Part shown: piece by piece, positions 1 to 64,000 of the stretch
Layout of the letters: every line of letters starts with the position of its first letter
Position numbering within the stretch: the stretch's first letter is position 1
Origin: Bacillota bacterium
GTDB taxonomy: Bacteria; Bacillota; Sulfobacillia; Sulfobacillales; Sulfobacillaceae
NCBI GenBank assembly: GCA_021784595.1
Contig: JAJYHT010000037.1
Span: forward strand, 1 to 64,000
DNA: 64,000 bases
Reading direction: 5' to 3'
Position numbers and translations under genes: made by a program
Notes under the pieces: model-generated
Database searches by the model: none
Told to the model about the DNA's origin: nothing
Seen by the model: only the letters and a program-made list of their open reading frames with translations

Positions 1-9
1 TTCCGATCT
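1..9. other. Probable Illumina adapter remnant at contig start
   Basis: The first nine bases, TTCCGATCT, equal the 3' end of the standard Illumina TruSeq adapter. The ftsK reading frame that follows agrees with the copy at the window end only from base 10 onward. At the window end the codons before the shared stretch encode Ala-Thr-Gln, as expected for FtsK, whereas bases 1-9 would encode Phe-Arg-Ser. This suggests untrimmed adapter rather than genomic sequence. Confidence 0.8.
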
Positions 10-28
10 AGGCCGTCGGTCGATGTCA
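10..28 (+). repeat. Terminal overlap, left copy
   Basis: These 19 bases are identical to 63982-64000 and lie in the same ftsK codons (Arg-Pro-Ser-Val-Asp-Val). The repeat most likely marks the closing point of a circular assembly; the true overlap may be longer because the window stops at 64000. Confidence 0.85.
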
Positions 29-558
29 TTACCGGGACCATCAAAGCCAACATTCCCAGCAGAATTGCCTTTTCGGTGTCCAGTCAAATTGATTCGCGAA
101 CAATTTTGGACGCCGCTGGTGCCGAAAAATTACTAGGCCGTGGGGACATGCTGTTCCACCCGGTAGGGGCCAGCAAGCCATTGCGCATTCAAGGAGCCTT
201 TATCCATGAAAAGGAAATTGAGGCTATCGTGTCCTATTTGGTGCAACAGGGCCAAGTGCAGGGACCGGACGAACCGCTGGAGTTTGCCAGCGCGGGTGCT
301 AGCAACGATGCGATGACAGAAGAGACCGACAATTTGTTTCATGACGCAGTGCGGATTATTGTGGAAAGTCGCCAAGCTTCGACCTCGATGTTGCAGAGGC
401 GGTTGCGCATTGGATATACTCGTGCGGCCCGTCTGATTGATGCCATGGAAGAGCGGGGGTTCATTGGGGCACAGGACGGAGCTAAGGCGCGCGAAGTCCA
501 TTTGAGCATGGAACAATACCACCGCTTGTTCACTGACTCGCCTGACGTCCGAGAATAG
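10..558 (+). CDS. ftsK: DNA translocase FtsK/SpoIIIE, C-terminal part
   Basis: This is the C-terminal 182 residues of the hexameric DNA pump that moves chromosomal DNA through the division or sporulation septum. The beginning matches the conserved end of the RecA-like motor (RPSVDV, then [12 protein letters not shown]). A linker follows, then a winged-helix gamma domain (about 60 residues before the end) that in this family reads DNA polarity signals. The first part of the gene is at 62386-64000; joining the shared 19 bases gives a 714-residue protein, close to the size usual for this family. The 5' truncation is therefore an effect of where the contig was opened. Confidence 0.93.
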
Positions 559-790
559 TCGATCCTGCCTATTGCCTTTATCAAGTTCTAGCGTAAAGCC
601 CCGATCATTAGGCCCGGGTATATCAGACCGTGGGCCCGACCGAATTTAGTGTCCTTCTTACAGAGATTAGATAGGCGGGATTTGCCATTTGCTGGTCGGA
701 CGAGCTCGAAGCCCGAAGATCTATGCAAAATCTCGCCGATGGTGCATAGGATGTTATTACCTTCTCTACATCTTAAAAGGGGGTGGTAAC

Positions 791-1945
791 ATGGCCGGAT
801 TTGTACCGGATTGGACGCTGCAACGCAAGGGTGCGATGGACCAGGCTCGGCATCAAAAAAAGATTCGGGAAGCTTTAAAACAGCAATTGCCGGATCTTAT
901 TACAGAGGACAGCATTTTAACTGCTGACGGTGGGCGTGTGGTACGCGTACCCATTCGAAACTTGGAGGAGTATAAATTTCGCTTTGACCCCTGGCAGGGG
1001 GATCGGGTGGGTCAGGATCAAGGAGAAGGCAAACCGGGAGATGTTCTGGGACAAATTCCGGCCCATAAACCGGCTGGAGCAGGCCGAGGCCAGGGACCTC
1101 CAGGAGAGATTCCGGGTATCGATTACCTAGAAGCGGACGTTACCATAGACGAAATTGCTGGTCTTCTATTCGAGGATCTCGGACTGCCATACTTGCGGCC
1201 CAAGATGCAATCTACCATTCCTCGACCCACCTTTCAATTCAAAGATATTAGCAAACGGGGATTAATGGGGAATCTGGATAAACGTCGTAGTTTGCGAGAA
1301 AATCTGTTGCGCCACGCGCGGCAGGGTGCATCCAATGTGGGGCCGTGGCAGCCAGAAGACTTGCGCTTTAAGACGTGGGTTAACGTGCCGGTGGAGGATA
1401 ACAATGCCGTGGTTATCGCGATGCGCGACATTTCGGGTTCAATGGGAGATTTTAAAAAGCTGATGGCTCGAACATTTGCTTTTTGGATGCTGCGGTTCCT
1501 GCGTACGAAATATGAAGCGGTTGAAGTAGTGTTCATTGTCCATCATACCCAGGCTCGGGAGGTGACCGAAGAAGAGTTTTTTCAGTTGGGCGAAAGCGGA
1601 GGCACCAAGGTCTCTTCAGCCTATGAACTATGTTGGGATGTTGTGCAACATCGCTATCCTCCAACGCAGTGGAACATTTATCCTATGCATTTTTCCGATG
1701 GAGACAACTGGTCAGATGCGGATAACCGGCGCACGGTGGAATATTTGGAGGCCATGCTGCCGATGGTGAATGTGTTTGGCTATACCGAGATCAGAGAAGG
1801 CGGCTATACCAGCACACTTATGTCTGCCTTTACCAAAATCAAACACCCACGATTTCAGGTGGTCACGATTGGCAGCCGAAAGGATGTGTATGCGGCGCTT
1901 AAACAATTTTTTCCTCGCACAGGGGAGGGAATAGGATATGAGTAG
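791..1945 (+). CDS. yhbH: Sporulation protein YhbH (DUF444 family)
   Basis: This 384-residue protein belongs to the YhbH/YeaH (DUF444) family, known to travel with PrkA kinase and SpoVR and, in Bacillus, needed for normal sporulation. The C-terminal half has a von Willebrand A-like fold with a metal site DISGSMG near residue 220. The middle is rich in Gly, Pro and Gln. The ATG at 791 is chosen over the in-frame 689 start because a strong purine-rich ribosome site (AAGGGGGTGG) lies just before it and upstream residues look non-coding. The 232-base gap after ftsK holds no convincing gene. The molecular activity is unknown in the family. Confidence 0.9.
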   Translation: MAGFVPDWTLQRKGAMDQARHQKKIREALKQQLPDLITEDSILTADGGRVVRVPIRNLEEYKFRFDPWQGDRVGQDQGEGKPGDVLGQIPAHKPAGAGRGQGPPGEIPGIDYLEADVTIDEIAGLLFEDLGLPYLRPKMQSTIPRPTFQFKDISKRGLMGNLDKRRSLRENLLRHARQGASNVGPWQPEDLRFKTWVNVPVEDNNAVVIAMRDISGSMGDFKKLMARTFAFWMLRFLRTKYEAVEVVFIVHHTQAREVTEEEFFQLGESGGTKVSSAYELCWDVVQHRYPPTQWNIYPMHFSDGDNWSDADNRRTVEYLEAMLPMVNVFGYTEIREGGYTSTLMSAFTKIKHPRFQVVTIGSRKDVYAALKQFFPRTGEGIGYE

Positions 1946-3260
1946 TGCTTCCCATTATCCGAGCGACGACCAAATTTGGGATTTAGCCCGCCAAGAGGGC
2001 TTGGACCCCTTTCCAGTTATTTGTGAAGCGGTTCCCGCAACCATTTTGTACGAGTTTGCCGCGTATTTGATTCCCGGTCGGATGTCTCACTGGTCTTACG
2101 GGAAAGCGTACCATGCGATGAAGACCCGATACGATTATGGTCTAAATAAATTGTACGAAATGGTCATTAATGCGAATCCAGCTTATGCTTTTTTATTGGA
2201 TAGCAATTCGGACCTAGAAAACACTTTTGTGCGCGCGCATGTGATGGGGCACGTGGACTTTTTTAAGCACAACCTCTACTTTGCTCACACCCAGCGCGAC
2301 ATGTTGGATGTGGTGGCTCGCCACGCCGATCGTATTCGGCAATATGAGTTCGAGTATGGTCAAGATGTTGTTGAGCGATTTTTGGATGCCACTTTGTCTA
2401 TTCAAGAACACGTGGCTGAGCCGTTGCCGCCCTTAATGATGAGTGCGCGCCAGCCGGCGCCCTCGTCGGGTGCAGACGGTTGGACGGACTTGTGGCAGTC
2501 GCTTCCATCAGAACATCATCGTCAAGTGAAACCGTCGGATCAAGACGACCGCGATGTGTTGCGCTTTATTATGGAACACAGTGACGAATTGGAAGAGTGG
2601 CAGCGGGACGTGGTGGCGATGGTGCATGATGAGATGGTCTATTTCTGGCCGCAACTGCGGACTAAAATTATGAATGAGGGTTGGGCCAGTCTCTGGCATG
2701 TCAGACTAATGAGGGCTCTGGAGTTGACAGATGCAGATGTGGTGAATTTTGCGCGGTTGCACGCTGCCGTTACCTCCCCCATTCCTTATCAGATTAACCC
2801 GTATGCGATAGGGTATGCGATTTTTCGGCATATCGTGGAGACGCGAGGTATTGAAGCCGCCTTTTTCGTTCGCACTATCGATGATGATGTCAGTTTTTTG
2901 CGCAACTACCTCACGGAATCATTGGTTGAAGACCTCCATCTCTACGTCTTTGGACCGGAGCAAGACAAAATCGTGGTCAAGTCGCGCCATTGGGAATTAG
3001 TGCGTGATCGCTTGGTCAAAGAATTCCTGCATGGTGGGCTGCCGATCATTGAGGTGGCGGATGGAGATTTTCACCGGCGGGGGGAATTGTATTTAATTCA
3101 TCGGCACGAAGGCACGGATTTAGACCTATTATACGCAGAACGAACATTGGAACATGTTCGTCTCTTGTGGGGACGTCCGGTGCATTTAGAAACGATCAGC
3201 GAGAATCGCAAGCTCATCTTGAGCTATGATGGCCAGGCACACAGCAAGGCTGTTGTGTAA
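1938..3260 (+). CDS. spoVR: SpoVR family protein
   Basis: This 440-residue protein matches the SpoVR/YcgB family, linked to spore cortex formation in Bacillus and to stationary-phase physiology in enterobacteria; its biochemical role is not established. Recognition rests on the N-terminal region with WSYGKAYHAMK-type and HVMGHVDFFKHN motifs and the C-terminal LIHRHEGTDLDL. It overlaps the end of yhbH by eight bases and has its own GGAGGGA site, so the two are probably co-translated. Together with prkA it forms the conserved trio, here in the order yhbH-spoVR-prkA rather than the enterobacterial prkA-first order. Confidence 0.92.
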   Translation: MSSASHYPSDDQIWDLARQEGLDPFPVICEAVPATILYEFAAYLIPGRMSHWSYGKAYHAMKTRYDYGLNKLYEMVINANPAYAFLLDSNSDLENTFVRAHVMGHVDFFKHNLYFAHTQRDMLDVVARHADRIRQYEFEYGQDVVERFLDATLSIQEHVAEPLPPLMMSARQPAPSSGADGWTDLWQSLPSEHHRQVKPSDQDDRDVLRFIMEHSDELEEWQRDVVAMVHDEMVYFWPQLRTKIMNEGWASLWHVRLMRALELTDADVVNFARLHAAVTSPIPYQINPYAIGYAIFRHIVETRGIEAAFFVRTIDDDVSFLRNYLTESLVEDLHLYVFGPEQDKIVVKSRHWELVRDRLVKEFLHGGLPIIEVADGDFHRRGELYLIHRHEGTDLDLLYAERTLEHVRLLWGRPVHLETISENRKLILSYDGQAHSKAVV

Positions 3261-3303
3261 TCCTATTATCCTTTGCGACGCTAATGCCCTAACGAGTCGG
3301 CAC

Positions 3304-3318
3304 CCTTTATGGTAAAGG
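3304..3318 (+). promoter_or_regulatory. Small hairpin over the prkA ribosome binding site
   Basis: CCTTTA and TAAAGG form a perfect 6-bp stem with a TGG loop. The right arm shares bases with the AAAGGAGGG ribosome binding site at 3314-3322, so folding could partly mask prkA translation. With six pairs, mostly A-T, the hairpin is weak and its role is speculative. Confidence 0.3.
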
Positions 3319-3331
3319 AGGGAAATCACCC

Positions 3332-5227
3332 ATGGATATTTGGGAGCGCATCGATGCGTACCAAAATCAAGAACAGGAAATAGCGTGGCACGGCACATTT
3401 CGAGAGTATTTCAACCAAGCACGGGAAAATCCTCGGATAGCGCGTTTGGCTCACGGCAGAATTTACGACATGGTTGCGGAGGATGGCATTGAAACTCGTT
3501 CCGATGGTACACGTCATTATCACTTCTTTGATCATGACTTATTTGGGTTGGATCGGTCATTGGACCAATTGGTGGAATATTTTCACTCAGCGGCGCAACG
3601 ACTCGAAGTGCGTAAACGGATATTGTTGTTGATGGGACCTGTCGGAGGAGGCAAGTCGACATTGGTCGCGTTGTTGAAACGAGGGCTGGAACGGTATACC
3701 CGCACTTCATCGGGCGCTGCCTATGCCCTGGTTGGATGTCCCATGCATGAGGAGCCTTTGCATTTGATTCCTGACGCGTTGCGGGCCGATGTGTTGCGCG
3801 ATTATCAACTCTATATTGAAGGTGATTTGTGTCCGGTCTGCCGGCAGCGATTAGCAGATGACCATCACGGCAAGATTGACGAGTTTCCCGTAGAACGACT
3901 ATTGATGTCGGAAAAAGAGCGTATTGGCATTGGGACGTTTTCTCCTAGTGATCCCAAAAGTCAGGACATTAGCGAATTGACCGGCAGCATTGACCTAGCC
4001 ACGATAGGGGAGTATGGCTCCGAATCCGACCCTAGGGCATATCGGTTCGATGGAGAATTAAACGTGGCCAACCGGGGATTGATGGAGTTTATTGAGATGT
4101 TAAAGAGTGACGAGAAGTTTTTGTATGGTTTGTTGACTCTCTCGCAAGAACAAAATATCAAAACGGGGCGCTTCGCCATGATCTATGCCGACGAAGTGAT
4201 TGTCAGTCACACCAACGAAACCGAATATCTGCGTTTTGTCGAAAACAAAAAAAATGAGGCCTTGCGGGATCGTATGATCTTGGTGCGCATTCCCTATAAC
4301 CTCAAAGTGCATGATGAAATGCGGATTTACGAAAAACTTATCGGCGAGTCTGCTTTAAGCAATATGCATCTAGCACCTCATACGCTGCGGGCGGCCAGCA
4401 TGTTTGCCATCTTGTCGCGTCTTAAAGACTCGAAAAAGCAGGGTATGTCTTTGGTGAAAAAAATGAAGCTGTACGATGGTCAATCGGTTGAGGGCTATAC
4501 CAGCAAAGACGTGCGTGAACTGCGCGAAGAGTTCTCGATGGAGGGCATGGACGGCATTTCTCCACGGTACGTCATCAATCGTCTGTCTAGTGCCCTGGTA
4601 AAGCCTGGGATCTGTTGTATCAACCCTCTTGATGCCCTGAGGACACTTAAAGATGGTTTGGAACAGCACACTGGGCTCAGTGCCGAAGAACGGGACCGAT
4701 TATTGAACCTTATCTATGAGACACGGCGTGAATATGATGAGTTGGCCAAAATTGAGGTGCAAAAAGCGTTCGTCTACTCATTTGAGGAATCCGCGCAAGC
4801 GTTGTTGAACAACTATCTAGATAACATTGAAGCGTACGTCAACAAGAGCAAAATTACGGACCCGATTACCGATGAGGAGATTGAACCTGACGAGAAATTG
4901 ATGCGTTCGGTCGAGGAGCAAATTGGGATATCGGACAACGCTAAGCGTGCTTTTCGAGAGGAAATTCTCATTCGCATTTCTACTCTGGCCCGACGCGGGG
5001 AACGTTTTGATTACCGGACGCACCCAGGGCTTAAAGACGCCATTGAGGCCAAATTGTTTAATGATTTAAAGAATGTGGTAAAAATCACCACCTCCACTCG
5101 TACACCGGACCAGGATCAGCTTAAAAAATTGAATGAGGTAGCCAATCGATTAATTACCCATGATGGGTATTGCTCGGAGTGCAGCAACGCCATTTTACAA
5201 TATGTGGGAACCCTGCTAAGCCGATAG
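3332..5227 (+). CDS. prkA: PrkA-type serine protein kinase (AAA+)
   Basis: This 631-residue protein is a member of the PrkA/YeaG family: an N-terminal AAA+ ATPase module with Walker A GPVGGGKST near residue 102, followed by a C-terminal kinase-like region. In Bacillus PrkA affects sporulation through sigma-K dependent genes, and ATPase or protease-like activity has also been proposed. Cys pairs around residues 167-170 (CPVC) sit in the AAA region as in relatives. Full length compared with the usual 630-640 residues. A very strong ribosome site AAAGGAGGG precedes the ATG. It closes the yhbH-spoVR-prkA cluster. Confidence 0.93.
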   Translation: MDIWERIDAYQNQEQEIAWHGTFREYFNQARENPRIARLAHGRIYDMVAEDGIETRSDGTRHYHFFDHDLFGLDRSLDQLVEYFHSAAQRLEVRKRILLLMGPVGGGKSTLVALLKRGLERYTRTSSGAAYALVGCPMHEEPLHLIPDALRADVLRDYQLYIEGDLCPVCRQRLADDHHGKIDEFPVERLLMSEKERIGIGTFSPSDPKSQDISELTGSIDLATIGEYGSESDPRAYRFDGELNVANRGLMEFIEMLKSDEKFLYGLLTLSQEQNIKTGRFAMIYADEVIVSHTNETEYLRFVENKKNEALRDRMILVRIPYNLKVHDEMRIYEKLIGESALSNMHLAPHTLRAASMFAILSRLKDSKKQGMSLVKKMKLYDGQSVEGYTSKDVRELREEFSMEGMDGISPRYVINRLSSALVKPGICCINPLDALRTLKDGLEQHTGLSAEERDRLLNLIYETRREYDELAKIEVQKAFVYSFEESAQALLNNYLDNIEAYVNKSKITDPITDEEIEPDEKLMRSVEEQIGISDNAKRAFREEILIRISTLARRGERFDYRTHPGLKDAIEAKLFNDLKNVVKITTSTRTPDQDQLKKLNEVANRLITHDGYCSECSNAILQYVGTLLSR

Positions 5228-5308
5228 TTGTCTTTCCTTTGCACCTCGTGACGTCTAGAATAGATAAAGCCGTTTGACGGCACGGGACAGAAAGGATGGA
5301 CACGAGCA

Positions 5309-6688
5309 ATGCGGTATGTGGCTCACATTTCGCAGTTGCCTAAGACTACAGTCTCTTCGTTTTGGGACGATGTGCGGCATACGGAGCGGTGGCTTAGGTC
5401 ACTGGGCAAGGAGGTGGCTTCTCGACAGTTAACGTTGGGAGCTCGGTCACTTCGGCAATTGAATGCATGGCAAGGATGGCAACAGGGTCCGTTGGTGCTC
5501 GAAGGATGGTTTGATCCGATGTCCGTCGAGTTGACCTGGCGCTATTTAATCGAATTTTTGGCAGATTGGGGACCTCACTCGATTCGCATTCCTTGCGGGG
5601 GTGATGCGGAAGTGCGATGGAGCCAGCGCCATCTGACGATTCGAGCTCCCCATCTGTCTTGGGTGTGGCAAAAGATTGAAGAGTCGTGGGAACTGTCCCA
5701 GTGGGAGCGCCAAGACCTTACCGAGTGGCACGAAACCGCGCACCCCTACCGAGCATGGCGCATGCCATGGGGATATGTGCAACAGTCGAGTCCCAGCACG
5801 TATTGGAACGAATGGGATTTCTACGCGGATGCAGGATTTGAACCAATGATTGGAAAGCTTTGGTCCGCCTTGGCTGTGCGGTTAGGCTCTCGTTCAATGC
5901 GGGTCCTATGGCACCAGGAAACGTTGCCCCGCTCCGAGTTGTTGCTAGGGTTGCCCATTCATTTGATCCAGGCGGGAATGTCGATTGTCAATCCGCCCTC
6001 GTTATTCTGGGAGTCGTCAGTGTTGCGGGTTCCTGCACTGCGGGGCTTGCGCTGCAACATGTCGTGGGAAGTGCCAGACTGGAGCCCCTATTGGGCCAAT
6101 ACCGTGTTTTTACGACGCTGGCGCCAGGCCACCAGGCTAGAAGCCCATTATCGTGCTCGGTTGGGTCAGAACTGGGATATGTCTGCACATCGCTCACTGC
6201 GGCACGAGCGCCGCAGTGTGCCAGTATTTGCATGGACCGCCACACAATCCCCGGGGACGGGCGGATCTTGGGAACACCTGCAACAACGCGCCGCGGATCA
6301 CGGACGGCTGGATGCTTTAGCGAAATCCCTCTCGGTGCGCAAGTGGCCCGGAGCACCAACAATGTGGCCTGTGCGACTGCGCTATAGCCGATCTCAATGG
6401 CATATTGAGATGCTACAATCCGATACGGGCAAATGGGTAATATCGCATCGCCAGGGTCCCCAAATTGTGATTGGCTGGCCTCGACACAGCCATCCCGGAT
6501 GGCTACTTGTCAAGTGGCCGGATACCCTTGGTTCCGGGCTGGAGGTGCTAGATCCCGAGCAACACCTCGACACCACCAATACCGACTGGAGGTACTGGGC
6601 CTGGTTGGTGACCGAACACCTCATGCCTGATATTGAACGTTGGCTTAGGTCCGCCAACGGCTTGGCCATCCGCAATATTGGTCCGTAG
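5309..6688 (+). CDS. Tryptophan-rich protein of unknown function
   Basis: I do not recognise this 459-residue protein. It has about 38 tryptophans (roughly 8 percent), spread along the whole chain, often as aromatic-plus-basic pairs. No signal peptide, long hydrophobic segment or nucleotide-binding motif is visible, so it is probably cytoplasmic. The frame is open and uninterrupted, and an AAAGGATGG sequence lies about ten bases before the ATG. A short GCCGT/ACGGC stem (5269-5281) lies upstream. It follows prkA by 81 bases and may be co-expressed with the sporulation trio. It converges on the AsnC-type gene. A real gene is likely given its length, but function is open. Confidence 0.7.
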   Translation: MRYVAHISQLPKTTVSSFWDDVRHTERWLRSLGKEVASRQLTLGARSLRQLNAWQGWQQGPLVLEGWFDPMSVELTWRYLIEFLADWGPHSIRIPCGGDAEVRWSQRHLTIRAPHLSWVWQKIEESWELSQWERQDLTEWHETAHPYRAWRMPWGYVQQSSPSTYWNEWDFYADAGFEPMIGKLWSALAVRLGSRSMRVLWHQETLPRSELLLGLPIHLIQAGMSIVNPPSLFWESSVLRVPALRGLRCNMSWEVPDWSPYWANTVFLRRWRQATRLEAHYRARLGQNWDMSAHRSLRHERRSVPVFAWTATQSPGTGGSWEHLQQRAADHGRLDALAKSLSVRKWPGAPTMWPVRLRYSRSQWHIEMLQSDTGKWVISHRQGPQIVIGWPRHSHPGWLLVKWPDTLGSGLEVLDPEQHLDTTNTDWRYWAWLVTEHLMPDIERWLRSANGLAIRNIGP

Positions 6689-6702
6689 GCGCGAACAGTA
6701 CG

Positions 6703-6975
6703 CTATGGTTTGGCGCGGCGAGCCTTTACCCATTCGTGCATACCCATGGGGCCGTGTTCGTAAAAATACAACGAGTAAAGATAGGGATCCACTACCCCAC
6801 GATACGCCTTGATAATTCCAATATTCTCAAGCTTGGTGATACGGTGGTCTACATCCTCCACCGAGAGACCCAATTCATCTGCAATATCTTCCAACGGGGT
6901 TCGGGCGTTATCAATAAGAATTTCCACCAACCGGCGATCCTTGGTGTCGACGGGGTACTGTGTTTGCTGAGCCAT
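6703..6975 (-). CDS. Small Lrp/AsnC-type winged-helix regulator
   Basis: This 90-residue protein consists almost entirely of an AsnC/Lrp-like DNA-binding winged helix (residues about 8-60: LVEILIDNARTPLEDIADEL, then a recognition helix and a GIIKAYRG wing). The ligand-binding RAM domain that normally brings Lrp proteins to about 150 residues is absent. The ATG at 6975 is preferred because GGAGG lies ten bases before it. It sits 43 bases after the LON-domain gene on the same strand, suggesting one operon. It may act as a simple DNA-binding protein or be a partner of another regulator. Confidence 0.75.
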   Translation of the reverse strand: MAQQTQYPVDTKDRRLVEILIDNARTPLEDIADELGLSVEDVDHRITKLENIGIIKAYRGVVDPYLYSLYFYEHGPMGMHEWVKARRAKP

Positions 6976-7018
6976 CTCATGTGTTCCTCCAATAACCAAA
7001 GTGTGATGACATGAATCA

Positions 7019-7636
7019 TTAGCCGCTGTGTTCGGTACGCAAACCATCCATTAGACCGCGCAACAACGATATTTCCTTGGCCAGTCGTGATCGAGTGCTT
7101 CGGACTTCCAATAATTCCTCTTGAGTGGCGACAGGCATCGGAACATGGGCCGCGATCCAGTATGACAGCGTTTCAGGGGTTCGCGGCAGAATTGGCCGTG
7201 AGTCGTCTGCTCGCACCACGCTCCATACTTCGGATCCGAGGGCGTGAGCTTCATCAATTAACGGATTAGGCACAGTCTCGTCAGAATCGGGCATAAAGCG
7301 AAATTGACCGATTAGGGTGTCTTGAACCAATCGGAAGGACAGAAGGCTGACGCGGCTGATGCCAACCGCCTGAACGTTCAAGACAGAAGTGCTGTCGGTG
7401 ATGTCGAGCACTCGTGCCACCGTTCCTACGGAGACTGGTTCGGACCATTCAGTATTGGCCGTCGGAGCAGGAGAGCGAGAGAGGCATACCACAAACCCGG
7501 TATCCCGTTGGGTAACATCGGCAATCATGGTCCGCTGATGTGGGTTAACGATGCTGAGAGTTTGATGCGCTCCGGGAAACAACACCGCTGACCATGGCAA
7601 GATGGGCAAGGTTACGGTGTCACGATTTGTTGACAT
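7019..7636 (-). CDS. LON substrate-binding domain protein
   Basis: A 205-residue protein resembling the N-terminal substrate-recognition domain of Lon protease (LPILPWSAVLFPGAHQTLSI at the start, G-I-S-R-V-S core strand, C-terminal helical bundle from about residue 150). No AAA+ or protease domain follows, so it is one of the free-standing LON-domain proteins, whose role is mostly unknown; they may bind unfolded or regulatory proteins. RBS GGAGG lies close to the ATG at 7636. Leads a probable two-gene operon with the mini AsnC regulator. Confidence 0.82.
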   Translation of the reverse strand: MSTNRDTVTLPILPWSAVLFPGAHQTLSIVNPHQRTMIADVTQRDTGFVVCLSRSPAPTANTEWSEPVSVGTVARVLDITDSTSVLNVQAVGISRVSLLSFRLVQDTLIGQFRFMPDSDETVPNPLIDEAHALGSEVWSVVRADDSRPILPRTPETLSYWIAAHVPMPVATQEELLEVRSTRSRLAKEISLLRGLMDGLRTEHSG

Positions 7637-7760
7637 ATCGCTCCCTCCTTTGACAAGCGCCGTACGCTACGAGAGTCCTCTTTATTCTACTGGTTTACGC
7701 GCTAGACTCCAACACTATCCCCCCGTGATTCGGAGTATTTTTTCCTCAGCCTTCACTCGA

Positions 7761-7789
7761 TTTCCGTCGTGGCCAGACCGTGCTAGAAT
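7761..7789 (+). promoter_or_regulatory. Probable sigma-A promoter with extended -10
   Basis: TGCTAGAAT at 7781-7789 is a good extended -10 element. Seventeen bases upstream lies a poor -35 (TTTCCG). It points at the acyl-CoA dehydrogenase gene, whose start is about 60 bases downstream, and stands in the divergent gap after the LON-domain gene. Confidence 0.5.
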
Positions 7790-7848
7790 AGTAACCGATT
7801 TGGATTGACATGCGACCACGAATAACGACGGGAGGCGCATTACTTCTT

Positions 7849-9012
7849 ATGGCTTATGGACTGACAGAGGAACAGAGGATGTTCCAGACAATGGTGCATC
7901 GATTAGCGGAAGAACGGGTTCAACCGCGGGCTGCTGAGATTGATGCAACCGGGGAGTTTCCTTGGGATATGGTGGATTTATTTCGAGAAAACGGCTTAAT
8001 CGGAGTGGGAATGCCCGAAGAGTTGGGTGGTGGCGGCGCGGATCTTTTGACGTTTTGCTTGGCGGTCGAAGAGGTGGCTCGGGTGTGTGCGACGTCTAGT
8101 TTGATTATTGCGGCCCAGCATTTGGGGGCCATGCCTATATTAATTGCTGGCACCCCGGAACAAAAAGCCCAATTTATTCCGGCTGTGGCGAGCGGCGAAA
8201 AGTTGTCGGCGTTTGCCTTAACTGAACCTGAGGCGGGTTCAGACGCAGGCGGCACCAAAACACACGCGGTGCGAGTCGGCGATCAATATCGGATTAACGG
8301 CACCAAAGTCTTCATTACCAATGGAGGATTGGCGAAGACCATTGTGGTGTTCGCCTCCACTCAGCCTGACGCAGGAGTCCGCGGCATTTCTGCCTTCATC
8401 GTGGACGGCGAGCAGCCCGGGGTCAGTGTGGGACGGGTTGAGAAAAAAATGGGGATTCGAGGTTCACAGACTGCTATGTTGAACTTTGACGACGTGCTGG
8501 TCGACGGTGATCGTTTGCTGGGCAAAGAGGGCGATGGGTTTAAGATTGCGATGCGAACCTTGGACCGCACGCGCCCCGGGATCGCGGCGCAAGCACTGGG
8601 AATAGCCCAAGGAGCCTTGGATGTTAGTTATCGGCATGTTCAGACTCGGCGTCAATTTGGCCAGGCTCTAGGGCAATTTGAGGCGATTCAGTTCATGTTA
8701 GCGGATATGCAGACCCAGATTGAAGCCAGCCGTCACTTGCTGTATAAAGCGGCAGAGGTGGTCGAAACGGCGGGATTTGACACCGTGTCCTCGTCTGAAG
8801 TCACGCGATTCTCCGCTATGGCTAAGCTGATGTGTTCAGACACCGCGATGAAGGTGACGACAGATGCTGTTCAACTATTGGGCGGTTATGGCTATATTCA
8901 GGATTATCCCGCAGAGCGCATGATGCGCGATGCAAAAATTACTCAGATTTATGAAGGCACTAATCAAGTCCAGCGTTTGGTCATTTACCGTAACATGGAC
9001 ATGGAGCGGTGA
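7849..9012 (+). CDS. Acyl-CoA dehydrogenase
   Basis: This 387-residue flavoprotein oxidises an acyl-CoA to the trans-2-enoyl-CoA, passing electrons to ETF. The family signatures are present: FALTEPEAGSDAGGTKT in the middle domain, ITNGG, the R-R-Q-F-G-Q helix, and YEGTNQVQRL at the C-terminus, which carries the usual catalytic glutamate of short/medium chain members. Start ATG 7849 gives the typical MAYGLTEEQRMF beginning; the upstream in-frame ATG at 7810 would add an unlikely leader. GGGAGG at 7830 is rather far (13 bases). It overlaps the asnS start region, so the two are translationally linked although unrelated in pathway. Confidence 0.92.
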   Translation: MAYGLTEEQRMFQTMVHRLAEERVQPRAAEIDATGEFPWDMVDLFRENGLIGVGMPEELGGGGADLLTFCLAVEEVARVCATSSLIIAAQHLGAMPILIAGTPEQKAQFIPAVASGEKLSAFALTEPEAGSDAGGTKTHAVRVGDQYRINGTKVFITNGGLAKTIVVFASTQPDAGVRGISAFIVDGEQPGVSVGRVEKKMGIRGSQTAMLNFDDVLVDGDRLLGKEGDGFKIAMRTLDRTRPGIAAQALGIAQGALDVSYRHVQTRRQFGQALGQFEAIQFMLADMQTQIEASRHLLYKAAEVVETAGFDTVSSSEVTRFSAMAKLMCSDTAMKVTTDAVQLLGGYGYIQDYPAERMMRDAKITQIYEGTNQVQRLVIYRNMDMER

Positions 9013-9014
9013 CA

Positions 9015-10307
9015 ATGTCGAACACCTACATTAAAAGTTTGCCCGAGCAGATTGGACAAACTGTGCGCATTCAAGGGTGGGTGACCCATTTCCGCTCGTC
9101 CGGCAAGATTCATTTTATCATCCTGCGGGATGGCACGGGTGTGGTTCAGTGCGTCGTGGCGGGAACGGGAGTAAGCCAGGTGGGGTTCTCTCAGTGGGAA
9201 GAGATCGGCACTGAAACTGCCATTAGTGTGGAGGGATTAGTTAGAGCAGATCCCCGCTCTCCGATGGGAGTGGAAATATCCGCAACGGAAATTGGCCTGC
9301 AAGGCCAAAGCCTCGACTATCCCATTGCTCCCAAAGAACATGGCACGGATTTTTTGATGGCGCATCGCCACTTATGGATCCGAAGTCCGCGACAGGCCTC
9401 GATTTTACGTATTCGAGCGACTATTGTTCGGGCGATTAGGGGATTTCTCGACAGTCACGGATTTATCGTGGCCGACCCGCCAATTTTAACCCCCGCAGCC
9501 GCGGAGGGTACCACGACGTTGTTTGGCATCGATTATTTTGGCGATCCAGCTTACTTGTCACAGTCAGGACAACTCTACATGGAAGCCTTGGCTATGGCCT
9601 TGGGACGCGTCTATTCGTTCGGCCCGACGTTTCGTGCGGAAAAGTCCAAGACACGGCGACACTTAACGGAATTTTGGATGGTCGAGCCGGAAATGGCCTT
9701 TGTGGAATTTGAAGAGAACCTACGCTGGCAAGAGCAACTAGTAGAATTTGTGGTGGCTCAAGTATTAGGGGAATGTGGCGATGATCTCCTAAGCATCGGG
9801 AGGGATTTGGCACCGCTTCGCCGGGTCAAGGCGCCATTTCCCCGCATTACCTATGACCAGGCTCTGGGCCGTCTTGCCGACTTGAATATGGAGATTCCGT
9901 GGGGTGAAGATTTAGGAGCGCCTCACGAAACCGCCTTGGCGGAACAATTCGACCGGCCAGTCTTTATTACACACTTCCCGACAAAACTGAAGGCCTTCTA
10001 CATGCAACCCGATGCGCTGAGGCCCGAAGTGGTATTGGCAGCTGACCTGCTGGCACCGGAGGGATATGGGGAAATTGTCGGCGGCAGTCAGCGAATACAC
10101 GAATTATCCCTATTGGAAGACCGCTTGACAGAACATCAGTTGTCGCCGGAGGTCTATTCGTGGTATTTGGACTTGCGGCGGTACGGTTCGGTGCCGCATA
10201 GCGGATTTGGCATGGGCTTAGAGCGCGTAGTGGCATGGATTGCGGGTTTGGACCATGTGCGTGAAACCACCGCCTTCGCACGGACGTTAAATAGGGTGTG
10301 GCCGTAA
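9015..10307 (+). CDS. asnS: Asparaginyl-tRNA synthetase
   Basis: Class II aminoacyl-tRNA synthetase of about 430 residues that charges tRNA-Asn. An OB-fold anticodon-binding domain (residues 15-100, QGWVTHFRSSGKIHFIILRD) is followed by the catalytic core with motif 2 FGPTFRAEKSKTRRHLTEFW and motif 3 GMGLERVVAWIAG. The AsnRS rather than AspRS identity follows from the length and the RHLTEFWMVEPEMAF segment. ATG 9015 has GGAG eight bases upstream; a GTG at 9009 overlapping the previous stop is the alternative. It may be rare among spore formers to have it in an acyl-CoA dehydrogenase operon. Confidence 0.92.
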   Translation: MSNTYIKSLPEQIGQTVRIQGWVTHFRSSGKIHFIILRDGTGVVQCVVAGTGVSQVGFSQWEEIGTETAISVEGLVRADPRSPMGVEISATEIGLQGQSLDYPIAPKEHGTDFLMAHRHLWIRSPRQASILRIRATIVRAIRGFLDSHGFIVADPPILTPAAAEGTTTLFGIDYFGDPAYLSQSGQLYMEALAMALGRVYSFGPTFRAEKSKTRRHLTEFWMVEPEMAFVEFEENLRWQEQLVEFVVAQVLGECGDDLLSIGRDLAPLRRVKAPFPRITYDQALGRLADLNMEIPWGEDLGAPHETALAEQFDRPVFITHFPTKLKAFYMQPDALRPEVVLAADLLAPEGYGEIVGGSQRIHELSLLEDRLTEHQLSPEVYSWYLDLRRYGSVPHSGFGMGLERVVAWIAGLDHVRETTAFARTLNRVWP

Positions 10308-10330
10308 ATTTCGAGGAAGGAGGGATCTCG

Positions 10331-11230
10331 TTGTCGTCGTCAGATAACCAGGAACCAGGGCTAGACATTGGGAAAATATTAAACGAAGCACGCATTCGCC
10401 ATCGTTTGTCTTTGGATGAGGTGAGTGAAACACTGAGAATTCGTCGTGATTATATCGCGGCATTGGAACAAAACCGCTGGGACGATCTGCCGGGGGAGGT
10501 CTACGGACAAGGATTTCTTCGAAGCTACGGCCGGTTGATCGATCTTGACGGCGACAAATTGGTGGATTTGCGGCGTACTCTAATTGGAGGGCAATCCACC
10601 AAGCATCCTCTGATGGATTCGTCCAAGGGCACGGGTATTTTTACCAGTCCTGTGCCCTCGGGGACCACCAATTCCCACCTTCGGTCGCAAAGAGTGCGTG
10701 CGCCAAACGTTCCTCGTGCGCAAGTCCCGCAACCGATGAGCTCTCGGTCAGTGCTGACTCTAATCGTGGTGCTGGTGGGATTGTTTGTCGCTGGATTGTT
10801 CATGCTGAGCAAACCTGGCCAAAAACACCCGAGCTCTGCACTGCCGGCGCAGTCGCTGTCCCATAAAACAGCTCCAACGTCTCCCGCACGATCTCAGCAT
10901 AAGAAAAAGACCACGTCCGTCACCCCATTGGCGGCAAGTACGGTGGTTAATCAAGGGAACGTGACCATCGCGACATACAACGTGAGTGCGACGCCGCTAA
11001 AGGTTCAGGTGACGTTCACCGGACGGTGCTGGGTGGGCTACAGTGCGGATAGCGCGGCCCAAGTGGGTAATATTTACGCGTCGGGTCAGACGCTGTCGTT
11101 GAGCGCATCGCATTCCTTAAATTTGGTGTTTGGCACTCATACGGAAAACGTTACCGTCAATGGCCATCCGGTAACTCCTCCCACCAGCGGCCTATTATGG
11201 GAAATGAATTTCGTAAGTACTGGGGGATAG
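10331..11230 (+). CDS. rodZ: RodZ-like cytoskeletal membrane protein
   Basis: A 299-residue protein with the RodZ (YmfM) plan: N-terminal Cro/CI-type helix-turn-helix (residues about 10-80), basic linker, one transmembrane helix (around residues 137-158) and an extracytoplasmic beta-rich C-terminal DUF4115 domain after a Ser/Thr/Lys-rich spacer. RodZ links MreB to the wall-synthesis machinery. TTG 10331 is taken as start because GGAAGGAGGG lies six bases before it; the longer GTG 10298 start lies inside asnS. In Firmicutes rodZ sits just before pgsA-cinA-recA; here a carboxypeptidase, deacetylase and rimO intervene. Confidence 0.85.
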   Translation: MSSSDNQEPGLDIGKILNEARIRHRLSLDEVSETLRIRRDYIAALEQNRWDDLPGEVYGQGFLRSYGRLIDLDGDKLVDLRRTLIGGQSTKHPLMDSSKGTGIFTSPVPSGTTNSHLRSQRVRAPNVPRAQVPQPMSSRSVLTLIVVLVGLFVAGLFMLSKPGQKHPSSALPAQSLSHKTAPTSPARSQHKKKTTSVTPLAASTVVNQGNVTIATYNVSATPLKVQVTFTGRCWVGYSADSAAQVGNIYASGQTLSLSASHSLNLVFGTHTENVTVNGHPVTPPTSGLLWEMNFVSTGG

Positions 11231-11306
11231 TTTGTAGTCTGCATGATTATCGATTTCTGGGGCATGATGCATCGTGATACTTTGTAGAGGAAATGAGGCA
11301 TGCCCC

Positions 11307-12446
11307 ATGCTGGTTAAATTTTTCACTGCATCCAAATTTGCTCTGGCTGCGTTGACGATAGGGATATCGCACTCTTCTGGCGCCATGGCTCCACCTCCGC
11401 ATGTTTCAGCTCAAGCCGCTATTGTCATCGATGCCCGCACTGGTTCGATATTATTTGAAAAAAATGCGTTTTTGCAAAAGGATCCCGCCAGCATTACCAA
11501 GATGATGACGGCGTTGCTGGTAATTGAAAAAGGACATTTGAACCGCGTGGTGGTGGTCTCTAAAAAGGCTGCTTTGACCATTGGGTCTTCGATGCATATT
11601 GGGTATCGGCAGCGCTATACCGAAATGGATTTGCTGCGTGGGCTGTTGATGAGATCAGGCAATGATGCAGCGGTCGCCCTGGCTGAAGCCGATGCGGGAA
11701 GTGTAGACCGGTTCGTGGCGTGCATGAATTTCAAGGCGCAGGAGCTAGGCGCCTTTAATACGGCGTTTGAAAATCCGAATGGTTTGACGGCACCCGGGCA
11801 CTATTCGAGTGCTTACGATCTGGCTTTGATTGCACAGGCCGCGATGCGCGAACCGACGTTTCGGGCGGTAGTAGCCACCCGAGAGGATGTGGTCACCGAA
11901 CAAAACTCAGGACGCTCCCGTACCATTCATAACACGAATCAGCTATTGTACGGATTTCCAGGCGCCGACGGAGTGAAAACTGGAACCACCAATGCCGCCG
12001 GGAAATGTCTCGCCGCATCGGCAACCCGACAGGACCGCCAACTGATTGCAGTGGTACTGAATAGCCCCAATCGATTCGGCGACGCAGCCCGGTTATTGCA
12101 ATGGGGATTCGCTAATTGGACGACTCGTGAGGTAGCGCGGCCAGGACAAAAAATTGCGATGGTCCCGGTTCAAAACGGGCATAGCGCGGCAGTGGCGGTT
12201 CACGTTCCGCATGCTCTGTGGTTTACCTATCCTGTTGGGGAAGTCTACCGGGTTCATATAGCCTTGCCGGCTTTATTGACCGCGCCTGTAGTCAAAGGCG
12301 TGCCGGTCGGGCGGATTACTGTGACGGTGCCTAATCAGCCACCATGGGTTGAGCCATTGATTGCGGGAGCAAGCGTGACAAAGCGGTCGGCACACCGCTC
12401 GTTTTGGCGTGGGATTACCGACCGCTTCTTGAATCATCCACGATAG
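11307..12446 (+). CDS. D-alanyl-D-alanine carboxypeptidase (S11, DacF-like)
   Basis: A 379-residue secreted penicillin-binding protein of peptidase family S11, trimming the terminal D-Ala from peptidoglycan stem peptides. It has an N-terminal signal segment (first 30 residues), the nucleophile motif SITK near residue 69, SGN near 123 and KTG near 227, then a C-terminal beta-rich PBP5-type domain and a basic end. All three active-site motifs are intact, unlike the relative at 30387-31247. Start ATG 11307 has TGAGG eight bases upstream. Its end overlaps the convergent deacetylase gene by 13 bases. Confidence 0.9.
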   Translation: MLVKFFTASKFALAALTIGISHSSGAMAPPPHVSAQAAIVIDARTGSILFEKNAFLQKDPASITKMMTALLVIEKGHLNRVVVVSKKAALTIGSSMHIGYRQRYTEMDLLRGLLMRSGNDAAVALAEADAGSVDRFVACMNFKAQELGAFNTAFENPNGLTAPGHYSSAYDLALIAQAAMREPTFRAVVATREDVVTEQNSGRSRTIHNTNQLLYGFPGADGVKTGTTNAAGKCLAASATRQDRQLIAVVLNSPNRFGDAARLLQWGFANWTTREVARPGQKIAMVPVQNGHSAAVAVHVPHALWFTYPVGEVYRVHIALPALLTAPVVKGVPVGRITVTVPNQPPWVEPLIAGASVTKRSAHRSFWRGITDRFLNHPR

Positions 12447-13195
12447 TTGGGAGTTCCGTAGGTCAGGAGTTGTTTAAGCGTGACCAGTCGATATCCTTTA
12501 GCGGATAATTGCCGCAGAATGGTCGGAAGTGCCAAATCAGTCTGTTTGCACGTATCCGAGGCGTGAAGCAGCACAATGTCCCCGGGATGAATACGCGTCA
12601 GAACACGGGATATGATGGTGGCTACGCCTGGATTCATCCAATCCAGCGAATCTGTGCCCCACGTAACCGTGGTGTATCCTACTGAACGGGCGGCAAGAAT
12701 GGAGCGCGCGTTAAAGTCGCCGTTGGGTGGGCGGATAAATGTGGCTTGCTGTCCGGTCAAAGACTTCAATACCTCGTTGGTTTTCATGATGTTGGCCTCA
12801 ATGGCGGAATCTGCCAGTGTGGAATAATTCACGTGGGCCCATCCATGCGATTCTATTTCGAACCCGTCCCGAACCATTTCGTGAATTAGGGTGGAGTTTT
12901 GTTTGGCCCACGGACCCGATAGAAAAAAGGTCGCTGGCACGTGGTCCTCCGCCAAGATATGGACAACTTTGGCCGGCATCACCGTTCCCCATGAGATGTC
13001 GAAGGTCAGCGCGGCTACTTTTTGGGTGGTGTTTACGTCACGTAGCGAATAGCGGTCTTGGACAGGAAGCGTCGCCGCCCAAGACCGATATCCATGGGTA
13101 GTCCCCCAGTGCCAAGCCACCAGTGTTAGCGCAAGAGCGGCTAGAGATATCGTGATGCGGAAAAACCATCGATATGGTATGGTAAAAAATCTCAT
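12434..13195 (-). CDS. Polysaccharide deacetylase (PdaB-like)
   Basis: A 253-residue protein with one N-terminal transmembrane or signal helix and a NodB-homology domain (CE4). Visible signatures: LTFDISWG (usual TFDDG first Asp motif, here TFDIS), SHGWAHVN with the His metal ligands, RPPNGDFN and LLHASDT. The second Asp of motif 1 is replaced by Ile, as in the PdaB sporulation branch, whose activity is uncertain. PdaB is needed to maintain spores late in Bacillus sporulation. AAAGGATGG precedes the ATG. Transcribed toward the dac gene. Confidence 0.85.
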   Translation of the reverse strand: MRFFTIPYRWFFRITISLAALALTLVAWHWGTTHGYRSWAATLPVQDRYSLRDVNTTQKVAALTFDISWGTVMPAKVVHILAEDHVPATFFLSGPWAKQNSTLIHEMVRDGFEIESHGWAHVNYSTLADSAIEANIMKTNEVLKSLTGQQATFIRPPNGDFNARSILAARSVGYTTVTWGTDSLDWMNPGVATIISRVLTRIHPGDIVLLHASDTCKQTDLALPTILRQLSAKGYRLVTLKQLLTYGTPNYRG

Positions 13196-13381
13196 CTGTC
13201 ATCCATCCTTTCACATAAGTCAGTGAGTGTTATTGGGTCTTGTTATGCGCCAACCGGGTAAAACGTATCCGGACAAGAACAGTTATGATTACGCCCGCCC
13301 TGTCTCAACCTAGAACGGGCTAATAGCGACTTCCCAATTTGATTGGTGTAAGCTATGATAAGCCACGAGGTGAATCCAACG

Positions 13382-14698
13382 ATGGCAACAAGAGTGGGCA
13401 TGGTGAGCTTAGGATGCCCTAAAAATCGTGTGGACTCTGAGGTTATGCTGGGATTGTTGGAGCAGGCGGGTTATCAGTTGACGCCGGACGCTAAGGACGC
13501 AGAAGTATTGATAGTCAATACTTGCGGATTTATCACTTCAGCCAAGCAGGAATCTATCGACACGATTTTAGAAATGAACCAATACCGTGAAACCGGCAAC
13601 TTACGAGCTCTGGTCATGGCTGGATGTCTTTCCCAACGGTATCAGCAGCATTTGTGGGATGACTTGCCGGAAGTTGATGCCATGGTGGGAACGGGAGAAT
13701 TTCATCGTATCGTTGATGCAGTAGACGGCGCATTGAAAGGGGCTCGACCGGGTTTTTGGGGTGAGATGCCGGTCAGTGGGATCGACAGTCCACGGCGTTT
13801 GACAACGCCGTTTTATACGGCGTATCTGAAAATTGCCGAGGGTTGCGATCATTCATGCGCTTTTTGCGCGATCCCGACGATGCGCGGAGGATATCGTAGT
13901 CGGCCCTTAAGCGATATTTTGAATGAGGCGCGCGGCCTGGTGGCCTCTGGTGTGCGTGAGTTGGTGCTCATTGCGCAAGACTCGACGATCTGGGGTCACG
14001 ACCTTTACGGGCAGCCGCAGTTGCCGAGATTATTGTATGCTTTGCAGGAAGTTCCGGATTTGATGTGGGTGCGGATTATGTACAGCTATCCTACTCAAAT
14101 TACTCCAGAGCTTGTGCGCGCGATGCGAGACCTGCCGGTGGTGGCTCCCTATTTGGACATGCCTTTACAACACGCCCATCCTGATTTGTTAAAGCATATG
14201 GGACGACCTTTTCGCCGGGAAAAAACTGATCGGGTGCTGGACATGGTGCGTCAAGCTATTCCTGACATTACCTTGCGGACCACATTTATTGTGGGATTTC
14301 CCGGAGAGACTGAGGAACACTTTGAAACGCTTATGGAATTCATCGAACAGGTACGTTTTGATCATGTCGGCATTTTCACGTATTCGCCGGAGGAGGGTAC
14401 TCGGGCCGAACCGTTAGGAGACCCCATTCCCGAATCTGTCAAAGAGCGCCGCCGGCGCAAAGCGATGCTCGCGCAACGCAGGTTGGTGGGAGAGGTGCGA
14501 GGTCGGCATATAGGAAAGGTCATGCCTGTAATCATAGAAGAAATTGGAAACACGGTCAGTGTGGGTCGTGGGGTGACCGATGCCCCAGGGATCGATGGCG
14601 TAACGTTTGTGAAGGGCACATTTTCAGTTGGTCAAGTTGTCCCGGTACGGGTGATTGGGGTGCGGGAATACGACTTATTGGCGGAACCTGTGGAATAA
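13382..14698 (+). CDS. rimO: Ribosomal protein S12 methylthiotransferase RimO
   Basis: A 438-residue radical-SAM enzyme that adds a methylthio group to Asp of ribosomal protein S12. An N-terminal UPF0004 domain (GMVSLGCPKNRVDSE, with three Cys ligands for the auxiliary cluster) precedes the radical-SAM core with CDHSCAFC around residue 156, and a TRAM RNA-binding domain at the C-terminus. CPKNRVDSE distinguishes RimO from MiaB. ATG 13382 has GAGGTGA nine bases upstream; ATG 13355 is an alternative. The pgsA frame begins inside its 3' end. Confidence 0.92.
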   Translation: MATRVGMVSLGCPKNRVDSEVMLGLLEQAGYQLTPDAKDAEVLIVNTCGFITSAKQESIDTILEMNQYRETGNLRALVMAGCLSQRYQQHLWDDLPEVDAMVGTGEFHRIVDAVDGALKGARPGFWGEMPVSGIDSPRRLTTPFYTAYLKIAEGCDHSCAFCAIPTMRGGYRSRPLSDILNEARGLVASGVRELVLIAQDSTIWGHDLYGQPQLPRLLYALQEVPDLMWVRIMYSYPTQITPELVRAMRDLPVVAPYLDMPLQHAHPDLLKHMGRPFRREKTDRVLDMVRQAIPDITLRTTFIVGFPGETEEHFETLMEFIEQVRFDHVGIFTYSPEEGTRAEPLGDPIPESVKERRRRKAMLAQRRLVGEVRGRHIGKVMPVIIEEIGNTVSVGRGVTDAPGIDGVTFVKGTFSVGQVVPVRVIGVREYDLLAEPVE

Positions 14699-15197
14699 TC
14701 CGGCCGATTTGCTCACGATATTGCGGGTGGTGCTGGCGCCCGTGGTCGCAGAATTCTGGCTAAGTCACGCCGCGAGCTTGCGATGGTGGGGACTGATGCT
14801 TTTTATCGTGGCAGGCTTTACTGATTTGTTCGATGGCATGATTGCGCGCCGCACTCACAACACCACGAAATTTGGTGCCTACTTGGACCCCTTGGCAGAT
14901 AAGATCTTGGTCTTGGGAACGGGGCTGGCGCTGGTCTTTACCCATCGGTTAATGATGTGGATTCTGTTTGTACTCTTGATCCGAGAATTGGCAGTCACGG
15001 GGTTGCGTTCGATTTTGCCTCGAGACCACTATATGCCGGCCAGTTATGGTGCTAAATGGAAGACGACAGTGCAACTCATTGCGTTAGGGGCTTCTGCCGT
15101 ACTGACAGGTATCATTCCTGGGATACTTTGGAGTGCAGCGCTGGCGCTGACTGTCTGGACAGGCTTCGAATATTTTTACCAGCATTGGCCGCGTTAA
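14655..15197 (+). CDS. pgsA: CDP-diacylglycerol-glycerol-3-phosphate 3-phosphatidyltransferase
   Basis: Membrane enzyme of about 170-180 residues making phosphatidylglycerol phosphate. The CDP-alcohol phosphotransferase signature is complete: D-x2-D-G-x2-A-R-x8-G-x3-D-x3-D in the segment starting DLFDGMIARR. About five hydrophobic helices. No ATG exists at the front; the frame opens with TTG 14655 inside rimO, but the family usually begins a few residues before L-T-I-L-R, so a later non-ATG start (for example CTG 14688) is possible. The overlap implies translational coupling with rimO. Confidence 0.88.
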   Translation: MGCGNTTYWRNLWNNPADLLTILRVVLAPVVAEFWLSHAASLRWWGLMLFIVAGFTDLFDGMIARRTHNTTKFGAYLDPLADKILVLGTGLALVFTHRLMMWILFVLLIRELAVTGLRSILPRDHYMPASYGAKWKTTVQLIALGASAVLTGIIPGILWSAALALTVWTGFEYFYQHWPR

Positions 15198-15250
15198 CCG
15201 CATCTTGGTACACCTGTCAAGCTTTGTAGGACCGCATTAGGCGGCTTTCA

Positions 15251-15259
15251 TGCTATACT
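15251..15259 (+). promoter_or_regulatory. Extended -10 promoter element
   Basis: TGCTATACT is a good extended -10 sequence in the 120-base gap before the membrane protein/FtsH-like pair; no convincing -35 box is seen at 16-18 bases. It would give a leader of about 50 bases. Confidence 0.45.
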
Positions 15260-15317
15260 CCCCGATAGTTCACAGGGCTATGCAGCGAATTTTTCGCGGG
15301 GGGAGGCCGACATCAAG

Positions 15318-15857
15318 ATGATGAAGGTTACGTTTAAACACGCACTTTTGGCTTTAGTAGTTTTTATCATCACCTTGGGCGTCCTGAAAGGGGCGCAAAA
15401 GGTCTACATGTCTTCCGTGGTGCGTACGCCACTCATCCGCACAATGGAGCGCATTCCCGGCGTACAACGAGTGGCGGTGGGTCCAAACGATACGGTGTCA
15501 TTGGTTTTGGCACCTCATGCCAATCTTATGGCATCTTACCAAGCGGTGGTGGCTGATGCTGCCGGCTCATTAGGGCAAACGCCATCCAACATCGCTATTG
15601 CCCAACATCCCAATCGAATCCTAAGTGGCTTGGCCAATCAATTGCAGTTTGTTGTGGCTCAAGGAATAGCTACTGGGCAGTACGTCAACATGGAACAAAG
15701 TATTCTCACGATGGCGAATCACGCTCACGTACTGGCTACGGTGCAATTAGGCACACAACACGTTTATGTGACCTTATCGGCTAATGGGGGGATTTACCGT
15801 CTGTATCTAGTTATGCCTATATCCCGGAGTGCGGGAGGAGGTGTTTCCCATGCTTAA
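15318..15857 (+). CDS. Membrane-anchored protein of unknown function paired with FtsH-like protease
   Basis: I do not recognise this 179-residue protein. It has an N-terminal hydrophobic helix (residues about 8-27) preceded by Lys/His, then about 150 residues predicted to lie outside the cytoplasm, with alternating hydrophobic beta-like strands (for example VAVGPNDTVSLVLAP, VLATVQLGTQHVYVTL). A GGGGGGAGG ribosome site precedes ATG 15318. The downstream FtsH-like gene starts inside its last codons, and its ribosome site lies in this coding region, so stoichiometric synthesis is likely. It might be a partner or substitute for the missing FtsH extracytoplasmic domain. Confidence 0.75.
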   Translation: MMKVTFKHALLALVVFIITLGVLKGAQKVYMSSVVRTPLIRTMERIPGVQRVAVGPNDTVSLVLAPHANLMASYQAVVADAAGSLGQTPSNIAIAQHPNRILSGLANQLQFVVAQGIATGQYVNMEQSILTMANHAHVLATVQLGTQHVYVTLSANGGIYRLYLVMPISRSAGGGVSHA

Positions 15858-17322
15858 AGCTGCCGGCGTAGGCATCATCGCCGCCATCTTAGTATTTTTA
15901 TTGTGGAATGGCGTTGATGTGTGGCCCGTCATGTTGATCTTGGGACTTTTGCTGGCACTGACCTATACCGGAGCGTGGAGCAAATTGAGTCAAGGGCGAC
16001 GAAAACGCCAAGTCGTGTTGGGGACCGAATCGCACACCACCTTTAATGATATTGGAGGACAGTCCACAGCTAAAAACGAACTTAAGGAGGCTTTAGAATT
16101 TGTCCGCCATCCAGAGCGGATTAGAGACATGGGAATTCGCCCATTGAAGGGAATCCTACTGACAGGACCGCCAGGCACTGGAAAGACGATGCTGGCCAAA
16201 GCGGCGGCTGAATATACGGATTCCGCATTTTTGGCAGCCTCGGGCTCGGAGTTCGTGGAAATGTATGCCGGAGTAGGCGCACAAAGGGTCCGGCAATTGT
16301 TTGTCGAAGCACGCCAATTAGCGCGTAGGCAAGGTCAAACCAGCGCGATTATTTTCATTGACGAAATAGAGGTGATGGCCGGTAAACGGGGTCAGCATCA
16401 TAGCCATTTGGAATACGACCAGACGCTGAACCAGTTGTTGGTGGAAATGGACGGGATGGGGACCGCGGAAAACCTGCGCGTATTAGTAATGGCTGCGACT
16501 AATCGCGGGGATTTGCTTGATCCAGCCCTATTGCGACCCGGGCGTTTTGACCGTCAGGTACGGGTGGACTTGCCCGACCGAGAGGGCCGTCTCAGTATTT
16601 TGCAACTGCATACTCGCAACAAGCCTTTGGCTTTGGATGCCGAACTGGGACGAGTCGCCCAAGAAACCTTTGGCTTTTCCGGCGCCCACTTAGAGAGTGT
16701 GTGCAACGAAGCGGCTATTATGGCCTTGCGCGATTGTGCGACCGCGATCAGCCAAAAACATCTGATGGACGCCATTGACAAAGTGTTGCTGGGAGAGAAG
16801 CTGGACCGCACGTTGCGGGCCGGAGAGTTGTATCGCGTGGCTGTGCATGAAGGTGGGCACGCTTTAATAGCCGAGTTGGTCAATCCTGGTTCGGTGTCCT
16901 CGGTGACTATTTCACCACGGGGAATGGCCTTGGGTTTTGTGCGTCAAGCTCCCCAAGATGACCGCCTGATTCAAACAATTTCCGAATTGACTGCCGATAT
17001 TCAAGTTTGTTTGGCAGGGTCCGCCGCGGAGCGTCTAGTGTTGGGAGAGCGGAGTACGGGAGCCGCCAATGACTTTGAAAAAGCGTGGGAGATTGCACGA
17101 CGCATGGTGCTCTCGGGATTATCCAGTTTGGGTGTCGTGCAAGAAGAAGCGTTGTCCCCGGAAAGTTTGTATCAGACCATTCAGGGGATTATCAGCGAAC
17201 AGCAAGCTGAGGTGGATCGGTTGATTGATTCCCATGTCGAGCAGTTGCGGGGAGTGGCCAGCCACCTTATGGAGACCGAAACCATGGCAGGCGATATGAT
17301 AAGAGCTTTGATTTCGGCATAG
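15850..17322 (+). CDS. FtsH-like AAA+ metalloprotease lacking the periplasmic domain
   Basis: A 490-residue membrane-bound ATP-dependent protease of the FtsH/M41 family. The N-terminus has only a tight two-helix hairpin (about residues 5-40) instead of two helices separated by about 80 extracytoplasmic residues. Walker A GPPGTGKT lies near residue 105, Walker B IIFIDEIE follows, the second region of homology reads [10 protein letters not shown], and the zinc site HEGGH lies near residue 335 with the third ligand in [11 protein letters not shown]. It is shorter than the usual 600 or more residues. Start ATG 15850 has GGGAGGAGGTG upstream and overlaps the previous gene by eight bases. Probably a paralogue rather than the housekeeping FtsH. 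Confidence 0.88.
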
Positions 17323-17417
17323 TCCACGATATCAGCGGCGGGTAGTTCTTGTGAGTGTTGTGTTTTTGGCACGACTATGTCATGATCACGGTACTTGGTA
17401 TGCGGAGGGACGGATGG

Positions 17418-18671
17418 GTGATTCGCACGGCTGGCATTATTGCCGTCGGGGATGAGGTTCTGTTAGGAGAGGTGGTCAATACCAACGGAGCCTACCTGGC
17501 TTCGCGGTTGAAGGTATATGGCGTGTCCACTACGGTTCAAACCATTGTCGGAGATTCGTACCCGGCTATCCTGGACGCACTGTCCCATACTACCGAGTCT
17601 TGCGACTTGGTGGTTACCGTAGGGGGTTTAGGCCCTACTCAAGATGACATCACTGCTGAGGCGGTTGCAAAATTTGTCGGGTGCTCTTTGCACGAAGACG
17701 TTGACTTGGCTCGAGAAATTGAGGACCGTCATTCTCGGCAGCCTGGTTGGCGGCAATCCGTTGACAAACAGGCACAGGTATTGGACGGGGCTACCATTTG
17801 GCGTAACCTGGTAGGAACCGCACCGGGACAAATGATATTATGGCAAGGGCATCACATCGCGCTTCTCCCGGGGCCTCCAAGAGAGTTTAAATCACTTGTA
17901 GCGTCGGGACTGGAGCCGTGGCTGAGGGCGCACACCTCCACGACGTTAATTCGGGACACCTACACTGTGTTTGATATGGGTGAATCTACGGTAGCTTACT
18001 ATTTGGCGCCGCTATTGAGCGGCAGCCATCCTGAGACCGGCATTTATGCCAGTCCCGGCCGCATTGATGTGCGCTTTGAAGACCATGGGGCCGCAGGGAT
18101 GATGGATACTATCGCCAATCGACGGGCCGCGGCTTGGGCACGTGGACTGTTGCCGAATGCCATGTATCGGTTGCGTGGGCAAAGTCGGACGGAGCATATC
18201 ATGGACGCATTACGGGTACGGGGTTTGACGCTTGCTACTATGGAATCGCTTACGGGAGGTTTGCTGGCGGATCGTTTTATCGCCATTCCGGGGGCATCGA
18301 GTTGTGTGACAGGCGGCATAATCGCGTATACTGACGCTATAAAGGAACGATATGGCGTTCCTTCATCTGTATTGAACCACCATGGAGCTGTTAGCGCAGC
18401 CGCCGCAGAGGCGATGGCGCTATCTATTTGTCAACAAACTCAGGCCAACATTGGTTTGGCCACAACGGGGTATGCTGGACCCGACGGGGGAGACCCGAAA
18501 AATCCTATCGGTACATACTATGTGTGTTTGGCCGCCAACGGCAAGACCAAGGTGATCCGGCGAGAGGTACATAGTGATCGAGAAGGAGTACGCCAAGCTG
18601 CGGTAGAAACGGCGATCTCGTTGCTATGGGAACACCTGGGTCTGCCAGTAGAATTGGACCCCGGCAATTAA
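17418..18671 (+). CDS. cinA: CinA family protein (competence/damage-inducible)
   Basis: A 417-residue protein with the two CinA domains: N-terminal MoCF-binding-like domain (VGGLGPTQDDIT near residue 75) and C-terminal nicotinamide-nucleotide amidase domain (TTGYAGPDGGDPKNPIGT). CinA recycles NAD by-products (NMN deamidase, ADP-ribose pyrophosphatase) and is classically co-transcribed with recA. The usual ESCTGG reads ESLTGG here; the Ser and Gly residues stay. GTG 17418 is chosen because GGAGGGA lies seven bases upstream; earlier in-frame ATGs lack such a site. A helicase gene separates it from recA. Confidence 0.9.
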   Translation: MIRTAGIIAVGDEVLLGEVVNTNGAYLASRLKVYGVSTTVQTIVGDSYPAILDALSHTTESCDLVVTVGGLGPTQDDITAEAVAKFVGCSLHEDVDLAREIEDRHSRQPGWRQSVDKQAQVLDGATIWRNLVGTAPGQMILWQGHHIALLPGPPREFKSLVASGLEPWLRAHTSTTLIRDTYTVFDMGESTVAYYLAPLLSGSHPETGIYASPGRIDVRFEDHGAAGMMDTIANRRAAAWARGLLPNAMYRLRGQSRTEHIMDALRVRGLTLATMESLTGGLLADRFIAIPGASSCVTGGIIAYTDAIKERYGVPSSVLNHHGAVSAAAAEAMALSICQQTQANIGLATTGYAGPDGGDPKNPIGTYYVCLAANGKTKVIRREVHSDREGVRQAAVETAISLLWEHLGLPVELDPGN

Positions 18672-18690
18672 GCCTTTAAAGGAGTGCAGT

Positions 18691-20262
18691 ATGAGCCAAG
18701 AATTGTTCAAAGACATGGGGCTATCCCCCGCTGTAGTAAAATCGCTAGAAGAAATGGGTTTTGAAGAACCCTCTCCTATTCAAACACGCACCATTCCTCT
18801 CATTCTCCAAGGAGGAGATTTGATTGGACAAGCCCAAACCGGCACCGGGAAAACGGCGGCGTTTGGCGTGCCGATTATTGAGTCCTTAGACCATCGGTCT
18901 AAGAAAGTGCAGGCCTTGGTATTAGCGCCTACACGCGAACTGGCTATCCAAGTTTCAGAAGAAATCACCAAAATTGGACGTCATTCTGGAGTTAAAGTGG
19001 TGCCGATTTATGGAGGTCAGTCTTATGACCGTCAGATTCGCGCGTTGGAGCATGGCTCCCAAGTAGTTATTGGCACTCCCGGACGCGTCATGGATCATAT
19101 CCGCCGAGGCACTTTGCATTTGGATCATGTCAAGCTAGTAGTGCTCGATGAAGCCGATGAAATGCTCGATATGGGATTTATCGAAGATGTCGAATTCATC
19201 TTGCAAAATGTACCAGGAGATCGGCAGACATTGCTGTTTTCGGCTACGGTACCTGATCCAATCAGCCGATTGGCACGCCGTTATTTGAAGAACCCGCAGC
19301 ATGTTGCCATTAGTCCCGAACGATTGACCGTACCACTCACCGACCAAGTCTATTATGAGGTCCGCGAACACGAGAAGTTGGACGGATTGTCGCGCATTTT
19401 GGATATGGAAGGCGCAGAACGGACGATTATCTTTTGCCGGACCAAGAAGAGGGTAGACGAGCTCACTGAGGGGCTACAAGCACGGGGCTACGGCGCTGAA
19501 GCCATTCATGGCGATTTGAACCAAGTGCAGCGCAATCGGGTGTTGAAGCGATTCAAAGATGGCGGTAGTGAGATTTTAGTGGCCACCGATGTCGCGGCGC
19601 GAGGGCTAGATATTGAACACGTCACACACGTTATTAACTATGACATGCCTCAAGACACCGAAAGCTATGTGCACCGCATTGGAAGAACTGGACGTGCCGG
19701 ACGAAGCGGCACCGCCATTTCCCTAGTACTGCCGAAAGAGTTTCGCCAGTTGCGTCAAATGGAGAAGATATTGCGTGTCCACCTCAAGCGTCGGCCATTG
19801 CCGACACAAGAAGACGTCGCAGAAAAGCAGCGTGAAGGGTTGAAAAACCGTTTGGCGGAAGAAATCGAACGGGGCGTATTACCGGCTTACCAAGACATGG
19901 TGATGGAATTGGCACAGTCGTACGATTCCATTGACATTGCGGCAGCTGCAATTCGACTCATGGTGGACAAAGGACGCGATGCGGCAACGGATGCGGAATT
20001 TGGCGAAACCGGCGCGGAAGCAGGCATGATACGTCTGTTTCTCAACCTAGGACGGGTAGATCGGGTGACGCCCGCAGATATTGTGCGGGGGTTGGCGGAA
20101 GGCGCTGGGATATCGGGCAGCGTAATCGGGCTGATCGATATATACGACCGGTTTACTTTTGTCGAAATGCCCAAGGACGCAGCGGCGAAAGTGCTACAGA
20201 ACATGAACAGCATTGTGATCCGGGGGAAAGCAGTAAATATGGAGCCGGCACGTCCTCGTTAA
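18691..20262 (+). CDS. DEAD-box RNA helicase with DbpA-type RNA-binding domain
   Basis: A 523-residue ATP-dependent RNA helicase. All core motifs are seen: AQTGTGKTAAF, PTRELAIQ, DEAD (near residue 153), SAT, ATDVAARGLDI and HRIGRTGRAGR. The C-terminal 75 residues (from about 445) form a DbpA/CsdA-like RNA-recognition domain, after an acidic/helical linker. Such proteins unwind structured RNA in ribosome assembly, cold adaptation or RNA decay, often with RNases such as RNase J. RBS AAAGGAG. Lies between cinA and recA, 20 bases after cinA. Confidence 0.93.
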   Translation: MSQELFKDMGLSPAVVKSLEEMGFEEPSPIQTRTIPLILQGGDLIGQAQTGTGKTAAFGVPIIESLDHRSKKVQALVLAPTRELAIQVSEEITKIGRHSGVKVVPIYGGQSYDRQIRALEHGSQVVIGTPGRVMDHIRRGTLHLDHVKLVVLDEADEMLDMGFIEDVEFILQNVPGDRQTLLFSATVPDPISRLARRYLKNPQHVAISPERLTVPLTDQVYYEVREHEKLDGLSRILDMEGAERTIIFCRTKKRVDELTEGLQARGYGAEAIHGDLNQVQRNRVLKRFKDGGSEILVATDVAARGLDIEHVTHVINYDMPQDTESYVHRIGRTGRAGRSGTAISLVLPKEFRQLRQMEKILRVHLKRRPLPTQEDVAEKQREGLKNRLAEEIERGVLPAYQDMVMELAQSYDSIDIAAAAIRLMVDKGRDAATDAEFGETGAEAGMIRLFLNLGRVDRVTPADIVRGLAEGAGISGSVIGLIDIYDRFTFVEMPKDAAAKVLQNMNSIVIRGKAVNMEPARPR

Positions 20263-20328
20263 GCAGGAGTTAGACGTTTTGCAGCGAATTGTTTTCGTCG
20301 AGGGTGATCCATAAGGGGGACGCAAGTG

Positions 20329-21363
20329 ATGGCGATGGATCGGCAAAAAGCACTCGATTTAGCGTTGGCTCAAATCGAAAAACAGTTTGGCAAGGGCTCT
20401 ATTATGCGATTGGGGGAGTCGGCTAATTCGACTCCCATCGAAGTTATTTCTACGGGATGTCTAACGCTCGACATAGCCATGGGGGTCGGAGGCCTGCCCC
20501 GAGGCCGCGTCGTGGAGATTTATGGTCAGGAATCTTCAGGGAAGACCACGATAGCGTTGCATGCGATTGCCGAGGCCCAAAAAGGGGGCGGTACTGCAGC
20601 CTTTATCGACGTTGAGCATGCCTTAGATCCGATTTATGCGGGTAAGCTCGGGGTCAATCTAGACGAGTTGTTGATCTCACAACCAGATACCGGGGAACAA
20701 GCTTTGGAGATTGCTGAAGCTTTGGTTCGTTCGGGAGCTGTGGACATTGTTGTGGTTGATTCAGTGGCGGCGCTGGTTCCTCGGGCAGAGATTGAAGGGG
20801 AGATGGGAGATGCCCATGTTGGACTTCAAGCGCGCTTGATGTCACAAGCCTTGCGGAAGTTGACCGGAGCCATTTCCAAGTCGAACACCATAACCGTATT
20901 CATTAATCAATTACGGGAAAAGGTCGGCGTCATGTTTGGCAACCCTGAGGTCACTCCGGGGGGGAGGGCCTTGAAGTTCTACTCGTCCATTCGTCTCGAA
21001 GTGCGGCGGGTAGACAGTTTAAAGCAGGGGACCGAAGTTGTTGGCAATCGGACCCGGGTTAAAGTGGTAAAAAACAAGGTCGCACCGCCATTCAAGCAAG
21101 CAGAATTCGATATTTTGTATGGTGAAGGAATTTCCCGCGAAGGCAGCATTTTAGACCTCGCGGTAGAAATTGGCTTAGTTCAAAAGAGTGGAGCCTGGTA
21201 TGGATACCAAGACTTGCGGCTAGGGCAAGGCCGTGAGAACACGCGAGAATATCTCAGATCCAATCCTGACTTGGCGTCTGAATTGGACGCCAAAATTCGG
21301 ACGCATTTTTCGACTGGTGCGGTATTGATGGTGGGTGCCGCGAGTGAACCAGCCGCCGAGTAA
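20329..21363 (+). CDS. recA: Recombinase RecA
   Basis: The 344-residue recombinase that forms filaments on single-stranded DNA, drives strand exchange and activates LexA self-cleavage. Walker A GQESSGKT lies near residue 66; the [17 protein letters not shown]-type L2 loop and [10 protein letters not shown] are intact. An AAGGGGGA site precedes both GTG 20326 and ATG 20329; the latter has better spacing. The 66-base upstream gap holds no clear GAAC-N4-GTTC SOS box; a CGAA-N5-TTCG inverted repeat at about 20285-20297 is only a weak candidate. recX overlaps its end. Confidence 0.97.
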
Positions 21364-21826
21364 GAAAACCGCTTATATATGGGCACTGCGCTATTTGGCG
21401 CAACAGGAATTGTCGCAAGAGGAATTGCGGCGGCGGCTACATCGGCGCCACGTTGAATATGATGTGGTGGAGGAAGTAATACATCAATTGCAGCTAGATG
21501 GGTCTTTAAACGACAGGCGAGTGGCAGAACAAGCAATTTTCGGATCTTTAAGGCGTGCCAGACAGGGACCTTTGGCTATCAAACAGAAATTAGCCCAGAG
21601 GGGAATAGACCACGAGACGGTTGACAGCGTTTGGGCGGCTGCAACCGGCGACGTGGATTGGTTAATTATTGCCGAAGGCATCAAAGAACGGTACGATATG
21701 AAAGACCCTCGGCAACGAGCACGGTGTGCCCGATATTTGGCCAGGCAGGGATTCCCTTCGGCGATAATTCGGACGGTGCTAGCAATGGAGGAACCGCTCG
21801 AGAAGGAGAGAGAACCATGGCTCTGA
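21335..21826 (+). CDS. recX: Regulatory protein RecX
   Basis: A 163-residue helical protein of the RecX family, which binds RecA filaments and modulates them. Recognised from the tandem three-helix repeats ([20 protein letters not shown] at the start, [14 protein letters not shown]) and its place directly after recA. The GTG 21335 start overlaps recA by 29 bases; GTG 21344 is an alternative. Its last codons overlap the ferredoxin start. Confidence 0.88.
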
Positions 21827-22107
21827 AGATTATTGAAGACTGCATTGCATGCGGGGCTTGTGAACCAGAGTGCCCCAATGGAGCCATCAGCGAGGGCAAT
21901 GATATTTATATCATTGATCCCAATCATTGCACCGAATGCTACGGGTTTTACAAAACCCAGCAATGTGCCGATGTGTGTCCGGTGGAATCTTGTGTGAAAG
22001 ATACCGCAATTGCGGATGGCACCGAACAACTAAAAGAGCGGTTTCATGTGCTCTACCCAGGAAAAGACCTGGAGAATACCCACAAATGGAGGCCCCCGGC
22101 ATTATAG
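21817..22107 (+). CDS. 4Fe-4S dicluster ferredoxin (YfhL/Alvin type)
   Basis: A 96-residue ferredoxin with two Cys clusters. The first is CIACGACEPECP; the second has the expanded spacing CTECYGFYKTQQCADVCP that marks the low-potential YfhL/Allochromatium-type family. It carries electrons in the cytoplasm. ATG 21817 follows GAAGGAGAG and overlaps recX by ten bases. Placement behind recA-recX is unusual and suggests simple read-through expression. Confidence 0.93.
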   Translation: MALKIIEDCIACGACEPECPNGAISEGNDIYIIDPNHCTECYGFYKTQQCADVCPVESCVKDTAIADGTEQLKERFHVLYPGKDLENTHKWRPPAL

Positions 22108-22137
22108 ATCTGGATCTAATGGGAGCCATGGTTTTTC

Positions 22138-22165
22138 TTTCACGTACTATACCGTGAGGTATGAT
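22138..22165 (+). promoter_or_regulatory. Possible promoter with overlapping dyad
   Basis: TATGAT (22160-22165) could be a -10 box; TTTCAC 16 bases upstream is a poor -35. ATACC-GTGA-GGTAT forms a short perfect inverted repeat just before and into the -10 box, a possible operator. It would serve the unknown gene and ymdB. Support is weak. Confidence 0.3.
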
Positions 22166-22188
22166 TCGTTAGGAAGGAGGCGGCACAC

Positions 22189-22698
22189 TTGTTGTCATCC
22201 GCCAGTTGGGGCTCCAGCACCCGGGGACTAGGAACACTGATAGCCGTCATGATGCGGTACCCAGAGATTAGCAGTGTCCAATATAACGTCGAGGATAGTA
22301 CCCTCAGTTGCACCTTCATCCTACGTCGCAATCTTGAGCCGACGGTCTATCATGCGATGGCCGACCAACTCACCGAGGTGTTGGAGACATATCGGGCGGT
22401 GACCCGACGCCCGTTGCGTTACATCAAGGTCACCCATGTCGTAATGGATCAAGCTACGGAAATCGAACTGGTACGTGACGCAGACACCCTGTCCATTGAA
22501 GAAGTCGGGATGGCTATCGAAGTTTTGCGTGATCTTTTCGAGCAGGACTTGATGACGGATAGCCATGATCTTTTGGAAGAAGAACTGATGCTTCAAGAGG
22601 AGAACATTCAGGCAGGTCTGGAAGTTCTTAAACGAGATGATGCAGGCCGTCTTGTGGCGTTGCGGGATGAAGGCCGCGTCATGGTCTTTAATACCTGA
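22189..22698 (+). CDS. Hypothetical protein upstream of ymdB
   Basis: I do not recognise this 169-residue protein. It is soluble, without signal or membrane segments, has a beta-alpha start (about residues 15-75) and an acidic helical C-terminal half (residues 110-150, rich in Glu/Leu). It uses a TTG start at 22189 with GGAAGGAGG eight bases upstream. Fifteen bases separate it from ymdB, so they are probably one operon. In many Firmicutes this position, between recA and ymdB, is held by rny (RNase Y), but this protein lacks KH and HD domains and is too short to be RNase Y. Confidence 0.7.
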   Translation: MLSSASWGSSTRGLGTLIAVMMRYPEISSVQYNVEDSTLSCTFILRRNLEPTVYHAMADQLTEVLETYRAVTRRPLRYIKVTHVVMDQATEIELVRDADTLSIEEVGMAIEVLRDLFEQDLMTDSHDLLEEELMLQEENIQAGLEVLKRDDAGRLVALRDEGRVMVFNT

Positions 22699-22712
22699 CC
22701 CCAGGAGGTTTC

Positions 22713-23495
22713 ATGAGAATTTTATTGATAGGCGATATCGTTGGAAAATCGGGGCGTCGGATGGTGGTAGTGCACGTACCGCGCCTGAGAACCGAATTAG
22801 GTGTTGATATGGTAATCGCCAACGGAGAAAATGCGGCTGGCGGAAACGGGCTAACCCATGAGGTGATGGACGAGCTGTTTTCATCGGGTATTGATGTGCT
22901 TACCTCCGGGAACCATATTTTTGATAAAAAAGAGGTATTTGACTTTCTCGACGATGTACCCAACCTACTGCGGCCCATCAATCTTCCTGCGGCAACGCCA
23001 GGGCGTGGGTACGTCATTGCTAGTCCGGGCTCGGTGCCAGTCGCAGTGATCAATGTATCGGGCCGGGCTTTCATGCCGTTTCACTATAGTGATCCGTTTG
23101 AGTCGGTGGATGTTGTGCTCGATAGTTTGCCTGTTGAGGTGAAGATTGTGGTCATCGACATGCATGCGGAAACGACCTCTGAAAAAGCGGCCTTGGCATG
23201 GTGTTTTGATGGGCGTGTCAGTGTGGTGGTGGGAACGCATACTCATGTGCAAACGTCGGATGAACGCATCTTGCCGCACGGGACGGCCTTTATTACGGAC
23301 TTGGGGATGACCGGGCCGCGTGATTCGGTGATCGGGGTTAAAACCGATCTGGTGATCCAAAAACTTCGGCAGCAGATGCCGGTGCGCTTTGATACGGCAC
23401 AGGGGCCGGGCCAATTCGGCGCTTTGTTGGTGGACGTGGATACGGCCACGGGACAAGCAACCGCTATTGAACGAATTTTCTTGCGCGAACCTTAA
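22713..23495 (+). CDS. ymdB: YmdB family metallophosphoesterase
   Basis: A 260-residue YmdB protein: calcineurin-like phosphodiesterase that hydrolyses 2',3'-cyclic nucleotides and in Bacillus influences sporulation and biofilm choice. Signatures: LLIGDIVGKSGRR at the start, NGENAAGGNGLT, TSGNHIFDKKE and GTHTHVQTSDERILP. Full length. AGGAGG lies before the ATG. The family is normally next to RNase Y, missing here. Confidence 0.93.
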   Translation: MRILLIGDIVGKSGRRMVVVHVPRLRTELGVDMVIANGENAAGGNGLTHEVMDELFSSGIDVLTSGNHIFDKKEVFDFLDDVPNLLRPINLPAATPGRGYVIASPGSVPVAVINVSGRAFMPFHYSDPFESVDVVLDSLPVEVKIVVIDMHAETTSEKAALAWCFDGRVSVVVGTHTHVQTSDERILPHGTAFITDLGMTGPRDSVIGVKTDLVIQKLRQQMPVRFDTAQGPGQFGALLVDVDTATGQATAIERIFLREP

Positions 23496-23596
23496 AGAAG
23501 ACGTCAGTGACTATCGAGTATTCGTCTGAGACATATAGGGTCCAGTCTAGAATGCCGATAGGGAACCGCTTAAATATTTTTCAGAGGAGACATAAT

Positions 23597-24559
23597 ATGG
23601 AGTGGCGTGGTCATACCATCCCAGTCGTCGATACGCATGCCGATAGCATGCTCGATGTGGTGTACGGTCGTCGCAGACTGGGAGAACACAGCACAGTAGG
23701 CCAATTGGACATTCCGCGTGCGTTGGCGGGGGGACTGAGTCTTCAATGCTTTTCCTGCTGGATTGAGCCCGAATACAAGCCAGAGCGTGCATTGCAGCGG
23801 CAGTTGCAATTTTTCGATCGGTTTTGGCAAGAAGCCGAGGCCAATCCCAAGACCATGGCCGTGGTCACAAACGGTGCTTCTCTCAAATCTGCACTAGAAG
23901 GCCGCAAACTAGGGGCGATTATCTCCGTTGAAGGCGCTGAGGCACTGGGCACCGACCCTGGTCTGGTCAGATTGTTCTATCGGCTTGGGGTGCGTCTCAT
24001 GAGTTTGACCTGGAATGAACGCAATGCTTTGGCCGATGGTGCCGGCGAAGATCCAGGCGGTGGTGGCCTCAGCCGAGCTGGACGAGACATCGTTGGAGAA
24101 ATGGAGAGGGTGGGAATTATCGTGGATGTTTCCCACTTGTCGGAAGCGAGTTTTTGGGACGTGTTCGAGGTTCATACGCGTCCATTTATTGCCAGTCACT
24201 CCAATTGTCGGGAATTGACATCGCACCGCAGAAATCTCTCCGATGCGCAGATTCGCTCTTTGGCTAAAGCGGGTGGGGTGCAGGGGGTGACGTTTGTTCG
24301 GGAGTTTCTTGGGGGATCCGAAGACCTTGATCGAGTCATCGATCACATGATGCATGCTTTGGATGTGGTGGGCGACAGCCTGCATTTAGGACTGGGTTCA
24401 GATTTTGACGGAGTAGAGAATCCGGTTTCAGGTTTGGAGGACGTGACACGGTTGCCGGCATTGGCCGACCGTATGAGCGCGCGGGGACTAGACGATATGG
24501 TGGTTGAAAACATAATGGGCGGTAACTACATCCGTTTTTTGCAAACATATTGGGATTGA
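23597..24559 (+). CDS. Membrane dipeptidase (peptidase M19)
   Basis: A 320-residue zinc dipeptidase of the renal dipeptidase family; substrates may be L,D- or L,L-dipeptides from wall turnover. Signatures: VVDTHADSML with the first metal ligands, ISVEGAEAL, SLTWNERNALADG, VDVSHLSE, ASHSN and GSDFDG. ATG 23597 has AGAGGAGA upstream; an in-frame start at 23507 lacks a ribosome site. It sits 100 bases before pepA, another peptidase. Confidence 0.88.
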   Translation: MEWRGHTIPVVDTHADSMLDVVYGRRRLGEHSTVGQLDIPRALAGGLSLQCFSCWIEPEYKPERALQRQLQFFDRFWQEAEANPKTMAVVTNGASLKSALEGRKLGAIISVEGAEALGTDPGLVRLFYRLGVRLMSLTWNERNALADGAGEDPGGGGLSRAGRDIVGEMERVGIIVDVSHLSEASFWDVFEVHTRPFIASHSNCRELTSHRRNLSDAQIRSLAKAGGVQGVTFVREFLGGSEDLDRVIDHMMHALDVVGDSLHLGLGSDFDGVENPVSGLEDVTRLPALADRMSARGLDDMVVENIMGGNYIRFLQTYWD

Positions 24560-24659
24560 TGCCCATCAGGGTTAGGATTGGGCAGCTATGGGCAGACAGC
24601 CAGAACATGATAGCCATGAGGGACATATAGGAAACCAACTCTGTGTGAGGAGGACAATT

Positions 24660-26129
24660 ATGCAATTCGAGTGGCAAGCAGGATCGGCTTTGGAATTTGA
24701 TGCCGACGCGCTGATTATTTTCGTGACCAAGAGTGCCCCATTGAGTCCAAGTGTGGAAGCGGTAGATCAGGCTTTAGGCGGGGCGCTTAAGCGATCCCTG
24801 GAGAGTGGCGAATTCAAACCCGATTTGGGTAACACATGGAGCACACTGACATTTGGTCGGATTGTGGCGCGCCGGGTGATCGCAGCAGGATTAGGCGACG
24901 ACGTTGGACTGGAGTCATTGCGCCGAGCGTGTGGACAGGCAGCGCAGGCCGCCATGGCTTCATATGATGACCGTGTGGCAATTTGCGCTCCTCCTGGTCT
25001 ATCAGACAGCCAGGAGACAGCGTCGGCAATCGCCGAGGGAGTGTTGCTGGGAACGTGGCGATTCCCTGGATATCATGAAAAGCAGGAGCCTGTCCCTCAT
25101 CATCCAGCCGTAGTGTCTATTTTAGGAATTAGTTCCCCTGACGAAGCGGCACTCGGCATACAGCGGGGTCAAATCTTAGGCCAGGCCCAAAATCTGACAC
25201 GTGATTTGGGAAGTCGGCCTTCCAATGAATTGTTTCCTCAAAAATTGGCGGAAGAAGCGTTGCAGGCGGGACGGATCCACGGTTTTGACGTGGACGTGTT
25301 TGATGAATCTCGGCTGTCCGAACTCGGGATGGGTGCGTTGCTAGGAGTTGGGCAAGGCAGTGTGTATCCTCCACGCTTAGTCGTAATGCGTTATCAAGGT
25401 GGGGGCGCCAAGACTTTGGCACTGGTTGGCAAAGGGATCACTTTCGACTCGGGCGGGATTAGTCTTAAACCTCCGGCAGGTATGGAGGAGATGAAGTACG
25501 ACATGCTGGGTGCTGGAGCGGTTTTGGGAGCTATGACGGCGATCGCGCAGTTGCGGCCCCCTATCAATGTGATTGGCATTATGGCGATCGCGCAAAACAT
25601 GCCATCAGGGTCTTCGTACAAGCCAGGGGATGTGGTGCGAGCGTTTAATGGCAAAACCATCGAGGTAACCAACACTGATGCAGAGGGGCGGGTGGTCCTG
25701 GCGGATGGCGTCAGCTGGGCCGTTCATTTGGGAGCCGACTGGATTGTGGAGACTTCTACGTTGACTGGGGCAGCCATCGTGGTGTTGGGCCATGAAGCGT
25801 CAGCACTGGTGGCTACCGATGACACACTAGCACATAAGGTGCAAGAAGCAGCTCAAGCAGCTGGAGAGCGCGTGTGGCGTTTGCCCATATACCCGGAATA
25901 TCGCAAGTTGTACAAATCGGATGTGGCTGATATCAAGAACTCGCCAGGTCGGGATGCCGGCACCATTACCGGCGGAATGATTATTAGCGAATTTGCGGGT
26001 AAAGTGCCATTTGCCCATTTGGACATTGCTGGGACGGCGTGGACAAAAGCCGGGCCCCTTAATGGCAAGTTTGGTCCAACCGGTGTGATGGTGCGCACGT
26101 TTGTCATGTTGGCCCACCAATTAGCTTAA
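24660..26129 (+). CDS. pepA: Leucyl aminopeptidase (M17)
   Basis: A 489-residue dizinc aminopeptidase. The catalytic domain shows KGITFDSGGISLKP, MKYDMLGAGAV and the family signature NTDAEGRVVLADG (metal ligands Asp, Glu), all intact. The N-terminal macro-like domain is more divergent. TGAGGAGG stands before ATG 24660. The gene ends before a strong intrinsic terminator at 26143. Cytosolic peptide recycling is the probable role. Confidence 0.93.
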   Translation: MQFEWQAGSALEFDADALIIFVTKSAPLSPSVEAVDQALGGALKRSLESGEFKPDLGNTWSTLTFGRIVARRVIAAGLGDDVGLESLRRACGQAAQAAMASYDDRVAICAPPGLSDSQETASAIAEGVLLGTWRFPGYHEKQEPVPHHPAVVSILGISSPDEAALGIQRGQILGQAQNLTRDLGSRPSNELFPQKLAEEALQAGRIHGFDVDVFDESRLSELGMGALLGVGQGSVYPPRLVVMRYQGGGAKTLALVGKGITFDSGGISLKPPAGMEEMKYDMLGAGAVLGAMTAIAQLRPPINVIGIMAIAQNMPSGSSYKPGDVVRAFNGKTIEVTNTDAEGRVVLADGVSWAVHLGADWIVETSTLTGAAIVVLGHEASALVATDDTLAHKVQEAAQAAGERVWRLPIYPEYRKLYKSDVADIKNSPGRDAGTITGGMIISEFAGKVPFAHLDIAGTAWTKAGPLNGKFGPTGVMVRTFVMLAHQLA

Positions 26130-26142
26130 CGTTGTCATCGCA

Positions 26143-26174
26143 AAAGGGCGTCGCCTTGGTCGGCGACGCCCTTT
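26143..26174 (+). terminator. Intrinsic terminator after pepA
   Basis: A perfect 13-bp stem (26143-26155 with 26162-26174; core GGGCGTCGCC / GGCGACGCCC) and a 6-base loop. The stem ends in TTT and is followed by GCTTTA. It separates pepA from the next gene. Confidence 0.9.
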
Positions 26175-26239
26175 GCTTTAGATGGAATAATATCCCATGT
26201 CAAGCGGTATACTAAATACTACTGCAGGGGAGGGTCTCG

Positions 26240-26497
26240 ATGAATACTAGCTATAACTCTGAAGACGAAATTCGTCGGTTGCACAAGCAAATAGATGATT
26301 TGCAACATAAATTGGTCGCGCTGCGCGCCAGTCGGCGCATATTGATGGTCTTGCTTTCGGTCCAATCGCGTGATTCCCAAATGCAGATGCAGCAACTAGA
26401 GTTGGAAAACCGCCGCTTACGACAATCGATTAAACGGCACGGAGGAGCCTTTCACCTGGTTCGACCGTGGAATCAATCTTCTTCTAGGTTATCTTAA
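26240..26497 (+). CDS. Small coiled-coil protein
   Basis: An 85-residue hydrophilic protein with two heptad-like helices (about residues 8-30 and 45-66, rich in Leu, Gln, Arg) and no recognised domain. GGGGAGGG lies before the ATG. The upstream region has TATACT at 26208; GGAATAAT about 14 bases before it gives a pattern loosely like a sigma-E sporulation promoter, but the match is weak. It may be expressed with the following glycoside hydrolase (55 bases away). Confidence 0.65.
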   Translation: MNTSYNSEDEIRRLHKQIDDLQHKLVALRASRRILMVLLSVQSRDSQMQMQQLELENRRLRQSIKRHGGAFHLVRPWNQSSSRLS

Positions 26498-26552
26498 GAG
26501 GTTTGATAAGACATACTAACCGCGGGAATCCTGAAGATAAGGAGGGATCGCG

Positions 26553-27629
26553 GTGGATATCCGGGCCTGGCGAGTTTGGGTCAGAAACCATCGAAGGCTA
26601 AGCGCGGGACTCACTGTGGTGGCCGCGCTGCTGGTGGTTTGGGCCTGGTGGCCTGCAACAGGTAAGAAATTTTTCGGCGCTCCTCAGTCCTCTGGGTTGC
26701 AGGCAGTAGGATTTTACGAAAATCACACTATGGGCAGCGCCAACCCGGGCTCGTGGTCCTCGTTACAAAGCCATTGGCGGCAACTCAGTTCAATCAGCCC
26801 GCATTGGTTTGCCGTGAACCCGGATGGGTCTGTGACCGACATTGGATATAATGGCGGGCTGGTGGCATGGGCCCACACTCATCATCTGACGGTAGTGCCT
26901 CTAGTCACCAATGCGCTGGGATCAACAGACGTCTTATGGACTCAAGCGACGCGGCGTGCGGCAGCCCATCACATTGAGTCGTTGATGCAACAAGATCATC
27001 TGGATGGGGTCAATATCGACTTCGAGTTGTTGAATCCTGACAGCCGCGATGATCTCAGTCGGTTTGTGGGTGATTTAGCAGCGTACACTAAGGCGCATCA
27101 GAAAATTCTAGCCGTGTCGGTCTTCCCCCTGGTGGGTCTTCCCTATGCCGTAAACGGCGCAGACAACTATTCCGCATTGGCCCAGGAGGCAAATTATCTG
27201 GTTATTATGGCGTATGATCATCATTATTCGGGGGGGCCGCCTGGGCCTGTGGCGCCTTGGGGATGGGTCAACGACAATATAAAGGCGGCCTTGACGCACG
27301 CACCCTCCGATCATTTAATGCTGGCCATTGGAATGTATGGATATGATTGGGTCGATAGTGGGGGAGCGGAACCGGCTGCTACTGTGCCCGATTTCGCCGC
27401 ACAAAAACTGGCCCAACAATATGGCACTGTTCCCCATTATTTGGCAGATATTTCGCAGAACGAATTTCGATATACGGCGGGTGGGACGCCGCATATTGTT
27501 TACTATATGGGTGATCGATCGGCTGGCGCCCGAGTGGCTTTGGCTTTGCAGTATCATTTAGCAGGAGTGGCGCTCTGGCGGTTGGGATATGAGGACCCAA
27601 GGTTTTGGGGCACCATTCCTTCGCGATGA
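26553..27629 (+). CDS. GH18-like glycoside hydrolase, membrane anchored
   Basis: A 358-residue protein with a positively charged start, a transmembrane or signal helix (about residues 17-35) and a TIM-barrel GH18 domain. The active-site motif reads DGVNIDFEL (family DxxDxDxE; the first Asp and the final Glu are present, with Asn in place of one Asp), and IMAYDHHY marks the later strand. Similar to YaaH/YdhD/YvbX-type proteins involved in spore cortex or wall hydrolysis, but with no LysM repeats. GTG start with AAGGAGGG. Cell-wall role inferred. Confidence 0.85.
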   Translation: MDIRAWRVWVRNHRRLSAGLTVVAALLVVWAWWPATGKKFFGAPQSSGLQAVGFYENHTMGSANPGSWSSLQSHWRQLSSISPHWFAVNPDGSVTDIGYNGGLVAWAHTHHLTVVPLVTNALGSTDVLWTQATRRAAAHHIESLMQQDHLDGVNIDFELLNPDSRDDLSRFVGDLAAYTKAHQKILAVSVFPLVGLPYAVNGADNYSALAQEANYLVIMAYDHHYSGGPPGPVAPWGWVNDNIKAALTHAPSDHLMLAIGMYGYDWVDSGGAEPAATVPDFAAQKLAQQYGTVPHYLADISQNEFRYTAGGTPHIVYYMGDRSAGARVALALQYHLAGVALWRLGYEDPRFWGTIPSR

Positions 27630-27650
27630 TAGAACGAGAAAGGCATAACT

Positions 27651-28259
27651 ATGGACCTTTGGATACTGTCGGCAGCCATGGCAGTCGGATTTCAAGGTGG
27701 TTCAGAAGCTTTTGGTGAACGACACCGGACGGGGAGCCTCATTGCGTGGCTGATTGTCGGCGGCACTGGAATAGCGGTAGGCGCAGATGTCGACCTTATG
27801 CCGCTTGCGCTATGGTTTATGCTGTCAGGCGTGGTCCTGGTGTTTTATGCTATGCGCAAGTTGACCCGCCGTGTTGGAGTTCCGAGTACGTGGGGAAGTG
27901 CGGTGGAAGTGACGGCAGCCCTCATGGCGCTATGGTTCGTCAGTGCCGACTGGCTGACCGTGGGCGTAGGCGCAGTGGCAGGGGTTGGTCTAGCGGCAGC
28001 TGCCGCACCGTGGCGTGCTCGGTACGGCGAGCTGTTTCGTCAATGGGAAATCCTCTCTGTAGGCGCGGTGGGCCTTGAAGATATCAGGCATGCTTGGATG
28101 GGCCAAATCGGGGCTCCGCACTTCGATCCTCTATGGATGGTGCCATGGCTTCTGATTGGAGAACTTAGGCTCTTTTTTTTCGACGATTACGGAGCCAAAT
28201 GGCCCACACGATTATGGCTAGTAGGACTAAGGCCAAAAAATAATGACTTAACGCGGTAA
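27651..28259 (+). CDS. Integral membrane protein of unknown function
   Basis: A 202-residue hydrophobic protein with about five or six predicted helices and no recognised family. Weak ribosome site (AGAAAGG). It follows the GH18-like gene by 21 bases. The final 95 bases overlap the convergent dedA gene; the ORF stays open there, so the overlap seems genuine unless a frame change exists near the end. Confidence 0.6.
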   Translation: MDLWILSAAMAVGFQGGSEAFGERHRTGSLIAWLIVGGTGIAVGADVDLMPLALWFMLSGVVLVFYAMRKLTRRVGVPSTWGSAVEVTAALMALWFVSADWLTVGVGAVAGVGLAAAAAPWRARYGELFRQWEILSVGAVGLEDIRHAWMGQIGAPHFDPLWMVPWLLIGELRLFFFDDYGAKWPTRLWLVGLRPKNNDLTR

Positions 28260-28758
28260 CGTTTTGCCAATGTTGGCCTAGAGCATATCCAACGTAGACA
28301 AAAACTACAGTCCACGGCAAGGCGCCTAAAAATGTAAAGACAACAAATCGGCCGAAAGGCATTTCGGCTACGCCCGCCGGTAATGAGATAAAGGTTCTGA
28401 TGCCCGGGAGCAAACGACCAAAGAATACCGCGCCGTCCCCATGGCGCATAAACCACTGTTCCGCCCGATTCAACTCGTGAGCTCTAATGAAGATGTAACG
28501 GCCATAGCGCTCTACCAGGGCGCGGCCGCCCCACCGAGCAATCCAATAGGAGACAATGGCACCTAATAAGCCTCCAACGAGTGCGGCTGCCATCGCGCTG
28601 GTTAATGTGGCTTGGTGACGGAACACTAAATATCCAGCATAGGGCAATATAATCTCAGACGGTACAGGGATGTAGGCACTCTCTAAAAACATGCCGATTA
28701 ATACCCCAAAAACCCCTAATCCTAAAATGGCTTGGGTGATTCCATTCAAAAGATGCAT
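28165..28758 (-). CDS. DedA family membrane protein
   Basis: A 197-residue SNARE-associated/DedA family protein with the usual features: LESAYIPVPSEIILPYAGYL near the N-terminus, G-x-x-x-G helices, RFLPGIRTF-like segment (FFGRLLPGIRTFISLPAG) with the conserved arginines, and C-terminal helix with a basic end. DedA members transport lipids; the UptA branch flips undecaprenyl phosphate. It ends a four-gene operon with carboxypeptidase- and nitrilase-like genes and overlaps the nitrilase by 13 bases. Confidence 0.92.
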   Translation of the reverse strand: MHLLNGITQAILGLGVFGVLIGMFLESAYIPVPSEIILPYAGYLVFRHQATLTSAMAAALVGGLLGAIVSYWIARWGGRALVERYGRYIFIRAHELNRAEQWFMRHGDGAVFFGRLLPGIRTFISLPAGVAEMPFGRFVVFTFLGALPWTVVFVYVGYALGQHWQNVTALSHYFLALVLLAIIVWAIWLRNRRKKRA

Positions 28759-29789
28759 GGATTGGCTCCCTGAAAAGACGTGTGGCTCTGAGGCGAGTAT
28801 ACGGTGTCCAACCAGGGGGCTGTCAAGTCCCGGGATTGCAATCCTCGTTGAAGATCTGCTAAAGCGGCTAGGTTGATGGGAGATGCAGTGACTTCTTCTC
28901 CGTCGACTGTGGTTGACTCTGCCAAAATGCCCGACCCGTCGGGGGTAAGGCAGGCCGGCACATAGATGGCCGCCTTGCCGGTCAGATTTAATCCAAATAA
29001 ATTTCCGGTGCCCGCGCCGACCAATCCTGCAACCGGTGTTTCTTGCACGCGAGCCCAGGTGCCACGGCGAGCCTTGGCTTCTGAATACAAAGGTTCAGGA
29101 TCGGCTATAGGCACTGCCACCATCAGCGCACCGCGCGCCTGGGCCATGCGAAAGCTTTCGAAATAGGTGGCATCGTTGCAGACCATGGTCATAAGAGGCC
29201 AAGGCGCAAATTTCTGATATGCTAGGACTGGTCCTGGAGAAACCTTCAATGTGCTTTCTATGGGGAAAAGATGGAGTTTGGCTTGGGATGCAATAGGATT
29301 CCCTTCGGCATCAAAGGTTACCGCGACGTTCATGAGATCCTTGCCTACCTGCTTGAGAGCAGATCCCGCCACGGTCGTCAGCGCGAAGCGGCGCGCCAAG
29401 TGCTGCATGGTCTGATGCCAGTACTGATAGGCGATGGGTGCTAAGGCTTTGAGCCAAGGGGCCAGTGCGTCCAGTGGAGTGTTTTCGGTCGCGTTGCGCG
29501 CCCATTTTTGTAGGAGTCCCCATAATGGCATCGCCATGTCTTCCCCAAATACAATGATATCCGCTTCCATGCTTTTGGCCTGCTGAAAACAAACAGTCAG
29601 TCGTTGCAGCCATGAATGGATATCCACCACTGGGTCCAAGCGAAATTGTACTACAGCGACAGTCACTTGGCTGGGGCCGTCCCACGGTGTGGACGAAAGC
29701 TGGGGAATGGTGCTTGCCCACTTGCGCCACACTCGATGGTTTAATTGCCGCTGCAGTAGCTGTTGAGCCACACGGTGCTGCCAAGTCAT
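28746..29789 (-). CDS. Carbon-nitrogen hydrolase (nitrilase superfamily)
   Basis: A 347-residue enzyme of the nitrilase/amidase superfamily. The three catalytic residues are visible: Glu in VFGEDMAMP, Lys in QAKLHLFP and Cys in MVCNDATYFE. Substrate is not predictable; amidase or N-acyltransferase chemistry is common. ATG 29789 overlaps the stop of the previous gene (ATGA); ATG 29804 is an alternative. It lies between a cysteine-less relative and DedA. No signal peptide, so cytoplasmic. Confidence 0.85.
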   Translation of the reverse strand: MTWQHRVAQQLLQRQLNHRVWRKWASTIPQLSSTPWDGPSQVTVAVVQFRLDPVVDIHSWLQRLTVCFQQAKSMEADIIVFGEDMAMPLWGLLQKWARNATENTPLDALAPWLKALAPIAYQYWHQTMQHLARRFALTTVAGSALKQVGKDLMNVAVTFDAEGNPIASQAKLHLFPIESTLKVSPGPVLAYQKFAPWPLMTMVCNDATYFESFRMAQARGALMVAVPIADPEPLYSEAKARRGTWARVQETPVAGLVGAGTGNLFGLNLTGKAAIYVPACLTPDGSGILAESTTVDGEEVTASPINLAALADLQRGLQSRDLTAPWLDTVYSPQSHTSFQGANPCIF

Positions 29790-30412
29790 GGTATCTGCCA
29801 CCATGGGTTTTCACGATAGATGTCGGGTCTCAAAAAGTTCAGAATGGAAAAACTTTGTGCGGCTTGGTCCAGTAATTTCCAATCCCACTGGACATGCCAT
29901 AATCCCGGAGCGTGCAACACCACATTTTGTCGACCGGAGCCGTCGGGACTCGCTTCACACGGCAAAATTAATCCCGGTGGGTCAAATGACAAGGCAAACA
30001 TCTGATTTTGCTGGGCGTCACGCCATAGAGGTCCATACTGGGTATCCGTGTAGGCGGGAGCTAAAATCAGTGTGGCGCCCCGAAGTCGGGCCCATCGTAC
30101 GAGTTCTGGGCGCCATTGGCCATGCTTTAACACCGCCACCAAATGCTGGTCCCAGCAAAACAGGAGCAGGTGTTCCCGCAAACTTAGGTCATCGAGAGGC
30201 AGGATAGGGGAAGAGACTGAAAGACATTGCCGTTCGTCTATCCAGAGAGTGGGCCCAGGCAAATGACGAACCTGGCTGTATTGTAGACCGCACCAGGTTA
30301 AGGCTCCAGCTGATATCTGAGGCACTGCCGTTGTGTCTAAGGATTTATCGCAAAACCAAAATTCGGGCACTAGGCCATCGCTCGTTTCATTGCAATTTTT
30401 GGACTCGAGCAT
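29786..30412 (-). CDS. Degenerate nitrilase-like protein without catalytic cysteine
   Basis: About 208 residues that follow the C-terminal half of a nitrilase fold: the segment ending RPELVRWARLRGATLILAPA aligns with the strand-helix after the nucleophile in active enzymes, but the position of the catalytic Cys reads VLKHGQW, without Cys. The N-terminal glutamate half is shortened. The start is unsure (ATG 30412 inside the preceding gene, or 30439); no clear ribosome site, so translation probably depends on coupling. It overlaps both neighbours. A pseudo-enzyme partner of the downstream nitrilase, or a decaying duplicate, are both possible. Confidence 0.65.
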   Translation of the reverse strand: MLESKNCNETSDGLVPEFWFCDKSLDTTAVPQISAGALTWCGLQYSQVRHLPGPTLWIDERQCLSVSSPILPLDDLSLREHLLLFCWDQHLVAVLKHGQWRPELVRWARLRGATLILAPAYTDTQYGPLWRDAQQNQMFALSFDPPGLILPCEASPDGSGRQNVVLHAPGLWHVQWDWKLLDQAAQSFSILNFLRPDIYRENPWWQIP

Positions 30413-31247
30413 GGGCGACGTGCAGCAACCTATAGCCATCTTGGGGGGGACAATGGTTTTCCCGTAAAAATCCCCAAGACAGCAGAGCCTGGGCGTCAGT
30501 CCAGACCGTGGCCGGATTATCATGCAGCAACACGACAATCAAAACTTTCCGGTGGCGAGTCGCAGCCCCGGCCAGGGTGGCGCCACCCTGTACGGTATAT
30601 CCCATTTTAATCCCAATCGAGCCTGGATACTCGGACAATAATTGATTTTGATTAAAAAAAATCTTTGGGTCAGGTGCGGGTAAAATCGCGTATGGCAAAG
30701 ATACAATACGTCGAAGGGCACTGCTCTGCATCGTGTGTTGGGCAATATTGGCCATGGCTAACGCAGTGACCCATTGCTTGGGGCTGCTTAATCCGGTAGG
30801 GTTCGCAAAGTGGGCACCCAAAGCACCCCATTGGGTTGCCGTGCGGTTCATCAAGGTGACGAACTTTTGCTCGCTGCCGCTTACGGCCTGGGCGACAGCA
30901 TACGCTGCGTCATTGCCAGAAACCATCATCATGGCGGGAACAACGGCACCCACCGTTAGATGCTGTCCGGCATGTAGGCCTAAGCTGGCTCCAGTCTGCT
31001 GTTGGGCAATTGGGGACACCACTAGGGGCCGTCTCCATCCGTCCTTGAGGGCCAGCCATGCTGTCATAATTTTGACGAGCGAGGCGGGTGGCCATGGGTG
31101 ATTAATGTGTTTGGCGTAAAGGACGCGGCCGGATTGAGCATTAATCACGATGGCGGAGGATGCAGCCACCACTGGCGGTGGTAGGGAGTGCGCCGTACCA
31201 GTCCCAATGACAACAGCCGCCAGGCAAGCAATTCGATGATAATTCAA
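30387..31247 (-). CDS. D-alanyl-D-alanine carboxypeptidase-like protein (S11) with altered KTG box
   Basis: A 286-residue secreted S11-family protein: signal peptide (about 1-28), SLVK nucleophile motif, SGN second motif, and third motif G-I-K-M-G-Y-T where KTG is expected, so the Thr is replaced by Met. The PBP5-like C-terminal domain is lacking. It may have weakened or changed activity. TTG 31247 start with GAGGTGG upstream. First gene of a four-gene minus operon. Compare the intact homologue at 11307. Confidence 0.82.
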   Translation of the reverse strand: MNYHRIACLAAVVIGTGTAHSLPPPVVAASSAIVINAQSGRVLYAKHINHPWPPASLVKIMTAWLALKDGWRRPLVVSPIAQQQTGASLGLHAGQHLTVGAVVPAMMMVSGNDAAYAVAQAVSGSEQKFVTLMNRTATQWGALGAHFANPTGLSSPKQWVTALAMANIAQHTMQSSALRRIVSLPYAILPAPDPKIFFNQNQLLSEYPGSIGIKMGYTVQGGATLAGAATRHRKVLIVVLLHDNPATVWTDAQALLSWGFLRENHCPPQDGYRLLHVAHARVQKLQ

Positions 31248-31427
31248 CCAAGTCCACCTCGCCGGTCCCAGTTCTTCTCTTGCCGTAACTTCAAAGGCGG
31301 TGCTAGTGTCTTCCAGTCGCGGCCAAATTAATCCATGGCCGTTTGGGTGGGTTTATCTCCCCAAGTCGACGAATGGGCGAATTAGAGACTGACAAGAACT
31401 GCCGGGTGGGTGTCCTTTAGGGGGGTT

Positions 31428-31436
31428 TGCTATAAT
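31428..31436 (+). promoter_or_regulatory. Extended -10 promoter for the mutSL cluster
   Basis: TGCTATAAT is a perfect extended -10 box; the bases 17 upstream do not resemble a -35. It lies 30 bases before the ppx-like start and probably drives ppx-like-mutS-mutL-miaA. Confidence 0.65.
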
Positions 31437-31466
31437 ATTGGTTGAGGATATTTGGAAGGAGCGCCT

Positions 31467-32213
31467 ATGACTCCAGTCGGTATTGTTAAAATCGGATCGA
31501 GCAATACAGGATTTCTGGCAGCCGCTTCCCTTTTGACACCGATGGCGCGGGTGGGATACCTGATTGACCTGCAAAACCCTGAAAACTGGCCCCGTTTAAT
31601 TGAGAAGTTAGGGGAATTCCGTCGACTTTGCGTGAATTTAGGTGTGGTGCGGGGACTGGCTGCAGGGGGTGAAGTGGTGCGGCAAAATCCCTTGCTGCAG
31701 GACATGATTTGTCAGACGGGTTGGCCACTGTGGGCTATATCGGGAACCCAAGAGGGTCAAGTCACCTGGTTCGCGGTCCGCAGCCAACACCCGCAGGCGG
31801 GGGTGGTAATTGATGTGGGAGGCGGCAGTACCGAAATCATTCAGCAGGGTGTAGTTCAATCGCTGCCCATCGGGGCGGCCCATTATTACCATCAAGATCA
31901 GTGGCCAGTTCTCAATGCGGCCGAGGAGGCGGCATTGGTGGGAGGAACCGCTTTTTTCCTAGGGAAATTTGCGGGGCGGCCGACCATGACTCAAGAGACG
32001 CTAAACGATGTCCTGGAGCGCGTTCTATCGACTCCCGAACCCAAAGAGTTGTTAGCCTTGGATATTGCGCGGCAAAACTTGGTAGTAGGAGGTTCCAAAG
32101 TGCTAAAGGCACTCATTGCCCAGTCCCATATTAACAGGTTTATTGTAACTTCGCGTGGACTGACCGAAGGGTTGTGGATTGCTGCCAGTTTAGGACGGGC
32201 TGCACGGCTATGA
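31467..32213 (+). CDS. Ppx/GppA-like protein, short and altered
   Basis: A 248-residue protein of the exopolyphosphatase/GppA (ASKHA) fold: DVGGGSTEI is the phosphate-2 motif, and the start VGIVKIGSSNTGFLA aligns with the phosphate-1 motif, in which the usual Asp is Lys. The family's SGxEEA motif reads SGTQEG. At about 50 residues below normal, and with these changes, catalysis is doubtful. Start ATG 31467 has GGAAGGAG. Its TGA overlaps the mutS ATG, so it is coupled to mismatch repair genes. Confidence 0.75.
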   Translation: MTPVGIVKIGSSNTGFLAAASLLTPMARVGYLIDLQNPENWPRLIEKLGEFRRLCVNLGVVRGLAAGGEVVRQNPLLQDMICQTGWPLWAISGTQEGQVTWFAVRSQHPQAGVVIDVGGGSTEIIQQGVVQSLPIGAAHYYHQDQWPVLNAAEEAALVGGTAFFLGKFAGRPTMTQETLNDVLERVLSTPEPKELLALDIARQNLVVGGSKVLKALIAQSHINRFIVTSRGLTEGLWIAASLGRAARL

Positions 32214-34729
32214 AATCCACGCCGATGTTGGATCAATATCATCGTTTGAAGGCCCAAAACCCTACGGCGTTGCTCTTTTTTCGGCTAGGCGACTTTTACG
32301 AGCTGTTCGAGGAAGATGCCGTGTTAGCGGCTCCGCTGTTGGATGTTCAACTGACGTCGCGGGATGGTGTGATTCCGATGTGCGGCGTACCCTACCACGC
32401 TGTAAGTCAATATCTTCGAAAACTGGTCGATCAAGGACATGTGGTGGCGATCGCCGAACAGATGGAAGAGCCCCAAAACGGCAAGGGGTTGGTGCAAAGA
32501 CAAATTGTGCGGGTAGTATCGCCCGGCACCTACATTTCCGAAGATGCGGATGATCAGCCGCGATTGGCCGTGCTGTATGGTGACCGGCAAGGGTGGGCGC
32601 TAGCAGTGGCCGAGGTCGGGACCGGACAGGTTTATTTGACAGAGGCGATGGGTAGCGATACGGGTGCAATCCTCGCTGAGTGGGACCGTTGGAAGCCTGC
32701 CGAGTACCTGACGAATCTCCATCTTTCGTTGTCTGGCATGGCTATTGCCGACAATAGCTGGTTTGGGCGCTTGAGTGGCGAGGTGGAGAGGGAACTGGCT
32801 CAGGGATTTGGGACACCTTCGGTAACGGGGTGGGGATTAGCCGACAAGCCTCGGGCCCAGCGGGCGCTGATCGTATTGTGGCGGTATGTGGAGCGCACTC
32901 AACATCGCAGGCCAGATCATTTGCGCAATGTACGGCTATACCAGGTTCAAGAAGGATTGGAACTCCCTCCCCACGTTCTCGAGCAACTGGATGTGATTAC
33001 GCCTACGGGCCTTTCTTTGCAGAAATCACTAGATAGAACGCTGACTCCCATGGGATCGCAGCTGTTAAAATTATGGCTGCAACGACCGTTGAATCAGTTG
33101 CCGCTCATTCAACAACGTCATCAGGTGGTTCAGTGGGCAGTGCAATACCCGGAAAAACGGCGGCACTTGCGGGAAATATTGAGTGCGATAGGAGATTTGG
33201 CCAAACGAGTTTCTCGTCTTAGCCTAGGTTATGGCGCCCCTAGAGACTTAGGGGGCATTCGACAGGCATTATTGGGCGCGGTGGCCTTTGGGACACACGC
33301 TGCCCAGTATGGCCTAATGTCTCTGTGGCCACTGGATATTTTAGAAGACGGGGCGATTTCCACTTTGTCGCTCCATCTCTCCCAGTTGAATGAGACCTTG
33401 CCCTTGCGGTTCGAAGATGGCAACGTGGTGCGAGATGACGCTGACCCAACCATTGGGCGCCTGCGTGCCTTGCTGCAGCAAGAACGAGAGTCGCTGGCGA
33501 AATTGGAGGCCGGGGAGAGGGAACGTACCGGGATGCGATCGCTGAAGGTCGGCTATCATCGCTCATTCGGCTATTTCTGGGAAGTGAGTAAAGGGCAGAT
33601 CAAAATGGTGCCGGCGGACTGGATTCGACGGCAAACCATGACTAATGCCGAACGCTATACTTCGGAATCCTTGAGGAACGCCGAGCAGACCCTGCTCGCA
33701 GCTGAGGTTCAGCTAGGCGACGCGGAGCGGGCATGGCTCGATAAAATTTTAGATACGGTATTGAGCCACCAAGCACTGCTCTTGGAAATCAGCAACCGCT
33801 TGGCGGAAGTGGATGTTCTTCTCTCTCTTGCGGATGTGGCGGCAGACCAACGCTATGTGAGTCCTCAGTGGATCGAAGGCCAAGACGCCAGTCTGTCGGT
33901 TTCTCAAATGCGCCATCCGGTCCTTGAACGGATTGCGGATTATGTGCCTAATGACCTGGTAATTCAGCCTTCAGTCCGCACTGTGATTATTACCGGTCCC
34001 AATATGGGGGGGAAGTCTACTTTCATGAGGGCGCTGGCGCTTAATATTATTTTGGCGCACCTGGGAAGCATGGTGGCTGCCCAGGAGATGATTCTGCCGC
34101 TATGTGACGGCATTTACGCTCGAATCGGGGCGGATGATAACATCATGCGTGGCCAAAGCACATTCATGGTGGAAATGGAGGAAATGGCATGGATTTTGCG
34201 CCACGCCACCGCTCGCAGCCTGGTGTTGTTGGATGAATTGGGCCGGGGTACGTCAACCTTCGATGGGATGGCGATTGCCCGGGCCGTGTTGGAGCGCTTA
34301 GCCCAATCGCAAGGCCCTATCGTGTTGTTTGCCACGCATTACCATGAGTTGACGGAGTTAGCTCAAGTCAATCCATCAATCACGAATTTAACGGTCGAAG
34401 TCTTAACCGGGAAAGGCCGCCAATTGGTGTTCACCCACCGAGTGCTGGAGGGCGTGGCATCGCAGTCCTATGGAATCCAGGTTGCGCAAATGGCGGGTCT
34501 GCCTCAATCGGTCATAGCACGGGCGCGCCATTATCTGGATGAATGGGAGAGCGCTTTACCCAGTCGGACGACTTCAGTGGAGCAAGTGACCTTGTTTGCG
34601 CCGGATCCTGTGGCCGAGGAGTTGCGGCGCACCATTGCAATGCTAGATATCGATGAACTGAGTCCTCGCGATGCGTGGCAATGGATTGCCGAATGGCATA
34701 CGCGATTGACTCGGGAGGAAGAACAGTGA
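32210..34729 (+). CDS. mutS: DNA mismatch repair protein MutS
   Basis: The 839-residue mismatch sensor. The mismatch-binding domain I (FFRLGDFYELF, Phe-x-Glu wedge) stands at the start; Walker A GPNMGGKST near residue 597, LLDELGRGTSTFDG and FATHYHELTEL complete the ATPase. The ATG overlaps the ppx-like stop (ATGA), and the MutL start overlaps the MutS stop, making a coupled mutSL pair. Confidence 0.97.
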   Translation: MKSTPMLDQYHRLKAQNPTALLFFRLGDFYELFEEDAVLAAPLLDVQLTSRDGVIPMCGVPYHAVSQYLRKLVDQGHVVAIAEQMEEPQNGKGLVQRQIVRVVSPGTYISEDADDQPRLAVLYGDRQGWALAVAEVGTGQVYLTEAMGSDTGAILAEWDRWKPAEYLTNLHLSLSGMAIADNSWFGRLSGEVERELAQGFGTPSVTGWGLADKPRAQRALIVLWRYVERTQHRRPDHLRNVRLYQVQEGLELPPHVLEQLDVITPTGLSLQKSLDRTLTPMGSQLLKLWLQRPLNQLPLIQQRHQVVQWAVQYPEKRRHLREILSAIGDLAKRVSRLSLGYGAPRDLGGIRQALLGAVAFGTHAAQYGLMSLWPLDILEDGAISTLSLHLSQLNETLPLRFEDGNVVRDDADPTIGRLRALLQQERESLAKLEAGERERTGMRSLKVGYHRSFGYFWEVSKGQIKMVPADWIRRQTMTNAERYTSESLRNAEQTLLAAEVQLGDAERAWLDKILDTVLSHQALLLEISNRLAEVDVLLSLADVAADQRYVSPQWIEGQDASLSVSQMRHPVLERIADYVPNDLVIQPSVRTVIITGPNMGGKSTFMRALALNIILAHLGSMVAAQEMILPLCDGIYARIGADDNIMRGQSTFMVEMEEMAWILRHATARSLVLLDELGRGTSTFDGMAIARAVLERLAQSQGPIVLFATHYHELTELAQVNPSITNLTVEVLTGKGRQLVFTHRVLEGVASQSYGIQVAQMAGLPQSVIARARHYLDEWESALPSRTTSVEQVTLFAPDPVAEELRRTIAMLDIDELSPRDAWQWIAEWHTRLTREEEQ

Positions 34730-36432
34730 GTCGTATACATCGTTTGGACCGGATTGTGGCAGATCAGATCGCGGCGGGCGAGGTGGTACAACGTCCGGCA
34801 TCGGTAGTCAAGGAATTGATTGAGAATAGTTTGGACGCCAATGCTCGCCAGATTTCAGTGCATCTTCTCCAAGGGGGTCAAAGTCTTATTGAAATCCAAG
34901 ACGATGGACAAGGCATTGAACCCGATGATATGGCACTGGCATTGGAACGTCATGCCACGTCCAAAATCACGGTTTTAAGCGACTTGGACCATAGTCCATG
35001 GTTAGGGTTCCGGGGAGAAGCGCTGGCGGCCATCTCCGCGGTGAGCCGGTTAACCCTGAAATCGCGTTTGCCAACTGAGCCAGTGGGTCGTCTCATTCGG
35101 GCCGATGGCGGCCACATTAGGGATCAAGATTTGGTGGCGATGGCTCCCGGCACCGTAATTGCCGTATCCGACCTGTTTTACAACACGCCAGCGCGCCTGA
35201 AATCGCAGCGTAGTCCTGCAGCTGAGGCGGGGTGGATACAGCACCTGGTAGAACACTTGGCCGTAGGGCGTCCTGATGTGGCCTTCAGGGTGGACTCCGA
35301 AGAGCGCACGCTCTTAAAGACGCCAGGACGGGGAGATTCCCACGAGGCATTGTATCAGATCTACGGCCGCGAGCTGGGCGAAGCTCTATTGCCGGTGGAC
35401 TACACGGGGATGACGGGGATTAGCATACGCGGATGGATTGCTCCCGCTCATTTGCATCGTGGGTCACGCCATGCTCAAAGTCTTTATGTAAACGGGCGTT
35501 GGGTGGTCAACTGGATTTTAAGGCAAGCCGTCGAAGAAGCATATCGGCCCCAAGTCCCGGACCGGAGATTTCCGTCATATTGGCTTTGGATCGACATTCC
35601 TGGGGATGCCGTGGACCCTAATGCTCACCCAACGAAGGACGAGGTGCGCATCGATAAGGAACGCCAAGTGGCGGCGCTGCTGTTTCGCGCAGTGCATGAT
35701 TCCTTAGTGCAAAAGTCCACCGCGCCTGAACTGGCATTGGATGCAAACATAGCCCATGAGTCATCTGGTGAATATGATCAGGCCCAATGGAGTTTGGTGC
35801 CAACCGAGTCGTCACCCGCTGACGGTGGCATCTTGCATCAAGAGTTTCTCGAGTTGGTGCCATTGGCCCAGTGGCAGGCGAAATACATTATTGCGCAAGG
35901 GCCACTGGGCTTGTATTTAATTGATCAACATGCCGCTCATGAACGATTGTATTTTGAAGAGTTGCAACGGGGCAAAGGACAGGCTCTTGTGATGCAGCCT
36001 TTGTTGGTACCATACGCGCTCACGCTGACCCCCTTGGAGTGGCAGGCGCTAGAGCGGTATCGCCCAACATTTGAAGACGCTGGATTTGAGATAACCGGAT
36101 CAGGCGGAACGACTGTGATGGTGCGGTCAGTCCCGCAGGGATTACGCGACTTGCCCGACGATCCCGCAGTTTTTCGGGTGATCCTAGAGTCCTTAGTCAG
36201 TGGGACGGTGCAACATGATCACCCTATCACATGGATCGAAGAGCCCCTTTTTGCCATGGCTGCCTGCAAAGCGGCGATAAAAGCATATCGTCCGATGAGT
36301 CATCCGGAAATGGTGGCATTAATCCGCAATATGGCCCGACTGGTCGATCCGAGAGGATGTCCGCATGGCCGTCCAACGCTGATTAGATTGTCGATTGAGG
36401 AGGTGGACCGCCGTTTTGGCCGCAAAGGATGA
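34726..36432 (+). CDS. mutL: DNA mismatch repair endonuclease MutL
   Basis: A 568-residue GHKL ATPase with endonuclease C-terminus. N-terminal motifs: IAAGEVVQRPASVVKELIEN, DDGQGI, GFRGEAL. The C-terminal metal-binding DQHAAHERLYFEE, ACKAAIKA and CPHGRPT are present, as in MutL nicking enzymes of bacteria without MutH. GTG 34726 has GGGAGG seven bases upstream and overlaps mutS (GTGA). The miaA start lies inside its end. Confidence 0.96.
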   Translation: MSRIHRLDRIVADQIAAGEVVQRPASVVKELIENSLDANARQISVHLLQGGQSLIEIQDDGQGIEPDDMALALERHATSKITVLSDLDHSPWLGFRGEALAAISAVSRLTLKSRLPTEPVGRLIRADGGHIRDQDLVAMAPGTVIAVSDLFYNTPARLKSQRSPAAEAGWIQHLVEHLAVGRPDVAFRVDSEERTLLKTPGRGDSHEALYQIYGRELGEALLPVDYTGMTGISIRGWIAPAHLHRGSRHAQSLYVNGRWVVNWILRQAVEEAYRPQVPDRRFPSYWLWIDIPGDAVDPNAHPTKDEVRIDKERQVAALLFRAVHDSLVQKSTAPELALDANIAHESSGEYDQAQWSLVPTESSPADGGILHQEFLELVPLAQWQAKYIIAQGPLGLYLIDQHAAHERLYFEELQRGKGQALVMQPLLVPYALTLTPLEWQALERYRPTFEDAGFEITGSGGTTVMVRSVPQGLRDLPDDPAVFRVILESLVSGTVQHDHPITWIEEPLFAMAACKAAIKAYRPMSHPEMVALIRNMARLVDPRGCPHGRPTLIRLSIEEVDRRFGRKG

Positions 36433-37378
36433 AGACCGGGGGAACATTCCGTTGTTAGTGTTGGCGGGACCAACTGCGGTGGGTAAAACCGAGTTGAGCC
36501 TTTTGCTGGCCCAACGGCTTGGCGCAGAAATTATTTCAGCCGATTCGGCTCAGGTCTATCGCGGTTTGGATATTGGATCTGCTAAACTGCGGCCAGAGGA
36601 TCGCTTGGGCATCCCCCACCATCTCATTGATGTGGTGGAACCCGATCAAGCTTTTTCGGTAGCAGATTTTCAAATATTGGCTAATCGGGCTATTGATGCG
36701 GTATGGCATCGAGGACATCTTCCGATGGTGGTGGGGGGAACAGGCCTTTGGATCAAATCCTTGACGCGCAACTATCAATTTGTTGAAGAAACCGATGCGT
36801 CGCATCCGCTTCGAAGCCAACTCGAATTCCTCGGTCAAAGTTATGGTTGGGACAGTGTGCGCCGCCAACTGCGTTTGGTTGATCCTGACAGTTGGCGTAA
36901 TATTCATCCTCATGATCATCGCCGCCTGATTCGCGCCTTGGAGGTGTTTTTAACTACCGGACGTCGTTTGCCGCGAGCGCCAGCTGCGTTTTCCCGCTTT
37001 GCTACGCGATATTGGGTTCTGACCCGGCCCATGGCCGAACTGAACCAACGCATCGGCCGTCGCGTCTCTCAGATGCTTGACCAGGGTTTTGAATCTGAAG
37101 TGGTTGGATTGCTTAAAAGCGGAATTTCTCCCAAATCGCAAAGTTTGTCTGCGATCGGCTACCGAGATGTGGTGGATTGGTATCTCGGAAAAAGCAGCCA
37201 GAGAGAACGAGATGCCTTAATTGCCAAGCATACCCGGGCTTATGCCAAACGCCAGCTAACCTGGTGGCGGGCCGAACCGGAGGCGCGTTGGATCGATCTG
37301 TCTGCCTGGTCTGTGGAAGAAGCCTTGGACGTGATCACTCAGAATGCACGTGGCATGATTTACCGACAGAATACTTGA
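36416..37378 (+). CDS. miaA: tRNA dimethylallyltransferase MiaA
   Basis: About 320 residues; transfers dimethylallyl to A37 of tRNAs reading UNN codons. P-loop GPTAVGKT, SADSAQVYRGLDIGSAK and the C-terminal YAKRQLTWWR are family hallmarks. A TTG at 36416 lies ten bases after GAGGAGGTGG in the end of mutL; TTG 36395 is an upstream alternative. It overlaps the convergent hydrolase gene by 19 bases. The hfq gene often found after miaA is not present. Confidence 0.94.
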   Translation: MAAKDEDRGNIPLLVLAGPTAVGKTELSLLLAQRLGAEIISADSAQVYRGLDIGSAKLRPEDRLGIPHHLIDVVEPDQAFSVADFQILANRAIDAVWHRGHLPMVVGGTGLWIKSLTRNYQFVEETDASHPLRSQLEFLGQSYGWDSVRRQLRLVDPDSWRNIHPHDHRRLIRALEVFLTTGRRLPRAPAAFSRFATRYWVLTRPMAELNQRIGRRVSQMLDQGFESEVVGLLKSGISPKSQSLSAIGYRDVVDWYLGKSSQRERDALIAKHTRAYAKRQLTWWRAEPEARWIDLSAWSVEEALDVITQNARGMIYRQNT

Positions 37379-38319
37379 GCACCAATGGCTGCGGTCATCG
37401 GCAACGAGTTCATCCAGTCAGCGTGGGGCAGATTGGGATTGTAATAAAAGAGGGCGCCATGGGTGGGATCCCATCCATTCATGGCCGCCTTGGCCGCCAT
37501 GAAGGCCAAGGCTCCGGGAGATTGCCAAATGGAACCGTTGCTGACCGACTCAAATTGGCCGGGATCTTCAATTACTCCGGAGAGTGTCTTGGGAAACCCT
37601 GGAGCGTTCAAACGATTGATTACCACGGCGGCTACGGCGACTTGACCTACAAACGGTTGATTGCCTGCTTCGGCTTGCACCAAATGGGCCAAGAGCAGGA
37701 TATCGTCTGGGGAAAACTGCGTGACCTGAGGCAGACTGCGATTACTTAAGGCTGCCGCCGCTAGAGGTTGTGGCGCGGGAGAATAGGCAGCATTGGTGAA
37801 TGGCCCCTGGTAGGGAATGATAAGGGACTGGCCTGGCGAGAGCTTGTCCGAAACCAAGCGATTTTCATGCCATAGCAAAAGTAGCGGAACACCATACTTG
37901 TTGGCTATTGTGGCCAACGTATCGCCGGCCTGAACAGTGTAGGTCTGTGGAATCACGAGATTTTGGCCAGCGTAGATAGTGCTAGAGTCTAAATTGTTGG
38001 CCTGTTCAAGGGCTCCCACGCTGATGTGGAATTTGGCAGCGATTGACCATAACGAATCACCCCATTGAATGTGATACAGGTGGCCCACGGGGGCGGAGGA
38101 ACGAACCCACCGCAGGGGCCGGTTTGCTAAGCGTACCGACTGCGGTAATACAAAAGAGGAATCGGTGCTCGCCTTGCTTTGCTGGGCAGGCGAAGCAGGA
38201 GCCGGTGCCGCATTAGACCGGGAAGGCGCTCCCAGACCAATCAATAAGGCGCTAAATCCTAAGGCTAGTTGCCGGTGCCAAGGTTTTGTCTTTTGGAGCC
38301 ACAGCAGAATATCTCGCAA
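37360..38319 (-). CDS. LysM and SleB-type cell wall hydrolase
   Basis: A 319-residue exported protein: signal helix, then two LysM domains (starting YHIQWGDSLWSIAAKFH and YTVQAGDTLATIANKYG) that bind peptidoglycan, and a C-terminal SleB/CwlJ hydrolase domain (AHLVQAEAGNQPFVGQVAVA, A-V-V-I-N-R, FYYNP). Such proteins act in spore cortex lysis or wall turnover. A TTG at 38319 with GGGAGGG upstream is the likely start; GTG 38340 is longer. The protein is normal in length for a LysM-SleB architecture. Confidence 0.9.
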   Translation of the reverse strand: MRDILLWLQKTKPWHRQLALGFSALLIGLGAPSRSNAAPAPASPAQQSKASTDSSFVLPQSVRLANRPLRWVRSSAPVGHLYHIQWGDSLWSIAAKFHISVGALEQANNLDSSTIYAGQNLVIPQTYTVQAGDTLATIANKYGVPLLLLWHENRLVSDKLSPGQSLIIPYQGPFTNAAYSPAPQPLAAAALSNRSLPQVTQFSPDDILLLAHLVQAEAGNQPFVGQVAVAAVVINRLNAPGFPKTLSGVIEDPGQFESVSNGSIWQSPGALAFMAAKAAMNGWDPTHGALFYYNPNLPHADWMNSLPMTAAIGAQVFCR

Positions 38320-38392
38320 CAAAATCCCTCCCGATCTCACAGACTTGTCCTATCTGTATGCAGGTATTCGGGAAAGATTACCTAAAATCGGA

Positions 38393-39526
38393 TCATATGG
38401 CAGAATGCGCCAACCAGCTGATGCCCAAGGCTAACAGTAACGCGGAGGCACCAGTGGCGATAATCGTAGTCCATCCCCATGGCCAGGCCAGACCAGCAAT
38501 TTGAGCGCCCATGGCCAACCCGAGGTATATGGCAGCATTGTTCCATGCCAAAGCGCTACCGCGGGGCTTGAATTGCGACGCCAATGATTTCAACACTGGA
38601 GTGTACGCAGTCCCCAAGGCAAATCCTCCCCACAACAAGGCAGCGGTGGCCATTTGATGAGCAAATGGCGTCAAACCAAGACAAAGCACCTCGAATAGAA
38701 TGCCCCGTCTTATCACGTGCCAAGGGGGCCAACGGTCGGCAGCCGATCCCCAAAGTATGGTGCCGAGGAGGCCACCTAAACCAAAGACGGACATGACCGA
38801 CGCGATTCCCGTTGCCGAGGCATGAAACCGCACGCTCAAATGGGCAGCCAAAAAGGTATACACGATGCTAAATCCAGTAAAAGCAGCAGAAGTCACGCCG
38901 ATGTTTAGAAAAAATGCCGATGGCAGCTTTCCCGTGGAAATGCCATGGGATTTTTTAAAAGGTTGCCATGCCAGGAGTGTCATGGCCATTGAGCAAAGTC
39001 CGAGCGCGACGACAAGCCAAAGCGGGCGTCGCCAATCACTGGATCCCGCGATCAACAACCCGATCGGGACTCCCAAAAAAGTGGCCGACGCAAATCCGGC
39101 CGAAGCGTAACCCATCATGGTTCCTCGGTCACCGACCGGGATCTGGTCTGCCAAGTACGCGTACAGGGCGGGAGTGAAGCCAGCGGCTCCTAGGCCAGTC
39201 AGCACACGTCCAGCGAACAAGACCACATAGCCAGGGGCGGCGGCCGAAAGCGTATCCCCGACCAAGAATGCGGATAAACCCATTATGGCCATAGAACGGC
39301 GCGTCATGCGGTCCAAAATGTAGCCTAGTAGAGGGGATGCGATGGCATAAGCCCAAGAAAAACTGCTCACTAAAGAGGACAGGCCCACTGTGTGAACATG
39401 AAGACTTTTGCCGATGGCTGGCAATAAAGGCGCAATCACATAAAGGTCCAAGCCTATGGTGAAAGTTTGAAAAAAAAACATCGCCGCCATCGCGGGGAAA
39501 GATCCTCCGCCGTGGCGCGAATGCAT
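38393..39526 (-). CDS. Major facilitator superfamily transporter
   Basis: A 377-residue protein with about 12 hydrophobic helices. The MFS loop 2-3 motif appears as G-Y-I-L-D-R-M-T-R-R. Substrate cannot be predicted. ATG 39526 has GGAGGTGG about eight bases upstream. It is divergent from the SpoVK-like gene, with a 286-base gap. Confidence 0.88.
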   Translation of the reverse strand: MHSRHGGGSFPAMAAMFFFQTFTIGLDLYVIAPLLPAIGKSLHVHTVGLSSLVSSFSWAYAIASPLLGYILDRMTRRSMAIMGLSAFLVGDTLSAAAPGYVVLFAGRVLTGLGAAGFTPALYAYLADQIPVGDRGTMMGYASAGFASATFLGVPIGLLIAGSSDWRRPLWLVVALGLCSMAMTLLAWQPFKKSHGISTGKLPSAFFLNIGVTSAAFTGFSIVYTFLAAHLSVRFHASATGIASVMSVFGLGGLLGTILWGSAADRWPPWHVIRRGILFEVLCLGLTPFAHQMATAALLWGGFALGTAYTPVLKSLASQFKPRGSALAWNNAAIYLGLAMGAQIAGLAWPWGWTTIIATGASALLLALGISWLAHSAI

Positions 39527-39812
39527 TTTATTCGCCACCTCCAATCGCCCCCCCTTTGTCGTGCCAGAGATTAGACTGTCCCACAGAGTCCCATTTTGTG
39601 CATGGCGCGCTAAATTTTCAGAGGCGTCAAGACGGTTGATTTAGATGACCCACAACAGCCAGTGGCCCATTTATGGACGGTGGACTCATCTGATGAACCC
39701 GGGCAGTGTGCTCGAGGTTAGAAATCTTAACGTCGCTGCAGAGAATGGACAGGCAGGATTTGCCCTATTGTTCCGTATATTAATTAGCATCCAGCGTGCT
39801 AAAGGAGAGGGC

Positions 39813-40826
39813 ATGATGTCGTCACGCTCAAAGCCATTGATAGAGGAGCCGAAAAGCCCTGAGACGCCTGAGGAAGTGTTTCACTGGGTGCAAGCCGGAC
39901 GAATTAGTTCTGATGCGGCATTACGGCACCTGAATCGGATGGATAATCGGCCAATGGCTCTTACCCTTGGCCGAGATCCGAGCAAAAAAGATGCAATTCT
40001 GACCTCAAAAGAGCGGGCTGACGCAGTCTTGCGCGAACTCGATCAATTAGTGGGGTTGACCGGTGTTAAGGTGCTGGTCCGCGAAATGCGGGCGTTTGTT
40101 GAAGTGCAACAACGGCGCGCCGACTTTCATTTGCCTCAGGATCCGCAGATGCTTCATATGGTGTTTCAAGGAGCGCCGGGGACGGGAAAAACTACCGTGG
40201 CGCGTCTTTTAGGCCAATTGTTCGCAGCCCTCGGCGTACTGCCCAAAGGACATTTAGTGGAAGTGGAGCGGGCCGATCTCGTGGGGGAATATATTGGACA
40301 TACCGCTCAAAAGACACGCGATGTCATCAAACGTGCCTTGGGCGGGATTATGTTTATTGACGAAGCGTACTCTTTGGCTCGTGGAGGGGAAAAGGATTTT
40401 GGCAAAGAGGCGATCGATACCTTAGTGAAGGCGATGGAGGACTATCGAGGAGAATTTCTATTAATACTCGCTGGATATCCCCAAGAAATGGCATGGTTTT
40501 TGTCGACCAATCCAGGACTGTTATCGCGCTTCCCCATTCACTTGGAATTCCCCAACTATAATGCGCAGGAATTGTTGGCCATTGCACGTTTGATGTTGGC
40601 GGCGGGGCAATACACGATGACCAGAGATGCAGAACAAGGATTTTTAAAATATCTCGAAGAGCAGCAGGGACATTGGCATACTAATGCGGGAAATGCGCGC
40701 ATGATACGTAATTTCTTAGAACATGCCATCCGTCGCCAAGCCGTAAGGCTGGCAGACCACTTGGACCGCGTGACACGACAGGAGTTGATTCAATTAACCT
40801 GGGCTGATCTCGAAGGGGGGCTTTAG
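39813..40826 (+). CDS. spoVK: SpoVK/CbbX-type AAA+ ATPase
   Basis: A 337-residue ATPase related to SpoVK (spore coat maturation) and CbbX (Rubisco activase). The N-terminal 80 residues are variable; Walker A GAPGTGKTTVARLLG and Walker B GIMFIDEAYSLARGG stand in the middle, and a C-terminal helical lid ends the chain. ATG 39813/39816 follow AAAGGAGAGG. The neighbours (GTPase, YnbB) reproduce the Bacillus spoVK-hflX-ynbB order, which supports SpoVK rather than CbbX. The 286-base gap upstream shows only a TATATT (39776) box. Confidence 0.87.
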   Translation: MMSSRSKPLIEEPKSPETPEEVFHWVQAGRISSDAALRHLNRMDNRPMALTLGRDPSKKDAILTSKERADAVLRELDQLVGLTGVKVLVREMRAFVEVQQRRADFHLPQDPQMLHMVFQGAPGTGKTTVARLLGQLFAALGVLPKGHLVEVERADLVGEYIGHTAQKTRDVIKRALGGIMFIDEAYSLARGGEKDFGKEAIDTLVKAMEDYRGEFLLILAGYPQEMAWFLSTNPGLLSRFPIHLEFPNYNAQELLAIARLMLAAGQYTMTRDAEQGFLKYLEEQQGHWHTNAGNARMIRNFLEHAIRRQAVRLADHLDRVTRQELIQLTWADLEGGL

Positions 40827-41432
40827 TTGGAAGCCCTGGTAATAGGACGGCCCAACAGCGGCAAGTCATTATTTATGGTGAATTTTGTCGCTTATTTAGG
40901 ATTGAAAGAACTTCGATTAGAGGCGTTAGACGAGGATGGGATGGCCAGACGCCAGCGTATTCCGTTTGACCAGGCGCGTCGCCAATTGGTTTCCCATGTA
41001 GCGCATAAAACCACCAACTTGCAAAGTATTCAAGTGGACATTGTGACAGGCCGATCCCATCGCATCTTGACCTTGACGGATAGTGTGGGATTAACGGATG
41101 AAATTCATCAGGCAAGCCATATTCGCCGTTCAATGGCGCTAACATTGCAGCAGTTGAGTCAAAAGCCGCTGGTGCTACACATGATGGATGCCTCGGCGGG
41201 GGGACTTCCATGGATGAATGCGTTGAGCTTGGTCGACGATGAAGTGGCTCGTTATGCGGGCGGGACGTGTCCCTATGTGATTCTGGCAAACAAAATGGAT
41301 TGTGAAACGGCGAAACATGGGTTGGACCGCATCCGAGAGCGCTTTCGCGGCTATCCCGTCATTCCCATATCGGCATTGACACGCAGAGGCTTTCGTGACG
41401 TGAAAGGATATATTTTACGTCACTGGGGGTGA
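40827..41432 (+). CDS. Small Ras-like GTPase in the hflX position
   Basis: A 201-residue single-domain P-loop GTPase: G1 GRPNSGKS (residues 7-14), G3 DSVGL, G4 NKMD, G5 SAL. No N-terminal HflX domain, KH domain or membrane segment is visible. It occupies the place of hflX between spoVK and ynbB, starts with TTG directly after the spoVK stop and ends inside the next frame. The partner is unknown; it may be a shortened derivative of HflX or an unrelated GTPase. Confidence 0.8.
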   Translation: MEALVIGRPNSGKSLFMVNFVAYLGLKELRLEALDEDGMARRQRIPFDQARRQLVSHVAHKTTNLQSIQVDIVTGRSHRILTLTDSVGLTDEIHQASHIRRSMALTLQQLSQKPLVLHMMDASAGGLPWMNALSLVDDEVARYAGGTCPYVILANKMDCETAKHGLDRIRERFRGYPVIPISALTRRGFRDVKGYILRHWG

Positions 41433-41509
41433 GGATCTGGGTTGCTACCGCTACTTTCTGGCTCTTACCTGGTGTATCATGGTGCGCGACACCAAAGGAG
41501 CGAGAGATA

Positions 41510-42712
41510 GTGATTCCATCGCATCAGATCTTACTGGAACAAGTGCGGCCTATTTGGATCAGCGTGGAGGATATCGTTGAACATAATGTTGAACGTACGC
41601 TAAAAGCTTTTACGCACTCGGGCTTGTCGACTGCGGATTTAATGGGGACGACAGGCTATGGGTACGATGACCGTGGCCGTGCCATATTGGATACCATTGT
41701 GGCCCAGATAATGGGCTCGGAGAATGCCCTCGTGCGCTCGCAGTGGGTTTCTGGAACGCATGCGTTGAACACCGTACTACAGGCTTTGGCGCCTCAGATG
41801 CGCACTCTGTGGATTGCTTCGGGTCCGGTATATGACACCATGGAGACTGTGTTGTTTGACCGATCCCATCCGTTAAGCTTGGCTTCTCGTTCGGTGGCCA
41901 TTGCATATATGAAGCAAGATGTTGCAGGAAAGCCTCTGTGGGATGGGGAAAGTGCGCCTGACGCAGTCTATATTCAGCGGTCGCGCGGATATCAATTTCG
42001 GGATTCCTGGGGTCGCGCCGAGATTGAACCCCTCATTGACCAAGCTCATCGTCGGGGAGCGCTTGTGGTGGTGGACAACTGCTATGGCGAGTTTACCGAC
42101 CAGTCCGAGCCCGGTGATTGGGGAGCGGACTTGACGGTTGGCAGTTTAATGAAGAACCCCGGTGCTGGGATTGTTCCCACCGGCGCCTACGTAGCCGGTA
42201 CCTCAGCCCTCTGCCGTTTAGTGGCGGACCAATTGTTTGCTCCCGGCATTGGCAGTGAGGTAGGACCATCAGGCCCCTATCAACGCCTTATCGCCCAAGG
42301 ATGGTTTATGGCGCCACATATCGTAGGGGAAGCCGTGATGGGAGCAATTTACGCGAGTGCTCTCTTTGAAGCTGCGGGGTTTAAGGTTAACCCGGGACCT
42401 ATGACGCCCCGAAATGATATTGTTACGGCAATCCAAATGCACAGCGCACGTCAGGTAGAGATTTTTTGCGCGGCGATTCAAAAACATTCTCCGGTGGACG
42501 CCATGGCTGCCCCGACGCCATGGGCCATGCCCGGCTATGAGGATCCGATCATTATGGCGGCGGGCGGATTTGTTTCAGGAGCGTCTCTAGAGCTATCGGC
42601 CGACGCGCCCATGCGAGCGCCCTACTGGGTATATTTGCAAGGGGGGCTGAATCGTTGGCACACCATTATCGCGGCGCGGGCGGCGCTTGAAGCGCTAATA
42701 GCTGCGGATTAG
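41510..42712 (+). CDS. ynbB: YnbB family PLP-dependent enzyme (methionine gamma-lyase-like)
   Basis: A 400-residue PLP enzyme of the YnbB/aluminium resistance family (cystathionine beta-lyase fold). Signature segments: GTTGYGYDDRGR, ALVRSQWVSGTHA, and the PLP lysine in GSLMKNPGAGIVPTGAY. Reaction unverified in most members. GTG 41510 with AAAGGAG upstream is preferred to the in-frame 41429 start. Its end overlaps lexA (convergent) by 18 bases. Confidence 0.9.
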   Translation: MIPSHQILLEQVRPIWISVEDIVEHNVERTLKAFTHSGLSTADLMGTTGYGYDDRGRAILDTIVAQIMGSENALVRSQWVSGTHALNTVLQALAPQMRTLWIASGPVYDTMETVLFDRSHPLSLASRSVAIAYMKQDVAGKPLWDGESAPDAVYIQRSRGYQFRDSWGRAEIEPLIDQAHRRGALVVVDNCYGEFTDQSEPGDWGADLTVGSLMKNPGAGIVPTGAYVAGTSALCRLVADQLFAPGIGSEVGPSGPYQRLIAQGWFMAPHIVGEAVMGAIYASALFEAAGFKVNPGPMTPRNDIVTAIQMHSARQVEIFCAAIQKHSPVDAMAAPTPWAMPGYEDPIIMAAGGFVSGASLELSADAPMRAPYWVYLQGGLNRWHTIIAARAALEALIAAD

Positions 42713-43291
42713 GCCCACTACTCGGCCGATTACGGTAATGTCAGGGTCTTCAATGGGCTCGTAATTGGGGTTGGCGGGAATGAGCCGAAGTCTGCCGCCA
42801 GAACGATCAAGATATTTGACGGTGGCATCGTCACCAATCAGCGCGATGACGATCTCCCCGCTGTCCACGGTACTGGTTGATTGCACCGCGACGAGATCGT
42901 CTTCCCGAATACCGGCATCAATCATGGAGTCGCCAACCACGCGCAATAAAAAGTCTGCCTTCAAGTGAAACAAAGATACCGGTATTTGCCATTGATCTTC
43001 GATTTGCTCGGTTGCCAAGATGGGTTGCCCAGCGGTGATTTTGCCAATGACGGGCACTGTGCTGGACTCATGGCCGGTGCCACTAAGGGACCACGCTCGC
43101 CGTTTCATGGGAGGATGAGAAATGAAGCCTTGTGATTCTAAAATCTTTAGGTATCGCGCTACGCTGGCCGTTGAGCGCAAGCCAACGGCTGCCCCAATTT
43201 CTCGTACAGAAGGTGGATAACCATTTCTTCCTAAATACTGCTGGATGAATTCCATAATACTCTTCTGCCGGTCTCCTGCCGGATTGGCCAT
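42695..43291 (-). CDS. lexA: LexA repressor (SOS regulator)
   Basis: A 198-residue repressor-protease. The winged helix (residues 1-65) has the PPSVREIGAAVGLRSTASV recognition helix; the cleavage bond Ala87-Gly88 sits in GKITAGQPI; catalytic Ser122 (GDSM) and Lys159 are both present. It is cut on RecA activation. ATG 43291 has GGAGG six bases before it. The 60-base divergent gap to the CPBP gene would hold its operator, but no GAAC-N4-GTTC box is seen; the palindrome CCATATGG (43325-43332) is the only clear dyad. Confidence 0.95.
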   Translation of the reverse strand: MANPAGDRQKSIMEFIQQYLGRNGYPPSVREIGAAVGLRSTASVARYLKILESQGFISHPPMKRRAWSLSGTGHESSTVPVIGKITAGQPILATEQIEDQWQIPVSLFHLKADFLLRVVGDSMIDAGIREDDLVAVQSTSTVDSGEIVIALIGDDATVKYLDRSGGRLRLIPANPNYEPIEDPDITVIGRVVGLIRSY

Positions 43292-43318
43292 TGGGATCCT
43301 CCATATCTTTTGGAATAT

Positions 43319-43327
43319 ATTGTACCA
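43319..43327 (-). promoter_or_regulatory. lexA extended -10 box
   Basis: On the minus strand TGGTACAAT is an extended -10 element (TG-n-TACAAT) about 28 bases before the lexA ATG. It overlaps the divergent CPBP promoter region and the CCATATGG palindrome, so shared control by LexA is possible. No clear -35. Confidence 0.5.
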
Positions 43328-43351
43328 TATGGGTAGAGAGGAATGAAGCAT

Positions 43352-44329
43352 ATGCGGCCATTCGCCGCCTTATCTGGATTCTTAGGGGCACTTGCGGCAG
43401 GATGGGCGTTGGCCGCGTCACATGATTCCTTAGTGCTGTTGTTAGCAGGATTTTTTTGGATTATTGGGTTTGGCTTGTACGGGCTGTTCTGGACAAATCC
43501 TTTATGGGCCGCCCTGACAACCTTAATCTTGGGATTGGGGATATTATGGTTTCCGCACCACGCGCTATCGATGACGGATGCACTATTAGCCGTAGCTACA
43601 GCTTTGATAGGGGCGATTGCAGCCCATCTCTCTCATCCCCGACAGTCCGCTGGCCTGATGTGGTCAGACGGTTTGTGGGCGGTGGCGCTATTTGTGCTGG
43701 CATCCGTAGACATATCGGTTACTCAAGTGGGCATTTCAATGGCGTTAACCAAAAATCTTGCAGTTTTGGTGGCAGTTTACCTGCTGACACCCGCTATCGA
43801 GGCGGCAATCATGTTGTTAATTTTGGAACACGCACACGTCGTTAGGGATTTTGTGCGAGAAAACTATGCTCGGGTCGCGCTGTCCCAAGTGACAATGGGT
43901 GTGGCCGTCGGGACTGGGCTAGCCGCTATGATGGGAGTGATTGTCGCTTTAGAGGAAGCGCTAGCCCATATTCGGGTGCGTTCCAACAACCCCTTTATTT
44001 TCGCTGCGGGATTAAATCCTCATACCGTGGCGGCGACTATTTTGGTAGCGATAGCGGTGGTGGTGGTGGCGCCTATTACTGAAGAAGCGTTGTTTCGCGG
44101 CATTCTCTTTGGGGGATTCCTTACACGCCTGCCTTATTGGGTGGCAACCATTATTTCAGCTCTGTTGTTCGGCGCCGCGCATATGGATCTCACCCTGTTG
44201 CTGCCGTTGACTTTGGCAGGGTTGGCGCTAAATGCGGTATATCGGCAAAATCGCTCTTTAGTGCCTTCAACGGTGGCGCACGCGACGCTAAATGGGCTGT
44301 CCGTCATGTTGGCGTTATTTGTACGGTGA
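43352..44329 (+). CDS. CPBP family intramembrane metalloprotease
   Basis: A 325-residue polytopic membrane protein with the CPBP/CAAX-protease signature EEALFRGILFGGFL around residue 244 (EExxxR) and a following helix with AAHMD. Members cleave prenylated or membrane substrates, or act in bacteriocin immunity. ATG 43352 has GAGAGG ten bases upstream; ATG 43343 is too close. Divergent from lexA. Confidence 0.88.
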   Translation: MRPFAALSGFLGALAAGWALAASHDSLVLLLAGFFWIIGFGLYGLFWTNPLWAALTTLILGLGILWFPHHALSMTDALLAVATALIGAIAAHLSHPRQSAGLMWSDGLWAVALFVLASVDISVTQVGISMALTKNLAVLVAVYLLTPAIEAAIMLLILEHAHVVRDFVRENYARVALSQVTMGVAVGTGLAAMMGVIVALEEALAHIRVRSNNPFIFAAGLNPHTVAATILVAIAVVVVAPITEEALFRGILFGGFLTRLPYWVATIISALLFGAAHMDLTLLLPLTLAGLALNAVYRQNRSLVPSTVAHATLNGLSVMLALFVR

Positions 44330-44426
44330 AAAATCCACCCGTCTAGAAATGAAAATTGTGATGCGCGAAGAAACTTGCCGTGGTAAACTAATGTTGACTG
44401 CAATTATTGTGAAGGGGGGCCGCGTC

Positions 44427-45566
44427 ATGGAGTTCGAATTAACGGCAGAACAATTAGAACTGCGTGAGTGGGCACACGGATTTGCCGAGAAAGAAATTCG
44501 CCCGGTGGCGGCATACTATGACGAGCATGAGGAAATGCCCTGGGATGTGCTAAAGAAAGCAGCTAAAATCGGCCTCTTGGCTTACGCAATACCCGAGACT
44601 TATGGCGGTAGCGGTGTATCGAGTTTATTGACGAGCCTGGTCGTAGCTGAGGAGCTTTTTTGGGGATGCGCAGGCATTGCGACAGCCATGGGGGGTATTG
44701 GTCTGGCCTCGCTGCCGATTTTGGAAATGGGCTCTGATGAGCAAAAACAGCAATGGCTGCCGTTGTTTACAGACCCTGACCAGCCACGCATGGGAGCCAT
44801 GTGCCTTACTGAACCAGAGGCTGGGTCGGATGTGGTGAATATGTCCACCAAGGCGGTCCGCGAAGGGGACGAGTATATCATTAACGGGACTAAGACCTTC
44901 ATCACCAATGGTGGAATTGCAGATGTCTATGTGGTATTCGCCAAAACCGATCCTGCTGGCGGTTATACAGGAGTGTCAGCTTTTGTGATGGATGGTAAGA
45001 CCGAAGGAATCAGCTCCAGCAAGAAATTCAAAAAATTAGGCTTGCGGGCCAGCCACACTGCGGAAGTCCGTTTTGACAACGTGCGGGTTTCAGCTCAGAA
45101 CCGGCTGGGCCCAGAAAATATGGCATTTATTGGTGCGATGAAAATGTTAGAGCATTCTCGGCCTAGTGTCGCTATAGCGGCAGTCGGGGTGGCGCGGGCA
45201 GCCTATGAATACGCCTTGCAATATTCCAAGGAGCGTGTGCAGTTTGGCAAGCCAATTTACCATAATCAAGCAATTTCTTTTAGCTTGGCTGACATGCTCA
45301 CCAAAATCGACTCTGGTCGACTTTTGGCCTATCGCGCAGCATGGCTGGCTGACAATCAAAAGTCATGCAATTTGGAAGGATCGATGGCTAAGGCATTTTG
45401 TGGCGACATGGCCATGGATGTTGCCACTCAAGCGGTGCAGATCTTAGGCGGGTACGGGTATATGCGGGAATATCCCGTGGAGAAATGGTTCCGCGATGCC
45501 AAGATCATGTCCATTTATGAGGGAACTTCCCAAATTCAAAAACGGGTTATGACCCGAATTATGTGA
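44427..45566 (+). CDS. Acyl-CoA dehydrogenase
   Basis: A 379-residue flavoenzyme for the first step of fatty acid beta-oxidation. Typical motifs: CLTEPEAGSDVVNMST, FITNGG, RVQFGKPIYHNQAI, and YEGTSQIQ with the catalytic Glu. ATG 44427 is preceded by GAAGGGGGG. It is the first of three genes (dehydrogenase, SCP2 carrier, thiolase) that together suggest fatty-acid or branched-acid oxidation. Confidence 0.93.
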   Translation: MEFELTAEQLELREWAHGFAEKEIRPVAAYYDEHEEMPWDVLKKAAKIGLLAYAIPETYGGSGVSSLLTSLVVAEELFWGCAGIATAMGGIGLASLPILEMGSDEQKQQWLPLFTDPDQPRMGAMCLTEPEAGSDVVNMSTKAVREGDEYIINGTKTFITNGGIADVYVVFAKTDPAGGYTGVSAFVMDGKTEGISSSKKFKKLGLRASHTAEVRFDNVRVSAQNRLGPENMAFIGAMKMLEHSRPSVAIAAVGVARAAYEYALQYSKERVQFGKPIYHNQAISFSLADMLTKIDSGRLLAYRAAWLADNQKSCNLEGSMAKAFCGDMAMDVATQAVQILGGYGYMREYPVEKWFRDAKIMSIYEGTSQIQKRVMTRIM

Positions 45567-45597
45567 TTGCAACTAACCAAAAAGGAGTGTGGGATAT

Positions 45598-45921
45598 ATG
45601 TCCAGTCAGGAAGTGTTTGCCGAACTCGGTCAGCGACTGGCTCAAAAGCCAGCGTCGGCTTTGGCCTCCGCGCAAGGGGTTTATCAATTTTCGCTAAACG
45701 GCAATGATGCGGCAGAATATTACATTGCTGTAACTGGTGAAGGTGCGACTGTTCATGAGGGGAAGGCGGACGCAGCGGGTGTCACGATTAGTATGACCGC
45801 GGATAATTTCAAAGAGTTGGCTGCAGGACGGCTAAACCCCATGAGTGCCTTTATGGGCGGAAAATTAACCGTAACTGGCGACATGAGTATGGCGCTCAAG
45901 CTGCAAACCTTAATCAGTTAA
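45598..45921 (+). CDS. SCP2 sterol/lipid-binding domain protein
   Basis: A 107-residue single-domain SCP2 protein, thought to bind acyl-CoA or other lipids. The end reads LTVTGDMSMALKLQTL, the characteristic G-x-x-x-x-x-G-D-x-x-x-A-x-K-L motif. ATG 45598 follows AAAAAGGAG. It lies between dehydrogenase and thiolase, so it may hand acyl-CoA between them. Confidence 0.9.
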   Translation: MSSQEVFAELGQRLAQKPASALASAQGVYQFSLNGNDAAEYYIAVTGEGATVHEGKADAAGVTISMTADNFKELAAGRLNPMSAFMGGKLTVTGDMSMALKLQTLIS

Positions 45922-45940
45922 GACAGCAGAGGAGGTATTT

Positions 45941-47083
45941 ATGACACAAGCATATATCGTGGATGGACTCCGCACGCCATTTGGCCGCAGAAACGGGGGT
46001 CTTTCCCAAGTGCGGCCTGACGATTTGGCGGCCCATGCATTGCGGTCGTTGGTGGAACGTACCAAGGTGGAACCCATAGAGGTAGAGGATGTTCGGCTGG
46101 GCTGTGTTACCCAAGTTGGCGAACAAGGATACAATATCGGGCGATTAGCTCCCCTGATCGCTGGGTTTCCGGTTGAGGTCCCCGGTGTGTCGGTCAACCG
46201 TATGTGCGGATCCAGTCTAGAGACTATCAATCAGTCGGCTCAAGCTATTATGGCTGGCGTGCACGACATAATGATCGCTGCAGGTGTGGAATCGATGTCC
46301 CGGGTTCCTATGGGTTCCGACGGGTCAAGTTTTAGTGATGAGCTGGTAAGTCGGTACAACATTGTACCTCAGGGAATTTCCGCGGAAATGATCGCTGAAA
46401 AGTGGCATCTCGGACGCCAAGCGCTCGATAGTTTTTCCTTGCAAAGCCACCAAAGAGCGCTTAAGGCTCAGGCAGAAGGCTATTTTGACAAAGAAATAGT
46501 AGCGGTGCAAGCGCCGCAAGCTGATGGAACGGTGCGCACGGTCACTATGGACGAAGGACCGCGTGCTGACACTACGTTGGAAAAAATGGCGACTCTGCGC
46601 ACTGTATTCAAACCCGACGGGGTAGTCACGGCAGCCAACTCAAGCCAGATCACGGACGGGGCATCGGCTCTCCTGCTAGCGTCGGAAACGGCCCTAAAGA
46701 AGTATGATTGGAAGCCTCGGGCCCGCATTGTGGCCATGACTGTGGTCGGCGTCGACCCAGTTATTATGTTGACGGGGCCCATACCGGCTACGTCTCGGGT
46801 ATTGCAAAAGGCAGGACTAAAACTGTCCGATATCGATGTCGTGGAAATCAACGAAGCGTTTGCTTCGGTCGTACTGGCCTGGGGAGAAGAATACCATCCC
46901 GATTGGACGCGGGTGAATCCCCACGGCGGAGCGATAGCATTAGGACATCCTTTAGGGGCTTCGGGCGGTCGATTGGTGCTGACCGCGCTAAACCATTTGG
47001 AACAAGAGGGCGGACGCTACGGACTGATCACGATGTGCATTGGTTGGGGCATGGCGATTGCCACTATTATCGAACGTCTTTAA
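45941..47083 (+). CDS. Acetyl-CoA acetyltransferase (thiolase)
   Basis: A 380-residue thiolase. The nucleophilic Cys lies in VNRMCGSSLETIN, the catalytic His in GGAIALGHPLGASGGR, and the second Cys near the end in CIGWG. The usual GGG after that Cys reads GWG. AGAGGAGG lies before the ATG. Closes the beta-oxidation trio, followed by a strong terminator. Confidence 0.93.
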   Translation: MTQAYIVDGLRTPFGRRNGGLSQVRPDDLAAHALRSLVERTKVEPIEVEDVRLGCVTQVGEQGYNIGRLAPLIAGFPVEVPGVSVNRMCGSSLETINQSAQAIMAGVHDIMIAAGVESMSRVPMGSDGSSFSDELVSRYNIVPQGISAEMIAEKWHLGRQALDSFSLQSHQRALKAQAEGYFDKEIVAVQAPQADGTVRTVTMDEGPRADTTLEKMATLRTVFKPDGVVTAANSSQITDGASALLLASETALKKYDWKPRARIVAMTVVGVDPVIMLTGPIPATSRVLQKAGLKLSDIDVVEINEAFASVVLAWGEEYHPDWTRVNPHGGAIALGHPLGASGGRLVLTALNHLEQEGGRYGLITMCIGWGMAIATIIERL

Positions 47084-47093
47084 TCTCCTCGGC

Positions 47094-47130
47094 AACCAGG
47101 GGCTGCACCCTCAAGGTGCGGCCCCTGGTT
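47094..47130 (+). terminator. Intrinsic terminator after the thiolase gene
   Basis: A 15-pair stem: 47094-47102 with 47122-47130 and 47105-47109 with 47115-47119, one C/G mismatch plus a G-T pair between, loop CTCAA, then a T-rich tail TTTATTT. The minus strand arm overlaps the end of the anti-sigma gene, so it probably works for both convergent transcripts. Confidence 0.9.
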
Positions 47131-48629
47131 TATTTAGACGTCGTGGGTGATGAAGGGGCCGCTTCCACGTAGATGTACCACCCAGAACTATAGCCGGCCA
47201 AAATTTGGTTGTTGCCGATAGTCTGTAATGGAGTGGCCGGGGCCGTATCAAGGCTCATAGTCGAGGGCGGTGCAATCACGCCCCATTGGCCGGAGGATTT
47301 CTGCCACTGGTAGAGATATCCGCCTGGAGCGCCGTAGACTAAGTTGCCGCTGGGGGTGGCCGCCAATTGTCCAATTCCGATATTGTTGGCTTGACCCGGA
47401 ACGGGCAGTATCATCCATTGCTGGCGGGTATCGGAATATCGCACGAGCACGGGATCTGTCAAATTAATCAGCGCAGAAATGGCTCCGGTGGGAGACATTA
47501 CCATGCTTGCGGGCGCGGCTCCCAAGGCGGGAAAGTTCGTCACTTCCGTCCAGGACGTGCCATTGTCGCGAGTTCTTAGCACAGGACCAATGCCGTTGCC
47601 GGAAACGGGCACCAAGGCGGCGGCAATCATCTGGGGATCTGCTGGATTGATTGCATAATCTTCCACTTGCCATCGGTTAGTGTTCAAGGTTAGTAAGGAC
47701 GTCCAGTGGCTGCCATTCGTGCTGGTCATTAAAGTGCCGTTAATAATGGCCCAATATTGGTGATGCATGGCGACCAGATTAGAAATGGCCACGGGGCCGA
47801 TGGCCCATGGTGTCCAATGTTTGCCGCGATCTGTGGTAATGTATCCGGTGCTTTGGCCAGAAGGATTTTCTTCCAACAACAGTGCTTGATCCGGATTGGC
47901 CGGCAAGGCTGAAATGGTGTCCGTCTGCGCAACCGTCGAGTTGCCTGGTGCACTAGCCCAATATGCGGTGGATTGGCCCGTCATGACGGTCCAGGTATTG
48001 TTGTGAGTCATGTAAATATTGGACCCCGCCGCGGCAAAGCTATTGATAGGCGTAAAGGTTCCAGTAATCCAATCGCCCTTGACCGGAGACACTTCGGCAT
48101 GGGTAGCGATGTTTTGGCCTGGGCCGGGCAATGACCCCAAAAAAGTGTATACGGGCATGCCTTGATTAAACAAGGTGCCTCCCATGACATGCTGATGATT
48201 GTTGAGTTGAATGGCCACAGAGGTTGCGGTCATCCCGTGAATGGCAAACCTTCCGCTAAGCGACAGGGAATGGCCAGTAGGCACCGCCATGGGATAGGTA
48301 TCATAAATGGGCGACATTCCTTCAACCGACCAATGTGGGCCAGCGTCTAGAGCGGTTAATACGCGACGCACCGACATCGGCATTGAATAAGATGCCAAAT
48401 TGGGATTGCCGGTTGACACTTGTCCGGGATGAACAGGAGAAACCAAGGGCAACGCGACTAAAAACAGACCTGCCGCGACCGCCATTGACCAGCCGGTCTT
48501 TTGCCACCGACGAGTGCGGGAAACCGCCATTTTAGCAGGATGCCAATCCGGATCGAACTTCAAGCCTAGTTCTTGCCCCAATGCTCGGTCAACAGCGGCG
48601 CCAACTCGGCTTTCAAATTCGTCGGTCAC
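47130..48629 (-). CDS. Membrane anti-sigma factor with extracellular beta-propeller
   Basis: A 499-residue protein with a short cytoplasmic N-terminus (about 45 residues), one transmembrane helix (about 46-64), and a large external region with Asp-box style repeats (TTDRGKHWTPW, STNGSHWTS, TRDNGTSWTEV) as in BNR beta-propellers. It is coupled to the ECF sigma gene by a GTGA overlap (GTG 48629, ribosome site GGAAGGAGGG six bases before). Position, topology and size indicate an anti-sigma factor in which the propeller senses an outside signal; sequence similarity to known anti-sigma domains (ZAS) is not evident. Confidence 0.75.
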   Translation of the reverse strand: MTDEFESRVGAAVDRALGQELGLKFDPDWHPAKMAVSRTRRWQKTGWSMAVAAGLFLVALPLVSPVHPGQVSTGNPNLASYSMPMSVRRVLTALDAGPHWSVEGMSPIYDTYPMAVPTGHSLSLSGRFAIHGMTATSVAIQLNNHQHVMGGTLFNQGMPVYTFLGSLPGPGQNIATHAEVSPVKGDWITGTFTPINSFAAAGSNIYMTHNNTWTVMTGQSTAYWASAPGNSTVAQTDTISALPANPDQALLLEENPSGQSTGYITTDRGKHWTPWAIGPVAISNLVAMHHQYWAIINGTLMTSTNGSHWTSLLTLNTNRWQVEDYAINPADPQMIAAALVPVSGNGIGPVLRTRDNGTSWTEVTNFPALGAAPASMVMSPTGAISALINLTDPVLVRYSDTRQQWMILPVPGQANNIGIGQLAATPSGNLVYGAPGGYLYQWQKSSGQWGVIAPPSTMSLDTAPATPLQTIGNNQILAGYSSGWYIYVEAAPSSPTTSK

Positions 48630-49147
48630 ATCAATCCCTCCTTCCATACCGGTTCAAGTTTTGGTTTTAAGTGCTGTCGTGCCCGATATAATCGGGTCTT
48701 TACTACTTGCTCGCTGACTCCCAGAGATTTTGCGGTATCCTTTAGTGAGCGGTCCATGTAATAAAAAAGCAAGATGCATTGTCGCTCAGGCACCGAAAGT
48801 TGCATAACCGCCTCCAAAACGGATTCGTCGTCCATTGCAAGTGTCGAGTCAGCCTGTGCACCTGCTTGCGTTTCCAAGTAGTCGGTCGGATCTTCGGGAT
48901 GCCGTTTGAAATATCGCATTCGGTCCCTACACAAATTGGTCACCGTGTGAAATAACAACGCGGGACTAAGCGTATCCACCCCATGCCGCGAAGCATGCCG
49001 CCACAATCGAATAAACGCCTCTTGCGCGACATCCTCGGCGTCGGGTCTGACGTGTAAGGTGACATAGGCATAACGCAATGCCTTGTCTGCATATTGGGCC
49101 ATAAATTGCGAAAACAATTCCTCATCGCGTCCGTTCGTGTTGAGCAA
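48626..49147 (-). CDS. ECF-type RNA polymerase sigma factor
   Basis: About 173 residues with sigma-70 region 2 (PDAEDVAQEAFIRLWRH) and region 4 (PERQCILLFYYMDRSLKDTA, recognition helix with EQVVKTRLYRARQ); no region 1.1 or 3, hence an ECF sigma. TTG 49147 abuts AAGGAG, giving unusual spacing; a later in-frame TTG (49117) is an alternative. It is controlled by the coupled membrane protein. The promoter 40 bases upstream has the same motif as those of two lipoprotein genes. Confidence 0.88.
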   Translation of the reverse strand: MLNTNGRDEELFSQFMAQYADKALRYAYVTLHVRPDAEDVAQEAFIRLWRHASRHGVDTLSPALLFHTVTNLCRDRMRYFKRHPEDPTDYLETQAGAQADSTLAMDDESVLEAVMQLSVPERQCILLFYYMDRSLKDTAKSLGVSEQVVKTRLYRARQHLKPKLEPVWKEGLM

Positions 49148-49186
49148 CTCCTTCGATCGGCACCCCAGTATTCATTCAATCAGCTT

Positions 49187-49213
49187 AACGACCACAATCT
49201 TTAAAAGGTTACA
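49187..49213 (-). promoter_or_regulatory. Candidate ECF promoter of the sigma/anti-sigma operon
   Basis: Minus strand TGTAAC (49208-49213), 17-base spacer, CGTT (49187-49190). The layout equals ECF promoters such as Bacillus sigma-X/W/V classes (AAC -35 core, CGT -10 core). CGTT lies 40 bases before the sigma start. Autoregulation is inferred. Confidence 0.7.
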
Positions 49214-49269
49214 ATATCGGGTCGCGATTCCGTACGACCCTATAATTATCTCCAATATTACGCCAAAGT

Positions 49270-49296
49270 GGTAACTTCTGCGACCACGGCGGCGTT
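49270..49296 (+). promoter_or_regulatory. Candidate ECF promoter of the divergent lipoprotein gene
   Basis: GGTAAC (49270-49275), 17-base spacer, CGTT (49293-49296), 37 bases before the ATG at 49333. Same GTAAC-N17-CGTT as the divergent sigma promoter, about 55 bases away. Confidence 0.7.
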
Positions 49297-49332
49297 TTGA
49301 AGTATTATAGAAGCCTGGGGGGAGAAAACTCC

Positions 49333-50466
49333 ATGCGAATTCGGGTAGCCAGTCATACCTGGGCGGTTGTTTTGGCTGCTAGCGTACTGGCCGGGTGTGG
49401 CATTCATTCCCAAGCCTCATCAACCAGCGCTCATCAAGCCTCTCAGTCAGCGAAATCGTCTATCACCATTGCCGATGGCCAAGTGTTCAAGTTGCCCGTG
49501 CCCACATCCTTCGATGTCGGTCGACCGGTGAGCGTGGCTGACACGCAACTGGGCATATTGTACATACTGCCTCCGCACTGGCTGTCAGCGCAAAACCCTT
49601 GGCAACTTTGGCTGGCGCCTGCCACGGGAGCCTCAGACATTTCCCGCGACAGCGTCTTGGTGGCTCAGTGGCACTTTGTTCATCAGACGCTAAGTATTGC
49701 CGATGTGACCCAAAATGTGGCCTTGATTGTGGCGTCGCCGACACCGGGCATTGTCTCCAACGCAGCGCTTTGGTCTGTCAACTTGGAAACCGGTTCGGTG
49801 GCCAAATTGCATACATGGAATCCATCGCAGTTGTCCGGTCCGCCTTTTGTCTCAGGTCGGGGTGTGGCAGCATGGTGGAATCCTGGGACGGCGACCGCCA
49901 CCACACTCAATTTAGTGAGTGGGGCTCGACAGACACTGGTAGGAGTGGCCAGTGCCCAGGCTTTAAGTTTTACTAACGGTGGACTGGCCATTAATGGCAC
50001 TCCAGTGGCATTGCCCTTTCTTAAACCATACAATCATACACTGCCGAAAGGATATCAGTGGGCTTATCCTGCAGGGGCTTTGAATCCCATTGTGGCGGTG
50101 CCCAAGTCGTGGATAATCCGATCATTTATTGGTCAAAATAGCATTGGCATCACGGCCAGTAATCCGAATCAACCATCCCAGCATATGGTGGCTAGCCTGG
50201 ACGCGTGCGTTGCTTGTTTCAGTCCGGCGAATAATACCGGCGTGAGTGGACCGGATAGTCCCTTGTTGGGCGTGCCGGTGGGCACCAAGTTTGTCTGGTT
50301 GTCGGACCATGCCGTGGCCTATACGTTGCCGGGCAGCGCCAATGCCACGGAATACAAACTGCAGGTTACAGAACCAAACGGTGGCGTGGTGGATGCATCA
50401 GTAACTTTGCCTGCTTCTTTAAAAAGGGAAGCCACCACAATTTTAAATTCATTGTGGTGGCCATGA
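49333..50466 (+). CDS. Secreted lipoprotein of unknown function
   Basis: A 377-residue lipoprotein: basic start, hydrophobic core and lipobox LAGC at residues 21-24 (VLAGCG), then a Ser/Ala/Gln-rich linker. The mature part has repeated W-containing strands (LWLAPATGAS, LWSVNLETGSV) that could be a beta-propeller, but no known family was recognised. GGGGGGAG precedes the ATG. Divergent from the ECF sigma operon and carries the same promoter motif. The last codons contain a terminator hairpin for the opposing gene. Confidence 0.82.
   Translation: MRIRVASHTWAVVLAASVLAGCGIHSQASSTSAHQASQSAKSSITIADGQVFKLPVPTSFDVGRPVSVADTQLGILYILPPHWLSAQNPWQLWLAPATGASDISRDSVLVAQWHFVHQTLSIADVTQNVALIVASPTPGIVSNAALWSVNLETGSVAKLHTWNPSQLSGPPFVSGRGVAAWWNPGTATATTLNLVSGARQTLVGVASAQALSFTNGGLAINGTPVALPFLKPYNHTLPKGYQWAYPAGALNPIVAVPKSWIIRSFIGQNSIGITASNPNQPSQHMVASLDACVACFSPANNTGVSGPDSPLLGVPVGTKFVWLSDHAVAYTLPGSANATEYKLQVTEPNGGVVDASVTLPASLKREATTILNSLWWP
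50431..50461 (-). terminator. Hairpin at the convergent lipoprotein / 3D-domain gene junction
   Basis: A perfect 11-bp stem (50431-50441 with 50451-50461; GCCACCACAAT / ATTGTGGTGGC), loop of nine. On the minus strand a T-rich stretch CCCTTTTTAAAG follows, so it probably terminates the minus strand 3D-domain transcript while lying in the lipoprotein coding region. Position overlaps the last Leu-Trp-Trp-Pro codons. Confidence 0.7.
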
Positions 50467-50470
50467 AGTG

Positions 50471-51235
50471 CTATTGGCCTAGAACATAAACGGTAACGGG
50501 TTGAATTCCGAAATTAGACACTACACCTGGGCTGGCATTCATGTAAATGTCGATGCGTTGCCCTTGAATGGCGCCGCCAGTATCCATGGCATGACCGACA
50601 AAGCCTCCAGACGGCAAACTCTGATCCTGGTATCCTTGAACATACACGGTCGACTTTAGAGGAATCACCGACGGGTCTACCGCAATCATGCCGGGTTGCA
50701 ACGGCTGTCCAAAAGCGTCTACTGGGCCATATGGATAGTTGTCCTGCAGACTTGGACCGTAAGCTGTGGCGAGCATGTGATAGGTGGCGATAATCGGTCG
50801 TCCATCTATGGTCGATGGGCTAGTGGTGGCGGCGATGGCGGCTGCGCTGGTCGAACTTGGCACATAAGCCGGAACCAAGCCAAATCCCGAAAGAATGTCC
50901 TGCCAAGTGACGGGATCAGCAACACCGGTTACGGGCAAATGCTGCGCTGCTTGAAAAGCTTCGAGGCCGGATTCAGTTTTGGGCCCAAACACACCATCGA
51001 TGGGACCCACCTGACTATACCCTAAGAGTTCTAGGTCGGCCTGCAGTGTCATCACCCAATGACCTTGGCTACCATAAGCTAATTGTTGTTGCATCGCTGG
51101 ATGCACTGCGGCTAGCGATTGCGTGGTAACTTGCGAGAGACTTGCGGCATAAACTGACGGAGCGGCCGCATTAATGCCTACCGCTGGGCCAACTGCTGCG
51201 AGACCCATTGCTAAACTCCATGTGGCAAAACGCAT
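50471..51235 (-). CDS. Peptidoglycan-binding and 3D-domain secreted protein
   Basis: A 254-residue exported protein: signal peptide (about 1-30), PG_binding_1 domain (QADLELLGYSQVGPIDGVFG), a linker, and a C-terminal 3D domain with the three Asp features (AVDPSVIPLKSTVYV, AMDTGGAIQGQRIDIYM). Related to Rpf/Sps-like wall-lytic enzymes of spore formers. GAGGAGGAG precedes ATG 51235. A c-di-AMP riboswitch precedes the gene, tying it to wall and osmotic homeostasis. Confidence 0.9.
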   Translation of the reverse strand: MRFATWSLAMGLAAVGPAVGINAAAPSVYAASLSQVTTQSLAAVHPAMQQQLAYGSQGHWVMTLQADLELLGYSQVGPIDGVFGPKTESGLEAFQAAQHLPVTGVADPVTWQDILSGFGLVPAYVPSSTSAAAIAATTSPSTIDGRPIIATYHMLATAYGPSLQDNYPYGPVDAFGQPLQPGMIAVDPSVIPLKSTVYVQGYQDQSLPSGGFVGHAMDTGGAIQGQRIDIYMNASPGVVSNFGIQPVTVYVLGQ

Positions 51236-51245
51236 TTTTTCTCCT

Positions 51246-51377
51246 CCTCTCGAGTAACGCCTCCGAGGTTAGCTGGCGGGTTCGGGCACGAGAGATACCC
51301 TACGAACGCAATCTCCATTCGATTCACCCCGTACCTTGGTTTCCCCGGTCGCCAAAAAGATGGCGATTAGGCGCTTT
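51246..51377 (-). promoter_or_regulatory. c-di-AMP riboswitch (ydaO-yuaA class)
   Basis: On the minus strand the leader contains the conserved ydaO blocks in order: CGGGGAAACCAAGG, ACGGGGTGAATCG, TAGGGTATCTCTCGTGCCCG, GCCAGCTAACCTCGGAGGCG, then CTCGAGAGG. This matches the Bacillus ydaO leader, including the CGGGGAA-CC, GGGGUGAAUC, CCCGAA-CCGcCAGCUAACCUCG segments. The 3' edge (CGAGAGG) runs into the ribosome binding site, so translation control is plausible. A TACAAT box upstream at about 51411 may be its promoter. ydaO RNAs bind c-di-AMP and switch wall-hydrolase genes off. Confidence 0.9.
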
Positions 51378-51637
51378 GACGATCCTAAAAGTGAAGTTTA
51401 CCCATGATTGTACAATTTGTCAGACAGCCAAATCGGGCTTCAGTCGTGTTACGCATATCCTTGTCGCCATAAGACGGACAACAAGAGAACCAGACAGGGA
51501 ATTTTGAAGTGATTCCAAACTTACGCACTATGTCCAAAGGTTAGCCAACATGACAATGGATGCAAAAATCGACAAAGTTTGGATTGTCCGGGCTAAAACA
51601 CGATAAAATAGGAGAGTGAAACAGAGGAGCGGTGTGT

Positions 51638-52177
51638 TTGGAAGGGAACGCGTTAATTATTCCGGTTCAATTGCCGGAACCGTTAGAGGCGATACGTCAA
51701 CAATATGATCCAGTTGGGTGTACAATACCTGCGCATATCACGGTCAGCTATCCATTTGCTGGACCAAGCGAACAAGTGCGCATGTCTTTGGAACTTACAC
51801 AGTTAGCGAGTCAGTTTGACCCGTTTGTGGCGAAGTTCCACCAGCTAAGTCAGTTTGACCAAGGCGAGCAAGCCATAGTCATCTTACGCTTGCGGCATTC
51901 CCGCCATTTAATGCATCTGTTTGATGAGGTGTGGACGCGGTTTGCCCAATACCCGCCATACCAAGGGCAACACCGAGCCATTATTCCACACATAACTATT
52001 GCCCGATTGTCAGCATCCTCGATGGATATGTTCGGACAAGTAAGCCAAATGGTGAATGCTTATCAGTCGCAACTTAGCTGGCGGGTCAACCACTTGATGT
52101 GGGTGATAAGCGGAGACGAACTACAGGTGAACCCACGTCAGTTTATTTTTCCTTTTAAGGGCGTATACATGCCCTAA
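51638..52177 (+). CDS. 2H phosphoesterase (2'-5' RNA ligase-like)
   Basis: About 179 residues with the two HxT motifs of the 2H superfamily: AHITVSYPF near residue 33 and PHITIARL near residue 117. Such proteins cleave or ligate 2'-5' or cyclic nucleotide bonds. Start is TTG 51638 (GGAG eight bases away); GTG 51632 is the alternative. The stretch 51378-51637 upstream holds no other gene; a TAAAAT box at 51604-51609 could be its -10. Followed by an orphan nuoF 23 bases later. Confidence 0.82.
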   Translation: MEGNALIIPVQLPEPLEAIRQQYDPVGCTIPAHITVSYPFAGPSEQVRMSLELTQLASQFDPFVAKFHQLSQFDQGEQAIVILRLRHSRHLMHLFDEVWTRFAQYPPYQGQHRAIIPHITIARLSASSMDMFGQVSQMVNAYQSQLSWRVNHLMWVISGDELQVNPRQFIFPFKGVYMP

Positions 52178-52200
52178 ATGCCATTATTAAGGAGTCTGTT

Positions 52201-53370
52201 ATGTCATTTATTATGTCCTCTGAGCCACTTGATAGTCCTGAGTTATATGCCCAATACCACGACCGTGGCGGTTATCATGTGGCCTGGACCCGTGTGAAGC
52301 AAATGTCTCCTGTCGAAGTGCGCCAAACGGTGCTGGCAGCGGGATTGCGTGGGCGTGGCGGTGCAGCATTTCCGACGGCGAAAAAATGGGAGCTGGCTGC
52401 CTCGGTGGACTCACCCACCAGAGTATTGATTGTTAACGGAGCCGAGGGAGAGCCGGGCTCTTTCAAAGACCGGACACTTATGACAGTATCCCCGCATCGA
52501 CTGATTGAAGGGATACTGATTGCATCCCATGCCATTGGAGCAACTGAGATAATCTTTTATATCAATGACCAGTTTGGTGACAGTATTAGGTCGCTGGAGA
52601 CGGCATTGAAGGAGGCCAGCTGCCAAGGGCTTCCGACCGATAGGATACAGTTGCGTCCTGAAACGCATACCTATATTGCCGGCGAAGAAACCGCGCTGAT
52701 TAACGCCCTAATGGGGCGTCCCCCACAGCCATGGCACAAACCTCCTTATCCTACGACCCAAGGCTATTTGGGATTGCCAACCGTGGTGAATAACGTGGAG
52801 ACGCTGGCGGTTTTGCCTTTGATTTTTGAAAAAGGCGTGCCGTGGTTCATAAAGCACCATCCCATGCTGTTTTCGGTCAGTGGTGATGTGAAAAATCCCG
52901 GGGTGTACGAGATGCCATTGGGGACGACTCTTGACCACCTATTGCGCAGTGCTGGGGGTCCATCCCAAGCAGGGATCCAAGCAGTGTTGCCAGGAGGGTT
53001 TTCCATGCCGTGGCTTACCGCCGAACACTTCAACGCAAATCTAGACTATGAAACGATGCGTCATCTCGGCACAGGACTGGGCGCCTCGGTTATTGTCCTG
53101 GGATCAGAACGTTCGCTCTATGACCAGAGTTGTGACATTGCGCAGTTTTTTGCGAGGGAGTCATGCGGCAAGTGTCCTTTGTGTGTTCGTGGCACCCGCA
53201 CCTTGGCAGAACAATTGGTTCTCTTGGGGAGCAATTTGACACCAGGTATGATCGCGGATTTGGTCCAGACGGCGAAAAAATTTCGTCATAAGGGCATTTG
53301 CTCCTACTTGGACACTGCAGCTCACATGGTGGAAAACTATGCTGTGAGCTTGGTAGCGCCCTCGGTCTGA
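52201..53370 (+). CDS. NuoF-like NADH-binding flavoprotein, orphan
   Basis: A 389-residue protein of the NuoF/HoxF family (FMN and NADH site and one 4Fe-4S cluster). Visible: GLRGRGGAAFPTAKKWE, the NGAEGEPGSFKDR glycine-rich segment, GEETALINALMGRPPQPWHK, GLPTVVNNVETL, and the Fe-S site SCGKCPLCVRGT. The usual NADEGEPGT reads NGAEGEPGS. No NuoE or NuoG homologues lie nearby, so it may serve in a separate electron-transfer complex. AAGGAG precedes ATG 52201. Confidence 0.88.
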   Translation: MSFIMSSEPLDSPELYAQYHDRGGYHVAWTRVKQMSPVEVRQTVLAAGLRGRGGAAFPTAKKWELAASVDSPTRVLIVNGAEGEPGSFKDRTLMTVSPHRLIEGILIASHAIGATEIIFYINDQFGDSIRSLETALKEASCQGLPTDRIQLRPETHTYIAGEETALINALMGRPPQPWHKPPYPTTQGYLGLPTVVNNVETLAVLPLIFEKGVPWFIKHHPMLFSVSGDVKNPGVYEMPLGTTLDHLLRSAGGPSQAGIQAVLPGGFSMPWLTAEHFNANLDYETMRHLGTGLGASVIVLGSERSLYDQSCDIAQFFARESCGKCPLCVRGTRTLAEQLVLLGSNLTPGMIADLVQTAKKFRHKGICSYLDTAAHMVENYAVSLVAPSV

Positions 53371-53513
53371 ACCTCAAATTGGGGTTGGAATCTTTTGGTT
53401 TACCGCGCGTTGTGCTATATTTAACAGAGGAAAAGTGTGGGGTGTCGGATACTTGGCGCTCCATGTGCGGTTGCAACAGCGTTGGCAAAGTCTGGTTTGC
53501 GGGGGGATATCCC

Positions 53514-53645
53514 ATGGACATCACGATTCCATTAGTACTGCTGATTTTTTTTGTGGGTTCGTTTTTTAGTGGCTTTATTATTGATAAATCGTATCATCCT
53601 ACCGAGTCAGAGCCCTATGAATTGGAACAAGAACGTCAAGGGTAA
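53514..53645 (+). CDS. Small single-helix membrane protein
   Basis: A 43-residue protein with one hydrophobic helix (residues about 5-23) and an acidic C-terminus. ATG 53514 has GGGGGGAT upstream. It follows nuoF by 143 bases, and a terminator hairpin stands 15 bases after it. Small size makes it less sure; it may be a subunit of the nuoF-linked complex. Confidence 0.5.
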   Translation: MDITIPLVLLIFFVGSFFSGFIIDKSYHPTESEPYELEQERQG

Positions 53646-53660
53646 GCACATAAAGTGAAA

Positions 53661-53690
53661 AACGGCCGCTCTCATCAAAGAGTGGCCGTT
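53661..53690 (-). terminator. Bidirectional-type hairpin
   Basis: A 12-pair stem (53661-53672 with 53679-53690; AACGGCCGCTCT / AGAGTGGCCGTT, one G-T pair), loop CATCAA. The T-run (TTTTTCAC) follows on the minus strand, so efficient termination is expected for transcripts coming from the right; on the plus strand no T-run follows. Confidence 0.75.
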
Positions 53691-54130
53691 GTAATTGTGA
53701 GGGGCTGGGAGGATCTCTCGCGCCTATAGCGCTCGGACTTTGGGGGAGGACGATTTGTCATCCGAGAGATGAAAGACGTACACCCTGTATCCATCATTGA
53801 CCACCAGCGGGTGACTCGTTTGATGGGCAAATTCGTGATCTTCTGGTGGGGCGACCTCTTCTTGCGAGGTGCGGTACGGCGCTTCCATTTCTTTTGTTGC
53901 GTTCTCAATCCTCGTCTTCTGCTCGTCCCCAAAGAGGCTGGCGTGGTCCGAAGTAACGCCACGGACCGCCATCATACTTCTGGAATCCACGGTTTCGACG
54001 CAGGTTCGATGAGCCAGTGTGTTGGCTAATGAAAGGGACAGGAAACTTTGAGGGCGTCCCCGAATCCCGCCTCAACCCCCACGGCGTTGGGTGCGGACAA
54101 GTTCATAATGCTGACTGTCGTATTGGACAA
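53691..54130. other. Remnant region before the IS, no confident gene
   Basis: No gene can be supported. The best open frame runs on the minus strand (53724-53990 and further upstream), rich in charged residues, but it has no ribosome site or known domain. When the IS and one target duplicate are removed, a minus-strand frame of about 70 residues spans the junction to about 56110. This could be the tail of an old, interrupted gene. I see nothing firm beyond that. Confidence 0.4.
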
Positions 54131-54135
54131 GAGCC
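54131..54135. repeat. Target site duplication, left
   Basis: GAGCC flanks the left inverted repeat; the same five bases stand at 56008-56012 right after the right repeat, as a direct duplication made by IS insertion. Confidence 0.85.
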
Positions 54136-54156
54136 TATGAGAGTTTTCATAAAGTC
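54136..54156 (+). repeat. Left terminal inverted repeat of the IS
   Basis: The 21 bases starting TATGAGAGTTTTC match the reverse complement of 55987-56007 without mismatch. Confidence 0.9.
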
Positions 54157-54301
54157 CTTGCCGTGCGGGATTTTAAGACTTGTTGGCGATTCTCCGCATT
54201 CGAAGCACCACTTTTTCGTAAACCATGCCCGAGTCGTGACAAACGACTCAAAATCTGCGACGATGGGTGAGTCAATCATCACCTCCTTGTCGGCTGCCGC
54301 T

Positions 54302-55753
54302 TTACGCAGCGGTGCGGATCCATGCCTCGTGGTGGGAGACCATGGCAGCGAGCGCTAATCGGGCATACCAGAGATAAGGCCGGCGATGATGCGCCGCCTT
54401 AATCCCGTGGGCGGTCCATAAACTAAAGGACCGCTCCACCCCGGTTCGCTCGTTATATAAGGTCGTCCATTCAGGCGTGCCGTACGGCACGCCACTGTCG
54501 GCATAGCGCGATCCCCGGGAATTGACCGTGACGGTTTTCTTGGCCTTGTCACAAGGATGAGAACACGGCGGGGCAGACTTCTGCCGCAGAGGACACCCAT
54601 AGACCATGACCCCTGGCCGGGGTTGCCCGATGCGCGGCATCGGGCGTGCGTCACCACAGAGGGGCTGATGGGTGTCGGAGAGCGTGACGCCAGCCGCGAT
54701 GGCGGCATCACTCACATGGGGTGGTTCGACCGGTTGCATGGGCGCAAAGGCCGGGATGAGTCCGCGTTGTCGAGTAAAGTCCCAGAGTGCTTGGACATCA
54801 TAGGCGGCATCCCCAATGAGATGGTTCATCGTGATGTTTGGCGTCTGATACAGGGTCTGCGTTTTCACGAGCAAATCGGGAAGGGCCACGCCGTCATGAC
54901 GATTGGCGGGATGCAGCGCCAAACTGACAATCAGCGGATGACTCGGTTGCCCCGGTACAGCATTCACCACGACCATAGCGGACGGGTCATAGCCAAAGTA
55001 ATACCGATTACGATGGCTATCCCATCCGACCAAAGCCATCGGATCGCTAAAGTACCGCAAACAGCCGCAGCCTCGCGTGGAACAGTCACAGCGTTTCGCG
55101 CCAAAACTGGACGCCCCACTGGCGATGGGTGAGCCATCCACAGCCAGATCCCACACCGACGGCAAGACACCCCGTTGCACACTGCCGAGGCTGGTTTCCG
55201 CTAAAAATCGGTCCCATAGGTCTCCGGGCGCCGGCCGGCGCCCGCGTGTGGCTTCGCGCTGGACCCGCCCGGCGACACGGCCAATGGCCCCGGGGCGGCG
55301 CGATGGCATTTTTTGACCCCGTTTCAATTTCAGTCGACGGCCGGAGGAGCGTCGCATGGCCCCCTGTCGAGGCATGGCTTCCGGATACAATCGCCGGAGG
55401 AAGGCGTAAAAGGTACTCACCGCCGGCACATCAGTCGGGCGATCCCACCCGCAGAGGTGGCACAGCCATACGGATTGGCGGAGCATCGCAACGCCATCCA
55501 CCAAGCTCGGGATTTGCCGGACGGTGATTAATCCCAGAGCCCGGAGCAGTTGAAACGGATCCGTAGCGGGGCGCCCTCGATCGATCGTATATCGCGACCG
55601 GGCCACTTGAGCCTGCGCGTCCAGCGTCGCCGCTAATGTCCACGCCGTTTCTTTGCTCCACGCGTTGCGATCCCCCCAGTCTTCGTTCCATTCGTGTAAA
55701 TCCTGTTGCACTTGCGCCCAGAGTTCGGCATCGGTCATCATCGTGCGCAGCAT
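54302..55753 (-). CDS. DDE transposase
   Basis: A 483-residue transposase filling most of the IS. Candidate catalytic residues are D in AVDGSPI, D in GDAAYD and E in NERTGVERSF, with a Cys-rich insert (CDCSTRGCGC) between them. The N-terminal part has Arg-rich DNA-binding helices. ATG 55753 is preferred since GGAGGGA lies a few bases before; ATG 55831 is in frame but lacks a site. Reading frame is uninterrupted. Confidence 0.88.
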   Translation of the reverse strand: MLRTMMTDAELWAQVQQDLHEWNEDWGDRNAWSKETAWTLAATLDAQAQVARSRYTIDRGRPATDPFQLLRALGLITVRQIPSLVDGVAMLRQSVWLCHLCGWDRPTDVPAVSTFYAFLRRLYPEAMPRQGAMRRSSGRRLKLKRGQKMPSRRPGAIGRVAGRVQREATRGRRPAPGDLWDRFLAETSLGSVQRGVLPSVWDLAVDGSPIASGASSFGAKRCDCSTRGCGCLRYFSDPMALVGWDSHRNRYYFGYDPSAMVVVNAVPGQPSHPLIVSLALHPANRHDGVALPDLLVKTQTLYQTPNITMNHLIGDAAYDVQALWDFTRQRGLIPAFAPMQPVEPPHVSDAAIAAGVTLSDTHQPLCGDARPMPRIGQPRPGVMVYGCPLRQKSAPPCSHPCDKAKKTVTVNSRGSRYADSGVPYGTPEWTTLYNERTGVERSFSLWTAHGIKAAHHRRPYLWYARLALAAMVSHHEAWIRTAA

Positions 55754-55941
55754 GGGATGTTCCCTCCGATTCAGATTGACTGTAAAATATTGCCAGTCAA
55801 CGAATTTTTGGGGACCTTTGCTCTTTGTCAAGTAATTAAGCCGATTTAATCGAAATAAATCCCGTCAGACGGGCTATTTCTCCGTCTACGAATTTTATTC
55901 GACATACCTCCCTTTCGGAGGATGACGTTGGTGTTAGAAAA

Positions 55942-55960
55942 CGCCTCCCGGCGGGAGGCG
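55942..55960 (-). terminator. Hairpin protecting the IS from outside transcription
   Basis: CGCCTCCC and GGGAGGCG form a perfect 8-bp stem with a GGC loop. On the minus strand the stem is followed by TTTTCT. It stands inside the right end of the IS upstream of the transposase, a place used by many IS to stop read-in transcription. Confidence 0.65.
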
Positions 55961-55986
55961 AAAACGTACGGATGATGCGGTCGCCA

Positions 55987-56007
55987 GACTTTATGAAAAC
56001 TCTCATA
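55987..56007 (-). repeat. Right terminal inverted repeat of the IS
   Basis: Complement of the left repeat, followed by GAGCC (56008-56012), the right target duplicate. Confidence 0.9.
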
Positions 56008-56152
56008 GAGCCTTGCTAGAAAAGGCAGGTATGAATATCCCTCCCCACCAAAATTATCGCCACGATGGGGGCTGTGTACGAGAATGTGGAGAGTTTTGAT
56101 AGGGATATTCGAGAATTCCAGCCATCAGGTGATCTATTAAAACATGGATAAC

Positions 56153-56177
56153 GTAACCTATTCCTCGCTTAGTCGTT
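56153..56177 (+). promoter_or_regulatory. Candidate ECF promoter of the second lipoprotein gene
   Basis: GTAAC (56153-56157), 16-base spacer, CGTT (56174-56177), 33 bases before the ATG at 56211. The same elements as at 49187-49213 and 49270-49296 with a one-base shorter spacer. It links the gene to the ECF sigma factor. Confidence 0.6.
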
Positions 56178-56210
56178 ATTCTACGAGAAGAACTCAGGAG
56201 GTTCCAGATC

Positions 56211-56894
56211 ATGAAATCAATTACGTTACTGGCAGTATGCATATTGGGCACTATGGCTCTTGCCGGATGTGGGGCTGCTGGTCCGGTTAGCGCTACCCCC
56301 ACCGGAAACGGTAATAGCCATATTTCGGGCCAAGCGCATATCAGTGGTGTCTCCCCTACGACCAGTACATCGTCATCAAATTCGTCAAGCATCTCCTCGT
56401 CACCCAGTCAGTTGACACCTGGTACGACTAGCACGTCTCAGTCAGCTACCATGTACTTAACCTATCACAATCCCTTGTATAATTTTTCGGTCAGCTACCC
56501 AACAACGTGGACCGAAAGCCCGCGTCCAAACGACGGAGATGGACGGTTGTTTACCTTTGACACGCACATTCCAACATTTTCGAATGGAGGTGGGTATGAG
56601 TTATATCCAAAATATGATGCAGTTATAGCCGCAATCGGTGTGTACAACGTTACGAACTTCACGTTTGACCAAGCGAAGAACCGACCCCAAAACCCAAACA
56701 TTACATCCTACCATGTTGTGAAAGTCTCGAATGGTTACGAAGTTCAAGAGACCCAAACGAAGGGCGATACGATTGCGTATAGCCTCGTGTTCTTTAATGC
56801 GACATACCAAAAACATCTGCAAGTGGTGGTGCCAAACACCGCTCCCTATCGAAAGATTGCCCGCGCCGTTTTACAGTCGTATAAGCCATTTTGA
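56211..56894 (+). CDS. Secreted lipoprotein with PsbP-like C-terminal domain
   Basis: A 227-residue lipoprotein: signal sequence with lipobox LAGC (residues 16-19), a Ser/Thr-rich linker (about 25-80), and a C-terminal domain (from MYLTYHNPLYNFSVSYPTTW) resembling PsbP/DUF1795-like beta domains by its YNFSVSYPTTW start. Function unknown. CAGGAGG precedes the ATG. It lies between an IS and a relic gene and carries an ECF-type promoter motif. Confidence 0.78.
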   Translation: MKSITLLAVCILGTMALAGCGAAGPVSATPTGNGNSHISGQAHISGVSPTTSTSSSNSSSISSSPSQLTPGTTSTSQSATMYLTYHNPLYNFSVSYPTTWTESPRPNDGDGRLFTFDTHIPTFSNGGGYELYPKYDAVIAAIGVYNVTNFTFDQAKNRPQNPNITSYHVVKVSNGYEVQETQTKGDTIAYSLVFFNATYQKHLQVVVPNTAPYRKIARAVLQSYKPF

Positions 56895-56975
56895 TGGATG
56901 GCATTGGGATATAAAGAGTTTAGATGATCATAGAACTAATCCATGGGAAACATTGCCGCTGAAGTAGCCAAAAAC

Positions 56976-57682
56976 TTATGGGTAAAGATTAGGTCGGTGG
57001 CGAGTGTCGGTCAAAATGGTCGGTCGCTCCCGCAAACTTCCCGGGCCACTCCAATTCAAGGCATTAAAATCGAGCATGGTGAGCGCCTCCTGCGTCAACG
57101 CGGCCGAGAGGAAGGGGGCGTGGAGGACCGCCGGGCTATCCGGATCCAACGGCCTCACCCACAGGCCCTTCGGATGGCCGTGCCGTACGTACCGGTGGTG
57201 CTGACGGGCGAATCCCTGCGTATCTCCTAAGTACTGCCACCCCGCGGCCCGATAACTCGTGCCGGCGAAGCGAGTCGGGTCCACAAAGGTTTGGGCCAGC
57301 ACCACTGGATGACCGTAGACGAGCTGCCAATCGGCGCTCAGGCGCCGGGTGTTGAGAGAGCACTTTCGACGCTAAATTCGGCACCCGAACCTCCGGTAAA
57401 ATCAGAAATCGAGCATTGTTCACGACAAAGCGCAGGCGCGTCCATTGCTGGGCGCGCGTCCACCCAATCCACTGATTGATCACGGGGACGGCACATCCAA
57501 GCCGCGGCGGCCCATCCCAGCAATGCCACCCATTCGTTCTCGACACACGCGACATAATACAGCGATTCACCCACCAGCCCGCGAAATCCAAGATAATGAT
57601 GGGTGGCCATCAACCGACGCCACAAATCCCGCTCCTCGGGGCGGATCGGTCGGACTTCTAGGGACGCCGTCCAGTGTGGCAC
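56976..57682 (-). pseudogene. DruA/DUF4338-family gene with two frameshifts and truncated end
   Basis: Three minus-strand frames together give one protein of the DUF4338 (DruA-like) family: the start MPHWTASLEVRPI and HHYLGFRGLVGE (frame 1), then INQWIGWTRAQQW and VVNNARFLILPEVRVPNLAS (frame 2), then LAQTFVDPTRFAGTSYRAAG and YLGDTQGF (frame 3). Single-base changes lie near 57478 and near 57355. DUF4338 proteins occur in Druantia defence systems and in mobile elements. The chain stops early, so it looks like a decaying mobile-element gene. GTG 57682 is the probable start. Confidence 0.8.
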
Positions 57683-57777
57683 CGTCCCACCTCGGAGCCT
57701 CGCTGTGTCCGTATGCGTTAACGCGTATCAAGGATTCTCACTACTTTGACGAGGTCGTGACCAAATCTCAATAATAA

Positions 57778-57807
57778 TTGCATCGATCAAGAATGAAAGG
57801 GTATAAT
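57778..57807 (+). promoter_or_regulatory. Sigma-A promoter of the rnj operon
   Basis: TTGCAT (57778-57783), 18-base spacer, TATAAT (57802-57807), followed by a long leader of about 150 bases to the rnj start. It is one of the best consensus matches in the window. Confidence 0.7.
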
Positions 57808-57914
57808 ACTACCGACGACTTTTGCTCGGCGGTAAGGATAAGATGAGGGCTCGGCCGGAACGGGGACGGAGCTGAGTTTCCAAATCTAGCGGTGTGTTTG
57901 CCCCTGGCATAAGT

Positions 57915-57934
57915 CCCTAGTCGATCGACTAGGG
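57915..57934. promoter_or_regulatory. 20-bp perfect palindrome in the rnj leader
   Basis: CCCTAGTCGATCGACTAGGG is fully self-complementary and can fold into an 8-bp stem with a GATC loop. It stands about 26 bases before the proposed rnj start. It could be an operator or an RNA structure for autoregulation. No T-run follows, so a terminator is unlikely. Confidence 0.6.
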
Positions 57935-57960
57935 GCGTATTGATGTGTGTTTGTATTGAA

Positions 57961-59646
57961 ATGGAGGTGGGGACACTGGGACGCCCAGGACCTGGTAAGT
58001 TACAATTCATCCCTTTAGGGGGACTTGGCGAAATTGGTAAAAATATTGCGGCACTGGTGTATGGAAACGACATCATTCTCATAGACTGTGGCTTGGCTTT
58101 TCCGGAAGCCGACATGCCCGGAATTGATTTGGTATTGCCTGACATCACGTATCTTCTGGAAAATAAGGATCGCATTCGAGCAGTGTTTCTAACTCATGGA
58201 CATGAAGATCACATTGGTGGTCTACCGTATTTTCTCAAGCAGATTAATGTTCCAGTATACGGACTACGGCTTACATTGGGAATTGTAGAGCTAAAACTCC
58301 AAGAACATCAGGTGGTGCTTCATCCTAAGTCCCGCCCAGTAGAGCCAGGCGAAGTGATACGGGCAGGGAATTTTTCTGTCGAATTTTATCGCGTTAACCA
58401 CTCCATACCCGACGCATGCGGACTTATTATCCGAAATCCAGTGGGCACCGTGGTGCACACCGGCGATTTCAAATTTGACCATACGCCGGTTGATGGGCAT
58501 GTGGCCGACTTTCATAAGTTAGCGCAAATTGGCCAAGAGGGCGTGTTGTTGCTGCTAGCTGACAGCACCAATGCGGAGCGGCCGGGATATACGCCCTCGG
58601 AAAAAACCGTGGGCAAGTCATTGGATGGCATTATTAGCCATGCTGAAGGGCGAGTTTTTGTCGCCTCTTTTGCGTCGCAAGTTCACCGAGTTCGGCAAGT
58701 GGTGGAGTCCGCGGTGCGCAATGGTCGCCATGTGGCAGTGGTGGGACGCAGCATGGAAAATGTCGCGCATAAAGCGATTGAAATGGGCTATCTGGATTTT
58801 CCGCCAGGGACCTGGATGGATCTCGACGCAGTACTCAAGGAACCGGCAAACAAGACACTTATCCTGACCACCGGTTCTCAAGGAGAACCCATGTCGGCAT
58901 TGACCCGCATGTCAACCTCTGACCACAAAAAAGTTGAAATTCTGCCCGGCGACACCGTGATCATCTCTGCCACGCCAATTCCCGGCAATGAAAAGTTTGT
59001 GGCGCGCACTGTGGACAACCTGTATCGGCGTGGCGCCCGCGTGTTCTATGGCTCAACCGCAGGAATTCATGTTTCAGGTCATGCCTGTCAAGAGGAACTG
59101 AAGTTAATGCTCAATTTGGTTCGCCCAAAGTTTTTCGTACCCGTGCATGGAGAATATCGGCACTTGGTCCACCATGCTCAATTAGCTCGCGACGTGGGCG
59201 TTGAGTCCAGTCACATCCTGATTGGGGATAATGGCAATGTGTTCGAGTTCACACGGGAAATGGGCAACATTATCGGCCAGGTACCTTCCGGCAAGGTGTT
59301 GGTGGACGGTGTCGGGGTGGGGGATGTCGGCAATATTGTGCTACGGGACCGCAAGCAATTGTCTAACGACGGGATTCTTATTGTGGTGGTGGGCATGGAT
59401 TCGCAGTCGGGCCTTATGGTATCTGGCCCTGATATTGTTTCCCGCGGTTTTGTCTACGTGCGGGAGTCCGAGGCACTGCTTGATGAAGCGCGGCAACGAG
59501 TCAAGCATGCTTTGACGAATATGGAGGGCCAAGGGTTGAGTGAGTGGTCATCGATTAAATCTTCAGTTCGTGATACGTTAGGGCGATTTTTATGGGAAAA
59601 GACAAAGCGCCGGCCGATGATTCTGCCGATTATCATGGAAGTCTAG
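57961..59646 (+). CDS. rnj: Ribonuclease J
   Basis: About 561 residues; metallo-beta-lactamase/beta-CASP nuclease with 5'-3' exo- and endonuclease activity, central to mRNA decay. The zinc motif HGHEDH stands at residues 80-85; further motifs DCGLAFPEADMPGIDLVLPD, VHGEYRHL and the C-terminal dimerisation domain are present. The ATG at 57961 has no good ribosome site, whereas GGAGGTGG inside it points to a possible CTG start at 57976. Without RNase Y in the recA region, it is the only general RNase in the window. Confidence 0.94.
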   Translation: MEVGTLGRPGPGKLQFIPLGGLGEIGKNIAALVYGNDIILIDCGLAFPEADMPGIDLVLPDITYLLENKDRIRAVFLTHGHEDHIGGLPYFLKQINVPVYGLRLTLGIVELKLQEHQVVLHPKSRPVEPGEVIRAGNFSVEFYRVNHSIPDACGLIIRNPVGTVVHTGDFKFDHTPVDGHVADFHKLAQIGQEGVLLLLADSTNAERPGYTPSEKTVGKSLDGIISHAEGRVFVASFASQVHRVRQVVESAVRNGRHVAVVGRSMENVAHKAIEMGYLDFPPGTWMDLDAVLKEPANKTLILTTGSQGEPMSALTRMSTSDHKKVEILPGDTVIISATPIPGNEKFVARTVDNLYRRGARVFYGSTAGIHVSGHACQEELKLMLNLVRPKFFVPVHGEYRHLVHHAQLARDVGVESSHILIGDNGNVFEFTREMGNIIGQVPSGKVLVDGVGVGDVGNIVLRDRKQLSNDGILIVVVGMDSQSGLMVSGPDIVSRGFVYVRESEALLDEARQRVKHALTNMEGQGLSEWSSIKSSVRDTLGRFLWEKTKRRPMILPIIMEV

Positions 59647-60116
59647 GTATTGCGCGGAATCGGTTTAGGTTTGACCACCACAAGAATTGATGTGGTGGGA
59701 CTAATGAGGAGCGCCTTGACTTGCACAACGTAGAGGGCTCCTCCGATGGTTAAAAGACGGTCGTTGAGCATATGGTAAACCATCACTATGCGCAAGTCTT
59801 GCAGCGGCAACCCAAGTAGAGCCTCGGTATACGGCTCCATGGCGGCTTGTACGGCGATTTTGGAAACCGGGGCTGACGACAGCACCTCCAATTTAATCGA
59901 TTGAATGTACGTGCCGGTTTGCGATTTCAGATTGATAGAATTTAGTTCTTCGCGCAACCGTTGGGATTCTTTTTGCCACCTGTTGGCTTGGGTTTCCCAC
60001 TGTTGAGTGCGTTGCACTATAGCCAAACGGTCGCGGCTAGTGACCGCTTGCATGGTTGATGCGCCAACCAAAAATCCTATGAGCGCGCTGGCTACCACGC
60101 GATGATCTATCTTCAT
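59643..60116 (-). CDS. ytrI: YtrI-like sporulation membrane protein
   Basis: A 157-residue protein with an N-terminal membrane helix (about 8-28), a coiled-coil (about 40-62) and an outside domain, in keeping with YtrI. The ATG overlaps the stop of ytrH (TGATG), so it is coupled. It converges on rnj by a 4-base overlap. Identity rests mostly on its coupling to YtrH and architecture. Confidence 0.75.
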   Translation of the reverse strand: MKIDHRVVASALIGFLVGASTMQAVTSRDRLAIVQRTQQWETQANRWQKESQRLREELNSINLKSQTGTYIQSIKLEVLSSAPVSKIAVQAAMEPYTEALLGLPLQDLRIVMVYHMLNDRLLTIGGALYVVQVKALLISPTTSILVVVKPKPIPRNT

Positions 60117-60457
60117 CACACACCCACCAGCCACCGAATCAACCAATATCCCCATTGCGCACCAAAGTATGCGGCGATGATGCCAAAGCTGTCGGCAAGC
60201 AACATCGGCAAGGCACGACTCGCCAAACCACGTTCAAGATTTTCGAATGCTGTGAGAGTGCCTCCGATGGCAATCGCAACAGCCCAAATTCGAATGCGAT
60301 AGGCGGTGGTCACCGGATCCCCCGGCCCCTGGCTGACCATCCATGAACCAAAAGCGCCGATTAGCCCTCCACCCAAGGTCACCCCCATGGCAAGAAATAA
60401 TGGAGGAATCCCAATCCGCCACAAACGGACAGCCAGATCTATCCACACCCTCGCCAT
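60116..60457 (-). CDS. ytrH: Sporulation protein YtrH
   Basis: A 113-residue, three-helix membrane protein of the YtrH family (GVTLGGGLIGAFGSW, RIWAVAIAIGGTLTAFENLE). In Bacillus ytrH-ytrI is expressed in the mother cell under sigma-E and helps spore formation. Upstream, TTTAATA and GCATAGCC at about 13-base spacing loosely recall a sigma-E promoter, and a 12-bp palindrome AATACGCGTATT lies at 60489-60500. GGGGGGAC precedes the ATG. Divergent from tepA. Confidence 0.85.
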   Translation of the reverse strand: MARVWIDLAVRLWRIGIPPLFLAMGVTLGGGLIGAFGSWMVSQGPGDPVTTAYRIRIWAVAIAIGGTLTAFENLERGLASRALPMLLADSFGIIAAYFGAQWGYWLIRWLVGV

Positions 60458-60555
60458 CTCTTGTCCCCCCCGTAATGGCTATGCGGCCAATACGCGTATT
60501 AAAACCGCCATGAAACCAAAGACTAAGTGCCAGTAGGGGTGATAGGAGGTACATT

Positions 60556-61323
60556 ATGCGTCGTGCTACTGGAATCTCGGAATCTCCCGAGGCCATGCCT
60601 GCGGAACCACAAAAACGCAGCCCGTCGAACGAAGAGGCAACGGGCGAGGCGATCAAAGAGTTTGGCACAACAAGCGTGCCTAAAGCAAAGTCCGCTATCC
60701 AGACTTTGATTATAATTGGCCAAATCGAGGGACATATCGTGTTGCCAGCGCAAAATAAGACTACAAAATATGAGCATGTCATTCCGCAATTGGTGGCCAT
60801 TGAGGAAAATCGAGATATCAAAGGACTGCTATTGGTCTTGAATACCGTGGGAGGCGATGTGGAAGCCGGATTGGCCTTGGCGGAAATGATCGCCAGCTTG
60901 TCGAAGCCAACCGTTTCCTTGGTGCTAGGCGGGGGCCATTCCATTGGAGGTCCGGTGGCGGTCGCCGCTGACCACAGTTTTATTGCGCCCACGGCCACCA
61001 TGACGATTCATCCCATTCGGATGAATGGCCTTGTGATTGGCGTGCCCCAGACGTATGAATATCTGGATAAAATGCAGGATCGGGTGGTGAATTTTGTGAC
61101 GCAGCACTCAGGAATCACTACCGAAAAATATCGCGAGTTAATGTTTCGGACGGGAGAACTGGCGCGCGATATCGGGACCGTATTGGTGGGCCGGGATGCG
61201 GTGGAGGTAGGTCTTATCGACGAAGTGGGAGGTATCGAAAATGCCCTGCGAAAACTGCAAAGTCTAATGCAGACTCAACGCGCGGCGCGGCGCGGTCACC
61301 GCAACAAGAAGGAGGTTCAGTAG
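60556..61323 (+). CDS. tepA: TepA (ClpP-like translocation-enhancing protease)
   Basis: A 255-residue ClpP/SppA-fold protein (YmfB/TepA), cytoplasmic or membrane-associated. The catalytic Ser lies in [15 protein letters not shown] near residue 129, and [10 protein letters not shown] holds the His. The Lys/Arg-rich C-terminus is typical. Place between rnj and ylzJ-ftsK matches the Firmicute order. AGGAGG precedes the ATG. Confidence 0.92.
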
Positions 61324-61345
61324 TTTCTTTTAAGGAGGCGTACCG

Positions 61346-61549
61346 ATGTTATATACGATTTATACTATGGAGTCCATTTTTCCATATGAGTTCGACCAAA
61401 GTCCCTTAGTGGAATATCACATCCAGGGGCGCATTTGCTTGGGCCGGCGGGGACCCGACGGACTGGCTCGTCTGGAACGATTGGTGTCTACAGACGCGAG
61501 TGACTATTTGGATCCGCGCTTCATGCCCCAAACTGTGATTGATTGGTAA
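61346..61549 (+). CDS. ylzJ: YlzJ-like protein
   Basis: A 67-residue protein of the YlzJ family, recognised by LYTIYTMESIFP and RLVSTDASDYLDPRFMP. The function is unknown. AAGGAGG precedes the ATG. In Bacillus it lies between tepA and spoIIIE, as here. Confidence 0.9.
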   Translation: MLYTIYTMESIFPYEFDQSPLVEYHIQGRICLGRRGPDGLARLERLVSTDASDYLDPRFMPQTVIDW

Positions 61550-61612
61550 GTCACAAACATTCCGGTCATACTTCGCCACATTGCCCGTATGTTACAACAG
61601 GGGGACAGGGCA

Positions 61613-62386
61613 ATGTGGCGTATATGGTTGCTTGGGGCTGTTCAAGGGCTTACAGAGTTTTTGCCGGTCAGTTCATCAGGACATCTTGTGGTCCTAAAAC
61701 ATTGGTTTGATGTACAATCTCCCGGCGCGAGCATGGAGACTGTGTTGCACATGGGCACTTTGATCGCGGTGCTGGTCGGATACCGACGAGATATCAAGGA
61801 ATGGACAACAGGCATGCGCCGGGGCCACCGTCAGGCGTGGCGTTTGCTGTGGCTGGTGGCTATTGCGACCGTACCGGCCGCTATTATAGGGTATGGATTT
61901 GAGGCAACCGTGGGGCAGTACTTCATTCCTTCTGCGGTCATCGCGGGTTGGTTGTTGACTAGCGTGTTGCTGTGGTTGACTCCGGCCCCGGGTCAACGTG
62001 ACATTCGCAACATCCATGATTTGAGTGGGTGGGAAGCAATGGCAATCGGATGCATGCAGGCTCTGGCGCTGTGGCCGGGACTGTCGCGGTCAGGGTCTAC
62101 AATTTTTATGGGGCGGGTGTTGCGGTTATCGCCTGATGACGCGGCACGGCTTTCGTTTTATATGGCGGTTCCGATCATTGCAGGCGCTTTTGGACTTACC
62201 TGGCTACGTCACCCAGGAGTGATGTCCGGTGCATCTTTCACGGTATCGGGTATGATAATATCTGCCATCGCAGGCCTAATTGCGATAAAATGGGTAAAAC
62301 ACACGTTGGATCGTTCGGGAGCTTGGCGACGATTTGGTCTTTATACTTTTGGCATGGCCCTGCTGACGTGGTGGCTTGGAGGCTAA
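61613..62386 (+). CDS. uppP: Undecaprenyl-diphosphatase (BacA/UppP)
   Basis: A 257-residue polytopic enzyme that recycles undecaprenyl diphosphate for wall synthesis and confers bacitracin tolerance. Motifs [15 protein letters not shown] near the start and PGLSRSGST in the middle supply the Glu, Ser and Arg active-site residues. ATG 61613 has GGGGGAC upstream. It lies between ylzJ and ftsK, where Bacillus has nothing, and its stop TAA shares its last A with the ftsK ATG (TAATG). Confidence 0.93.
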
Positions 62387-64000
62387 TGATGCACCCGGTG
62401 CTGAAGCAAATTACTCAAGATATGCGCCGTGAAATTGGTGGCGTCGTGCTAGTTGCATTGGGCCTGCTGGGTTATCTGGCCTTAGTATTTCCTCACAGTG
62501 GTGTAGTGGGCCGCGATTTAGGAGCAGGTCTGACCTGGAGCTTTGGGCTTATCGCCTGGCTAGTGCCTGCGCTGATTGTGGCGAGCGGCGGATTGCGCCT
62601 GCTTAATCGGTCATCTTTGACGGGGCACCGTCGGGGATGGGCGGTGTTGATAGGTTATGTGTCGGCATCCATCGACGTCGAGTTGGTGCATACATATGGG
62701 GCGGGACATGTAGGGCATGCCCTAGTGCATGGGCTGATTGCATTGGTAGCAACGCCGGGAGCGGCGCTGCTGAGTGTAGTGCTCTGGATTGTGGCCGTGT
62801 TATTTTGGACTGGTCAAAGTTTAGTAACCGGCAGCTTGACTTGGGGACAGCGGTTAAAACGGGTTAGCCAAGGTCTCGGCCACTCCTTGACATGGCTGTG
62901 GACAACCCTTAAAAATTGGATTTATCCAGAAGAATCTCCAGTACCTGCTGTCAAAACACGGGTGCGGGTTCCGCGAACCCGGACTGCTACGACTGGTGCG
63001 GCGGTGTCTGAAGACACCCCTCCACTGAGATCCGAGACGCCGGTGATTGTACCACAGACACCTCCGCCGACTCCCTCGCCCATCATCACCCATGGCATAA
63101 ACTACTTGCCGCCACCGTTGAGTTTACTGGCCTCTGCAGACCCGGCCAAATCAATTCGCAAGGGGCCCTCGCCGATGGAACGCGCCCAAACCTTAGCCAC
63201 GGCGCTGCGTCAATTTGGTATTGATGTGAAACTTGGCGATGTCAATCAAGGGCCGACCATTACGCGATTTGAAATCATTCCCCCACCAGGCGTGAAAGTG
63301 TCGCGAATTGTCAATCTAGCTGATGACATCGCTCTTTCGCTGGCCGCCACCGGGGTCCGGATTGAGGCGCCGATACCAGGTAAGTCTGCCGTAGGGATCG
63401 AAGTGCCCAACCAGGAGATCACCCCCGTCTTGTTGCGGGAAGTGATTGAGAGCGCAAGCTTTGCCAACTCCAAGTCACCGTTGACGGTGGCCCTTGGGCG
63501 CGATGTGGCAGGGGCGCCCGTAATCGCTGGATTAGATCAAATGCCACATCTTTTGGTGGCAGGAGCCACCGGGTCTGGAAAAAGTGTGTTGATCAATGCC
63601 CTGATTACCAGTTTGTTGTATCGCACCAGTCCCGATGTGGCGCGCATGATTCTCATCGATCCTAAAGTAGTGGAGCTTTCGGTATATAACGGCATTCCGC
63701 ACTTGCTTAGTCCAGTGGTGACAGATCCCAAAAAAGCTGCCGGTGCTCTGCGGTGGGCAGTGGCGGAAATGGAGCGCCGATATCGGCTGTTTGCTGATAG
63801 TGGGGTGCGCGATATTGCGCGGTACAATCAGCAAGAAGATGAGCGTCTGCCGTTGATCGTGATTGTGATTGATGAGTTGGCGGACTTAATGATGGTGGCT
63901 CCCACTGAAGTGGAGGAGTCTATTGCACGGTTGGCCCAAATGGCTCGAGCAGCAGGGCTGCATCTCGTCGTGGCCACTCAAAGGCCGTCGGTCGATGTCA
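62386..64000 (+). CDS. ftsK: DNA translocase FtsK/SpoIIIE, N-terminal part
   Basis: The first 538 codons; the gene continues past 64000 and, through the 19-base overlap, joins 10-558 to give 714 residues. Four hydrophobic helices stand in the first 160 residues (membrane anchor), followed by a Pro/Thr-rich linker and the RecA-like motor with the alpha/beta region, Walker [13 protein letters not shown] near residue 390 and Walker [15 protein letters not shown]. Exports or positions DNA at the septum. ATG 62386 and ATG 62389 are both in frame. No stop codon interrupts it. Confidence 0.95.
63982..64000 (+). repeat. Terminal overlap, right copy
   Basis: Identical with 10-28. It is in the same ftsK frame and continues without break into base 29 if the window is closed. 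Confidence 0.85.

Follow-up and report, generated by a model that had tools for sequence, protein, structure and literature searches.

The Bacillus subtilis sigma factors SigX, SigM and SigW combine the ECF fold with AAC/CGT promoters, autoregulation and envelope targets. To our knowledge, their anti-sigma factors contain no propeller, and lipoproteins do not form the bulk of their targets. We also know of no propeller in RseA of Escherichia coli. The E. coli RpoE response is likewise governed by an envelope-sensing, autoregulated ECF sigma factor and touches lipoproteins, with Lpp repressed via an sRNA (PMC8103513). In the experimentally tested pair Tt-RpoE1/Tt-TolB of Thermoanaerobacter tengcongensis, a 39-residue N-terminus binds the sigma factor, Tt-TolB has one membrane helix and a TolB-type external domain, and Tt-RpoE1 is autoregulated from the promoter tGTTAC-N16-CGTC (PMC3397946). 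In Listeria monocytogenes, the case of rsbW shows that start-codon strength can set the ratio of sigma to anti-sigma factor (PMC13068326).

We analyzed a 64-kb stretch of DNA, hereafter the window, from the genome of an acidophilic Sulfobacillus (Sulfobacillaceae). An ECF sigma factor gene is encoded on the minus strand (48626..49138, with the start re-assigned from the called position 49147 to ACG 49138). Both sigma domains score above cut-off (PF04542, residues 17-79; PF08281, residues 108-160), as does TIGR02937 (71.6 bits, cut-off 42.9), and only the sigma2 and sigma4 regions are present, as in group IV (ECF) sigma factors. Also as in group IV, an AAC (-35)/CGT (-10) promoter sequence, GTAACC-N17-CGTTAT, precedes the sigma orthologues, and the suggestion of the earlier note that the layout fits ECF promoters is supported. 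Positive autoregulation is indicated, at the level of sequence only, by the motif before the sigma gene itself in all orthologues. The protein resembles SigX, SigM and SigW in fold, promoter type, and predicted autoregulation and envelope targets, but it falls far under the NCBIfam equivalog cut-offs for SigW (71.0 vs 209), SigM (81.0 vs 190) and SigV (47.7 vs 190).

A gene for a probable anti-sigma factor (47130..48647, minus strand) overlaps the sigma gene by 22 bp, and a membrane protein gene overlaps or adjoins the sigma gene downstream in all orthologues. The N-terminus of about 50 residues is conserved (DRAL..LGL.F...WHP) and arginine-rich ahead of a single hydrophobic helix, after which comes a large external domain. 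From the charge distribution, the N-terminus is predicted to be cytoplasmic. It matched no known domain and was modelled with low confidence: AlphaFold gave a mean pLDDT of 77 overall, with low values for the N-terminal 86 residues, whereas the external part was confidently folded as a beta-propeller. The closest fold is YCF48 (2xbg, Foldseek E 2.4e-11); a PDB sequence search with the anti-sigma factor returned nothing significant.

The sequence, alignment and AlphaFold model together predict the architecture of Tt-TolB, namely a short N-terminus, one transmembrane helix and an external propeller. An ECF sigma factor gene, a downstream gene for a membrane protein (here a putative anti-sigma factor) and autoregulation, which is predicted here, also recall the described pair (PMC3397946). 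The propeller itself differs: there was no TolB match, and a weak BNR match and YCF48 as best fold place it in the YCF48/BNR type. The promoter also differs (GTAACC-N17-CGTTAT here, tGTTAC-N16-CGTC there), and the large lipoprotein regulon and ACG start reported below have no counterpart in the available portion of that article. We consider it likely, by analogy, that this system works like Tt-RpoE1/Tt-TolB with a propeller of another family.

Exactly three matches to GTAAC-N16/17-CGTT occur on the two strands of the window, 33-40 bp upstream of called starts. The first (49187..49212, minus strand, GTAACC-N17-CGTT) precedes the sigma/anti-sigma operon, with the called TTG at 49147. The second (49271..49296, plus strand, GTAACT-N17-CGTT) precedes the divergent gene for lipoprotein 1 (ATG 49333), and the third (56153..56177, plus strand, GTAACC-N16-CGTT) precedes that for lipoprotein 2 (ATG 56211). 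The positions and distances given in the earlier note (40, 37 and 33 bp) were confirmed, except that the sigma-side distance of 40 bp applies to the called TTG and becomes 48 bp at the likelier ACG start. With a position matrix trained solely on sigma-gene upstream regions of other genomes, the three sites rank first to third in the window, at 21.3, 15.7 and 21.4 in the order given above. The lipoprotein 1 site is marginal by score, because the best site of the reversed window reaches 15.1.

One alternative is that the three copies are chance matches. Shuffles of the window predict 0.54 copies per 64 kb with both strands and both spacings summed, and three of 100 shuffles contained at least three copies. 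Taken by itself the count is therefore no more than suggestive, and the odds argued previously for these copies were too optimistic for 64 kb. The genome and its relatives, however, support the conclusion that was drawn from those odds. Conservation before orthologues, a peak at the N17 spacing and a bias towards lipoproteins, all described below, make coincidence barely credible, and for the two N17 sites we reject it on these three grounds.

We compared 25 sigma orthologue loci, from the genome containing the window and 24 relatives. Every one of the 25 has the motif 5' of the sigma gene: there are 22 exact GTAAC-N17-CGTT sequences, one with N16, one GTAAC-N17-AGTT and one AGAAC-N17-CGTT. 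The promoter is retained where the surrounding upstream DNA has diverged, and the consensus from the other genomes is TGTAACC-N17-CGTTAT. Fourteen orthologues fetched later and excluded from every fit, a few of which share species with earlier loci, all have the N17 motif, one of them with AGTT. Homologues of lipoprotein 1 sit divergent from the sigma gene, with the motif 27-55 bp 5' of the start in 7/7 (our genome included), once as GAAAC. The genes matched to lipoprotein 2, often by the N-terminal segment alone, number 16 in nine genomes, and 13 of them are preceded by an N16 or N17 copy.

The genome as a whole contains 51 copies of the motif, 38 with N17 and 13 with N16. The other 21 spacings average 9.5 copies each, but spacings of the same codon phase are commoner, at about 14, which is therefore the fair expectation for N17 (Poisson p about 9e-8). 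Enrichment of N17 over other spacings is about 2.7-4x depending on this choice; we lowered an initial value of 4x to about 2.7x once codon phase was corrected (p about 1e-7). The N16 class is not enriched genome-wide (13 vs about 9.5 per other spacing), although the N16 copy in the window is backed by its gene family. N17 copies are mostly intergenic (28/38, against 20/68 for off-spacing copies). The remaining ten fall within genes, and background therefore makes up at least a quarter of the N17 list.

Gene positions around the matches were judged with a simple home-made gene caller, and the number of N17 copies that precede lipoprotein genes varies slightly between runs, from 9 to 12. In the automatic call, lipoproteins follow 9 of 18 start-proximal N17 copies, compared with 4 of 143 background genes (Fisher p 1.7e-7); with the window excluded, the proportion is 8/16 (p 6e-7). 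None of the 68 off-spacing copies precedes a lipoprotein gene. Direct reading of the loci gave 12 lipoproteins behind N17 copies (the window, L002, L008, L013, L015, L016, L091, L093, L094, L098, L099 and L101) and two behind N16 copies (the window and L028). The genome-wide spread of the motif is thus non-random, and the link that the earlier note had drawn between the sigma operon and the two lipoproteins gains support from cross-genome conservation, the N17 peak and the lipoprotein bias.

Enrichment also tracks the presence of the sigma orthologue. In 24 genomes with an orthologue and its GTAAC promoter, 631 N17 copies were observed against 196 expected per spacing, and N17 exceeds 1.5-fold in 22 of them. 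In four outgroups enrichment is weak (24 vs 16.5 expected), and there is none in G026 (1 vs 2.4), where the sigma promoter has the altered -35 element AGAAC. These patterns bear on which sigma factor reads the motif: a second ECF sigma factor encoded in this genome might be its main or an additional reader, with the local sigma one of several regulators. There are 11 ECF-like matches in the genome, and AAC/CGT promoters are widely common among ECF sigma factors (PMC8103513). More than one of the genome's ECF sigma factors could use these promoters. The GTAAC motif is absent, however, upstream of the five sigma paralogues that were checked in this genome, and together with the dependence on the orthologue this makes such a reading unlikely. 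A pair of conserved blocks a constant distance apart can also form an operator for a dimeric DNA-binding regulator. The blocks here are neither inverted nor direct repeats of one another; they match the known AAC/CGT layout and lie at the right distance from a start, with an ECF gene 3' in every genome. We regard an operator as very improbable. The three copies in the window are, from this sequence evidence, very probably promoters of a self-activating, envelope-sensing ECF sigma factor.

Transcription of about fourteen lipoprotein genes, and of further genes for the cell surface, is probably activated by the sigma factor. The gene for lipoprotein 1 (49333..50466, plus strand) encodes a signal peptide with the lipobox LAGC (residue 22), and that for lipoprotein 2 (56211..56894, plus strand) one with LAGC (residue 20) and an N-terminus related to lipoproteins in nine genomes. 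Both are predicted lipoproteins from the signal peptide with lipobox cysteine. Neither has a Pfam or NCBIfam match, PDB sequence searches returned nothing significant, and the structure model of lipoprotein 1 (mean pLDDT 62) is too low for interpretation. Also located 3' of the motif are genes for an L,D-transpeptidase-like protein with a wall-binding domain, a beta-N-acetylglucosaminidase, a sugar transferase, two GT87-like membrane glycosyltransferases and a MoxR ATPase. The proportion of lipoproteins among motif targets varies between relatives: 10/13 in G006 and 3/9 in G008. Most targets in G018 are exported proteins that lack a lipobox, which is present in 1 of 10, so the description as a lipoprotein regulon does not extend to every relative. 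The regulon appears to be unusually lipoprotein-rich in Sulfobacillus and the neighbouring genus g3.

Several further features of these loci were observed. Two predicted lipoproteins of the regulon (L015 and L099) carry YCF48/BNR propeller repeats similar to those of the anti-sigma sensor; that they share or compete for the ligand of the sensor is speculation. Members of the lipoprotein 2 family (L075-L090) have a common N-terminal segment, GCG..G.L.ATPTGNG....G..HTSG, with varied C-terminal parts, and most carry the same promoter. This family may represent a promoter-plus-anchor cassette reused across several genomes. Loci L013 and L018 have an identical N17 promoter sequence at C36 and C42 of the genome; a full lipoprotein gene follows one copy only, which suggests a decayed duplicate. 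In G015 (L072-L074), stops break the divergent lipoprotein 1 gene, and no antisense GTAAC promoter was found beside the intact sigma promoter. Within the window, an IS1182-like element (54136-56007) is inserted about 150 bp 5' of the lipoprotein 2 promoter. Its transposase gene (54302-55831), which scores far under the NCBIfam cut-off, lies between perfect 21-bp inverted repeats, and GAGCC at both flanks is likely a 5-bp target duplication.

The start of the sigma gene seems unusual. ACG is outside the standard set of bacterial start codons, almost never serves as a start, and initiates weakly in bacteria. Here, the codon at 49136..49138 (minus strand), proposed as the start from the orthologue alignment, is ACG in every one of the 21 orthologues aligned. 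Elsewhere in the sigma gene, uniformity at conserved four- or sixfold degenerate codons reaches at most 76%, and the codons for other conserved threonines are mixed. Among held-out orthologues the codon is ACG in 12 of 14, with GTG at exactly the same slot in L372. Across 38 distinct orthologues, whose slot codons were read by eye from the sequences, the slot is occupied by ACG in 25 and by CTG in four, and the others have GTG. The CTG slots belong to clade g4/g7/g11 and have an in-frame TGA just 5'; the GTG of family f2 is nearer its Shine-Dalgarno sequence, and its assignment to the slot is less certain. A Shine-Dalgarno sequence, AAGG(A/G)G, lies 8-9 nt 5' of the ACG in nearly all aligned orthologues (AAGGAG at 49148..49153, minus strand, in the window, 9 nt 5' of the ACG), and across the relatives the slot sits 8-10 nt after it. 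Residues 3' of the slot are conserved and those 5' are not. The simplest reading is that the conserved codon marks the start codon slot.

The ACG could instead be an ordinary threonine codon, with the sigma factor starting at a TTG or GTG immediately 3' of the Shine-Dalgarno sequence, or at an ATG further 5'. Many orthologues do have a TTG or GTG in frame at that position, and L366 has an ATG. Such a TTG or GTG would have zero spacing to the Shine-Dalgarno sequence, and L034, L035, L038, L040 and L047 lack it or carry it in another frame. In L041 a TGA follows it directly, an in-frame stop six bases 5' of the conserved ACG. Four orthologues (L035, L040, L041 and L047) have no in-frame ATG, GTG or TTG between the promoter and the conserved domain. 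The identity of the ACG in 21 of 21 orthologues while other threonine codons vary, and the occurrence of CTG or GTG in the same slot of other relatives, also make an ordinary threonine codon improbable. ACG 49138 is the probable start of the sigma gene, and the protein would then begin Met-Asn-Gly-Arg. A literature search for ACG starts in bacterial chromosomes found no paper on the subject.

With high confidence, resting on sequence comparisons throughout, we propose that an autoregulated ECF sigma/anti-sigma system governs a lipoprotein-dominated envelope regulon. The sigma factor would recognize GTAACC-N17(16)-CGTTAT. In the resting cell, the single-pass anti-sigma factor would bind it via the short cytoplasmic N-terminus, and reading of an envelope signal by the external beta-propeller would release it. 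Freed sigma factor would then transcribe its own operon, lipoproteins 1 and 2, about a dozen more lipoproteins, and wall and surface polysaccharide genes. Lipoproteins are apparently induced here, in contrast to the repression of Lpp in the E. coli RpoE response (PMC8103513). With the sigma gene starting at ACG and the overlapping anti-sigma gene at ATG or GTG, the weak start codon may keep the sigma factor below its antagonist. The balance of evidence leans slightly towards a sigma lineage (25/38 orthologues, at least eight genera, two families) that starts at ACG as a selected brake of this kind. As in the tuning of L. monocytogenes rsbW, a weak start codon would alter the sigma to anti-sigma ratio; there the weak codon arose by mutation of the antagonist gene under selection (PMC13068326), whereas here it would be a fixed property of the sigma gene across genera.

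In summary, the reading of the earlier note holds up, and the system is larger than that note described. It is probably a regulator of an ordinary kind with an unusual sensor and a conserved ACG start. If the ACG start is true, it is a naturally occurring, conserved start codon from outside the standard bacterial set, one that would be missed by annotation pipelines limited to that set, and it sits in a gene where weak initiation is functionally sensible. Species of Sulfobacillus are acidophiles used in bioleaching, and our text search of the literature found no paper linking Sulfobacillus with ECF sigma factors. The results would provide a sequence-defined envelope regulon with a precise promoter for Sulfobacillus, and would tie about fourteen lipoproteins, most of them without a known domain, to one regulator.
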